This document shows positions 1 to 41,754 of a stretch of DNA of 41,754 nt, piece after piece. Made by a program: the position numbers and the translations under genes. The stretch is from an uncultured Clostridia bacterium (GTDB taxonomy: Bacteria; Bacillota; Clostridia; Oscillospirales; Oscillospiraceae). The stretch is from the NCBI GenBank assembly GCA_945875335.1, contig CAMCKD010000007.1, forward strand, positions 1 through 41,754, given 5' to 3'. The first letter of the stretch is position 1. Every line of letters starts with the position of its first letter. The notes under the pieces were generated by a model. The model did not search any database and had not been told where the DNA came from. It was given only the letters and a program-made list of their open reading frames with translations.

Positions 1-49
1 CTCCCCTACAGTGGCGTGTGCATTATTTTTGTGCGATAAACAACAATTT
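1..49. repeat. Right end of a MITE-like repeat cut by the window edge
   Basis: The bases AAACAACAATTT at 38-49 are the terminal motif of the repeat family seen at 29.3, 32.5, 35.3, 40.1 and 41.7 kb. The preceding GCGATA matches the same flank of the 40.2 kb copy. Only the end of the element lies in the window, so its size is unknown. Confidence 0.6.
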
Positions 50-104
50 ACCACTCTGCTGAGTCAAACCGATAAGCACATTATGAATTACGCATGTTGC
101 TTTC

Positions 105-133
105 TTGTTTGTTCCGTTGGTTTGTGATATGAT
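105..133 (+). promoter_or_regulatory. Putative promoter for the 188-643 gene
   Basis: TTGTTT at 105-110 and TATGAT at 128-133 are separated by 17 bases, which fits a housekeeping sigma promoter. It lies 55 bases before the first start codon and would serve the two-gene unit 188-1746. Confidence 0.4.
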
Positions 134-187
134 ATGCGCAGAAGAAAGCGGCTTTCATGGTGAATCAGGAATGGAGAACTGTTTATT

Positions 188-643
188 ATGAAAACACGAA
201 TTATATGCACTGTGATATTGGCATTGATGTTCTTATTGGCTCCCCCCCTTTTATGTCTCGTCACGGGGCGTATAGAGATAATCCCCACGCTGCTGGAAGA
301 TTTCTATTTTACATCTTCTGGGGTCTACATATACTCCACCGCTGCTGTTGTCGTTATTGGCATATTTATTGCTGATATCCAAAGCGAAAAAGATCGGAAA
401 AAATATCCGGTATCGGCGGTGATTGTGGAGCACAGCACGGAGACCTATCGGCACTATAGTCTCCTTGGGGGCAAATGCAGAAGCAGCACAACCTGCCACA
501 CCACCTTAAAAATCACATATTCAAACGGATCGACCAGCAAAGAGCGGGTCGAAGACTACTCAAATGCCTATCTGAGATATATGAGCATTCTGCGTCCGCA
601 GACAGAGCCCATTACCTACAAGCATAAAGAGGAAATCTATTGA
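188..643 (+). CDS. Small two-helix membrane protein, unknown function
   Basis: The protein has 151 residues. Residues about 5-22 and 43-63 are hydrophobic and probably span the membrane. The remaining C-terminal part is polar, with a Cys pair around residues 97-103 and a short beta-rich stretch. This two-helix-plus-small-beta-domain layout recalls DUF3592-like proteins, but I cannot assign it firmly. A GGAGA sequence lies 11 bases before the ATG. The stop codon is 11 bases before the ATG of the next gene (655), so the two are probably co-transcribed. No catalytic motif is visible. Confidence 0.7.
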   Translation: MKTRIICTVILALMFLLAPPLLCLVTGRIEIIPTLLEDFYFTSSGVYIYSTAAVVVIGIFIADIQSEKDRKKYPVSAVIVEHSTETYRHYSLLGGKCRSSTTCHTTLKITYSNGSTSKERVEDYSNAYLRYMSILRPQTEPITYKHKEEIY

Positions 644-654
644 TTGGAGAGCAT

Positions 655-1746
655 ATGAAGAATAATTCTGCCTTAAAAATCCTGTTGACCATTGCGCTTC
701 TGCTGGCGGCGGTGACCGGCGTGATCGTTTGGGCGGCATTCGGACGGCCGGGCACGGCTGTTGAGAAAGAAACCGCCGTCATGACAGCCCCACAGGAAGA
801 AACCACCTTCACCGAAGAAACGACGGAAGAACCCTCCGCCGAAACCGGGACGATTCCAACCGAGGAGGTTCAGACCGTCCCTGTGGAGGAGACCGGGGGA
901 TCCCAGAGCGCCATCCACACCCTGACCCAGGCGGATTTTCCCCAGGATAAGCTGACAGAGCTGACAGCCCCGGAGCTGAAAAAGGCCGCCGGGACTTCCA
1001 GTCTCCCTGCTTATGAATGGAAGAATTGGGGCTCCAATTACGCAGGCGACATTGGCGAATGCTGCTCTGCCTATGCCAATCTGGATTTGGACAAGGACGG
1101 AATCCGGGATTCCATTGTGCAGCTTCCCGGTGAGCCGGGCTTCTACAGCTTTGAAGTGCATTTTGGAAATGGGACTGTTCTTCCCCTTGGGATAACACCC
1201 AGTCACGAATGGGGTTGCTGCCATTTTGAATTCCTTTTCAGCGATATAAACGGCACCGGAAAGGATGATATCCTCGCCGTTCAGGTACACCAGTACAATG
1301 GAGCCGGTGGACAGGAACTGAGCATTGCCTTGTTTATTGATGCAAACGGCAGCTACTACCGGCAAGACATCCAGGACATCGACCTGACCATGGAAGATGT
1401 GGGCAATCTGTATGTCAGAATATCCTGCCCCGCTGCGGGCTACCATGAAGTGATCCCCTTTGACGAAAGCAGCTACGTTCTGAGCAGCGGCGAAACGCCC
1501 TCAGGTGTGGGGTTCCAGCGTTATTTCGGCTTTGATGCCGAAAACGGAAAAACCAGTCATTTCAGGCTTCAGGATGTGAAGCTGGACGGGAACAAGGTGG
1601 TTATTCTTTATAGCTTCGCCCAGTCAGCGCAGATGTATCTTTCCGAAAATCCCACCGCCGCCGTCTGGCGCCTGGAGCCCAGCGGATATTTCGTGATCGA
1701 CCGCATGGGTACCGACGTCATCCGGGATTACTGGCTGACGGAATAA
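655..1746 (+). CDS. Membrane-anchored extracytoplasmic protein with Thr/Glu linker and VCBS-like acidic repeats
   Basis: The protein has 363 residues from the ATG at 655. I chose this start over TTG at 640 because GGAG at 646-649 sits five bases before it. An N-terminal hydrophobic segment (about residues 9-30) is followed by a Thr/Glu/Pro-rich linker to about residue 85, then a globular domain. Two acidic loops, DLDKDG and DINGTGKDD, resemble the calcium-binding loops of VCBS/FG-GAP repeats. The likely topology is a signal anchor with the domain outside the cell. Function is unknown. The linker style matches the 12218-13093 protein in the island. A strong terminator follows the stop. Confidence 0.75.
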   Translation: MKNNSALKILLTIALLLAAVTGVIVWAAFGRPGTAVEKETAVMTAPQEETTFTEETTEEPSAETGTIPTEEVQTVPVEETGGSQSAIHTLTQADFPQDKLTELTAPELKKAAGTSSLPAYEWKNWGSNYAGDIGECCSAYANLDLDKDGIRDSIVQLPGEPGFYSFEVHFGNGTVLPLGITPSHEWGCCHFEFLFSDINGTGKDDILAVQVHQYNGAGGQELSIALFIDANGSYYRQDIQDIDLTMEDVGNLYVRISCPAAGYHEVIPFDESSYVLSSGETPSGVGFQRYFGFDAENGKTSHFRLQDVKLDGNKVVILYSFAQSAQMYLSENPTAAVWRLEPSGYFVIDRMGTDVIRDYWLTE

Positions 1747-1760
1747 GAACACACATCAAA

Positions 1761-1795
1761 AGAGCTGGCACCGGTTTTGAATCGATGCCAGCTCT
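1761..1795 (+). terminator. Intrinsic terminator-like hairpin after 655-1746
   Basis: AGAGCTGGCA at 1761-1770 pairs with TGCCAGCTCT at 1786-1795 around a 15-base loop, followed by a weak T-rich tract. It begins 14 bases after the stop codon. Confidence 0.7.
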
Positions 1796-1819
1796 TATCA
1801 TTTATCCTCACCATGAGGT

Positions 1820-1852
1820 CATGGACTTGCGCATCTCATGCGTAAGTCCATG
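1820..1852. other. 15-bp hairpin with 3-base loop
   Basis: Two 15-base arms (1820-1834 and 1838-1852) pair with one G-T wobble and a CTC loop. It lies in the intergenic stretch between converging genes (655-1746 on plus, 1951-2145 on minus). There is no T-run of note, so it may be an operator, a transcript-end structure or a repeat remnant. Confidence 0.5.
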
Positions 1853-1950
1853 CCTGACAATGGTTCTTCTCTTGATGGCATGATAATGATAGCATGCACA
1901 TACCTCTCAGAACACCTTGTCAAACAAGTGACAGAATACGCATTCCCCCA

Positions 1951-2145
1951 TCAGCGATACTCCGCAGTAATTTCCGCAAAGGTTCTTTTCCCGGCAATAT
2001 AGTCAGCATAGACCACCTCCGGGGTTTTGCCACGGAATATCTTACACATACCGCAGTTATCACAGTCGGACTTGCAGCGAAAAGTCGTTTGAATGTAGTT
2101 TTCCCGTTCCTTCTGGTTTGAGCTCCCAATTTCTGGTGGCAGCAT
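1951..2145 (-). CDS. Small Cys4-motif protein, copy 1
   Basis: The protein has 64 residues and begins MLPPEIGSS. The ATG at 2145 is preceded by a strong GGGGGA ribosome binding site, so I reject the longer upstream frames. The centre carries CKSDCDNCGMC, i.e. C-x3-C-x2-C-x2-C. This spacing suits a zinc or Fe-S site, and everything else is polar and charged. A second copy at 6234-6428 differs at only 4 of 64 residues. The DNA similarity covers little more than the gene, about 1945-2170 against 6228-6453. I do not recognise a named family. A regulatory or metal-binding role is possible but unproven. Confidence 0.75.
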   Translation of the reverse strand: MLPPEIGSSNQKERENYIQTTFRCKSDCDNCGMCKIFRGKTPEVVYADYIAGKRTFAEITAEYR

Positions 2146-2267
2146 CTGTTTTCCCCCTTCACGCATGGTCTCCAGTCTCCCGGCACCATTTCACAATCAT
2201 CGCAGTGATACTGTTACGATGCCGCAAGGCTTTCCCTCTCTATAAACTGTACCCTATCGAGAAGAAC

Positions 2268-3083
2268 TTATTCATCTGTTGCAGTCGCCGCCTTGCAAGC
2301 ATTTCTGTATGCTTCGTATGCCCAGTCGAAGAAAGCTTCATCGAAAGGCAGAGCTGCCATCGCTTCATGGTGAGTATTCTCAAAGCATTTTATCATATTA
2401 TCGTGGTGAACGCCATCAAGCCGCTTTGCAACCGCCTCCATGCTCTGCTTTACATCATAGCCGTCATATTCCGCATACATGGAATAAATGGGAACACTGG
2501 AGCGAAGCAGGTCGTCAATATCCAGATAGCAAGTGCCGGATACAGGACACAAGCCAGCAAAAATGCCGGTTTTGTCCGCTGCATCATACTGTCCCATGGC
2601 ATATACTCCAACGCCGCCCATGGAGCTGCCGCATAAGATGATATTCCTGCTGCCGGTGTGGGTCTTTTCGGCCACAGCATCAATCAGCTCCACGATTGCG
2701 TCATAGGTATACCGTTCAAACCAGTTCCCATAGGACTGGGGCTGGATGATGATGAACCGCTCCTCGTTCAAGTTGTCAGCTGCAACAGCCACCCCTTTGT
2801 GATTCTGAACCCAGGTGCCGGTCATGCCATTGGCCCCATGCAGCCAGACGATCATGGGCATATTCTCGGTCATATTCTCAGGAATCCGAAGGGTGTAGTA
2901 AATTTTCCGATTGGCAGAAGAGGTAAAGGTATCCTCATACATCCCTGCCTCCATAATAGGCTTCTGGGCCTTTTCTGCAAGAGTTTCAATTTTGGTGGGA
3001 GGAATGAAGCTTTCCTTGGCGGCTCCGCTTATGGTGGACAAAAGGCAAAGGAAAACCGCCAATATTGAAATAATCTGATTCAT
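2268..3083 (-). CDS. Secreted alpha/beta hydrolase (esterase / PHB-depolymerase-like)
   Basis: The protein has 271 residues from the ATG at 3083, which has AGGAG eight to nine bases upstream. Residues 1-20 form a hydrophobic signal peptide. The body shows alpha/beta hydrolase hallmarks: the oxyanion-type strand MIVWLHGANG, the nucleophile elbow GSSMGG, a late acidic segment (YAEYDGYD) and a C-terminal His in the ENTHHEA stretch, giving a plausible Ser-Asp-His triad. Such proteins are related to feruloyl or acetyl esterases and to the LpqC/PHB-depolymerase group. The substrate cannot be told from sequence. It lies just upstream of the copy-1 Cys4 gene on the same strand and just outside the left direct repeat. 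Confidence 0.8.
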   Translation of the reverse strand: MNQIISILAVFLCLLSTISGAAKESFIPPTKIETLAEKAQKPIMEAGMYEDTFTSSANRKIYYTLRIPENMTENMPMIVWLHGANGMTGTWVQNHKGVAVAADNLNEERFIIIQPQSYGNWFERYTYDAIVELIDAVAEKTHTGSRNIILCGSSMGGVGVYAMGQYDAADKTGIFAGLCPVSGTCYLDIDDLLRSSVPIYSMYAEYDGYDVKQSMEAVAKRLDGVHHDNMIKCFENTHHEAMAALPFDEAFFDWAYEAYRNACKAATATDE

Positions 3084-3127
3084 CTTGCTTTTCTCCTGCC
3101 AAGTTAAATGTCCAAAAAGCGGGAACA

Positions 3128-3226
3128 AAGCCTTCTATTTTCGGGGGTTTCCCCGGTTTTCTCTTAGGGGGGGCAGGATGCGGGAATTTGCCCGGTCGAG
3201 GATGTGGGAGATTGCCTTGTTACAAC
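3128..3226 (-). repeat. Extra copy of the repeat tail module
   Basis: This stretch repeats the last ~98 bases of the 0.7 kb direct repeat (compare 3842-3940 and 17269-17362): AAAGCCTTCTATTTT, a CGGTTTTCTCTTAGGGGGG block, and GGATGTGGGAGATTGCC ending in GTTACAAC. It stands alone directly before the full left repeat, as if a previous unit had been cut short. Confidence 0.75.
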
Positions 3227-3597
3227 GCCTGTCCCAGGGCAAACCCAAATATCCTCATTTTTCTCAAAAAGGGCAAATTCACATATCCTCCATTGCCTTT
3301 CCCATTTTCCCCCATTAAGTTCCATTTTCTTCCCATTCAGTTCCTGACCCTTTTCTTTCCCATTCTTTCCCATTCTTTCCCATTCCTTTCTCATGCGTTT
3401 CTCGTCTTTCAGGAACTTTTTAACGAGATATGATGAGAAATCCCACGTCTTCCCCATTCTTTCCATGGAGTATCACAGGATATTTCTTTTAATAGTATAA
3501 GTATTACTTTTGATATACGAAGAAATACTTCTGAAATAATATGAAATGAACGATATTTACTGAAATGTGCTGATAGAAAGTAGGAATTCATAGGATA

Positions 3598-3764
3598 TTC
3601 CTGTCATTTCTCGAAGAGGGAAAACAGGAAATTCAAAGGGTTTCTCGTCATTTCCCGAAGGGAGAAATCGAGAGATTCATAGGATTTTCTCGTCCTTTCT
3701 CGAAGAGGAGAATACGAGGAATCCAAACTTTTCCCATTCATTCACGAAGTGGGATAAATGGGGA
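3598..3764 (-). ncRNA. Array of four CUUCG hairpins in copy A
   Basis: Four hairpins lie at about 3598-3630, 3641-3675, 3687-3719 and 3730-3764. Their plus-strand CGAAG tips sit at 3612, 3656, 3701 and 3745, an almost exact 44-45 base period. On the minus strand each tip reads CUUCG. The next two pairs outward change together: CU/AG, CC/GG, CU/AG, CA/UG. The outer stems also differ but still pair (for example TTCCTGT/ACAGGAA and TCTCG/CGAGA). This is what a selected structure looks like. Whether it acts as RNA or as DNA is not known. Confidence 0.55.
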
Positions 3765-3812
3765 ATATTTGGAGATTCAAGTGAATTTCTTGGCGTTTCT
3801 GCGGGCTTTCTT

Positions 3813-3852
3813 GGATAAAAAAAGAAGGCCCTGCAATACTGCAAAGCCTTCT
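3813..3852 (-). terminator. Intrinsic terminator inside copy A
   Basis: AGAAGGC and GCCTTCT (3823-3829 and 3846-3852) pair, with inner TGCA/TGCA pairing. On the minus strand a run of seven T follows. It would end transcripts coming from the 4063-4455 gene. Confidence 0.75.
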
Positions 3853-4062
3853 ATTTTCTTAGGTTTTTCCCGGTTTTCTCTTAGGGGGGGTGGATGCGTG
3901 ATTTTGCCCTAGAGAGGATGTGGGAGATTGCCTCGTTACATAGTTCGCTTTGCGCCACTATTATAACTCAAGCTGGAAGCTTTAGCAACCAAAAGATTGA
4001 ACCGATAGTAATTATTTCTACAGACGTTCCAGACTGGTCTCTACAAACCATAGCAAACTCGA

Positions 4063-4455
4063 TTATGTTTCGATATCTTTTTCCTCTTCATCTGGTATGA
4101 TTTGTTCGGAAGAATTATCACTTGAGTTCTCGCTAAAAGCAGTATAGATTTTTTCACCTATTTCTGTATGAGCCTTTCTCTCAGCAGTTTTCTTTTTGAC
4201 ATAACTTACTCCCTTGGGAATGAAATGACAAGCCCCCCACAATAAAAGTGCAACAACGCTCACCTCAAATCTGCCGACATTTTTGCCCTTAGCAAAACCA
4301 CTTTTTTCTCCCTCTTGCAGTGCATAATTGAATATGTTTTTCACCCCATTCAGCATGTTGCCATCACCAATGGCCTTCAAAGGCTTAGTCATCTTATCAG
4401 CTGCGACAGCTGTAGTATTCACCAGTTCCACAATTTGCTTACCTTTTTCACTCAT
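4063..4455 (-). CDS. Hypothetical single-helix membrane protein
   Basis: The protein has 130 residues from the ATG at 4455, preceded by AAGGAGG and seven bases. Residues about 69-85 are a hydrophobic helix with a Trp. The N-terminal part is amphipathic and alanine/lysine-rich. The C-terminal tail is acidic and serine-rich (SENSSDNSSEQ, then DEEEKD). No family is recognised. It is the first island gene inside copy A. The following sequence runs into the repeat tail and its terminator. Confidence 0.65.
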   Translation of the reverse strand: MSEKGKQIVELVNTTAVAADKMTKPLKAIGDGNMLNGVKNIFNYALQEGEKSGFAKGKNVGRFEVSVVALLLWGACHFIPKGVSYVKKKTAERKAHTEIGEKIYTAFSENSSDNSSEQIIPDEEEKDIET

Positions 4456-4690
4456 TTTGTATCCTCCTTCTCTGCACAGAAAACTAAACTTAAGTCTTTT
4501 CACATACTGATACTTGCTACAATATATTTGATAGATACTTGCATAAGTCGTCATTATTTCGTGTTCTTAAAAAAGGCGCCCCTTCACTATTTTGAAGGGG
4601 CTGACCTTTACACACATCAAAAGATTTGGATAAACAAATCAAAATAATTAAGAGTAAAAATTATACTTTATTCAGTTGTCTTGGATGGGA

Positions 4691-4909
4691 TTAGATATAC
4701 TGACGCAACCATTCGGGCATATTGGAATCATTTACATTCCACTGCTCAACAAGTTCTTCGCTTTCCTCCCAGTTGTTCTCATCCCCGTCAAAGAACTTGC
4801 GCCGATTACACTTATATTTGTAAACGACATCTCCTTCCAGACGATACTCATGCCAATAGTAGTTCTGCTTGCCGTGGCCTTTCCACTCGCTAGTAGTGTA
4901 GATGGTCAT
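4691..4909 (-). CDS. Small acidic/aromatic hypothetical protein
   Basis: The protein has 72 residues. The ATG at 4909 is preceded by AGGAGG with a normal gap. It is rich in Trp, Tyr, Asp and Glu (for example WHEYRLEGD and NNWEESEEL) and has no membrane segment or Cys cluster. No family is recognised. It lies alone between two minus-strand membrane protein genes in the island. Confidence 0.6.
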
Positions 4910-5059
4910 TAGCGTTGCCCTCCTATTCGGTAATTAGAGGACAGACTATTTAATTATGAGGCCCATCCTCACCTGTTATTATACTCTTTCTGCGGAAAAA
5001 GTAAAGCCAATAATTGCAAAAAATGTATGATTTTCCCATTATGTCCCGAAAGAAAATTC

Positions 5060-5178
5060 AAGCATAGAATGAAGGCAAAAAGGCCCTGCATTTTTAAGCA
5101 AAGTCTTCATTTATTGTGCGGTCTTGCCCGTTTTCTCGTAGGGGGAAAGGTGAGAGATTTAGCCCTGTTACTTAGTAG
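5060..5178 (-). repeat. Diverged fourth copy of the repeat tail and terminator
   Basis: AAGGCCCTGCA, AAAGTCTTCATTT, CCCGTTTTCTCGTAGGGGG and a final CCCTGTTACTTAG follow the order seen in the 0.7 kb repeat tail but with many changes. The hairpin is degraded. It sits directly after the stop of the 5181-5990 gene, the same position relative to a minus-strand gene as the copy behind guaA. Confidence 0.5.
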
Positions 5179-5180
5179 GG

Positions 5181-5990
5181 TTATCGGCACATATTATATT
5201 GTTTCACACCTCTATAGCATACAGCAACCAAGAATTGCTTGACAGCAATCACCGCAACTGCTGTAATAGCTATCCACGAATCGCCTGGTCGCTCTGCAAC
5301 CGCCACCAAATCAATCAGTGCCAAAGTCATCAAAAGGCCAGCAAAAATGCTTAATCCTGATAGATGCGTTTTACTCATCAAAGATTTACCGTTCTCGATA
5401 TTCTGACGAATAGTGGTCATTGTTTTTGCGATATCCCTATGGTAGCAGTAAGCGAGAAAGATGATAAGAATACCAAACCCAAGTATTATTAGCATTGTAA
5501 TTGCCAGTGTTGTATCAATTAAATCCATCATAGTAATTAACATGACAATTGCACCGATGCCGTCAATAATAAGGAGTAGACAGGCAATGGCAGTGATATT
5601 ATGAGTAGCTTTAATCAATCCTGCTCCTCGGTTCATGAAGCGAAGAAATGTTGCCCCTATGGCATCGAGAATAGAAAGAACCGGAATGATTAGAATGAAA
5701 ACAAAAAGATACAAAGAACTAATTACGGTATAGATATCTTGCGCTTTAACGTTTTGCAAACTGATATTCAGTTCATTGGCAATCCCTGCGCTGTTGAGAA
5801 TGGCCTGAAAAAATTCAACCAGCAAATCTCCAATCTCACCAACATTTACCCCTATTTCCCGAAATACAGGAACGATAGGCTTCGCAATGATATAAATACC
5901 ATACGCCGCAAATACACCATATACAAGTTTAATAACCCATAGTAACGTGGCAGATACTGATTTCGTATAAGTTATTTCCTTATTCATCAT
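5181..5990 (-). CDS. Multi-span integral membrane protein, unknown function
   Basis: The protein has 269 residues with about six hydrophobic segments (near residues 14-40, 88-110, 125-150, 155-185, 210-230 and 235-255). Polar links between them include a charged loop RQNIENGKSLMSKTH. AGGAGGGAAC lies directly before two consecutive ATGs (5990 and 5987), and either could start translation. No transporter signature or catalytic motif is recognised. It is an island gene with AT-rich codons. A diverged repeat-tail terminator follows it. Confidence 0.7.
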   Translation of the reverse strand: MMNKEITYTKSVSATLLWVIKLVYGVFAAYGIYIIAKPIVPVFREIGVNVGEIGDLLVEFFQAILNSAGIANELNISLQNVKAQDIYTVISSLYLFVFILIIPVLSILDAIGATFLRFMNRGAGLIKATHNITAIACLLLIIDGIGAIVMLITMMDLIDTTLAITMLIILGFGILIIFLAYCYHRDIAKTMTTIRQNIENGKSLMSKTHLSGLSIFAGLLMTLALIDLVAVAERPGDSWIAITAVAVIAVKQFLVAVCYRGVKQYNMCR

Positions 5991-6233
5991 GTTCCCTCCT
6001 ATTCAAATCATGGCAACAATACACTACTACACTCATAGTTTTGACTAGACACATACTTTTTTGGAACGCTCCCAGTGCTTGCTACAAACAAAAAGCGCCG
6101 TCTGCCTTCTTACTGTGGATTCCGTCACCTTGCATCCAAAAAAACACAACATCATTATATTTAATGACATATTTTGTGTCAACATGATTTACTCAAAGAA
6201 ACCGCAGAAATCTAAAAGAATACATATTTCCCA

Positions 6234-6428
6234 TCATCGATACTCCGCAGTGATTTCCCCGAAGGTTCTTTTCCCGGCAATATAGTCAGCATAGACCACC
6301 TCTGGAGTTTTGCCATGGAATACCTTACACATACCGCAGTTATCACAGTCGGACTTGCAGCGAAAGGTCGTTTGAATATAGTTTTCCCGTTCCTTCTGGG
6401 TTGAGCTTCCAATTTCCGGCGGCAGCAT
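6234..6428 (-). CDS. Small Cys4-motif protein, copy 2
   Basis: The protein has 64 residues starting at the ATG at 6428 behind a GGGGGGAA ribosome binding site. It is identical to the 1951-2145 product except at four positions (N/T, I/V, R/H, A/G). CKSDCDNCGMC is fully kept. It starts 31 bases after the stop of the UDG-like gene and is probably co-transcribed with it, whereas copy 1 follows an esterase gene. The similarity of the two copies stops just outside the gene, so the gene with its own ribosome binding site seems to be the duplicated unit. Function is unknown. Confidence 0.75.
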   Translation of the reverse strand: MLPPEIGSSTQKERENYIQTTFRCKSDCDNCGMCKVFHGKTPEVVYADYIAGKRTFGEITAEYR

Positions 6429-6459
6429 CTGATTCCCCCCTTCACATATGGTTTCCTCT

Positions 6460-7059
6460 CTACCCGCTGTATTTTGATAGTTCCCGCAAAACCTCTTCCC
6501 GGTAATCCTCTTTCCCAATGGTATAAGAATAATGCTTTATCTGGGCGATTCTGTATCGATTGCCCAGGTGCTTGCATAGCAGCTCATAGCTTTTCCCGCC
6601 CAGGGCAACCAGCACAGGGTCTTTCTTCAAATAGCTGATTTCCCGTTCAAAAGCCTCGATATTCTCTTCTACAAACCAGGGATTCTTTCTGATATACGCT
6701 CCAACCTTGTTGGAATCAACTTCCGAGTAAAATTTCAGCAAATCCGTTATGTAGGAACCCCAGTAGGGTGTCCCCATCAGCGCATATCGCAGTTTATAAT
6801 CATTTTGCCTGGAGTAACCGCTATGGAAATTCGCCCAGTCGATTGTGCCGCCAGCGCTGATGTCACCATGGGTGCTTGACCAGTTCAGCCCAACAAAAAT
6901 GAATCCCGTATCCAGCATCGATAATAGCTGGGGGTCATTGACCCAGGACATATCATTTGTATTGGATTTCGGCGTTTCGCCCGGAGCGGCCCAAACAGTC
7001 CAACTGCCGCATTGCCCATATTTCTCTTTCAGTGCTTGATAGTTTTCCTGCGAAATCAT
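6460..7059 (-). CDS. Uracil-DNA-glycosylase-superfamily-like protein
   Basis: The protein has 199 residues from the ATG at 7059. A GTG at 7068 is also in frame, but the AGGGG upstream fits the ATG better. Features reminiscent of the UDG fold are an early hydrophobic strand with FVGLNWS (where the water-activating motif would lie), GSYITDLLK (like the family ITN-x-K strand), DPVLVALGGKSYELL (the usual late strand-helix) and a terminal IKHYSY (like the HPS loop). The motifs are divergent, so activity on uracil cannot be claimed. It is followed closely by the Cys4 protein gene. The alternative is another alpha/beta nucleotide-binding protein. Confidence 0.55.
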   Translation of the reverse strand: MISQENYQALKEKYGQCGSWTVWAAPGETPKSNTNDMSWVNDPQLLSMLDTGFIFVGLNWSSTHGDISAGGTIDWANFHSGYSRQNDYKLRYALMGTPYWGSYITDLLKFYSEVDSNKVGAYIRKNPWFVEENIEAFEREISYLKKDPVLVALGGKSYELLCKHLGNRYRIAQIKHYSYTIGKEDYREEVLRELSKYSG

Positions 7060-7084
7060 AATCAACACCCCTGTAAACAGTGTT

Positions 7085-7345
7085 TTAATCCGTAAACGTA
7101 TACTCTTCCACCGGAAGGGACTCGCCGGTCTCTGCCAGAACCGCTGTGACCTTCGCTTCGGGCATCTTGGATAAGGTGTACTCCTTCACGATGATAGCCT
7201 TGTGCTTTCCTTGATTCTTATGGAACAGATAGTCAACGTAATGCCGGGCAATTCTTTCATCAGCGAACTCGGCAATGAATTTATGTTTGCTGGCATCTCT
7301 GAACTGCCCTGCGTCAGAAAGGAAAACCTGAATGCGTCTTTCCAT
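7085..7345 (-). CDS. Small hypothetical protein, 86 residues
   Basis: I start it at the ATG at 7345 because TTGGAGGACAGT precedes it, whereas the in-frame ATGs further upstream have no ribosome binding site. A promoter (TTGAAC-17-TATAAT) lies at 7371-7399. The sequence is mixed alpha/beta with no Cys, no membrane segment and many Lys/His/Glu. No family is recognised. It heads the minus-strand unit 7345-6234 (with the UDG-like and Cys4 genes) and diverges from the resolvase gene. Confidence 0.65.
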   Translation of the reverse strand: MERRIQVFLSDAGQFRDASKHKFIAEFADERIARHYVDYLFHKNQGKHKAIIVKEYTLSKMPEAKVTAVLAETGESLPVEEYTFTD

Positions 7346-7370
7346 ACTGTCCTCCAAATCGGTTTTCACC

Positions 7371-7399
7371 ATTATAGCATGGTATTTCTCTGTGTTCAA
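7371..7399 (-). promoter_or_regulatory. Promoter for the 7345-6234 unit
   Basis: On the minus strand TTGAAC (7399-7394) and TATAAT (7376-7371) are 17 bases apart. The ATG at 7345 is 26 bases downstream. Confidence 0.65.
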
Positions 7400-7466
7400 T
7401 CGTTCAGGCATCGTATTCGCAATTCTTTTCATCCACCAGTGCCAATATTATGATACAGGAAAACCT

Positions 7467-7486
7467 GTCCAATATAACGGACAGCT
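7467..7486. promoter_or_regulatory. Small palindrome in the divergent intergenic region
   Basis: CTGTCC and GGACAG pair around eight bases, in the 304-base gap between the minus-strand unit and the resolvase. It may be an operator. The rest of the gap holds two promoters and an inverted repeat, listed separately. Confidence 0.35.
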
Positions 7487-7540
7487 GTAAAAATTGAATC
7501 GATAGAATTGACCACAGGAAAGAATCATTACTCATCTTCA

Positions 7541-7638
7541 CTATTATAAATCTAAGGTTCTATTAAAACTATTGAAAATTAGACTGATTTCGTATAGAAT
7601 AGCAGTAATATTTCTAACGAGCCTCAGATTTATAATAG
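7541..7638. promoter_or_regulatory. Inverted repeat around the resolvase promoter (res/operator candidate)
   Basis: CTATTATAAATCTAAGG at 7541-7557 is matched by its reverse complement with one change at 7622-7638. Between the arms lies TTGAAA (7572-7577) and, 17 bases on, TAGAAT (7595-7600), a promoter for the resolvase. Small serine resolvases usually bind inverted sites next to their own gene. Such sites both direct recombination and repress the gene. This role is inferred. Confidence 0.45.
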
Positions 7639-7649
7639 GGGGAGTAAAA

Positions 7650-8336
7650 ATGGAGTATGGATACTGCCGCATATCAACCAAGTCACAGAACATTGACCGT
7701 CAGGAGAGGAACATCCTAGCCGCATATCCCAACGCAACCATTGTCAAAGAAATATTCACCGGGACAACCTTCCAAGGCCGGGAACGTATGGAAAAGCTGC
7801 TGAAGAAGGTCAAGCAAGGAGATACCATCATCTTTGATTCTGTCAGTCGTATGAGCCGCAATGCAGAAGACGGTTTTGCCCTGTATGAAAAGCTCTATGC
7901 CGATGGCATCCATCTGGTGTTTCTGAAGGAACCGCACATCAACACCGACACCTACAAAAAGGCCCTATCTGCTAAGGTCTCTCTGACCGGCGACAAGATT
8001 GACTTCATCCTGGAAGGAGTCAACCGCTACTTGATGGAGCTTGCAAAAGAGCAGATACGCCTTGCCTTTGAACAAGCCCAAAAAGAGGTGGATGACCTTC
8101 GGCAGCGCACCAAAGAGGGCATGGTCACAGCAAAACGCAACGGCAAACAGATAGGCCACAAAGAAGGAGCAACGCTTCATGTCAAAAAGAAAGAACCAGC
8201 AAAAGCCGCAATCCTACAGTATAGCCGTGATTTTGGCGGCAGCTTGTGCGATAAGGATGTGATGACGCTGGCAAGAGTATCCCCTATGACCTATTACAAG
8301 TATAAGAAAGAACTCAAGCAAGAGCAATCCGTCTGA
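7650..8336 (+). CDS. Serine recombinase (small resolvase/invertase type)
   Basis: The protein has 228 residues. The ATG at 7650 follows AGGGGGAG, so the longer upstream frame is dropped. The N-terminal catalytic domain shows YGYCRISTKSQNIDRQ with the nucleophile Ser at residue 9, then the arginine-rich FDSVSRMSRN segment. A long E-helix-like, Lys/Glu-rich region (about residues 130-170) precedes a C-terminal helix-turn-helix (about residues 195-222: DKDVMTLARVSPMTYYKYKKEL). The domain order and length fit resolvases or invertases rather than large serine integrases. It could resolve cointegrates made by the Tn7-like transposase, as TniR does in Tn5053-type elements, but it lies 5 kb from that block. 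Confidence 0.9.
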   Translation: MEYGYCRISTKSQNIDRQERNILAAYPNATIVKEIFTGTTFQGRERMEKLLKKVKQGDTIIFDSVSRMSRNAEDGFALYEKLYADGIHLVFLKEPHINTDTYKKALSAKVSLTGDKIDFILEGVNRYLMELAKEQIRLAFEQAQKEVDDLRQRTKEGMVTAKRNGKQIGHKEGATLHVKKKEPAKAAILQYSRDFGGSLCDKDVMTLARVSPMTYYKYKKELKQEQSV

Positions 8337-8414
8337 AAAAGGCGTTTTTTTATCTTTTATACTATATATGGTGATTTGGATACCCCTCCAGACTCCAATA
8401 GTTCTATTTTGATG

Positions 8415-8453
8415 CAGGGCATGATTGACTCCAATGATGCCCTGTATTTTTTT
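8415..8453 (+). terminator. Intrinsic terminator after the resolvase
   Basis: CAGGGCAT (8415-8422) pairs with ATGCCCTG (8437-8444), followed by TATTTTTTT. It ends the plus-strand resolvase transcript. The gap 8337-8651 holds no gene, only this and the next terminator. Confidence 0.8.
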
Positions 8454-8533
8454 GACAGAATTCTGCCCCCCCACTTTGAGGTATTCTTGGTTTCACCAAC
8501 GACAAAGTAAATGTCTTTTTCCGCAAAAGAAAA

Positions 8534-8570
8534 ACCAGAGGGCTGCTGCCTCTGGTCATTCTTTTTTTCT
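8534..8570. terminator. Bidirectional terminator
   Basis: ACCAGAGG (8534-8541) and CCTCTGGT (8549-8556) form a stem with a CATTCTTTTTTT tail on plus. An A-rich run upstream gives T on minus. It probably also ends the minus-strand gene 8652-9032. Confidence 0.7.
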
Positions 8571-8651
8571 ATGGTGGGGAATTCAGGTGCACGATTACTC
8601 AACACTATCACTCCAACCTGTATTCATTATTGTTATATTCCACTATATTTA

Positions 8652-9032
8652 TCAGCCTATATCGATTTTCTCCTCAAAAGCACGGTATTCCTCAATAAAC
8701 CATTCAATATCTTCTCTGGTGTAACCGAATTCCCGTGTTTCATACTCGAAGAATGTTTCTCCTAATAATCCCTCTTCATATACAATGTCGCCATCAAAGT
8801 CATCATCGTACATATACTGAATCGGGAAACAGATATACTTTACTCGCAGCGCCGTTTCATCCCATTCCAGTGGTGCAGGAATTATATCCAAGATTATTAG
8901 GCATTCGTTGTCCATCAGGTCTGCAGCCCATTCGAGAACGGTTTTTTCAGTCTCAGTTAAATCGTCAACTGCTTTCTCATTACTGTTGCAATACTGTTCA
9001 AATAGAAAATTCTTTCGTTCTTGGTATCTCAT
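8652..9032 (-). CDS. Acidic hypothetical protein, 126 residues
   Basis: Translation starts at the ATG at 9032 with AAAGGCGG upstream. The protein is strongly acidic (DDDFDGDIVYEEG; EYETREFGYTREDIEWFIEEYR) and soluble. It has a central beta-type part (LIILDIIPAPLEWDETALRVKYICF) and a helical C-terminus. No family is recognised with confidence. Such small acidic proteins are frequent in clostridial conjugative islands. It is the second gene of the minus-strand pair with 9176-9484. Confidence 0.65.
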   Translation of the reverse strand: MRYQERKNFLFEQYCNSNEKAVDDLTETEKTVLEWAADLMDNECLIILDIIPAPLEWDETALRVKYICFPIQYMYDDDFDGDIVYEEGLLGETFFEYETREFGYTREDIEWFIEEYRAFEEKIDIG

Positions 9033-9175
9033 ATTTTCCGCCTTTCTTTTTATAATATCCATACTTAATTTTTTTCTTCTTGCTCTCTTGGTAAGAATAC
9101 ATACCCACACCTTCAAGATAATGATTGTCATTCATATAAATAAACGGAGTAAACTCCACCCAGCCTTCACTGGCC

Positions 9176-9484
9176 TCATTCTTCAACAGGCCCAAAAATT
9201 GCCTCGTAGCGGTCTGGAGAAATATACATAGCGCACCAGTCCTTTGCCTCATCCAATGTCAGAGGAATGATGTTTTCGCCATTCTCCCAACTATGTGGAG
9301 CTACCTCTTTGCGATACTTACTTGCTGGGCCACCAAACCCATAAAGGAAGAACTCTCCTGTCTTTTTTTGATACAGACCTTCTTCGTAGTAAGAGTAGTC
9401 AAATCTATTTCTTCCATATGAAATACTCTTGATTTCTTCTGCCGTTTCTGTGTTATACATTTTCTTGTTAATAATTTTTTTCAT
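9176..9484 (-). CDS. Small conserved-type island protein, 102 residues
   Basis: The protein starts MKKIINKKMYNTETAEEI and contains FFLYGFGGPASKY and LTLDEAKDWCAMY. AAGGA lies upstream with an 11-base gap. The pattern (Lys-rich start, MYNTETAE, GxFFLYGxGGP, PLTxDEAxxW) matches a small protein type I recall from mobile elements of gut Firmicutes, whose function is unknown to me. It may be co-transcribed with 8652-9032. A 143-base stretch between them holds no gene I can support. Confidence 0.65.
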   Translation of the reverse strand: MKKIINKKMYNTETAEEIKSISYGRNRFDYSYYEEGLYQKKTGEFFLYGFGGPASKYRKEVAPHSWENGENIIPLTLDEAKDWCAMYISPDRYEAIFGPVEE

Positions 9485-10360
9485 TCTTTATGTTATCCTT
9501 TCTTTATTTTTAGGGAGCTAACCCCACAATGGTGGGGGATTCGGGCCTGTGACCCAATATTAATATTTGTACCATTTAATAATAAGGTGCAAACCACACC
9601 CAATGTGGGGAAAAGAGCAACTAAGCTGCTCCATCAGGAATAGGCTATCCAGATATTGCGTCATAGGCACAGGTGATAACCGATAGCACTTATTCAGTTG
9701 TAAATCTCCTGCGGATGGTCTATGTTGGCTTTCGCATATTAGCACTTCCTTTCTGCATATAGTTTCATCTAGGACGTTTATATTATCTAGCGACCAGCGC
9801 CAATCACGCATTGCAATAATTTATAATTTTATCTTGTTTTTTATGTGAGTGCGCAGGATTATAGCTAGTCATATTTAGAATTTATCTTTCGTTTTATATC
9901 AATCCAAAAATTACAATTGAATCAACTTTAATTAATATTTTATCTTAGTTTATGTGTTTTTTAATATGTTTTTTATAATCTTTTGATATATTTACAATTC
10001 ACTTGCTTACTTATATTATAGAGATTCAACTAATTAATTTGAGGGTATTTCAAATAATAATATTAAAAAATTTTCAATCTTTTTTATCTTTTTAATCACT
10101 ATTTTGAGATAACCCTCTCAATAATAATATAGTTAATTCTTTAATTAATTGGATGGTGATTACAGGAATTTACGCATATTTATTCGCTTGTTATTGCACA
10201 TCGTCTCATATATATAGAAACGGAATATGTATCGAAACTTAGATGATACACATGCCGATAGTATCATAATGACTTGACTGCTTTTTCAAAACCAGCGACA
10301 AGTGGGAAGTTGAATCCTATGAGAAGAAGGCATTTGTTAGAGTTATGTTATTTGAGATAA
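9485..10360. other. AT-rich gene-free stretch of the island
   Basis: No supported gene lies here. A CCCCAC/GGTGGGG hairpin occurs near 9522-9540, and 9560-9811 can be read on minus as an 83-codon frame with no ribosome binding site. From about 9830 to 10260 the DNA is extremely AT-rich. It contains an imperfect inverted repeat, GAGGGTATTTCAAA near 10041 against TTTTGAGATAACCCTC near 10102. Plus-strand 10300-10360 can be read as a short Lys/Glu-rich peptide and may be a decayed gene. It could be a promoter, an origin-like or xenogeneic silencing region, or simply a remnant. Confidence 0.4.
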
Positions 10361-10392
10361 ACAAAAACCACGGACGAATCCGTGGCATTTGT
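10361..10392 (-). terminator. Terminator after 10407-11129
   Basis: CCACGGA and TCCGTGG (10368-10374 and 10379-10385) form a perfect stem. On minus a TTTTTGTTT tail follows. An almost identical hairpin stands behind the next paralogue, at 11266-11297. Confidence 0.8.
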
Positions 10393-10406
10393 TTTATTCA
10401 AATGAG

Positions 10407-11129
10407 TTAATTCAAGGCTTCCAAAGCGTAGTCCGATTCAGACTTCATCATTCCTACCGGGTCACGTTTAATCGGGGGGCCAAAAGTGTCCTCTCCCTGC
10501 TGCTCCCAATATACATGGGAATAAATGGTGAACAGCGTAGACTTCGTTTTGTTCAAAAACATCCGAATTTCTATGGAATGTATTTTAGTAACATCCCATA
10601 CACCTGTAGCTTCATACAAAGCGCCTACTTCATCTACATCCGTAAGGTCGATTCTGTATTTTCGAGTTACAAATGTCATTCCACCAATTGTGCTCACTAT
10701 ATCTTCCTCGAAGAAGCTTTGGGCATTAGACATGTCAATTCCCGTGTTGTTGACAAAGTCATCTGCCTTCTCAATTCTCACATTCCAGACAACATCGTCA
10801 TCATCCATCTGCACCTGGCCGACAACAACATCACCGATTTTTCCAACCTTGATGGTTTCGTGTTTGGTGTGCTTGAAGAAATCAATCCCATTATTCATTC
10901 CTTCCTTTGCCAGCATCGCCGGAATTTGCCAGGTTTCAAAGGGCTCGAAGTCAGGAGAATTGACCAGAATGAAATCATCACTCTGGAAATAATCCTCCTC
11001 TGCCTCGTCGGGGGCAGTCGTTTCTTTCGGTGCCGGTTTATTCTCAGTGGGGGATGCTGCACTTACCCTACAAACACACATGGGCAATGCGATTAACACA
11101 GCGAGAATCAAGCATTTTAAGTATTTCAT
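10407..11129 (-). CDS. Secreted island protein, paralogue of 11317-12090
   Basis: The protein has 240 residues from the ATG at 11129 with AAGGGAG upstream. Residues 1-25 form a signal peptide ending near VSAAS, followed by a Thr/Glu/Pro linker and a globular domain. The central block, with GKIGDVVVGQVQMDD and VVWNVRIEKADDFVNNTGID, is nearly identical to the neighbour encoded at 11317-12090. The C-terminus SDYALEALN is also shared. The two genes and their terminators look like a tandem duplication that has since diverged. No known domain is recognised. The location outside the membrane is inferred from the signal peptide. Confidence 0.75.
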   Translation of the reverse strand: MKYLKCLILAVLIALPMCVCRVSAASPTENKPAPKETTAPDEAEEDYFQSDDFILVNSPDFEPFETWQIPAMLAKEGMNNGIDFFKHTKHETIKVGKIGDVVVGQVQMDDDDVVWNVRIEKADDFVNNTGIDMSNAQSFFEEDIVSTIGGMTFVTRKYRIDLTDVDEVGALYEATGVWDVTKIHSIEIRMFLNKTKSTLFTIYSHVYWEQQGEDTFGPPIKRDPVGMMKSESDYALEALN

Positions 11130-11265
11130 TTTGTTTTCTCCCTTCAAGTTTTCTATGGAACCAATACAGATATTATACGAAATCTGTGACCTTTTGCAAG
11201 CCTGAAAGGTCAAAATATTACCCGTGAAAGGCGTATACACAAGGATTTTTTGGACATCCAGAAAA

Positions 11266-11297
11266 ACAAAAACCACGGACGAATCCGTGGCATTTGT
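11266..11297 (-). terminator. Terminator after 11317-12090
   Basis: CCACGGA (11273-11279) pairs with TCCGTGG (11284-11290). A TTTTTGTTTTT tail follows on minus. It matches the terminator at 10361-10392, supporting duplication of gene plus terminator. Confidence 0.8.
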
Positions 11298-11316
11298 TTT
11301 GTTTTATTCGATTGGT

Positions 11317-12090
11317 TTAGTTCAAGGCTTCCAAAGCGTAGTCTGCTTCAGACTTTATTATCGCTGCCGGGCCACGTTTCACGTTGTCCCACATTAAGGT
11401 ATTTTCTCCAGCTTGAAACCAGCATCCTTCCCTATAAAATGTGTATAACATTGATTTCGTTTTATTTAGAACAAACTCAATTTTGACAAAACGGGCGTTA
11501 CTAAGGTTCAATTCCTCCCCCGCTTCTAACGCTGCATCTATTGCATCCATGTCAGAAAAGTCAACGAAATAATTCTTATAGATATACTGCATCCCATGAA
11601 CGGACTGTTCATGTTCCAAGGTTTGTTCAGCAGAAGAAATATCAATTCCCGTATTATTGACAAAATCATCAGCCTTTTCGATACGCACGTTCCATACAAC
11701 ACCATCGTCCATCTGCATCTGCCCAACAATAATATCGCCAATTTTTCCGACAATGATGGAATCAGGCTTTGTATATCTGAAGAAATTGATATCATCAATC
11801 CCTTCCCGTTCCAGCATCAGGTGGATGTGAGAAAACTTAAAGGGTTCAAAGTCAGGAGAATTGACCAATGTGAACCCATCATAAGGTTCCTCGGGAAGCA
11901 TATCGGTTGGTTCTGTTGCTTCGATAATATCCTCAGCCTCAGTTGCGGCTTCTGTTTCAGTCACTGCTGTTGACGTTTCTTTCTGGGTTTCTTTCGGGGA
12001 AGAAGGCGGTTCAGAACTCACGGTTCTGCATCCCACCATGGCCACTGTTGCTACCATGGCAAACATAATTAAGACTCTTTTTAATTGCAT
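11317..12090 (-). CDS. Putative lipoprotein, paralogue of 10407-11129
   Basis: The protein has 257 residues starting at the ATG at 12090. A hydrophobic N-terminus ends in VAMVGC, a lipobox-like site with the lipidated Cys at residue 21. A Ser/Thr/Glu linker (to about residue 70) leads to a domain with LVNSPDFEPF, GKIGDIIVGQMQMDD and VVWNVRIEKADDFVNNTGID, shared with the next gene downstream. The paralogue uses a plain signal peptide instead. Function is unknown. Surface display next to other linker-bearing proteins suggests a cell-envelope or host-contact role, but this is only inference. Confidence 0.75.
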   Translation of the reverse strand: MQLKRVLIMFAMVATVAMVGCRTVSSEPPSSPKETQKETSTAVTETEAATEAEDIIEATEPTDMLPEEPYDGFTLVNSPDFEPFKFSHIHLMLEREGIDDINFFRYTKPDSIIVGKIGDIIVGQMQMDDGVVWNVRIEKADDFVNNTGIDISSAEQTLEHEQSVHGMQYIYKNYFVDFSDMDAIDAALEAGEELNLSNARFVKIEFVLNKTKSMLYTFYREGCWFQAGENTLMWDNVKRGPAAIIKSEADYALEALN

Positions 12091-12217
12091 TTTTTGTTCT
12101 CCTTTTCTATAAGATTGTGCTCTTTGTAGGGTAACAGAGACGTTATACCTCGCTGTCTTCTCCTTCCGGCGGGAGCATCGTTAACGTCTGCCCTGGCCTC
12201 GACGTCATTTTATGGTT

Positions 12218-13093
12218 TCACTCCAGGTCATCCGTATCAGGAATATCGACCCAAATGCTACCGAATGCTGTCCCGTAACTGCAAGTAGCCATAAACTTCT
12301 TTCCACCATATTTTTCCACAAATTCAGCTCTTTCCAGGTCGTCCATGCCTACAGAAAAAACAAATCTCTCAGGATAATTAAAATCTACATGAACATCTCT
12401 GACAATTGTATGCGCAGATAAATATAGGTCATAAACGAACATACAGTCTTCCTCGGTCGTGCCCCATCCCAAGGTTCCTCCTCCATAAAGAGCGGGATGA
12501 TGCCGGAAGAAGTATTTGCCGCCGTTGATTGCTATCAATCCCGGGCCAGTAATTTCTTCGCCATAGACATCCTCTACAAGAATCAGCTTATCGTAAAGCT
12601 GAACGCCGTCTCCCGGTTTAATCTGCTTAATCTCTTCCCATTTGAACAGCAGATTGACAGGAACATCCATGTCAACCCCATCCATCGTCAGGTTTCGGCA
12701 TACCGCCCAGTTCATCGGAGTCGCATAAACATCCGCAGGGTATCCTTCAAAGATTCTGCCTGTGATTCTGTCAGGAGTGGCCCCAGGCTCCGCTTCAAGA
12801 GAAGAATTCTCTCTGTGATAGACGGAAGCTTCCAAATCCATTTCCACGGGGGCTTTGGTCATTTCCTCGGTTATCACATCGGTAGTTGCTTCGGTTGGAG
12901 CTTCGGTAACTGCCTCGGTTGGAGCCTCGGTAGAAACTTCTGTTGCAGCCTCAGTCGTTGCCTGCGTTTCTGGTGTGGTAGAGGCAGCGGGTGTTTTTGT
13001 CTTCATCCCATAGACGTAGAGGCAAAGGGCAAGCGTCACAATCGCCAGCACCAGTGCAGTAATCGTCAGGATTGTTATTGTCTTTTTCATCAT
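12218..13093 (-). CDS. Membrane-anchored protein with TEA-repeat linker
   Basis: The protein has 291 residues. The first of two ATGs (13093) has AAGGAG and a five-base gap. Residues about 6-28 are a single transmembrane anchor, followed by a low-complexity linker of repeated (V/T)TEAPTEA units to about residue 75. The C-terminal domain (about 100-291) has WxxxxN and Gly-rich beta stretches (GGKYFFRHH, YGGGTLGWGT) and two Cys. No family is recognised. The architecture parallels the 655-1746 protein outside the island. Confidence 0.7.
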   Translation of the reverse strand: MMKKTITILTITALVLAIVTLALCLYVYGMKTKTPAASTTPETQATTEAATEVSTEAPTEAVTEAPTEATTDVITEEMTKAPVEMDLEASVYHRENSSLEAEPGATPDRITGRIFEGYPADVYATPMNWAVCRNLTMDGVDMDVPVNLLFKWEEIKQIKPGDGVQLYDKLILVEDVYGEEITGPGLIAINGGKYFFRHHPALYGGGTLGWGTTEEDCMFVYDLYLSAHTIVRDVHVDFNYPERFVFSVGMDDLERAEFVEKYGGKKFMATCSYGTAFGSIWVDIPDTDDLE

Positions 13094-13239
13094 CCACGCT
13101 CCTTGTTGTTTTTTTAAGTTGATTATACAAAAGCCAAAACGCTTTAGCAAGTCTTAAATAACATCTGCCAGTCCTCAAATAAGCTATGGTCTATAGTCTA
13201 TATTCTATTTACTAGAAATAGACCAACGGTGGTGATTAT

Positions 13240-13458
13240 ATGTATATAAAAATATATCAATGCAACCCGGAGCGGGATTACAACGAGCTGGCCTTTTGCA
13301 ACTATGAATTCGCTATGGCTCATGGAGGTATTGACCCGGCGAATTACGATATGGTATACGCCGGAAATGTCAACTGCAACACAGCGGACGATGTGTATGC
13401 AATGTTTAGCCACCGAACAACAGCATCATTAGCCTCCATCGGATGCCTGACATACTGA
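13240..13458 (+). pseudogene. 5' fragment of a YodL-type conjugative-element gene
   Basis: The frame starts at ATG 13240 behind GGTGGTGAT. Its first ~55 residues (IYQCNPERDYN, then GGIDPANYDMVYAG, VNCNTADDVYAMF) match the N-terminal pattern of YodL-domain proteins from Firmicutes mobile elements. After MF, where those proteins continue with a conserved domain, the sequence turns into the antisense of tnsC and stops at 13458. So only about 13240-13404 is the original gene. The break is a recombination junction with the Tn7-like block. Confidence 0.6.
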
Positions 13459-14300
13459 TACTGAAACAGAATTTGACATAAGTTACAGAATTCATTTCCA
13501 TATTCCATCGAATCATATTGCAGTCCCAATGACCGTCTAGCCAGCTGAAATGCCTGAGAGAAAAATTCCGTGCATTCAGGTGTCCCCACCATTCCTATGG
13601 AAATACCCGAACAATTAATGAGCTGCAGCAATGCACCCAGCAGATTGCGGCCATTCCTAGCCTGTGCGACATTCTGGATTTCATCAACAATCAGGATGCC
13701 GATGTGGTTGAGGGCAACCTGGCTGACGGTGCCAATGAGCATATCTGTAGTTGCCTTGGCACTGATGGATTTCAAATAGTAATTGCTGCCAAGCTGTTCA
13801 TCCACCACACGCAGGATTTCCAGCAGCAGTCCTTTCACAGAGGAGTCAAAGGGGCACTGCACCAGAACACAAGGGATAATCTTTGTAAATGGTTTGTCAC
13901 TCTCAATCACTCTGCCCTCTGTTATCAGCCGCACCGCATGGGAGATTGCACTTGACTTGCCGATGCCGCTTTTTCCAATAATTGTAAAACTGTCTGCACC
14001 GCCGATAATACCGTTGATAGTCGGCTGCGTATATCCTTTGTGATTTTCATTACCTTGCCGGATTCGGGCGATGCTCTCCTTTTTCTGTAATGACCGCAAC
14101 AGTGCCAGATAGAGCTTGCTGTAAATCTCTCTGCTCATATTATTAGGAATGAATACCCGATACAGGTTTGTCAACGCAATCAGCCGGTCAGCTGCATTTT
14201 CAAATCGGATGGTCGGGTCAAATACCGGCAGCACCGTCATCGCCTCTTCCAGCTGCTTTCCAGACAACATGGGAGGCAGTTTTTTCATAAAATCATTCAT
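13344..14300 (-). CDS. tnsC: TnsC/TniB-like AAA+ ATPase, C-terminus replaced
   Basis: The protein has 318 residues from the ATG at 14300 (AAGGAG, seven bases) and overlaps the tnsB stop by eight bases. Walker A GKSGIGKS is at residues 109-116 and Walker B ILIVDE at 202-207, followed by the sensor-like SIGMVGTPE. This is the regulator ATPase that links target choice to the transposase in Tn7/Tn5053-type elements. Family identity holds up to VVRWL near residue 298. The last ~20 residues are antisense of the YodL fragment, so the natural C-terminal end is lost. Whether it still works is doubtful. Confidence 0.85.
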   Translation of the reverse strand: MNDFMKKLPPMLSGKQLEEAMTVLPVFDPTIRFENAADRLIALTNLYRVFIPNNMSREIYSKLYLALLRSLQKKESIARIRQGNENHKGYTQPTINGIIGGADSFTIIGKSGIGKSSAISHAVRLITEGRVIESDKPFTKIIPCVLVQCPFDSSVKGLLLEILRVVDEQLGSNYYLKSISAKATTDMLIGTVSQVALNHIGILIVDEIQNVAQARNGRNLLGALLQLINCSGISIGMVGTPECTEFFSQAFQLARRSLGLQYDSMEYGNEFCNLCQILFQYQYVRHPMEANDAVVRWLNIAYTSSAVLQLTFPAYTIS

Positions 14301-16086
14301 GAGCATTCTCCTTTGCGTAGTCCCGGTGAGTTCGATACTGCTCTTTCTTCCGGGTACTGCGAATATTCTTGACCTGGGTATCGCTGCGCTGGGTCTGGGC
14401 TGCTATCATCTGAATATGCTTTGCCAGGTCAATCTGGGCCTGAAGGCTGTCGGATGCAGAATCATTCACAATCTTCCTGCTCGCCTTTTGGATTCCTTGA
14501 ACATCATCCAGACATTTCCCTTTGAAGCGGCTCTCAATCAAGGTGAACTGGATGTAGCAACCCTTCTCAACGAGCCAGACCTGAGTCACATCATCAGGAT
14601 TGTAAGCAACCAGGGCCTCGCCGCCTTTGAGAAAGCTCTCTGTATAAGCATCGTGTCGGTAACGCAGACCATTAATCTGTAAGCCCTTGCGAGTGAATCT
14701 TCCCGTGGCCCTGGGAAGCAAAACTTGAATCAGCTGCTTTGGCGTGACTGAAACCATATTGGCTCCCAGCTGCTTCATTCCCCATGCAAAGATGCTGCTG
14801 GCATAGGGCTTAACCCCGTCAGCTAACATCTGCTCTGTAAAGGGGAACTCCATCACCCGACTGTTGTTGTAATAGACAATACAATGCAGGATGATTTGTT
14901 CAAATTGCTTCAAGGTCAGACAGGCATCCTTGCGGTAGTCATGCGCTCCACGCTCCTGATAATCAGGTTCAATAACGCCTTTTCCCTTGAGCTGCTTTTT
15001 GAAACTGTCCTGAATCAAATCAAAGAATTTTTCTACTCTGCCTTTCAACTCGGGACGGTAGGCACTGAGATTCACAATCTTTACACCCAATTCTGTTATC
15101 TGAGAAAAGGTATCACCCGCATATTCGCTGCCCATGTCCGTCACCAGCGTTCCAGGAATCGCATTACTGTCCCATTGTCTGCGCTCAATGAACACCCCAT
15201 GGTCTGTGCACCATTGCACTTTGTCTGTCACCACATTTAGCATCAAGCCCCGGAGACTGTATGTGCCACCTTCCCAGCCCAGGGAGTAGCCGCAACACAG
15301 GCCGCTGAAGGCATCCACACAGGCAGTCATAACAGGTCTTCCGACAAGCTTGCCTCCGTCATCCACCAGATAAATGTCGCAGATGGTGGAATCCAGCATT
15401 CCATAACCAACGCTGGGGCAGAACTGCTGCACTCCATCGCCCAGGAGGGGACGGCTGTTTCTCTGGTAGTCCTTAATACCATCCCTTGAGATATGTAGAT
15501 TCTGCAAGCTCCTGGTCTTGCGGTAGAAATACCTGAATTGATGGAACGAAGGATACCCGTCAACCAAAACGCCTTGGGCATCACAGTATCTCTCTTTCAG
15601 CATCATGGTATAGGCAGTCTGGAGGCTGTTCTTGTTTTTGGTGTAAAAGAACTTGTTCAGCCCCCAGCGGATGTTTTTCTCATCCTGGGTCAGTTCTCTG
15701 CTCTCTTTTGGTACAGGTGCAAGTGCGTTCATGTCCTGATAGGTCAGATAGAGGCACAGATACTTCCGAATGGTCTGCTTGCTCTGCTGAGAAGACAGGG
15801 CCCGTATTACTTCACTGCGCTTGACTTCGTCTCCGATGAACGGCAGTACACCGGCGATTCGTGTATATCGCTCCTGGGCAATGCGCTTTTCCTCCTCGGA
15901 CAGTTGTCTATCCAGCGGCATACCAGTTCTCTCATACAATTCGGTATCAGGACAGCCCTCATAGCCAGACAGGTTTGCAGACAGCACCCATTGGGGCATC
16001 GTCCTTTTGATGCAGTCAATCACCAAAGAATGATTCTCCCTCTGCATCAGCACCCGAATGATTTGATTATCACTCTTCAGCAGCAT
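14293..16086 (-). CDS. tnsB: TnsB/TniA-like DDE transposase
   Basis: The protein has 597 residues from the ATG at 16086, overlapping tnsA by 17 bases. A TTG at 16092 is an alternative start. The N-terminal third carries DNA-binding regions. The integrase-type core shows the DDE triad in good context: MLDSTICDIYLVDD (Asp232), LVTDMGSEYAG (Asp317) and KGRVEKFFDLIQ (Glu352). A Mu-type C-terminal beta-barrel follows, with about 60 basic residues at the end that could contact TnsC. The length is usual for this family. It would cut the 3' ends of the element and join them to target DNA. The reading frame is intact. Confidence 0.92.
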   Translation of the reverse strand: MLLKSDNQIIRVLMQRENHSLVIDCIKRTMPQWVLSANLSGYEGCPDTELYERTGMPLDRQLSEEEKRIAQERYTRIAGVLPFIGDEVKRSEVIRALSSQQSKQTIRKYLCLYLTYQDMNALAPVPKESRELTQDEKNIRWGLNKFFYTKNKNSLQTAYTMMLKERYCDAQGVLVDGYPSFHQFRYFYRKTRSLQNLHISRDGIKDYQRNSRPLLGDGVQQFCPSVGYGMLDSTICDIYLVDDGGKLVGRPVMTACVDAFSGLCCGYSLGWEGGTYSLRGLMLNVVTDKVQWCTDHGVFIERRQWDSNAIPGTLVTDMGSEYAGDTFSQITELGVKIVNLSAYRPELKGRVEKFFDLIQDSFKKQLKGKGVIEPDYQERGAHDYRKDACLTLKQFEQIILHCIVYYNNSRVMEFPFTEQMLADGVKPYASSIFAWGMKQLGANMVSVTPKQLIQVLLPRATGRFTRKGLQINGLRYRHDAYTESFLKGGEALVAYNPDDVTQVWLVEKGCYIQFTLIESRFKGKCLDDVQGIQKASRKIVNDSASDSLQAQIDLAKHIQMIAAQTQRSDTQVKNIRSTRKKEQYRTHRDYAKENAHE

Positions 16087-16420
16087 CGACAACCAGCCCC
16101 CAATCTGTGACGCCTCTGCGCTGCCAGTAAGATTGGCTCAAATCCAGCAGCCTCATGGTCATGGGTTTCCCCAATACATTCTGAAATACGCATTCCCGAA
16201 CCCTGATTTCCCCGTTGGACATAATGGCAACAACATCTGTCATGTATTCCTTTACGTCTTCGCCATCAAGAGGAACATTACATTGGATTTCAACCACAGC
16301 AGGGTCTTTGTCCAGCATTTCGACATACGCTGCTTGGATAGCATCATAGGTCTTGCAATGCAGCCTGCACTTGTTAATCAGTCTCTTTTCACACCGGCCT
16401 TTGTAGTTTTTCTTTCTCAT
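16070..16420 (-). CDS. tnsA: TnsA-like endonuclease subunit, apparently degenerate
   Basis: The protein has 116 residues. The ATG at 16420 follows AGGAGG with six bases. Position before tnsB and the pattern fit TnsA: a helix, then LDKDPAVVEIQCNVPLD, then EYMTDVVAIMSNGEIRVRE, then RLLDLSQSYWQRRGVTDWGLV (like the TnsA segment with ERRYWQQK). In standard TnsA the catalytic set is Glu, Asp and a Lys of E-V-K. Here Asp62 is kept, the Glu site looks like Gln30, and the EVK site reads RECV (75-78). The protein is also short, with no C-terminal TnsC-binding domain. It may be a structural partner only. The assignment is moderately sure, and the loss of activity is inferred. Confidence 0.65.
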   Translation of the reverse strand: MRKKNYKGRCEKRLINKCRLHCKTYDAIQAAYVEMLDKDPAVVEIQCNVPLDGEDVKEYMTDVVAIMSNGEIRVRECVFQNVLGKPMTMRLLDLSQSYWQRRGVTDWGLVVDAAEE

Positions 16421-16473
16421 AACCAACCTCCTAAAAGATGTATTTTTGAACGCCATCCCTCTGAGAAAACCAA

Positions 16474-16650
16474 TTTTGGGGATTTTCCCAAAAATGGGAG
16501 TGTTTTTGGGGATTTTCCCAAATTTGACCTCGTTTTTGGGAAATAACAAAATCGTTACCTTTATTCCTGCAAATAAGTTTGGAATAATCAGTATAAATGT
16601 AAAATCTCCAAACTTTTTGCAGCATTTCATTTTCCCAAAAACGGGTTTTT
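16474..16650. repeat. Transposon-end repeats (TnsB-site-like)
   Basis: TTTTGGGGATTTTCCCAAA occurs at 16474-16492 and again at 16504-16522. A shorter CGTTTTTGGGAAAT lies at 16531-16544 and an opposite-facing TTTTCCCAAAAACGGG at 16630-16645. Tandem and inverted short repeats of this sort next to tnsA are expected where TnsB binds the element end. The exact terminal bases are not clear. TGTCA at 16663-16667 abuts the right direct repeat. Confidence 0.5.
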
Positions 16651-17020
16651 AAAAAACCTATATGTCACAGGGCAAACCCAAATATCTTCATTTTTCTCAA
16701 AAAGGGCAAATTCACATATCCTCCATTTCCTTTCCCATTTTCCCCCATTAAGTTCCATTTTCTTCCCATTCAGTTCCTGCCCCTTTTCTTTCCCATTCTT
16801 TCCCATTCCTTTCTCATGCGTTTCTCGTCTTTCAGGAACTTTTCAACGAGATATGATGAGAAATCCCATGCCTTCCCCATTCTTTCCATGGAGTATCACT
16901 GGATATTTCTTTTAATAGTAAAAGTATTACTTTTGATATACGAAGAAATACTTCTGAAATAATATGGAATGAATGATATTGATTGAAATATGCTGATAGA
17001 AAGTAGGAATTCAAAGGATA

Positions 17021-17187
17021 TTCCTGTCATTTCTCGAAGAGGGAAAACAGGAAATTCAGATGGTTTCTCGTCATTTCCCGAAGGGAGAAAACGAGAGATT
17101 CATAGGATTTTCTCGTCATTTCTCGAAGAGGAGAATACGAGGAATCCAAACTTTTCCCATCCATTCACGAAGTGGGATAAATGGGGA
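17021..17187 (-). ncRNA. Array of four CUUCG hairpins in copy B
   Basis: CGAAG tips on plus lie at 17035, 17079, 17124 and 17168, with the same 44-45 base period as copy A. In hairpin 2 copy B has A where copy A has T, which adds a pair to the outer stem (TCTCGT/ACGAGA). In hairpin 4 copy B loses one pair. The arrangement is otherwise identical. Confidence 0.55.
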
Positions 17188-17238
17188 ATATTTGGAGATT
17201 CAAGTGAATTTCTTGGCGTTTCTGCGGGCTTTCTTGGG

Positions 17239-17275
17239 TAAAAAAAGAAGGCCCTGCATTGCTGCAAAGCCTTCT
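17239..17275 (-). terminator. guaA/pur operon terminator within copy B
   Basis: AGAAGGC (17246-17252) pairs with GCCTTCT (17269-17275), with TGCA/TGCA inside. On minus a run of T follows. It lies about 95 bases after the guaA stop and would end the purine operon transcript. Confidence 0.8.
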
Positions 17276-17369
17276 ATTTTCTTAGGTTTTTCCCGGTTTT
17301 CTCTTAGGGGGGTGGATGCGTGATTTTGCCCCGGAGAGGATGTGGGAGATTGCCTCGTTACAACAGCCA

Positions 17370-18908
17370 TCATTCCCATTCCACCGTTGCCGGGGGCTTG
17401 GAGGTGATGTCGTAGACCACCCGGTTGATGTGGCGGACTTCGTTGGTGATGCGGTTTGATACCTTGGCCAGCAGGTCGTAGGGGATGCGGGCCCAGTCGG
17501 CGGTCATGAAATCGTCGGTGGTGACGGCCCGGATGGCCAGCAGATGGTCGTAGGTGCGGTGGTCGCCCATGACGCCCACGGTGCTTACCCCGGGCAGGAC
17601 GCAGAAGAACTGAGCCATGTTCTTTTCATAGCCGTTTTTCGCCATCTCGTCCCGGAGCACCCAGTCGGCCTCCTGGAGGATTTTCACCTTTTCGGCGGTG
17701 ATTTCGCCGATGATCCGCACCCCCAGGCCGGGGCCGGGGAAGGGCTGCCGCCAAACCAGCTCCTTGGGGATGCCCAGCTCCTCACCCACCCGGCGAACCT
17801 CGTCCTTGAAGAGATCTTTCAGGGGCTCAATGGTGCCCAAAAACTGCACATCCTCCGGCTGGGCCACCATGTTGTGGTGGGTTTTGATTTTATCGGCCTC
17901 GCCCTTGCCGGATTCAATGCGGTCAGGGTAGATGGTGCCCTGGGCGAAGAAGCTGTCGGCGCTTCCCTGGCAGCGAATTTCGTCCCAGAAGGCCTTATAG
18001 AACTCGGTGCCGATGATCTTCCGCTTTTCCTCCGGGTCGGTGACGCCCTTGAGGCAGCGCAGGAAATGCTCCTGGCAGTTCAGACGGACAAATTTCATAT
18101 CGAAGAGCCGGGTGAAGGTCTCCTCCACGAAGTCCCCCTCGTCCTTGCGCATCAGGCCCTGATCCACAAACACGCAGGTCAGCTGATCTCCCACGGCCCG
18201 GGAGATGAGACCCGCCGCCACGGAGGAATCCACGCCGCCGGACAGGCCAAGGATGACCTTCTTGTCCCCGATCTGCTGCCGGAGGGAGACCACGGTATCC
18301 TCGATGAAGGAGTCCATCCGCCAGGTGCCCTCGCAATGGCATACATTGTACAGGAAATTCCGCAGGATTTGCTTGCCGTATTCACTGTGGGTGACCTCGG
18401 GGTGAAACTGGACGGCATAGAGCTTCTTTTCGGCGTTTTCCATGGCCGCCACCGGGCAGACCTCGGTGTGGGCTGTGACCCGGAAGCCCTGGGGAACCGC
18501 CGCAATTCGATCCGTATGGCTCATCCAGACCACGCTCTCGGCGGGGACACCCTCCAGCAGGCAGGAGTCGGACACATCCAGCAGGAGGCTGATTTTGCCG
18601 TACTCGCTGGTTTCCGCAGTGATGACACTGCCGCCGCCCATCCAGGCGGTGAGCTGGGCGCCGTAGCAGATGCCGAGGATGGGGATGCCCAGCTCCAGCA
18701 CCTTGGGGTCATAGTGGGGCGACGACATGTCATAGACGCTGTTGGGGCCGCCGGTGAAGATGATGCCGCAGTAACCGGCAGCAGCGATTTCCTCCGGGGT
18801 GATGCCGTTATAGGGCTTGATTTCGGCGTAGACATTCAGGTCACGAACCCGGCGGGCAATCAGCTGGTTGTACTGGCCGCCGAAGTCCAAAACGAGGATT
18901 TTTTCCAT
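17370..18908 (-). CDS. guaA: GMP synthase (glutamine-hydrolysing)
   Basis: GuaA makes GMP from XMP, ATP and glutamine in the cytoplasm. The protein has 512 residues from the ATG at 18908 (AAGGAAGG upstream), the normal length. The class I glutamine amidotransferase domain has GICYGAQ with the nucleophile Cys81, and FHPEV with His169 and Glu171. The ATP-pyrophosphatase domain has LSGGVDSS near 222-229, and the C-terminus is the dimerisation domain (ending PPATVEWE). It is the last gene of purC-purA-purB-guaA. Its 3' flank is a common insertion point for genomic islands, and here the island begins right behind it. Confidence 0.98.
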   Translation of the reverse strand: MEKILVLDFGGQYNQLIARRVRDLNVYAEIKPYNGITPEEIAAAGYCGIIFTGGPNSVYDMSSPHYDPKVLELGIPILGICYGAQLTAWMGGGSVITAETSEYGKISLLLDVSDSCLLEGVPAESVVWMSHTDRIAAVPQGFRVTAHTEVCPVAAMENAEKKLYAVQFHPEVTHSEYGKQILRNFLYNVCHCEGTWRMDSFIEDTVVSLRQQIGDKKVILGLSGGVDSSVAAGLISRAVGDQLTCVFVDQGLMRKDEGDFVEETFTRLFDMKFVRLNCQEHFLRCLKGVTDPEEKRKIIGTEFYKAFWDEIRCQGSADSFFAQGTIYPDRIESGKGEADKIKTHHNMVAQPEDVQFLGTIEPLKDLFKDEVRRVGEELGIPKELVWRQPFPGPGLGVRIIGEITAEKVKILQEADWVLRDEMAKNGYEKNMAQFFCVLPGVSTVGVMGDHRTYDHLLAIRAVTTDDFMTADWARIPYDLLAKVSNRITNEVRHINRVVYDITSKPPATVEWE

Positions 18909-18971
18909 TAAATTTCCTTCCTTCTCTCGGGATACAAGAACAGGGAATGCATGCAGCATTCCCTATCCATT

Positions 18972-20387
18972 TTACAGATTGATTTCCGCGATTTCGGAGC
19001 CCACGCCTTCCAGGGCGGGCTTCACCTCAGCAAGAAATGCTTCCACCTGCTCCGGGCAGCGGCCGATATAGTCGCTGGGGTTCAGCAGGGTCTGCATCTC
19101 TTCCAGGGTCATGCCGAATTCCGGGGCCTGGGCCAGCCGTTCCAGCAGGTCGCAGTCCTCGCCGTTCTTCATCTTGGCGGTGGCTTCCATGGAGCACTTG
19201 CGGATGATCTCGTGAAGCTCCTGCCGGTTGCCGCCCCGCTTCACGGCCTCCATCATCAGATTCTCGGTGGTCATGAAGGGCAGATACTCCCGGACGGTGC
19301 GCTCCACGATCTTCTCGTTGACATGGAGGCCGTCGGTGACGTTCTGGGCCAGCCGCAGCACGGCGTCGGCGCAGAGGAAGCCCTCGGGCAGGGAGATGCG
19401 GCGGTTGGCGGAGTCGTCCAGGGTGCGCTCCAGCCACTGGGTGGAGGCGGTCATGGGGGCGTTCAGGGCGTCGGCCATGAGATACCGGGACAGGGAGCAG
19501 ATGCGTTCGCAGCGCATGGGGTTGCGCTTATAGGCCATGGCGGAGGAACCGATCTGGTTCTTCTCAAAGGGCTCTTCCACCTGGCGGTCATGCTGCAAAA
19601 GGCGGATGTCGTTGGCCATGCGGTAGCAGCTCTGGCCGATGGAGGACAGCACGTTCAGAATCCGGCTGTCCAGCTTCCGGGGATAGGTCTGGCCGCAGAC
19701 GGAGAAGCACTTGGCAAAGCCGAAATCCCGGCTGATCATCCGGTTCATCTCGTCGATCTTGGCGGTGTCCCCATTGAACAAATCCATGAAGCTGGCCTCG
19801 GTGCCGGTGGTGCCCCGGCAGCCCAGGAACTTCATGCTGTCAATCACAAAGTCCAGCTCTTCCAGGTCGCTCATCAAATCCTGCATCCACAATGTTGCCC
19901 GCTTGCCCACGGTGACCAGCTGGGCAGGCTGATAGTGGGTGTAGCCCAGGGTGGGCATGGCCTTGTATTTCTCGGCAAACTGGGAGAGATTCTTAACCAC
20001 TTTTAAGAGCTCGCCCCGCAGGTATCGGAGGCCGTCCCGGTAGAGCACCACATCGGCGTTGTCGGTGACGTAGCAGCTGGTGGCGCCCAGGTGGATGATG
20101 CCTGCGGCCTTGGGAGCCACCAGGCCATAGGCATAGACATGAGCCATCACATCGTGGCGCACTTCCTTTTCCCGAGCGGCGGCGGCTTCAAAATCGATTT
20201 CGGTCAGGTGGGCTTCCAGCTCCTCCACCTGCTCCTGGGTCACAGGCAGACCCAGGGCATGCTCCGCCTTGGCAAGAGATACCCAGAGCTTCCGCCAGGT
20301 GACGATTCTCTTCTCGGCGGAGAACAGGTTCAGCATATACTTGGAAGCGTAGCGGGAGGACAGGGGGGATTCATAACGGTCAGTCAT
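18972..20387 (-). CDS. purB: Adenylosuccinate lyase
   Basis: The protein has 471 residues. It cleaves SAICAR to AICAR and adenylosuccinate to AMP, so it serves both the main pathway and the AMP branch. The fumarase/aspartase-superfamily signature is present as SSAMAYKRNPMRCE, with the catalytic Ser in its flexible loop. The early HLGATSCYVTDNAD stretch holds the other active-site residues. It lies 16 bases after purA and 63 bases before guaA, all on minus. The start has a weak GGAGAG site (AGGAGAGCCCT). Nothing unusual is seen. Confidence 0.97.
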   Translation of the reverse strand: MTDRYESPLSSRYASKYMLNLFSAEKRIVTWRKLWVSLAKAEHALGLPVTQEQVEELEAHLTEIDFEAAAAREKEVRHDVMAHVYAYGLVAPKAAGIIHLGATSCYVTDNADVVLYRDGLRYLRGELLKVVKNLSQFAEKYKAMPTLGYTHYQPAQLVTVGKRATLWMQDLMSDLEELDFVIDSMKFLGCRGTTGTEASFMDLFNGDTAKIDEMNRMISRDFGFAKCFSVCGQTYPRKLDSRILNVLSSIGQSCYRMANDIRLLQHDRQVEEPFEKNQIGSSAMAYKRNPMRCERICSLSRYLMADALNAPMTASTQWLERTLDDSANRRISLPEGFLCADAVLRLAQNVTDGLHVNEKIVERTVREYLPFMTTENLMMEAVKRGGNRQELHEIIRKCSMEATAKMKNGEDCDLLERLAQAPEFGMTLEEMQTLLNPSDYIGRCPEQVEAFLAEVKPALEGVGSEIAEINL

Positions 20388-20403
20388 AGGGCTCTCCTAT
20401 CTA

Positions 20404-21690
20404 TTATCTCAAAATGATGCTGTCCCGCTCGGGGCCCACGGAAACATAGCCAATGTGGCAGCCGATTTTCTCTTCGATATACTCCACATACCGCTTGGCG
20501 GCTTCGGGCAGATCCTCCCAATTGCGGATGCCGGAAATGTCGCACTGCCAGCCCTCCAGATATTCGATGACGGGCTTGGCGTCGTTCAGCAGGCAGGGGA
20601 AGGGGAATTCATCGGTCTTCTCGCCGTTCACTTCGTACTGGACGCACACGGGAATCCTCTCCATATAGCCCATCACGTCCATCTTGGTCAGGGCGATGTT
20701 GGTGGCGCCCTGGCATCTCACGCCGTAGCGGGTGGCCACAATGTCGATGGGGCCCACCCGGCGGGGACGGCCGGTTTTCGCACCGTACTCAAAGCCCGCT
20801 TCCCGGAGCTTGTCCGCTTCCTCGCCGAACAGCTCGCAGGTGAAGGGCCCCTCACCCACGCAGCTGGAATAGGCCTTGACCACGCCCACCACTTCGTCGA
20901 TCTTCACATTGGGCATGCCGGAGCCCACGGGGGCATAGGCGGCAATGGGGTTGGAGGAGGTGGTGTAGGGGTGGATGCCGTAGTCCAAATCCCGGAGGGC
21001 ACCCAGCTGGGCCTCAAACAGAATCTTCTTGCCCTGGGCCTGGGCATCCCGGAGGAACACGCCGGTGTCGCAGATGTAGGGCTTGATCTTTTCGCAGTAG
21101 TCATTGAGCCATTTTTCCAAATCCGCCATGGTCACCGGCTCTGCGCCATAGACCCGGGTCAGGGTCAGGTTCTTCCATTCCAGCAGGTCCTGGAGATGGG
21201 CCTTCAGGTGCTCGGGGTACAGCAGCTCTCCGGCCAGCACGGTCTTCTTGGAGAATTTATCGGCATAGAAGGGGGCGATGCCCTGCTTGGTGGAGCCGAA
21301 TTTCTTGTCCGCCAGCCGGGCTTCCTCCAAGCCGTCCAAATCCCGGTGCCAGGGCATCAGCAGGGAGGCCCGGTCGCTGATTTTCAGGTTATCGGGGGTC
21401 AGTGCCACGCCCTGCGCCTGAACCTCCTGCATTTCCTTCCACAGGTTCTCCGGGTCCAGCGCCACGCCATTGCCCAGGATGTTCACCACGCCCTGGCGGA
21501 AGATGCCGGAGGGCAGCAGATGCAGGGCAAATTTGCCGAACTCATTGATGACGGTATGGCCGGCGTTGCCGCCGCCCTGGTAGCGAACCACCACATCATA
21601 GTCCTGGGTCAGCAGGTCCACCATGCGGCCCTTGCCTTCATCACCCCAGTTGATGCCAACAATTGCACAATTTCCCATTTTCTTCACCAT
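20404..21690 (-). CDS. purA: Adenylosuccinate synthetase
   Basis: The protein has 428 residues. It uses GTP and aspartate to convert IMP to adenylosuccinate. The N-terminal GINWGDEGKG loop and the RYQGGGNAGHT stretch that binds IMP are both present, as is TGRPRRVGPID toward the middle. The ATG at 21690 shares one base with the purC stop (TGATG), indicating translational coupling. An in-frame ATG four codons later (MGNCAIV) is an alternative. The usual length and an intact frame support function. Confidence 0.97.
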   Translation of the reverse strand: MVKKMGNCAIVGINWGDEGKGRMVDLLTQDYDVVVRYQGGGNAGHTVINEFGKFALHLLPSGIFRQGVVNILGNGVALDPENLWKEMQEVQAQGVALTPDNLKISDRASLLMPWHRDLDGLEEARLADKKFGSTKQGIAPFYADKFSKKTVLAGELLYPEHLKAHLQDLLEWKNLTLTRVYGAEPVTMADLEKWLNDYCEKIKPYICDTGVFLRDAQAQGKKILFEAQLGALRDLDYGIHPYTTSSNPIAAYAPVGSGMPNVKIDEVVGVVKAYSSCVGEGPFTCELFGEEADKLREAGFEYGAKTGRPRRVGPIDIVATRYGVRCQGATNIALTKMDVMGYMERIPVCVQYEVNGEKTDEFPFPCLLNDAKPVIEYLEGWQCDISGIRNWEDLPEAAKRYVEYIEEKIGCHIGYVSVGPERDSIILR

Positions 21691-22406
21691 CAGCCCAGAG
21701 TGGCTTCCATACGCTTCATGATTTCAGCGTAGGCTTCCTCCACGCCGCCCATATCCCGGCGGAAACGGTCCTTATCCAGCTTCTCGTGGGTCTTCACGTC
21801 CCAAAGGCGGCTGGTGTCGGGGCTGATCTCGTCAGCCAGCACGATGGTGCCGTCGCTGAGGCGGCCAAACTCCAGCTTGAAGTCCACCAGGGTCACACCG
21901 GCGGAGAGCCAGAAGGCCTTCAGCACCTCGTTGACCTTGAAGGCATACTTCTCGATGGTGTCGATCTCTTCGGCGGTGGCCAGCTTCAGAGCCAGGGCAT
22001 GGTAACGGTTCAGCAGGGGGTCGCCCAGCTCGTCGTTCTTATAGGAGAATTCGATGGTGGGCTGATCGAAGACGATGCCCTCCTCCACGCCGTAATGCTT
22101 GGCGAAGGAACCGGCGGAGATGTTGCGGATGATGACCTCCAGGGGCACGATGGAAACCTTCTTGACGATGGTCTCCCGCTCGTTGATCTCCTGCACATAG
22201 TGGGTGGGAACGCCCTGCTTTTCCAGGTAGGCCATCAGGCGGTTGGACATCTGATTGTTGATGACGCCCTTGCCCTGGATGGTGCCCTTTTTCAGGCCGT
22301 TGAAGGCGGTGGCATCGTCCTTGTACTCCACAATCAGTTTCTCGGGATCGTCGGTGGCGAAGACCTTCTTGGCCTTGCCCTCATACAGCTGCTGCAGCTT
22401 CTCCAT
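21690..22406 (-). CDS. purC: SAICAR synthase
   Basis: The protein has 238 residues. It joins aspartate to CAIR with ATP in purine synthesis. Signatures are [10 protein letters not shown] at the start (nucleotide-binding strand), LVDFKLEFG and [12 protein letters not shown]. The ATG at 22406 has AGGAGG upstream. It leads the operon, which pairs one mid-pathway enzyme with both enzymes of the AMP branch and the final enzyme of the GMP branch. The promoter is at 22525-22553. Confidence 0.97.
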
Positions 22407-22524
22407 GATATGATAATCCTCCTGTTTATTTCCGCCACCGATGTCGATGGCTTTGTTTTTTCCTGTTTTTCAGCGGGGAAAGTCCCGGTGGAACAGATAA
22501 TTCTACACATTTCCCCAATTTGGA

Positions 22525-22553
22525 ATTTTACAACAACGGCTGTTGTTTGTCAA
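22525..22553 (-). promoter_or_regulatory. Purine operon promoter with palindromic spacer
   Basis: On minus, TTGACA (22553-22548) and TAAAAT (22530-22525) have exactly 17 bases between them. The spacer contains AACAAC-AGCC-GTTGTT, a palindrome that a repressor could bind between the two boxes. The leader before purC is about 110 bases. It has a weak hairpin but no purine riboswitch pattern that I recognise. Confidence 0.7.
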
Positions 22554-22595
22554 CGATGAACCGCCTAATTCTATCATTGGTACAAAAAGCCCGGG

Positions 22596-23360
22596 TCAAT
22601 GCCGCAAAAACCCGATGTATTCGTCAAACAGATTAAAGAGCATATCCCCCGCGCACACGGGCAGGGCGCCGTCGGTTCCGGGCAGGGGCACATAGGTATA
22701 CAGGTCTCTTGCCCGGGTGAGCACCAGGGCGGGAATCACATCGTAGTCTGGGCCGAAGAGCACCTCCAGATATTCCACATATTTCGCGGCCTGGAGCACC
22801 TCCTGCTGCTGGATTTCCTCCTTCATTTTGAATTCCAGGGCGAACACCTTGTTTTCGGTGATCACCAGCACGTCCGTATAGATTCGGATATATCTTGCCC
22901 GCTTGATGCGCAGCTCAAACCCGATCTCCCAATCCGGGGCGTACACCCCCTGCAAATCCCCGAAAAGATTGACCATCACCTCCCGGCAGTCCCGGAAGGA
23001 GTGCAGCAGGCCCCGGGTGTCGTTCAGGTTCCGGCCGTTGCTCCGGCAGCCCGCCACCATGGCCTCCATCCACTGCTGCTCCGTAAGGGTCAGAAAATCC
23101 GAAACCGCTGCGTAATAGCCGCAGAAATTGCCCAACCCCCGATGGGGTCGGGACTGGCGGATCAGGCCGTGCCAGCAGTAGTTTTCGTCCCGGTAGCACA
23201 GCTCCTTTAGGAAGGGAGCGCAGTACAGATACCGATTGATCTGGTGCTTGTCCGCCGGAACCAGCTTTTCCAGCTCCCGGGCCTTCACCCCGTCCCGGCG
23301 GCAGATCTCATGATACAGTGCCCGCTCCACCATGTCCGTCCTGTGAAGATGATTGTCCAT
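22596..23360 (-). CDS. PD-(D/E)XK-nuclease-like protein with N-terminal winged-helix-like region
   Basis: The protein has 254 residues from the ATG at 23360 with AAAGGTGG upstream. Residues about 10-70 are helical and basic and look like a DNA-binding or winged-helix part (ALYHEICRRDGVKARELEKL...NRYLY). In the C-terminal half, IRIYTDVLVI, then KVFALEFKMKEE, then QQQEVLQAAKYVEYL fit the D...E-x-K...Q pattern of the PD-(D/E)XK superfamily (Asp, Glu-Phe-Lys, then a Gln-rich helix). The role could be restriction-type nuclease or a nuclease-derived binding protein. It does not lie in a defence locus. It is transcribed in the same direction as the pur operon but ends before its promoter. Confidence 0.55.
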   Translation of the reverse strand: MDNHLHRTDMVERALYHEICRRDGVKARELEKLVPADKHQINRYLYCAPFLKELCYRDENYCWHGLIRQSRPHRGLGNFCGYYAAVSDFLTLTEQQWMEAMVAGCRSNGRNLNDTRGLLHSFRDCREVMVNLFGDLQGVYAPDWEIGFELRIKRARYIRIYTDVLVITENKVFALEFKMKEEIQQQEVLQAAKYVEYLEVLFGPDYDVIPALVLTRARDLYTYVPLPGTDGALPVCAGDMLFNLFDEYIGFLRH

Positions 23361-23612
23361 CGTCTCACCACCTTTGGATTATCATACCACATTTTTTGTG
23401 ATTGAACGCTAATTTCTTCCAGCTTCACAAAAAAATTTGAATGATATTACAAAATTCGGCAAGAAATAGCTGGCTTTTTTCGTGCAAATCTGTTATAGTT
23501 ATCCTGTCTGATCGTGTCCCATAATTGCGGGCTGTGATTTGGTAATTTTGGATTCTCTTTCCCCCCGCCCTCCAGGGGCGGAATTTCTGAACATGACGCA
23601 TGAGGTAATGCC

Positions 23613-25652
23613 ATGGACAATAAAAAGCGGCAATCCGTCAGTGTAATGATTGGCGGCGTGCACTCCTACTTCCCCCGGGAGATGATTCGGGGGATTATTG
23701 CCAGAGCCCAGCAGGAGGACATCAATTCCTATTTCTTCCTGCGGATTCACACCAAGCCCTTCTTCAAGAGTGTTCTGGGTGATTTCAGCAATAACATCTA
23801 TGACTACCAATTCAATACTGTTCACGACTACTGCCGTATCAGCGGTGCCGACGGATACATCATCAACTACGGAACCATCGGCTTTCACATGAACTGGGAC
23901 AACTCCTGGAGCTTCGCCCGGCGCTACAACAGCCGCCCCCTGGTGATCGTCACCGAAAAGGTGGAGCTGCCCAACTGCCACAACATCATCTCCGACAACC
24001 GGCAGGGCATGTTCGACATCATCGAGCACCTGATTGTGGAGCACGGCTGCAAAAAAATCCTGTTTATGCGGGGCCCCCAGCGGAACACCGATGCCATCGA
24101 GCGATTCCAGGGCTATCTGGATGCCATGGAAGCCCACAGCCTGACGGTGGAGGATTCCATGATCGGCAAAGGCGACTTCTCCGCCTATGTGGACGAGGAA
24201 GTGGAACGGGTGCTGGATGCCAACCCCGACGCGGATGCCTTCGCCTTCTCCAACGATGAGATGGCCTCCTCCTGCTATCGGGTCTGCGAAAAGCGGGGGC
24301 TGCGCATTGGCGTGGATTTGAAAATCACTGGCTTCGACGGGGGCGAATTCTCCGACCGGCTGATCCCGCCCCTGACCACCGTATTTCAGGATGCCTACGG
24401 CATGGGCTATCAGGCCGCCGAGGATATGGTCCGCATTCTCCGGGGGGAGAAGCCCACGGAGCAGCGCTACCCGGTGCAGGTGGTGACCCGGGAGTCCTGC
24501 GGCTGCACCCCCAACCGAGACAAGAAGGCTCCCCTGTCCCAGCAGGCTTCCGACGAGCTCCGGCGGGTTCGCCGCAAGGCCGCCCAGCGGGAGCAGCAGC
24601 TGCTGGAATACCAGGGCAAATCCTGGTTCATCCCCATGATGGCCCGAGACCTGAACGATTACCTTCAGGACGAGACGGAATACTGCTTCCAGGTCATGGA
24701 AAAGCTGCGGCTGCTGAAGGTCAACGCCGCCTATCTGTTTTTGCTGGATCACTCCCTGAGCTATGACGGGGAGAACGAATGGAACTGCCCGGACAACCTG
24801 TATCTGGCCTCCTGCTACCGAAACGGGGAGAGCTTTGCCTTCCAGCCCTATGACCGCCCCCACGTCACCGAGGAAAACGGCATTGCCCAGCTCACCGACG
24901 ACGGAGAGAACCATCAGTTCATGTGCTTTCTGCTGTTCTCCGGTGACCGGCAGTACGGCCTTTTGGTCTGCGATGTGCCCCTGGAGGAGCTGGCGTTTTT
25001 CTACGTCGTCAGCCTGCAGCTGGGTCTGTGCCTCCAATATCTGGAAATGAGCAAGGTGCAGGAAATGCACCGCCGCCAGATGGCCCGGGACATGGAGGCC
25101 ATTCGGGCCCGGAACCGGGAGCTGGACATGCTCTCGGGCTACGACCAGCTCAGCGGCCTGCTGAACCTGCGGGGCATCACCGAGAGCGTAAAGGAGCTCT
25201 GCCGCAGCGGCACGGCGCAGTCTGCCTACCTGCTATACTGCGACCTGGATCATTTGAAGCAGATCAACGACTATTTCGGCCACCCGGAGGGCAACTACGC
25301 CATCACCGTCTGCGCCTCCACCCTGCGCAGCTGCATCCGGGAAACGGACAAGCTGGCCCGGGTGGGCGGCGACGAATTCGTTTGCCTGGTGCTGGGCGGC
25401 GGCCCCTCCTTCCCGGAGCAGTTCCGGGAGCAGCTGGCGCAGGCGCTGGAGAAAGCCAACCAGGAATCCGGCAAGCCCTTCTACATCGGCATCTCCGTGG
25501 GCATCCAGTCCTTTGTGCTGAAAAGCTATGAGGATTTTCTGAGCGCCTCCGCCGAAGCGGACAAAAAGCTCTACGAAGCCAAGAAGACCCGCCGGGAGGA
25601 TGTGCGAAAGCCGCTGACCGAGTTCCCCCTGCTGCGGGGCGGCGTGAACTAA
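23613..25652 (+). CDS. Diguanylate cyclase with LacI-type ligand-binding domain
   Basis: The protein has 679 residues. Residues about 5-300 resemble the LacI/GalR periplasmic-binding fold (SVMIGGVHSYFPREMIRGI, NIISDNRQGMFDIIEHLI, ITGFDGGEFSDRLIPPLTTV), but without a DNA-binding domain, signal peptide or membrane helix. A Lys/Arg/Gln-rich helix (about 305-340) and a GAF-like region (about 345-480) follow, then a second coiled coil and a GGDEF domain. GGDEF is at 585-589, and RETD at 576-579 is the inhibitory I-site at the usual five-residue distance. It should make c-di-GMP in the cytosol in answer to a small ligand, perhaps a sugar. The ligand is unknown. Confidence 0.85.
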   Translation: MDNKKRQSVSVMIGGVHSYFPREMIRGIIARAQQEDINSYFFLRIHTKPFFKSVLGDFSNNIYDYQFNTVHDYCRISGADGYIINYGTIGFHMNWDNSWSFARRYNSRPLVIVTEKVELPNCHNIISDNRQGMFDIIEHLIVEHGCKKILFMRGPQRNTDAIERFQGYLDAMEAHSLTVEDSMIGKGDFSAYVDEEVERVLDANPDADAFAFSNDEMASSCYRVCEKRGLRIGVDLKITGFDGGEFSDRLIPPLTTVFQDAYGMGYQAAEDMVRILRGEKPTEQRYPVQVVTRESCGCTPNRDKKAPLSQQASDELRRVRRKAAQREQQLLEYQGKSWFIPMMARDLNDYLQDETEYCFQVMEKLRLLKVNAAYLFLLDHSLSYDGENEWNCPDNLYLASCYRNGESFAFQPYDRPHVTEENGIAQLTDDGENHQFMCFLLFSGDRQYGLLVCDVPLEELAFFYVVSLQLGLCLQYLEMSKVQEMHRRQMARDMEAIRARNRELDMLSGYDQLSGLLNLRGITESVKELCRSGTAQSAYLLYCDLDHLKQINDYFGHPEGNYAITVCASTLRSCIRETDKLARVGGDEFVCLVLGGGPSFPEQFREQLAQALEKANQESGKPFYIGISVGIQSFVLKSYEDFLSASAEADKKLYEAKKTRREDVRKPLTEFPLLRGGVN

Positions 25653-25669
25653 TGGACCCCACAAAGCTG

Positions 25670-25715
25670 AAAACGCCCCTGCTTCCTTTTGAAGCAGGGG
25701 TAGATTATTTCATGA
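25670..25715. terminator. Terminator between converging genes
   Basis: AACGCCCCTGCTTC and GAAGCAGGGG form a stem around TTTT (about 25674-25701), followed by a T-rich stretch. It separates the end of the plus-strand cyclase gene from the end of the minus-strand repressor gene. Confidence 0.5.
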
Positions 25716-26046
25716 ACTTGTCGATGGCCTGGCACAGGTCGTCGATGGCTTCCTGGTCTCCCGCAGCCACCGCATCCACCATGCAGTGGCGCATGTGGTC
25801 CTTCAGAATCACCTTGCCGGTGTTGTCCAGGGCGGAGCGGACGGCGGCCAGCTGAATCAGCACATCGGAGCAATCCTCCCCATCCTCCACCATCCGGCGC
25901 ACCTTTTCCAGATGCCCGATGGCCCGGGAGAGCCGGTTGATGACCGCCTTTTGATTCTCGTGAACATGGCCGTGGGAATGGGGAATTCCGTGGGCGTGGA
26001 GATAGGCGTGGTCATGCTCATGGTCGTACTCATGGTGTTCGTCCAA
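25705..26046 (-). CDS. CsoR/RcnR-family metal repressor with His-rich N-terminus (InrS-like)
   Basis: The protein has 113 residues with a TTG start at 26046, preceded by AGGAGG and nine bases. The first 30 residues hold about ten His. The rest is the four-helix CsoR/RcnR/FrmR fold. Cys59, His84 and Cys88 have the same spacing as the Cys-His-Cys metal site of CsoR (25 and 4 residues), which is also the site in the cyanobacterial nickel sensor InrS. Beside a His-rich protein and CooT on the divergent strand, nickel is the likely ligand. Copper is the alternative. Its own promoter (TTGCAC-17-TATAAT) faces the other one. Confidence 0.85.
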   Translation of the reverse strand: MDEHHEYDHEHDHAYLHAHGIPHSHGHVHENQKAVINRLSRAIGHLEKVRRMVEDGEDCSDVLIQLAAVRSALDNTGKVILKDHMRHCMVDAVAAGDQEAIDDLCQAIDKFMK

Positions 26047-26076
26047 TTACGGTCACCTCCTGATAGATACCCACCC

Positions 26077-26105
26077 ATTATACCTCGAAACACGCCGCCG
26101 TGCAA
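26077..26105 (-). promoter_or_regulatory. Promoter of the CsoR/RcnR-like gene
   Basis: On minus, TTGCAC (26105-26100) and TATAAT (26082-26077) lie 17 bases apart. The TTG start is 31 bases beyond. Confidence 0.7.
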
Positions 26106-26106
26106 G

Positions 26107-26122
26107 CCCCATAGGGGGATAT
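26107..26122. promoter_or_regulatory. Candidate metal-repressor operator
   Basis: CCCC-ATA-GGGGG flanked by AT-rich ATAT lies between the two divergent promoters. CsoR/RcnR-type repressors bind GC tracts flanked by AT inverted repeats, so this is the best operator candidate. This is inferred from the pattern only. Confidence 0.4.
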
Positions 26123-26141
26123 TTCATGAAAAATAAATGCT

Positions 26142-26170
26142 TTGACAGATTGGAAAAACCGGGATATAAT
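26142..26170 (+). promoter_or_regulatory. Consensus promoter of the His-rich/CooT genes
   Basis: TTGACA at 26142-26147 and TATAAT at 26165-26170 are separated by exactly 17 bases, a full consensus promoter. A constitutively strong promoter that must be held by a repressor fits a metal-response system. Confidence 0.85.
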
Positions 26171-26200
26171 AGAGAAAAAAATTAGAAAGGAGCCTTTCTT

Positions 26201-26668
26201 ATGCATCTTGATCACGACCACGTTGCCGGCGGCGCTCATACCCACGACCATGTCCATGAGCACACCCACGAGCACACCCACGCCGACGGCACTGTTCATT
26301 CTCACGAGCATGCCCACGAGCACACCCATGACCACGAGCATCCCCACACCCATGAGGAGCTCCACGCCCTGGGCATCCCCCACGACCACGACCATCACGA
26401 CCATGACCATTCTCACGACCACGGCTGTTCCCATAGCTGCGACGGCTGCGCCACGCCCTGCGAGCACACCCCCATGGAGGAGCTGATGGCCCTGATGCAG
26501 TATATGGTCGGTCACAACGCCGCCCACGCCCGGGAGCTGGCCGACCTGGCCGTGCAACTGGATCAGGCCGGGAACCACACCGCCTATGAGCAGGTGATGG
26601 CCGCCGTCTCTGATTTTGAAAAGGGCAACATGCGCCTGAGCGTTGTGCTTTCCAGCCTGAAAGGATGA
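26201..26668 (+). CDS. Histidine-rich metal-binding protein
   Basis: The protein has 155 residues with AAGGAG upstream. Residues 1-85 consist largely of (D/E/T)H repeats such as HEHTHEHTH and DHDHHDHDHSHDHG, with a CSHSCDGCATPCEH cluster at the end. Residues about 90-155 form a helical domain (MEELMALMQYMVGHNAAHARELADL) like those near nickel and cobalt enzymes. The likely role is binding or storing nickel in the cytosol and passing it on. It is followed seven bases later by a CooT gene and lies opposite a metal repressor. No catalytic domain is seen. Confidence 0.8.
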   Translation: MHLDHDHVAGGAHTHDHVHEHTHEHTHADGTVHSHEHAHEHTHDHEHPHTHEELHALGIPHDHDHHDHDHSHDHGCSHSCDGCATPCEHTPMEELMALMQYMVGHNAAHARELADLAVQLDQAGNHTAYEQVMAAVSDFEKGNMRLSVVLSSLKG

Positions 26669-26674
26669 TGCGCC

Positions 26675-26872
26675 ATGTGTCTTTCTACTGTTTATAAAAA
26701 CAGCATGGCTCCCGAGACCGTTCTGATGAAGAATGTGATGAGCATCGAGTGCCATGACGGCATGGTGATCCTCACCGATTTGATGGAGCGCCAGATGGCC
26801 ATCGAGGGCACCCTGGAAAAAGCCAACCTGGTGGATGGCTACGTCATCGTAAAGGAAGCCGTCCCCGCATAA
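26675..26872 (+). CDS. cooT: CooT-family nickel-binding protein
   Basis: The protein has 65 residues. The start MCLSTVYK with Cys2, the central VMSIECHDGMVILTDLMERQMAIEGTL and the terminal DGYVIVKE match the CooT family, a small beta-sheet dimer that binds one nickel through Cys2. In carbon-monoxide-using bacteria it helps the nickel insertion of CO dehydrogenase; in other anaerobes it occurs with various nickel enzymes. Here it is paired with the His-rich protein, so the two probably form a nickel buffer unit. The terminator at 26882-26930 follows. Confidence 0.85.
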   Translation: MCLSTVYKNSMAPETVLMKNVMSIECHDGMVILTDLMERQMAIEGTLEKANLVDGYVIVKEAVPA

Positions 26873-26881
26873 TTGAACATG

Positions 26882-26930
26882 GTCGGAGCAGATTCTTAAT
26901 GAAATGTTAAAATCTGCCCCGACTTTTTTG
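26882..26930 (+). terminator. Terminator after cooT
   Basis: GTCGGAGCAGATT pairs with AATCTGCCCCGAC (one mismatch) around a 15-base loop, and TTTTTT follows. Confidence 0.8.
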
Positions 26931-26959
26931 TTGAAAAATTACAAATGCTGTGATACAAT
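26931..26959 (+). promoter_or_regulatory. Promoter of the 26993 gene
   Basis: TTGAAA at 26931-26936 and TACAAT at 26954-26959 lie 17 bases apart and directly after the cooT terminator. The ATG at 26993 follows after 33 bases. Confidence 0.65.
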
Positions 26960-26992
26960 CAAAGAAAATAAGCCTTTTTGGGAGGTGACCGG

Positions 26993-27466
26993 ATGCTGCT
27001 GCGTTATCTTGCAGTTTTTTTCATTTCCATGGTTCCGCTGATTGAGCTTCGCGGGGCCATTCCCATTGCCGTTGGCATGGGAATCGAGCCGATGCATGCC
27101 ATTGTGGTCTGCGCGGTGGGCAATCTGCTCCCCGTTCCTGTGATCTATTTCTTTGCTCGGAAATTTCTGATCTGGGGTCTGGACAAAAAGTACATCGGCG
27201 GTATCTGCCACTTCTTCCACGACAAGGGAGAAAAGGCCGGTGCCAAGCTCTCCGGCAAGGCAGGAAAATTCGGCCTGCTGCTGGCACTGACCTTATTCGT
27301 GGGTGTCCCCATTCCCGGCACCGGGGCATGGACGGGCACCCTGGGGGCAAGCTTTTTGAACATGGGTGTGAAGGAGACCGCCCTTTCCGTCTCCGCCGGG
27401 GTGGCGCTGGCAGCCATCATCATGACCTCGGTAAGCATGGTCGGGCTCCACGTATTCGGACTGTAA
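26993..27466 (+). CDS. Small multidrug-export-type membrane protein (COG2426-like)
   Basis: The protein has 157 residues. The ATG at 26993 has GGAGGTGACCGG upstream. About four membrane helices occur (near 4-26, 30-52, 88-115 and 125-155). MVPLIELRGAIPIAVGMG at the start and VPIPGTGAWTGTLGA later are the family signatures. Family members are annotated as small multidrug export proteins, but what they move is not proven. A HIT-domain gene follows 23 bases later and is probably co-transcribed. Confidence 0.85.
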   Translation: MLLRYLAVFFISMVPLIELRGAIPIAVGMGIEPMHAIVVCAVGNLLPVPVIYFFARKFLIWGLDKKYIGGICHFFHDKGEKAGAKLSGKAGKFGLLLALTLFVGVPIPGTGAWTGTLGASFLNMGVKETALSVSAGVALAAIIMTSVSMVGLHVFGL

Positions 27467-27489
27467 CAATTAGAAGGAGGAACAACAAC

Positions 27490-27831
27490 ATGGCTGACTG
27501 CCTTTTCTGCAAAATCATCGCGGGAGAAATCCCCTCCACCAAGGTGTACGAGGATGAACTGGTTTTCGCCTTCCGGGACATTGCTCCCCAGGCGCCCACC
27601 CACATCCTGGTGATTCCCAAGGCCCACATCTCCGGCTGCAACGGCGTCACCCCGGACAACAGCGCTGTGGTGGCTCACATTTTTGAGGTGATTCCTCAGA
27701 TTGCCGCTGCCGAAGGCCTTACGGGAGGCTACCGGGTGGTCTCCAACTGCGGCGACGACGCAGGCCAGACCGTCCACCACCTCCACTTCCACATCCTGGG
27801 CGGCAAAAAGCTGACCCTGGAAATGGCGTAA
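27490..27831 (+). CDS. HIT-family nucleotide hydrolase (HinT type)
   Basis: The protein has 113 residues from the ATG at 27490 with GAAGGAGG upstream. The active-site HLHFHILGG (His triad H-x-H-x-H) lies near the C-terminus, and the N-terminal CLFCKIIAGEIP with paired Cys is typical. HinT proteins split adenosine phosphoramidates and aminoacyl-AMP in the cytosol. Length and motifs are complete. Confidence 0.95.
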   Translation: MADCLFCKIIAGEIPSTKVYEDELVFAFRDIAPQAPTHILVIPKAHISGCNGVTPDNSAVVAHIFEVIPQIAAAEGLTGGYRVVSNCGDDAGQTVHHLHFHILGGKKLTLEMA

Positions 27832-27839
27832 ATTCAGCA

Positions 27840-27950
27840 GATATAAGATATCCAAACAATCAACATCAAAAAATTCCATATTTTTCAGGAAACGGTTCGT
27901 TTAAGAAATATCTTATATCTTATATCTTGTATCTCATATCTTATATCTTC
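27840..27950. repeat. ATATCTT tandem repeat
   Basis: From about 27906 to 27947 the sequence repeats ATATCTT-type units six or so times (two changed to GTATCTC). An inverted AGATATAAGATAT lies at 27840-27852, so a hairpin can form. It sits in the 198-base gap between converging genes. Confidence 0.55.
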
Positions 27951-27995
27951 CGCTAAGTACACCTTTTGCTAATTAACAGCCGTAAAGCTAAAAAA

Positions 27996-28030
27996 TGGGA
28001 CTGCCTCTGATTGAGACAGTCCTTATTTTT
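27996..28030 (-). terminator. Terminator after the SLH protein gene
   Basis: GGACTGCCTC (27998-28007) pairs with GAGACAGTCC (28013-28022) with one mismatch. On minus it is followed by ATTTTTTAG. The A/T flanks also allow function on plus. Confidence 0.75.
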
Positions 28031-29196
28031 TAGCCTTCCCGGTACTGGCTGGTCTGGTACAGGAGGCTGGCGCAGTCGCTGCGGGTGAGGGTTTGGCCGG
28101 GAATCAGGTCAAAGCCGTTTTGCAGCGCTACTTCCACCGGGGTGAAGGCCTCTCCTTCCGGGCTGGACAGGACCGTCTGCTCCTGAGGCTCCAGCTGCAA
28201 TGCGCTGCAAAGCATGGCAGCAGCCTCCTCGGCAGTGACGGGCAGGTCAGGGCCGAAGCCGTCGGTGGTGGTCAGCCCCGTGGTGAGGCCGGAGCGAATG
28301 GCGGCGGCCAGGTAGGGCTTCAGCCAATCCGGCACATCGGTGTAGCCGGTCTCCGTCAGCTCAGGGTCTGTGGGAAGGTTCAATGTCTTCACCAGCATGG
28401 TCACAAACTCCCCCCGGCTCACCGTCCGGTCAGGCGAGAAGCAGGGGCTGCCCCCCAGGCTTTCTCCCACGAAGATGCCGGTGTTCTTCATCCACTCCGC
28501 CGCGAACCGGCAGTCTTTTCCGACGGTGTCGGAATACTGCTTCGCATCCGTGGGCTTTTGGATGCTCACGGTGACGGTGGCCTCCCGGGAGGTTTTCCCG
28601 GCGGGGTCGGTGGCGGTGAAGGTGAAGGAGTCAATGCCCACCTTATTCTTTTTGGGGGTGTAGGTGAAGCTGCCATCCTGCTGAATTACAATGTCCCCCC
28701 GCTTGGGAGGCCGGGTGAGGGTGAAGGTCATTTCCTGTCCCTCGGGGTCCCGGACCTTGAGCTGGCCGGTGACCTCCAGATTTTTATAGGTCTCAAAGGC
28801 GCAGTCCTCGGCAATGGGGGCCTGATTCTCCCGGCCCCGGATGGAAAGGGTCATGGTGGCCTCCCCCGCCATGCCGTTTGCAAACACCGGCAGATAGCCG
28901 ATGGTGGCGGTGTCATCCCGCTGGACGTAGTTGGCCACGAAGGTCATCTGTCCCACCTGCTGGGCCGTCAGCACATCGCCGGGCCGCAGAATCCGGCTGC
29001 CCAGCATCACGGTTCCCTTGGCGGACTCCGGCAGCTTTGTGATGCAGATGCCCGCGAGCTGTTCCTCCCCGGGAGCAAAATCCTCCGAAGCAAAGCAATA
29101 GCAGTCCCCGCTGCCCACCTCCGCCGCCGAAACCGACAGCACCATCCCAGCCGCCAGCAAACAGCCGCAAGCCAGGCAAACCAATTGTTTCATCAT
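28030..29196 (-). CDS. Secreted surface protein with Ig-like repeat and SLH domains
   Basis: The protein has 388 residues. Residues 1-25 form a signal peptide. A beta-rich part follows. Residues about 128-215 hold a cadherin/VCBS-type domain (NQAPIAEDCAFETYKN, then DPEGQEMTFTL, then GSFTYTPKKNKVGIDSFTFTATDPAGKTS). The rest has SLH-like segments (FSPDRTVSRGEFVTMLVKTL, YTDVPDWLKPYLAAAIRSGL, LTRSDCASLLYQ). SLH domains bind pyruvylated wall polymers, so it is probably cell-wall-attached. ATG pairs at 29196 and 29193 are both possible starts. Confidence 0.85.
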   Translation of the reverse strand: MMKQLVCLACGCLLAAGMVLSVSAAEVGSGDCYCFASEDFAPGEEQLAGICITKLPESAKGTVMLGSRILRPGDVLTAQQVGQMTFVANYVQRDDTATIGYLPVFANGMAGEATMTLSIRGRENQAPIAEDCAFETYKNLEVTGQLKVRDPEGQEMTFTLTRPPKRGDIVIQQDGSFTYTPKKNKVGIDSFTFTATDPAGKTSREATVTVSIQKPTDAKQYSDTVGKDCRFAAEWMKNTGIFVGESLGGSPCFSPDRTVSRGEFVTMLVKTLNLPTDPELTETGYTDVPDWLKPYLAAAIRSGLTTGLTTTDGFGPDLPVTAEEAAAMLCSALQLEPQEQTVLSSPEGEAFTPVEVALQNGFDLIPGQTLTRSDCASLLYQTSQYREG

Positions 29197-29290
29197 CCAT
29201 TACCTCCAGAAAAAGATTTCCAAAGGTATTGTTTGCCAGCACTGGGAAAAATATTCCGAGAAACCAGCCCCATTCGGTTACAGGACAGAA

Positions 29291-29464
29291 AAATTGTTGT
29301 TTAGCGCACCCTTGCCCTCCCCTCTGGGGAGGGTGGCCGAGCGCCAGCGAGGTCGGGAGAGGTGTCGCCCACTAAAGCGTACCAGCAACCAACGTTTGAC
29401 ACCCCCTCAGCCTTCGGCAGCTCCCCCAGAGGGGGAGCCAAGGGTACTCTGCAAACAACAATTT
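29291..29464. repeat. MITE-like repeat, copy 2
   Basis: Bounded by AAATTGTTGTTT (29291-29302) and AAACAACAATTT (29453-29464). Inside are two GC-rich hairpins (CCCTCCCC-TCT-GGGGAGGG and GCTCCCCC/GGGGGAGC-type) and a GCCGAGCGCCAGCGAGG block. It is nearly the exact reverse complement of the 35250-35432 copy. It lies in the 286-base gap between the SLH gene start and the end of the feo genes and could act as a terminator for feo. Confidence 0.85.
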
Positions 29465-29482
29465 ACGATTTCTTTCCGGGGA

Positions 29483-29605
29483 TCATTTTTGACAGCCGCT
29501 GCAGCCGCAGCAGTTTCCGTTGCAGTTGTGCTTCTTGGGGCGGAAGATCAGCCACAGGCAATAGCCAAGAATCAATGCCAGTAAAATCCAATCGGCAATT
29601 TTCAC
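29483..29605 (-). CDS. FeoB-associated Cys-rich membrane protein
   Basis: The protein has 40 residues. The GTG start overlaps the feoB stop (GTGA) with GGAGG six bases upstream. A single helix (about residues 6-21) is followed by RPKKHNCNGNCCGCSGCQK with five Cys. This matches the FeoB-associated Cys-rich membrane protein family found behind feoB in Firmicutes. It probably helps iron uptake at the membrane. It is easily missed because it is so short. Confidence 0.85.
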   Translation of the reverse strand: MKIADWILLALILGYCLWLIFRPKKHNCNGNCCGCSGCQK

Positions 29606-31602
29606 AGCAGGCCTCCGATTCTGTACACCAGCAGCGCTGCCAGCCAGGCAACAACGCACTGAGCGGCCACCACGGCCACGGTTTTCCATTTGCTGCCCAG
29701 CTCCCTTCGGATGGTAGCCACGGCGGCCACGCAGGGGGTATAGAGCAGACAGAAGGTGAGGAAGCTGGCGGCAGACCGGGCATCAAACAGGCTGTGCAGC
29801 GCCGCCTGGAGCTGCTCGGCACTGACCCCCAGAATCACGCCGAAGGTGCTCACCACCGCCTCTTTCGCCGTGAAGCCGGACACCAGGGCTGTGACCATGC
29901 GCCAATCCCCAAAGCCCAGGGGCGCAAACAGAGGGGCCACCAATTGACCCAGCCGGGCAAGAATGCTCTGGGTGCTGTCGGTCACCACGTTCAGCCGGAC
30001 ATCAAAGCTCTGCAGGAACCAGATGATCACCGTGGCCAAAAAAATCACGGTGAAGGCCCGGGTCAGAAAGTCCTCCGCCTTCTCCCACATGAGCAGCAGC
30101 ACGCTCTTGGGCGACGGCAGCCGGTAGTTGGGCAGCTCCATCACAAAGGGAACCGGGTTGCCCCGGAACAGGGTGCTTTTCAAAATCAGCGCCATGAGGA
30201 TGCCCACGACCATGCCGCCGAAGTACAGTAGAATCATCACCGGCAGCTCCCGCCCGGGGAAGAAGGCGGCGGAGAACAGGGTGTAGATGGGGATTTTGGC
30301 AGAACAGCTCATAAAGGGGGTCAGCAAAATGGTCATTTTCCGATCCCGGTTGCTGGACAGGGTTCTTGTGGCCATGATGGCGGGTACCGAGCAGCCGAAG
30401 CCAATGAGCATGGGTACGAAGCTCCGCCCGGACAGGCCGATTTTCCGCAGCAGCTTGTCCATGACGAAAGCCACCCGGGCCATATAGCCGGAGTCCTCCA
30501 GAATGGACAGGAAGAAAAACAAGGTCACGATCACCGGCAGGAAGCTGAGGACGCTGCCCACCCCGGCGAAGATGCCGTCGATGATCAGGCTATGTACCAC
30601 TGGGTTGATGCCGTAGGCTGTCAGGGCCCGGTCGGCCACCAGGGTCAGCCCATCCACCGCGTATTCCATCACATCGGATAAAAAGGCCCCCACCACATTG
30701 AAGGTCAGGAAAAACACCAGGCCCATGATGGCAATGAACAGGGGCAGCGCCAGATAGCGGTTGGTCAGCACCCGGTCAATCTCCACGCTGCGCCGGTGCT
30801 CCTTGCTCTCGGAGGCCTTTTTCACGCAGGAGCCGCAGACCGATTCGATGAAATTATAGCGCATATCCGCCAGGGCGGCATTTCGGTCCAGCCCGGTGTC
30901 CGCCTCCATTTCGATGATGGAGTGCTCGATGAGCTCCTTTTCGTTCTGGCTCAGCTGCAATAGGTCAAAGAAATCCTGCTCGCCCTCAATCAGCTTGGTA
31001 GCGGCGAACCGGCGGGAGACCTGGGCCCGCTGGGCGTGATCCTCGATGATGTGGCACACCGCGTGGATGCACCGATGCACCGGCCCGTCGGGACAGAAGT
31101 CCAGCACCTTGGGCAGCACCCGGTTCTGGGCAGTTTTCAGCAGAGTATCCACCAGCTCGGAAATGCCCTGGTTCTTGGCAGCGCTGATGGGCACCACAGG
31201 CACGCCGATTTCCTTGCTCAGCTTTTTCACATCGATGCTGCCCCCGTTGCCGGTGAGCTCGTCCATCATGTTCAGGGCAATCACCGTGGGCACCTGCAGG
31301 GCCAAGAGCTGCAGGGTCAGATAGAGGTTGCGCTCAATATTGGTGGCATCCACGATGTTGATGATGGCATCGGGCCTGGAGTTCAGGATGAAGTCCCGGG
31401 TGACGATCTCCTCCTGGGTATAGGGCCGGATGGAGTAGATGCCCGGAAGGTCCACCACCTGATGATTGGTTCCCCGGATGGTGCCGATTTTCTGGTCAAC
31501 GGTGACCCCCGGGAAATTGCCCACATGCTGATTGGAGCCGGTGAGGGCGTTGAAAAGAGTGGTTTTGCCGCAGTTCTGGTTGCCCGCCAACGCAAAAATC
31601 AT
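29602..31602 (-). CDS. feoB: Ferrous iron transporter FeoB
   Basis: The protein has 666 residues. The N-terminal G domain has GNQNCGKT (7-14), the switch NFPGVTVD and DLPG, with ALNMMDE as the base-recognising stretch. A helical linker follows, then about 8-10 membrane segments from residue ~280 with the Gate motifs (SFLPVIVTLFFFLSILEDSGYMAR; LIGFGCSVPAIMATRT with the conserved Cys). The start overlaps feoA by four bases (ATGA). It imports Fe(II) in anaerobic conditions. It is complete with normal length. Confidence 0.97.
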   Translation of the reverse strand: MIFALAGNQNCGKTTLFNALTGSNQHVGNFPGVTVDQKIGTIRGTNHQVVDLPGIYSIRPYTQEEIVTRDFILNSRPDAIINIVDATNIERNLYLTLQLLALQVPTVIALNMMDELTGNGGSIDVKKLSKEIGVPVVPISAAKNQGISELVDTLLKTAQNRVLPKVLDFCPDGPVHRCIHAVCHIIEDHAQRAQVSRRFAATKLIEGEQDFFDLLQLSQNEKELIEHSIIEMEADTGLDRNAALADMRYNFIESVCGSCVKKASESKEHRRSVEIDRVLTNRYLALPLFIAIMGLVFFLTFNVVGAFLSDVMEYAVDGLTLVADRALTAYGINPVVHSLIIDGIFAGVGSVLSFLPVIVTLFFFLSILEDSGYMARVAFVMDKLLRKIGLSGRSFVPMLIGFGCSVPAIMATRTLSSNRDRKMTILLTPFMSCSAKIPIYTLFSAAFFPGRELPVMILLYFGGMVVGILMALILKSTLFRGNPVPFVMELPNYRLPSPKSVLLLMWEKAEDFLTRAFTVIFLATVIIWFLQSFDVRLNVVTDSTQSILARLGQLVAPLFAPLGFGDWRMVTALVSGFTAKEAVVSTFGVILGVSAEQLQAALHSLFDARSAASFLTFCLLYTPCVAAVATIRRELGSKWKTVAVVAAQCVVAWLAALLVYRIGGLL

Positions 31603-31829
31603 ACCGATTCCTCCTTGAGGGTGATTTGGGCCGCATCCTCCCGGCGGATGGTCAGCTCATACCCCCGCACCTGAATCTGGATGGGGTCGCCCATGGGAGC
31701 CACCTTTCGCAATGTCACCCGGGTGCCGGGGATCAGACCCATATCCAGAAACCGCAGCCGCAAAGGCCCCTGTCCCCCAACCTGAGAAATGGTGCCGGAC
31801 TGGCCGATCTTCAGATCGTCAATGGTCAT
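31599..31829 (-). CDS. feoA: FeoA, ferrous iron transport accessory protein
   Basis: The protein has 76 residues. The ATG at 31829 has GGGGAGGA upstream. It is an SH3-like small protein with LKIGQSGTI, LRLRFLDMGLIPGTRV and PIQIQVRGYELTIRREDA, which are the family hallmarks. FeoA binds FeoB and is needed for iron uptake. It is the first gene of feoA-feoB-Cys-rich peptide, with the promoter at 31861-31889. Confidence 0.95.
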   Translation of the reverse strand: MTIDDLKIGQSGTISQVGGQGPLRLRFLDMGLIPGTRVTLRKVAPMGDPIQIQVRGYELTIRREDAAQITLKEESV

Positions 31830-31860
31830 AAGGATTCCTCCCCTTCTGTTTCTTTGTGTC

Positions 31861-31889
31861 ATTATAGCGAAAAGCAAGGGAGTTTGCAA
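31861..31889 (-). promoter_or_regulatory. feo promoter
   Basis: On minus, TTGCAA (31889-31884) and TATAAT (31866-31861) are 17 bases apart. I saw no clear Fur box, but AATAGGTAATTTGCATATGC next to the -35 could be searched for one. Confidence 0.7.
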
Positions 31890-31934
31890 TAGGTAATTTG
31901 CATATGCTAACAGTTTTTTGCGTCTTGGAATCTG

Positions 31935-31963
31935 TTGCATTTTTTTGGAGAAAGTGGTAGAAT
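31935..31963 (+). promoter_or_regulatory. Promoter of the EamA-type gene
   Basis: TTGCAT at 31935-31940 and TAGAAT at 31958-31963 are separated by 17 bases. It diverges from the feo promoter. Confidence 0.6.
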
Positions 31964-31997
31964 AAAAGCCCTACAAAAAGAAAAGGAAGGGTTGTCC

Positions 31998-32411
31998 ATG
32001 TGGTTCATTTTTGCGCTTCTGTCCGCCCTGTTCGCGGCGCTGACCTCCATCCTGGCAAAGGTGGGCATTGAGGGAGTCAATTCCAATCTGGCAACCGCCC
32101 TGCGCACCCTGGTGGTGCTGGCCATGGCCTGGGGCATGGTTTTCATCACCGGCAGCCAAGGCGGCATCAGCTCCATCAGCCGGAAAAGCTGGATTTTTCT
32201 GATTCTCTCCGGCCTGGCCACCGGGGCCTCCTGGCTGTGCTACTACCGGGCCCTGCAAATTGGAGAGGCATCCAAGGTGGTGCCCATCGACAAGCTCAGC
32301 GTGGTCATTACGCTGGTGCTGGCCTTTGTGTTCCTCCACGAAAAATTCACCTGGAAGTCCGGCTTAGGGGCCATCTTGATCACCGCAGGCACTTTGGTCA
32401 TGGTGCTGTAA
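31998..32411 (+). CDS. Half-size EamA-family transporter
   Basis: The protein has 137 residues from the ATG at 31998 with AAGGAAGG upstream. About five helices and one EamA repeat are visible (ALLSALFAALTSILAKVGIEGVNSNLATALRTLVVL, then GASWLCYYRALQIGEASKVVPIDKLSVVITLVLAFVFLHEKF). Full-size members have two repeats, while this one-repeat type must work as a dimer. The substrate is unknown. The terminator follows at 32417. Confidence 0.85.
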   Translation: MWFIFALLSALFAALTSILAKVGIEGVNSNLATALRTLVVLAMAWGMVFITGSQGGISSISRKSWIFLILSGLATGASWLCYYRALQIGEASKVVPIDKLSVVITLVLAFVFLHEKFTWKSGLGAILITAGTLVMVL

Positions 32412-32416
32412 TAAAA

Positions 32417-32458
32417 TCCGCCGTATCCCGTTTTTGCAGGATACGGCGGTGTTTTTTT
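32417..32458 (+). terminator. Terminator after the EamA-type gene
   Basis: CCGCCGTATCC pairs exactly with GGATACGGCGG around a ten-base loop, followed by TGTTTTTTT. Confidence 0.9.
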
Positions 32459-32461
32459 GAC

Positions 32462-32654
32462 AAATTGTTGTTTGACGCGTTCTCTTGCCCCCCTCTTTGA
32501 GGGGGGACAGGGGGGAGTGTCGTTTCGTGGATGCTGTCGGCTTCCGATTTTGAACCCCAGTTCCTCCGAAGCGACGGCACCCCCTCAGCCTCGCTGACGC
32601 TCGGCAGCTCCCCCAGAGGGGGGGAGCCAAGGGCGTACCCCGCAAACATAATTT
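32462..32654. repeat. MITE-like repeat, copy 3
   Basis: AAATTGTTGTTT (32462-32473) and AAACATAATTT (32644-32654, one end changed). The interior is partly different from copies 2 and 4 (its left half is unrelated apart from a CCCCCCTC/GAGGGGGG hairpin), while the right half keeps CAGCCTCGCTGACGCTCGGC and the AGAGGGGG hairpin. It touches the stop codon of the next minus-strand gene. Confidence 0.75.
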
Positions 32655-32655
32655 G

Positions 32656-33591
32656 TTATTTCGCGGAATTATTTTCCTTCTTGGCCTTACGCTTGCGCAG
32701 GGAGCGCTTGGTGAGGGCGGTGATGAGCCATACGGCCAGGGCAATGACGGCCAGGTAGGGCAGGTCGATGATGAGCCAGGTGATGGAAGCCACGATTGTT
32801 TCGCCCAGGTTCACAATGCTGTCTGCCAGGCCGGAGGTGATCTTCTCCCAGAAGCCGGGCTCCTCCACGGGGGTGTACTTCTCCACTTCGCTGATGTAGA
32901 GGCTGACGGTGGCATAATCCACCTGATTGTCATAGAGCCGCAGGGTGGAGGCGTAGTTTTCCAGCTGGTAGCGAACCTCCGTGAGCCGGGCCTCGATTTC
33001 CAGCAGGTCGCTCATGTTCTCCGCCTGCTCCATCAGCTCCAGCAGCCGGGCCTGCTCGGTTTCCAGGGCGGTGACTCTTCCTGCCGTGTCGGAGTAGGTC
33101 AGGGTGATGTCCTGGACGTTCCGGGAGCTGGACACCAGATTGGTCAGGCCCGCAACCTCCTCCACAAAGCCGTCCACCACATTCGCCGGAATCCGCAGGG
33201 TCAGGTTTGCAAAGCGGTGCCGTCCGCTGCCTGCGCTGCCGCCGGAAACGCTCTGGCTCTCCACATAGCCCTCCATCTGGCTGACCTTTGCCAGGACGGC
33301 ATCCAAGGCAGCGTCCAAGTCCCCGGTCTCGGCGGTGAGGTTCATGGTGATGACCCATTTCCGATTCTGGGGCAGGGGCTGGCTGGCGGAGCCGGTAGCA
33401 GCGCTTCTCTGGTTGGCGCTCAGAGCCATGGGGGCGGAATCGTAGGCCCCAGTCTCCTCCATTTCATAGACCGCGTTGTTGACACTCTCGTAACGATCCT
33501 TCTGCATGCTGGCTTTCTGGCCGCAGCCGGCAAGGCTTCCTGCCACCACCGCAGCTGCCAGAGCACCAACCATCCATTTTTTCAAGTTCAT
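32656..33591 (-). CDS. DUF4349 lipoprotein
   Basis: The protein has 311 residues. The ATG at 33591 has AGGAGGT. The lipobox is GSLAGC, with the lipidated Cys near residue 23. The DUF4349 domain (about 75-260) has the start KWVITMNLTAETGDLDAALDAV, GYVESQSVSG and a central coiled coil (TALETEQARLLELMEQAENMSDLLEIEARL). A membrane helix near 275-300 and a basic tail (KRSLRKRKAKK) close it. It is an envelope protein of unknown role. Confidence 0.85.
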   Translation of the reverse strand: MNLKKWMVGALAAAVVAGSLAGCGQKASMQKDRYESVNNAVYEMEETGAYDSAPMALSANQRSAATGSASQPLPQNRKWVITMNLTAETGDLDAALDAVLAKVSQMEGYVESQSVSGGSAGSGRHRFANLTLRIPANVVDGFVEEVAGLTNLVSSSRNVQDITLTYSDTAGRVTALETEQARLLELMEQAENMSDLLEIEARLTEVRYQLENYASTLRLYDNQVDYATVSLYISEVEKYTPVEEPGFWEKITSGLADSIVNLGETIVASITWLIIDLPYLAVIALAVWLITALTKRSLRKRKAKKENNSAK

Positions 33592-33613
33592 AATCGTACC
33601 TCCTGTTTTTGAA

Positions 33614-33783
33614 TTAGGGAAGCTCTGATTAAATCGGCAAGAGCTGGTGGCGAGGGATTTTGGCTCAGCCGAAAGTTCTGAAATTGAGGGAATACTTTGT
33701 GTATTTCCCAATTTCAGAACTGCACGGATGGGGCAAAAGACCCGCCACGTAAGCCGCAGACGATTTATTCAGAGATTCCTTAG
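33614..33783. repeat. Hairpin MITE-like element of a second family
   Basis: The ends AGGGAAGCTCTGATTAAATC (33616-33635) and GATTTATTCAGAGATTCCT are inverted, and TTA/TTA flanks could be a target duplication. In the centre AGTTCTGAAATTG (33672 on) and CAATTTCAGAACT form a long stem around ACTTTGTGT. The next layer GCGAGGGATTTT/GGCGGGTCTTTT is also partly inverted. The whole piece can fold into one hairpin. It lies in the 315-base gap before tdk. Confidence 0.65.
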
Positions 33784-33853
33784 TATATCAGACCGCTTTT
33801 GGATTTTCAATGGAATCCTCTCACCCTGTATGTGGGAATTCGTGGGAAAAAGG

Positions 33854-33882
33854 TTGCAAACAAAATCAGATTTTTGTATAAT
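33854..33882 (+). promoter_or_regulatory. Promoter of the tdk/deo genes
   Basis: TTGCAA at 33854-33859 and TATAAT at 33877-33882 have 17 bases between them. The tdk start is 25 bases further. Confidence 0.7.
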
Positions 33883-33906
33883 GGATTTCACGGGAGGAAG
33901 ATAAAA

Positions 33907-34512
33907 ATGGCCAAGCTTTATTTCAAATATGGTGCCATGGGTTCCAGCAAAACCGCCCAGGCACTGATTACCAAATACAACTATGAGGAAAACGACCTGT
34001 CCGTGTGGCTCTTAAAGCCCAGCGCCGACACCCGGGACGGGGAAACCATCCTGCGCAGCCGCATCGGCTTGGAGGCGGAGGTGGAGATCATCCCCCCGGA
34101 GACGGATGTTTTGCAGCTGTTCCGGGACACCCGACTGGGCAAATGCGACGTGATCATCGTGGACGAATGCCAGTTTTTGACCCAGCAGCAGATCGATCAG
34201 CTCCGCTCCATTGTGGATGAACACAACATCCCCGTCATGTGCTTCGGCCTGCGGACGGATTTCCAGACCAAGCTCTTCCCCGGCAGTCTGCGGCTCATGG
34301 AGGTGGCGGACACCATTCAGGAGATCAAAACCATCTGCGACTGCGGCGCCAAGGCCACGGTAAACGCCCGAATCGACAGCACCGGCCACATCGTCACCCA
34401 GGGCGCTCAGGTGGTTTTGGGAGGCAACGACAGCTATATCGCCATGTGCCACAAATGCTACGTCCGGGGCATCCGGGATCACCGGGTGATTAAGCTCCAC
34501 GGACAGAAATAA
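33907..34512 (+). CDS. tdk: Thymidine kinase
   Basis: The protein has 201 residues. The ATG at 33907 follows GGGAGGAAG. The P-loop is [10 protein letters not shown] (Ser-Ser-Lys-Thr in place of the commoner Ser-Gly-Lys-Ser/Thr). [11 protein letters not shown] is the Walker-B-like DE segment. The zinc site appears as CDCGAKA and CHKC, and the lasso loop [10 protein letters not shown] is present. It phosphorylates thymidine with ATP (salvage). It is the first of five nucleoside genes. Confidence 0.95.
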
Positions 34513-34532
34513 CCAGCAAAGGAGAAATCATT

Positions 34533-35219
34533 ATGGAACTACAGGAAATCTTATCCAAATGCGACCACACCCTCTTGGCTCAGACCGCCACCTGGGCGGA
34601 AATCAAGGCCATCTGCGACGATGGGATGAAGTACCGCACCGCCTCGGTCTGCATTCCCGCCAGCTTTGTGAAGCAGGCCAAGGAGTATGTGGGTGAAAAG
34701 CTTCCCATCTGCACCGTCATCGGCTTCCCCAACGGCTACGACACCACCGCCGCCAAATGCTTCATGGCCTCCGACGCCGTGGACAATGGGGCCGACGAGG
34801 TGGACATGGTCATCAACATCGGCTGGGCCAAGGAAGGGAAATTTGACGCAGTGCGGGATGAAATCGCCGCTGTGAAGGCCGCCTGCAAGGGCAAGCTCCT
34901 GAAGGTCATTATTGAGACCTGTCTGCTCACCGACGAAGAGAAGATCGCCCTGTGCAAAGCCGTGTCCGATTCCGGCGCAGACTATATCAAAACCTCCACC
35001 GGCTTTTCCAAGGCGGGAGCCACCTTCGCCGATGTGGCGCTTTTTGCCCAGCATGTTGCCCCCCATGTGAAAATCAAAGCCGCCGGCGGCATTTCCAGCC
35101 TGGAGGACGCGGAGAAGTTCATCCAGCTGGGAGCTTCCCGACTGGGCACCTCCCGCATCGTCAAGCTGGCAAAGGCCATGGAGGCAGGAAAGGAAGCGGG
35201 GAACGACGGCTCCTACTAA
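34533..35219 (+). CDS. deoC: Deoxyribose-phosphate aldolase
   Basis: The protein has 228 residues with AAAGGAG upstream. It splits deoxyribose 5-phosphate into glyceraldehyde 3-phosphate and acetaldehyde. The class I aldolase motifs are [13 protein letters not shown] (with catalytic Asp/Lys), [10 protein letters not shown] and [15 protein letters not shown] (Schiff-base Lys). It lies 20 bases after tdk. The intact length is typical. Confidence 0.97.
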
Positions 35220-35249
35220 ATTGCCGCCAGCTCTCGTTGATGAAACGAT

Positions 35250-35432
35250 ATATTGTTGTTTGCAGAGTACCCTTGGCTCCCCCTCTGGGGGAGCTGCCGA
35301 GCGCCAGCGAGGCTGAGGGGGTGTCAAACGTTGGTTGCTGGTACGCTTTATTGGGCGCCACCTCTCCCGACCTTGCTGGCGCTCGGCCACCCTCCCCAGA
35401 GGGGAGGGCAAGGGCGCGCTAAACAACGATTT
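35250..35432. repeat. MITE-like repeat, copy 4, between deoC and deoD
   Basis: The ends are ATTGTTGTTT (35252-35261) and AAACAACGATTT (35421-35432). The interior is the reverse complement of copy 2 with few changes. Copy 2 lacks about nine bases of the GCTGGCGCT stretch present here. The element stands inside the nucleoside gene run, so its GC-rich hairpins could lower expression of deoD, deoB and cdd. Confidence 0.85.
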
Positions 35433-35489
35433 GTCCGAATACTGCGTTGGGTCAATCACCACATACTATTTATAAAGGAGGAATCACCT

Positions 35490-36236
35490 ATGTTTCCAAC
35501 TCCCACCCCTCATATTTCCGCAAAACCCGGCGACTTTGCAAAAACCGTGCTGATGCCGGGGGATCCCCTGCGCTCTAAATTCATTGCGGAAAACCTTCTG
35601 GAAAATCCTGTTCTCGTCAACAACGTCCGGGGCGTCCAGGGCTACACCGGCACCTACAAGGGCGTGAAGGTCTCCGTCATGGCCTCCGGCATGGGCATGC
35701 CCGCCATCGGCATCTACTCCCACGAGCTGTTCAACGGCTACGGCGTGGAGAACATCATCCGGGTGGGCTCCGCCGGTTCCATTCAGGAGCATGTGAAGCT
35801 CTATGATCTGGTCATTGGCCAGGGAGCCTGCACCGACTCCAATTTCGCCGCCCAGTTCCATCTGCCCGGCACCTTCGCCCCCATCGCCTCCTGGGAGCTG
35901 CTCACCGAAGCGGTAAAGGCCGCCGAAGCCCACGGGGCAAGATACCATGTGGGCAACCTGAATTCCTCCGACGTATTCTACGGCGACCACATCGGCGTGC
36001 CGGAGGGGCTGGACAGCGTGTACGGTCTGCAAAAAATGGGCGTGCTGGCCCTGGAAATGGAGGCCGCCGCATTGTATATGAACGCCGCCCGGTACGGCAA
36101 GCGGGCGCTGGCCATCTGCACCATCTCCGACTCCCTGGTCACCGGCGAGGAGACCAGCTCCGAAGAGCGGCAGACCGCCTTCACCACCATGATGAAGGTG
36201 GCCCTGGACGTGGCGGTAGCCATGGAAGGCAAATAA
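35490..36236 (+). CDS. deoD: Purine-nucleoside phosphorylase, DeoD type
   Basis: The protein has 248 residues. I take the ATG at 35490, which has AAAGGAGG upstream; the frame continues open into the repeat but that part has no meaning. Motifs are [39 protein letters not shown] and EMEAAALY (nucleoside-binding Glu). It splits purine (deoxy)nucleosides with phosphate. It lies four bases before deoB. Confidence 0.97.
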
Positions 36237-36240
36237 AGCC

Positions 36241-37407
36241 ATGAAACGTATTTTCTTAATTGTGCTGGATTCCTTCGGCATCGGGGCAATGCCGGACTCC
36301 GAAAGCTTTGGGGATGTAGGAGTCAACACCCTGCGTTCCTGTGCCAGCTCTGCGAAACTGCGCATTCCCAACATGGTGGCGGCAGGTCTGGGGAATGTTG
36401 ACGGGGTTGACTGTCTGCCCAAAACGGATTGCCCCCAGGGTGCGGTGGCGAGGCTCCGGGAGGCCTCCATGGGCAAGGACACCACCATCGGCCACTGGGA
36501 AATCTCTGGCCTCATCTCCCCCGCTCCCCTGCCCACCTATCCCCAGGGCTTCCCAAAAGAGGTGCTGGATGCTTTTGAAGCCGCCACCGGGCGGGGGGTG
36601 CTGTGCAATCTGCCCTACTCCGGCACCGATGTGATTCGGGACTACGGTGAGGAACAGAAGCGTACCGGCAAGTGGATCGTCTATACCTCCGCCGATTCGG
36701 TGTTCCAGGTAGCGGCTAACGAAAACTGGATTCCCCTGGAAGAACTGTACGACGCCTGCCGCAAAGCCAGAAAAATTCTTCAGGGCAAGCACGGCGTGGG
36801 CCGGGTGATTGCCAGGCCCTATGTGGGAGAGGACGCCGCCAGCTTCAAGCGCACCTCCAACCGCCACGATTTCTCCCTGGAGCCCCCGGGAAAGACCATG
36901 CTGGACGCCATCAAGGAGGCGGGGCTGGACTGTCTGGCGGTGGGAAAAATCCACGACATTTTCGCGGGTCGTGGGGACACGGAACATGTGTTCAACCAGT
37001 CCAACGCCGATGGGATGCAGCACACTCTGGACTATGCCAAGCGGGATTTCCACGGCCTGTGCTTTGTGAATCTGGTGGACTTTGACATGCAGTTCGGCCA
37101 CCGGCGGGATATTGACGGCTATGCAAAGGCCCTGACAGAATTCGATGGCTGGCTGGGGGATTTTCTGCCCACGCTGGGCTCCGAAGATGTGGTGATGATC
37201 ACCGCCGACCACGGCTGTGACCCGGCCTACACCGCCACCACCGACCACACCAGAGAATTCGTGCCCCTGCTGGTTCTGGGGCAAGGGGTGAAGCCTGTGA
37301 ACCTGGGCACCAGAGCGAGCTTCGCCGACATTGCCGCCACGGTGACGGAGCTGCTGGGAGTCCCCTTCGAGACACCCGGCAAGAGCTTCGCTTCGGAAAT
37401 CCTGTAA
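36241..37407 (+). CDS. deoB: Phosphopentomutase
   Basis: The protein has 388 residues. It interconverts (deoxy)ribose 1-phosphate and 5-phosphate, linking DeoD to DeoC. The alkaline-phosphatase-fold metal sites are IVLDSFGIGAMPDSE, KDTTIGHWE (phosphorylated Thr), VDFDMQFGHRRD, and ITADHGCDPAYTATTDHTRE. It starts four bases after deoD. Confidence 0.98.
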   Translation: MKRIFLIVLDSFGIGAMPDSESFGDVGVNTLRSCASSAKLRIPNMVAAGLGNVDGVDCLPKTDCPQGAVARLREASMGKDTTIGHWEISGLISPAPLPTYPQGFPKEVLDAFEAATGRGVLCNLPYSGTDVIRDYGEEQKRTGKWIVYTSADSVFQVAANENWIPLEELYDACRKARKILQGKHGVGRVIARPYVGEDAASFKRTSNRHDFSLEPPGKTMLDAIKEAGLDCLAVGKIHDIFAGRGDTEHVFNQSNADGMQHTLDYAKRDFHGLCFVNLVDFDMQFGHRRDIDGYAKALTEFDGWLGDFLPTLGSEDVVMITADHGCDPAYTATTDHTREFVPLLVLGQGVKPVNLGTRASFADIAATVTELLGVPFETPGKSFASEIL

Positions 37408-37419
37408 GGAGGAATGACC

Positions 37420-37824
37420 ATGGAAAAACTGGCTGAGCTTGCCATCGAAGCCATGAACCACGCCTATGTGCCCTATTCCGGCTACAAGGTCGGTGCGGCG
37501 CTGCTGTGTGCCGATGGGACGGTATACCAGGGCTGCAACATTGAAAACGCCTCCTACACCCCCACGGTCTGCGCCGAGCGGACGGCCTTTTTCAAGGCGG
37601 TGTATGACGGCCACCGGGAGTTCACCGCCATTGCCGTCTGCGGCGGAAAGGATGGGGTGATCACCGGCCCCTTCCCCCCCTGCGGTGTCTGCCGCCAGGT
37701 GATGCGGGAATTCTGCGGAGACGATTTCATCATCTACCTGGTGGGTGCGGAGGGCAGCATCGAAGCCCTGACCCTGGCCCAGCTGCTTCCCCACAGTTTC
37801 TGCGCAAAAGAGCACATGAACTAA
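37420..37824 (+). CDS. cdd: Cytidine deaminase
   Basis: The protein has 134 residues. I take the ATG at 37420, seven bases after AAGGAGG; an ATG at 37414 is too near the ribosome binding site. Zinc site: CAERTAFF and PCGVCRQVMREF with three Cys, the tetrameric type. YSGYKVGAALL and GCNIENASY bind the substrate. It deaminates (deoxy)cytidine to feed the deo enzymes. Confidence 0.97.
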   Translation: MEKLAELAIEAMNHAYVPYSGYKVGAALLCADGTVYQGCNIENASYTPTVCAERTAFFKAVYDGHREFTAIAVCGGKDGVITGPFPPCGVCRQVMREFCGDDFIIYLVGAEGSIEALTLAQLLPHSFCAKEHMN

Positions 37825-37828
37825 AAGA

Positions 37829-37868
37829 TGCCCCGGCTGCTTTTCGTGCAGCCGGGGCTTTATCATTG
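37829..37868 (+). terminator. Terminator after cdd
   Basis: GCCCCGGCTGC pairs with GCAGCCGGGGC around TTTTCGT, followed by TTTAT. It separates the salvage genes from the convergent GTPase genes. Confidence 0.85.
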
Positions 37869-37871
37869 TGA

Positions 37872-38816
37872 TTAAAAGGTGGCAACGTCGGGGTCGGCGG
37901 GGGGTACGTTGCGGACAACCTCGGTGGCGGTGAGCACCGGGCCCAGGTCGCCCTTGTACAGGGGGTGCTTTTCGGCGGAGATGGTGGCAGTCACCTGAAC
38001 CCAGCCCCGGGATTCCAGGGTCTTGGCATCCTGGTAACGGCAGGGGATGCCGCAGAACTGGATGTCCTCCACGCAGCAGGTCATCACGAACCGGCCGGGG
38101 GCGAACATGCCCTCCTTCTGGCGGCGCAGCATGGCCACCTGGGCCTTGAAGGTCACGGTTTTGCCGGTGTATTTCTCCGGCTCCTCGGTGATGTCCCGGT
38201 ACCAGAGGGCGAAATCCTCGTCCTTGATCTGAATCACGGGAGCGTTGATGTCGAAGGGCAGGGGGTCCACCACATCATCAAACTGGGTGGTGCCGTCGGT
38301 GTAGTCATACAGAATGTCGATGCGGCGGTTGGCGGCCCGGGCCAGCTTGTGGAAGGGCATGGTATCCTGGCCGGGGGTGAGCCGGTTGAACACCACCATC
38401 TGGGCCCCCACCAGCTTGTCCATCACCAGATTGCGCATATTGGAATTATAGGCCATGAAGGTGGTGGAGTCGGCGAACATGACCTCCTGGGCGATGGCCC
38501 AGCTCTGGGGGAAGCGGTTGTACAGGTCGGCAACCAGCTGCATGCCGTTCAGCTCCGCCACCACCCGCTCGGCCCGGTACTTCTTCTGCAGGGCCAGCAG
38601 CTGCTCTTCCGTGACGGTTTCCTGATCCAGCACCTCCAGATACACGTTCTTCTGGGGATAGGTGGAAAGGTCGTATTCCTCCTCCCCTTCCTCGAAAATC
38701 AGTACCAGGGTGCGCTCCCCGGCGTTGAAACGGGGGTCTTCCAGGGTCTCCTGGATGAATTTGGTCTTGCCGGCATCCAGGAAGCCGGTAAAGGCATAGA
38801 CGGGAATCTGCTGCAT
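37872..38816 (-). CDS. G3E-type GTPase fused to a TIGR03943-like domain
   Basis: The protein has 314 residues. The N-terminal half resembles a CobW-type GTPase: GFLDAGKT (11-18), then a beta-alpha order with VVAELNGMQ and VVFNRLT (guanine-site position). Residues about 195-310 match the C-terminal part of TIGR03943/DUF1980 proteins: YRDITEEPEKYTGKTVTFKAQV, GRFVMTCCVEDIQFCGIPC and GWVQVTATIS. These often pair with a permease and a CobW protein in Firmicutes; the permease is missing here. It lies three bases after the next GTPase and may be its partner in zinc supply. Confidence 0.75.
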   Translation of the reverse strand: MQQIPVYAFTGFLDAGKTKFIQETLEDPRFNAGERTLVLIFEEGEEEYDLSTYPQKNVYLEVLDQETVTEEQLLALQKKYRAERVVAELNGMQLVADLYNRFPQSWAIAQEVMFADSTTFMAYNSNMRNLVMDKLVGAQMVVFNRLTPGQDTMPFHKLARAANRRIDILYDYTDGTTQFDDVVDPLPFDINAPVIQIKDEDFALWYRDITEEPEKYTGKTVTFKAQVAMLRRQKEGMFAPGRFVMTCCVEDIQFCGIPCRYQDAKTLESRGWVQVTATISAEKHPLYKGDLGPVLTATEVVRNVPPADPDVATF

Positions 38817-38819
38817 GGC

Positions 38820-39986
38820 TTACACTCCAAACAGCCCGGCAATGGCGGCCTCGTCCAGCTTGGAGCCAATGACGCAGAGCTTGCCGGTGATGTCCGCGGA
38901 GCCGGTGCGGATGTTGGCTTCCTCAGGCACATAGTCAAAGTGAATCCAACTGCCGTCCACCCCGGGCAGGATGCCCTTCGCCCGGAGGATCATTCCGTAT
39001 TTCTCGGTGTCCAGCGCCTTCAAAGCGGCCTCCACCGTGGCCTTGTCGAACTTCTTGGAGGTCTCTACGCCCCAGGAGGTGAACACCTCGTCGGCATGGT
39101 GGTGATGATGGTGATGCTCATGGTCGTGGCAGCAGTGTTCGTCATGGTCGTGGTGGTGTTCGTGTTCCTCATGATCGTGGTCATGGCAGCAGCAATGCTC
39201 GTCATGGTCATGATGATGCTCATCGTGGTCATGATGGTGGTGGTGATGCTCATGCTCCTCATCTTCATCATCGTGATGATGGTGGTGATGGTGCTCGTCC
39301 TCATCCTCGTCGTGGTGATGGTGGCAGCAGCAGTCATCATCCTCTTCCTCCAGCCGCTCCTGCTCCAGCTTGGCAAGCTCAGAGGCCAGTGATGCCTTGC
39401 CCTCCATGGCCTCGATCAGCTGCGCACCGGTCAGGTCATTCCAGGGGGTGGTGACGATGGAAGCCACCTGGTTATGCTCCCGCAGCAGCTCCACGGCAGT
39501 GTCCAGCTTGAACTGGTTGATGGAATCGGTACGGGACAGGATGATGGTGGAGGCGGTTTCGATTTGGTTGTTATAGAACTCGCCGAAGTTCTTCATATAC
39601 ACCTTGACCTTGCCCGCGTCCACCACAGCCACGGTATAGCCCAGGGTCACTTCATCGCCGGTCACCTTGTTCACCGCGCCGATGACGTCGGACAGCTTGC
39701 CCACGCCGGAGGGCTCGATGATGATGCGGTCAGGATGGTAGTCGGCAATCACCTTTTCCAGGGCCTTGCCGAAGTCGCCCACCAGGGAGCAGCAGATGCA
39801 GCCGGAGTTCATCTCGGTGATGTTGATGCCCGCGTCCTGCAAAAAGCCGCCGTCGATGCCGATCTCGCCGAATTCATTCTCGATCAGCACCAGCTTCTGG
39901 CCCTTGTAGCCCTCGGCAATCAGCTTTTTGATCAGCGTGGTCTTGCCGGCACCCAGGAAGCCGGAATAAATGTCTACTTTGGTCAT
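38820..39986 (-). CDS. CobW/ZNG1-like GTPase with long His/Asp/Cys-rich segment
   Basis: The protein has 388 residues. The P-loop is GFLGAGKT (9-16), the metal motif CICC at 63-66 (GCICCSL), Walker B IIIEPSGVG and guanine site SRTD (151-154). Residues about 214-299 are almost only His, Asp, Glu and Cys (such as HHHHHHHDDEDEEHEHHHH). The C-terminal CobW domain follows (FTSWGVETSKKF to the end). G3E GTPases pass metals to enzymes, so zinc is likely, but nickel is possible given the CooT locus 12 kb away. The start has GGAGAAGG upstream. Confidence 0.9.
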   Translation of the reverse strand: MTKVDIYSGFLGAGKTTLIKKLIAEGYKGQKLVLIENEFGEIGIDGGFLQDAGINITEMNSGCICCSLVGDFGKALEKVIADYHPDRIIIEPSGVGKLSDVIGAVNKVTGDEVTLGYTVAVVDAGKVKVYMKNFGEFYNNQIETASTIILSRTDSINQFKLDTAVELLREHNQVASIVTTPWNDLTGAQLIEAMEGKASLASELAKLEQERLEEEDDDCCCHHHHDEDEDEHHHHHHHDDEDEEHEHHHHHHDHDEHHHDHDEHCCCHDHDHEEHEHHHDHDEHCCHDHEHHHHHHHADEVFTSWGVETSKKFDKATVEAALKALDTEKYGMILRAKGILPGVDGSWIHFDYVPEEANIRTGSADITGKLCVIGSKLDEAAIAGLFGV

Positions 39987-40118
39987 GAAAATGCACCTTC
40001 TCCTAAAAATTCTCTATTGTTTATTATACCACCATCTGTCAACCATTGCCAGACTATTTTTATTGCCGAACTGTAAATTATTCCCTGCCGGTGATTCCGC
40101 TTTTGTCATCAGCCCAGG

Positions 40119-40272
40119 AAAATGTTGTTTGTACAGGCCTTCGTAGGGCGGGGTCATGACCCCGCCGACCACGTTGTGGCTTGGAACATATCCCATTCAA
40201 CGAAAGCACCCAGAAATCGTTACCGATCGGCGGGGTCATGACCCCGCCCTACGAAGCGATAAACAACAATTC
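40119..40272. repeat. MITE-like repeat, copy 5
   Basis: AAATGTTGTTT (about 40119-40130) and AAACAACAATT (40261-40271). The interior differs from the other copies: two ~30-base inverted arms with GTAGGGCGGGGTCATGACCC at 40145 on, mirrored near 40228-40257, and a different centre. The shared ends with a different body suggest a family moved by the same enzyme. The remaining bases of the 313-base gap 39987-40300 hold only a weak promoter for the CobW gene (TATAAT near 40021). Confidence 0.7.
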
Positions 40273-40300
40273 TCCAAGGGGAATCACGCAGGGAGCATTT

Positions 40301-41647
40301 CTATTTCTCTGTGGGCATGGTGCGCAGGACGTGGAGCTGGATGGGGACGGCGCAGAGGAAGGTAATGGCATCGGCCACGGGCTGGGTCAGCTGGATGCCG
40401 GTGAAGCCCAGCCAGGCATTCAGCACCCACACCAGGGGGATGAAGAGCAGGCCCTGCCGGGCAATGGACAGGAAGGTGGCAGGGACGGTTTTGCCCATAG
40501 ACTGCTGCATCATATTACTCATGACCACCCAGCCATGGAGACAGAAGGTCAGGCACTGATACCGCAGAGCCGCCGCACCATAGGCCGCCACCTGGGCATC
40601 GTCCCGGAACAGCCGAATGAGATTGGGTGCAAAGGCATAGCCCAGGGCAGCAATCACCACCAGCGCAATGGTGGACACCTTGATGCAGAACCAGAAGCCC
40701 CGGCGCACCCGGGAATAGAGCCCCGCCCCGTAATTAAAGCCGCAGACCGGCTGGAAGCCCTGGCCAAAGCCCAGCATGGCGGAGGCGCCGAACATGGTGA
40801 TGCGCTGCACCACGCCCATTGCCGCAATGGCGGCGTCTCCGTAGGCCATGGCGGCGTTGTTCAGGCAGATGGTTGCCACGGAGGCCAGACTCTGCCGGGC
40901 CAGAGAGGGAATGCCGCCCTTGAAAATCCACAGATAGTAATGGCCGCTGAACCGGAAATTCCGAAGCTTCAGCCGGATATTGCCCCCCTTCCGGGTGCCG
41001 AGGAGCAGCAGGCAGAAGCTGAGCAGCTGGCTCAGGATGGTGGCCCAGCCCGCACCGGCCACCCCCAGCTTGCAGCCGAAAATCAGAATGGGGTCCAGCA
41101 CGATGTTCACCAGGGCCCCGGTGACGATGCCCACCATGGCATAGCTGGCACTGCCCTGGAATCTGAGCTGATTATTCAGCACGAAGGAGGCGCACATCCA
41201 GGGAGCGCCCAGCAGAATCACCTGCAAATAGGCCTCGGTATAGGGCATGATCGTCTCCGTGGAGCCCAGGAACAGCGCCAGGGGTTTCAGGAAAATCTGA
41301 CCCAGAATACAAATCAGCAGGCCCGTTGCCAAAGCGGAGAAGAAGCCGGTGGATGCCATCTGGGAGGCCTCGTCATAGTGCTTTTTGCCCAGCTCCCGGG
41401 AGATGTAATTGCCGCTGCCCTGTCCGAAGAAAAAGCCCACGGCCTGAATCACCGCCATCACGGAGAACACCACGCCCACCGCGCCGGTGGCGGCATTGCT
41501 TTTCAGCATGCCGACGAAATAGGTGTCCGCCATGTTGTAAAAGGCCGTCACCAGCATGCTCACGATGCAGGGCACCGCCAAACGGCAGATCAGCTTTTCC
41601 ACCGGGGGTGTGGTCATTTTGATATATTTTTCTTCCTGTGCGTCCAT
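40301..41647 (-). CDS. MATE-family efflux transporter
   Basis: The protein has 448 residues from the ATG at 41647, with AGAGG six bases upstream. An in-frame ATG at 41671 is possible. About twelve membrane helices occur, with MATE signatures in both halves: LAVPCIVSMLVTAFYNMADTYFVG at the start, GSGNYISRELGKK and GVAGAGWATILSQ. Such carriers export cationic drugs or metabolites with sodium or protons. The substrate is unknown. It is flanked on both sides by MITE-like repeats (copies 5 and 6). Confidence 0.93.
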   Translation of the reverse strand: MDAQEEKYIKMTTPPVEKLICRLAVPCIVSMLVTAFYNMADTYFVGMLKSNAATGAVGVVFSVMAVIQAVGFFFGQGSGNYISRELGKKHYDEASQMASTGFFSALATGLLICILGQIFLKPLALFLGSTETIMPYTEAYLQVILLGAPWMCASFVLNNQLRFQGSASYAMVGIVTGALVNIVLDPILIFGCKLGVAGAGWATILSQLLSFCLLLLGTRKGGNIRLKLRNFRFSGHYYLWIFKGGIPSLARQSLASVATICLNNAAMAYGDAAIAAMGVVQRITMFGASAMLGFGQGFQPVCGFNYGAGLYSRVRRGFWFCIKVSTIALVVIAALGYAFAPNLIRLFRDDAQVAAYGAAALRYQCLTFCLHGWVVMSNMMQQSMGKTVPATFLSIARQGLLFIPLVWVLNAWLGFTGIQLTQPVADAITFLCAVPIQLHVLRTMPTEK

Positions 41648-41685
41648 ATGCATCCTCTTTTTCTTTCTCATTCGCTTCTGTCAGC

Positions 41686-41754
41686 AAATTGTTGTTTGCT
41701 GCACCCTTGCCCTCCCCTCTGGGGAGGGTGGCCGAGCGCCAGCGAGGTCGGGAG
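41686..41754. repeat. MITE-like repeat, copy 6, cut by the window end
   Basis: AAATTGTTGTTT at 41686-41697, then GCACCCTTGCCCTCCCC, the CTCTGGGGAGGG hairpin and the GCCGAGCGCCAGCGAGG block in the same orientation as copy 2. The rest lies outside the window. Confidence 0.85.

Follow-up and report, generated by a model that had tools for sequence, protein, structure and literature searches.

The regular array of four small hairpins studied here lies in a 0.7 kb repeat which, judged from sequence, bounds a damaged Tn7-like element inserted 3' of guaA in the window (the whole stretch of 41,754 nucleotides analysed). The original prediction had offered a transposition-related repeat as one option for the array, and this option is now directly supported, since the repeat stands at the ends of a Tn7-like element as its terminal unit. 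What is better established is the architecture of these ends: inverted TGT...ACA ends can be recognised in many relatives, in which the unit is placed between a housekeeping gene and tnsA, and in some genomes the unit is recognisable at both element ends in direct orientation. The function of the array is what we infer. In our best explanation, which we hold with about even confidence, the array belongs to a Tn7-like terminal unit with a join-dependent promoter, an antiterminating leader and the array in the leader RNA, and the transposase genes would be read once the far and near ends are joined.

The terminal unit and the element in the window

The repeat and the element that it bounds comprise the following features:
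3230 to 3940, minus strand: terminal unit, distal (far-end) copy, from repeat comparison
16663 to 17362, minus strand: terminal unit, proximal copy, between guaA and tnsA, from repeat comparison
3126 to 3224, minus strand: partial third copy (outer end and part of the terminator), 99 bases, from repeat comparison
3225 to 3229, no strand: gap of exactly 5 bp that separates the distal inner end (3230) from the further outer end (3224), from the sequence
17370 to 18959, minus strand: guaA, insertion neighbour, with the element 3' of the gene; named from sequence
16070 to 16420, minus strand: gene for a 116-aa protein at the tnsA position, with conserved counterparts in relatives by sequence comparison
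14293 to 16092, minus strand: tnsB/tniA transposase, Mu-transpos_C, best solved relative Tn7 TnsB
13344 to 14306, minus strand: tnsC/tniB ATPase (TniB/AAA; TniB E 1.5e-13)
7572 to 8336, plus strand: serine recombinase gene (resolvase/invertase type) inside the element, from a Pfam match

The two full copies stand in direct orientation and differ at 36 of 711 aligned columns. On the minus strand the distal copy starts TGTAACGAGGCAATC (from 3940) and finishes TTTGCCCTGGGACA (3230), and the window repeat spans TGTAACGAGGCAATC to TTTGCCCTGNGACA, a TGT...ACA pattern whose two ends are related. The repeat extends beyond the frame of the original prediction, to 3230-3940 and 16663-17362, plus the partial third copy; its proximal border lies 7 bp past the stop codon of guaA (this name and that of ppdK, the neighbour in other loci, are ones that we take from the genes' own sequences). 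The partial copy is read as a remnant of an earlier insertion, and the 5-bp gap at the far end resembles what a stacked insertion would leave. The two full copies and the partial one, all inside the window, are the only copies in the draft genome of origin; a search for phage or plasmid copies found none, and across 400 genomes of the bacterial family the only other matches, of 30-36 bp in L005 and L006, were taken as chance likeness in coding DNA.

The window tnsB matches Tn7 TnsB (7pik) with an E-value of 3.9e-39, and a sequence-only search gave no convincing family or structure match for the tnsA-position protein; a TnsA endonuclease is found in some but not all Tn7-like elements. The likeness of the window tnsC to its relatives ends near residue 301-305 of 412-419, and tniQ was not found in the draft genome of the window element. 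A TniQ/TnsD selector was present in 10 of the 12 genomes searched (E 4.3e-21 for that of L070) and absent from G000 and G412. With tnsC cut short and a search for tniQ negative, the window element is probably defective and unable to move by itself. Among the cargo between 3941 and 13340, five proteins were tested and none was in Pfam; the serine recombinase alone matched. Two duplications were also seen here: a 245-base repeat at 1947-2191 and 6230-6474 (89% alike), the first copy outside and the second inside the element, and the neighbouring genes 10407-11276 and 11317-12090, which resemble a tandem duplication (10355-12090) with an identical short hairpin behind each.

The unit in related loci

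A scan of genome contigs for relatives gave 37 loci. Where it was recognised in relatives, the unit measures about 0.23-0.7 kb, has inverted TGT...ACA ends, follows the 3' end of ppdK or guaA and precedes tnsA; a terminator-like hairpin stands near its outer end in the units inspected, and its content apart from ends and terminator differs among families. The ends were also searched blindly in 39 loci, made up of 35 of the 37 scan loci, the window and three of viral_contigs (L068, L069 and one further locus set were left out), of which 10 were too short. An inverted end pair ahead of tnsA that beat all 60 shuffles was found in 15 of the 29 testable loci, 12 of them being ppdK-type loci in which 21-25 of 26 bases match. 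The other 14 did not beat all 60 shuffles; the shuffles that matched or beat the locus numbered 1 in L051 and L055, 2 in the window, 3 in L052 and L057, 7 in L054, 10 in L065, 17 in L058, 18 in L061, 31 in L046, 42 in L099, 51 in L043 and L060 and 59 in L097. Taken alone, the window end pair is thus weak (17 of 26 bases in this search). The shuffles used here and for the hairpin tips below were approximate dinucleotide shuffles made for this analysis. By eye, an end-like sequence stands at the right place in the window, L043, L046, L051, L054, L055 and L061; in L047 and L048 the top-scoring pair falls at a second motif and not at the extreme end.

Six later loci gave a unit by pattern in L120, L121 and L124 and none in L122 and L125, L123 being too short. 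The L121 and L124 units adjoin guaA and that of L120 follows a guaA-tail-like stretch; in the shuffle test 1 of 60 reached L120 and 1 of 60 reached L124. As a separate observation, the last codons of guaA (GAGTGGGAAT and the stop) precede the unit in L090, L047, L054 and L120, where guaA itself is absent, as if the element carried its own landing site. Repeated TTTTTGGGA motifs, a possible operator, were also seen between the inner end and tnsA in the window (16460-16650) and several relatives, as well as in L097 and L098, two loci that showed no unit.

Two copies per element

In G408, direct copies at 5488-5747 and 22829-23077 lie on a single contig, 17.3 kb apart, with TTAAA at both outer flanks and all four unit ends retained (36.9-38.5 of 42.5 bits). 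The cargo of this element includes a Thoeris ThsA macro-domain protein (L070:10260-11420). Outer flanks on separate contigs read CAAAT twice in G405 and CGTTC twice in G412; the pairing of ends in G405, G406 and G412 is an assumption, because the ends sit on different contigs. The window flanks GCTGT/GGCGT agree at three of five bases, and the G406 flanks agree at four of five (GTTGT/GTTTT) or do not match (TTCAG/TCAGA), which leaves perfect 5-bp flanks in 3 of 6 pairs. Only a single copy was present in six of the nine genomes examined for a second one, including L038, whose tnsC frame is short (184 aa). G189 has one unit and G727 one unit and a partial one; a second-copy search in 12 genomes gave no match in nine, because the units of these nine diverge from the query.

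Copies within one element are alike at 93% in G408 (20 of 250 differ), 95% in G405 (12 of 262 differ) and 91% in G406. The G408 copies form a supported fork and the G405 copies are best matches by identity with an unsupported fork; the near copy of G406 is 92% identical to L039 and 91% to its own partner. In addition, contigs C13 of G412 and C37 of G420 start and stop within a unit, as does C70 of G406 as far as inspected. An assembler break at a repeat and a circle with one unit would look alike in such contigs, and a one-unit circle together with a solitary unit would yield the same ones.

These observations bear on a second reading, somewhat unlikely in our view, in which the unit itself would be the transposon and the rest a donor circle. 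Replicative transposition would produce a cointegrate with a direct copy on either side of tnsABC and the cargo; recombination between the copies would then free a one-unit circle and leave a solitary unit, and the array would be a passenger of the mini-transposon. Direct copies that each have their own inverted ends, as in G408, are what such a course predicts, and the likeness of copies within an element (window, G408 and G405, the G408 pair as a supported fork), the contigs that start and stop in a unit and the serine recombinase gene of the window element agree with it. So do the solitary unit of G410, where guaA is followed by a unit with no tnsA in the next 711 bases, and the joined form of L043, where promoter, unit and tnsA lie on one contig. 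The tnsA-position protein also has an invariant RE where Tn7 TnsA carries QVK. However, gene conversion between the ends of a composite element would account for the same facts, the flanks of the G410 solitary unit (TTCCG/TCTGA) mismatch, and L043 may be a tandem rather than a circle; the G406 near copy is as close to L039 as to its partner, and the fork in G405 lacks support. In the preferred reading, that of a composite Tn7-like element, movement would proceed via the outermost ends of the two units and leave 5-bp target duplications.

Terminator, putative promoter and leader

The sequence elements on which a join-dependent expression of tnsABC would depend are these:
3823 to 3852, minus strand: intrinsic-terminator-like hairpin, distal copy, from a terminator scan
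17246 to 17275, minus strand: intrinsic-terminator-like hairpin, proximal copy, from a terminator scan
3960 to 3988, minus strand: sigma70-like promoter TTGCTA-N17-TATAAT reading into the distal copy, at the same place in relatives, from a pattern scan
3947 to 3953, minus strand: leader segment GCAAAGC, pairing with GCUUUGC of the terminator first arm (3841 to 3847), from complementarity

The scan bore out the intrinsic terminator predicted at 3823-3852, in a region where terminator-like sites are no commoner than in shuffles (1 found, mean 1.3). At seven far-end junctions the pattern TTGNNN-N17-TATAAT, which also turns up elsewhere by chance, stands 19-24 nt ahead of the outer end of the unit. 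A minus-strand scan of 16400-17500 found no promoter, and no such promoter accompanies the units at L047, L054 and L090. A second far-end promoter motif with no unit behind it was seen at L070:10006, within the G408 element.

The predicted leader start pairs with the first arm of the terminator in three types, AUGCAAGGUC/GACCUUGCAU, CACAAGGUC/GACCUUGUG and, in the window, GCAAAGC/GCUUUGC, among which the bases differ and pairing is retained. The Watson-Crick run gave p <= 0.0012 in five of the seven far-end leaders, which are not independent of each other, 0.013 in the window and 0.098 in G406 C99, which fails; nine gene-side flanks form at most 5 Watson-Crick pairs with the terminator arm. 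Since lowest-energy folds with the leader present retain the terminator, antitermination would have to be kinetic.

Taken as a mechanism, these elements suggest that in the inserted state the terminator of the near unit would halt read-through from guaA or ppdK (the one at 17246-17275 would end that from guaA in the window), and no promoter is evident for tnsABC. Once a single unit connects the far and near ends, in a circle or a tandem, the far-end promoter would transcribe across the unit, and the start of this RNA could pair with the first arm of the terminator, so that read-through into tnsABC would be favoured. The promoter-unit-tnsA order of the L043 contig, as a joined form, and the guaA-side unit without a nearby tnsA in G410 also speak for this reading. 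In one lineage of the family, the array would form a structured segment of this leader RNA and would most likely influence how the tnsABC message is read through, how stable it is or how it is translated.

The hairpin array

The array occupies the same place in both copies, between the terminator and the inner end of the unit:
3598 to 3764, minus strand: array of four hairpins, distal copy (units 3600-3628, 3644-3672, 3689-3718 and 3733-3762)
17021 to 17187, minus strand: array of four hairpins, proximal copy (units 17023-17051, 17067-17095, 17112-17141 and 17156-17185)

All eight CGAAG tips of the original prediction were found exactly in place. Although none of 300 window shuffles reached three tips in a search for runs of four CGAAG at 42-47 nt spacing, 1 of 1024 pentamers outside the arrays likewise recurs four times in a row at 44-45 nt, so the regular spacing is not in itself the best argument. 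The stems say more, as the claim that their arms change together held: in the seven distinct window units all 49 cells of the seven named pairs are standard pairs, four of the seven pairs have double-sided changes, and the middle tip pair shifts between U-A, C-G and A-U, in line with the predicted variation of the flanking pairs. The covariation score of these units was reached by 0 of 500 shuffles and the count of double-changed pairs by 26 of 500. With two L043 units added, 98.4% of 63 cells pair and five of seven pairs are double-changed (0 of 500 shuffles for the score and 11 of 500 for the count). Unit borders and structure were picked from the same sequences that were tested, and the window units share descent, both of which tilt these shuffle controls in favour of the structure.

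A covariance model built from the window units only gave one match above noise in 632 kb of relatives, at L043 2816-2845, on the right strand and directly past the terminator (E 0.008, a rough value; the next was 0.33). The second L043 unit was detected only by the model which includes it. The array was absent from the other families of element, matches beyond L043 having E-values of 0.33 or worse in the 632 kb; in L033 and L034 contig ends cut the units short of the place of the array. A search of 400 genomes of the bacterial family with stricter filters gave strong matches in the own genome only, all within the two arrays. Ten other genomes had one weak match each (E 0.003-0.01, with about 4 expected and E-values rough), none in an array. 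Because L043 gave the sole match above noise and strong hits were confined to the own genome, we read the array as a structured segment of the leader that is specific to one lineage, a DNA function and a spacer being live rivals.

Folding gave a mixed picture. The stretch 3590-3770 reached z -2.4 as minus-strand RNA, z -5.1 as plus-strand RNA, with a different fold that joins the units, and z -2.0 as plus-strand DNA. The suggested unrecognised structured RNA is a possible reading, in that the stems are kept and a matching L043 unit lies at the equivalent place, but the folds do not choose between plus and minus strand. Of the features around the array, the T-rich tandem repeats are present at 3302-3401; the longer hairpin at 3387-3440 is indeed predicted by folding, although the stability of 3370-3600 is not out of the ordinary (z -1.4). 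In agreement with the view that no named RNA family has this order, Rfam gave no match at the gathering threshold over the whole window; five families hit at a lax threshold in 3100-4000 were rejected, all far below their own cut-offs.

The array could also have arisen as a by-product, through tandem duplication of a terminator-like hairpin, and serve only to insulate or space the unit ends, which we think rather improbable. It would suit the variable content of the units between families and the lack of the array in other families of element, but the arms are co-changed among the window units and in L043, and neutral repeats would not keep pairing.

Quite unlikely, in our estimate, is an array that acts as DNA, through plus-strand C-GAA-G hairpins (as cruciform or single strand) or, as the original prediction also offered, as an array of dyads bound by a protein, here of the host or of the element. 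Stable d(C-GNA-G) hairpins are known. The stems also covary as DNA dyads, the DNA fold reaches z -2.0, and past the terminator of L061 (about 9286-9400), in a unit of another family, we noted by eye ATGC-TTC-GCAT, GTGC-TAC-GCAC twice and ATGC-TGC-GCAT; with the GTCC-TTC-GGAC of some ppdK-type units, all these tips read C-GNA-G on the opposite strand. On the other hand, TTC/GNA tips are rare among perfect hairpins of at least 5 pairs in 21 stretches scanned, several ppdK-type units have other tips at that place, and one copy difference, T-A to T-G in one cell, pairs only as minus-strand RNA. As a family-wide rule C-GNA-G tips were rejected, not being general in spite of the several in L061. Transposase sites were dismissed, as the GGCAA that marks element ends was not seen by eye in the array.

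Relation to known systems

Most descriptions of Tn7-like elements are of inserters that have short ends and work by cut-and-paste or under RNA guidance. The elements here resemble Tn7 and its relatives in their TnsB and TnsC homologues, in TniQ (found in most of the relatives tested, though not for the window element), in TGT...ACA ends with repeated motifs like binding sites, in a fixed site by a conserved gene and, in some elements, in what may be 5-bp duplications. They differ in ends that are direct repeats of about 0.23-0.7 kb, each with its own inverted ends, in the marked shortness of the tnsA-position protein (about 115 aa) and in sites by guaA and ppdK. Tn5053/Tn402-type elements share a TniB-type ATPase, TniQ, a serine recombinase (in the window element) and a possible cointegrate pathway, whereas here a gene occupies the tnsA position and the end arrangement differs. 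With its small size, its inverted ends (recognised in 15 of 29 loci, the window pair being weak) and no transposase inside, the unit recalls MITEs, but in the own genome it is found only at the ends of its parent element and is not dispersed. As with the junction promoters of IS circles and the circularisation-dependent expression of Tn916, movement genes would be read only on end joining, although in the present elements promoter and genes are set apart by an entire terminal unit, terminator and leader included. REP/BIME, attC and CRISPR arrays likewise consist of regular small hairpins or repeats; dispersed palindromes of the REP/BIME kind were not met, strong unit matches in the own genome being confined to the two arrays, and a CRISPR array was rejected because there are no unrelated spacers, the linkers being alike by eye (tandem copies 72% matching).

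Cut-and-paste and cointegrate pathways are treated in PMC11406308. Such an end arrangement in Tn7-like elements did not come up in the accessible portions of the open-access literature searched, and the portions seen of PMC8649781, PMC10293859 and PMC11406308 do not describe it; for antitermination with circular intermediates, the open-access literature searched gave nothing.

The readings can be combined into a Tn7-like family whose ends would be direct copies of a complete mini-transposon, with the machinery as cointegrate 'donor' and with transposase genes switched on only by single-unit joining, via promoter, antiterminating leader and array. This combination seems to us unlikely. If true, it would represent a new way of silencing transposition while inserted, and perhaps of carrying cargo by cointegration; it could explain contigs that end inside units and would alter how the borders of such elements are called.

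Other repeats in the window

Separate from the array, the window holds a dispersed inverted repeat family, AAATTGTTGTTT...CTCCCCTCTGGGGAGG...GCCGAGCGCCAGCGAGG, which is MITE- or REP-like and occurs at 29288-29472, 32459-32622, 35242-35435 and 41683-41754. Additionally, a perfect 30-base inverted repeat with arms 58 bases apart lies at 40139-40256.
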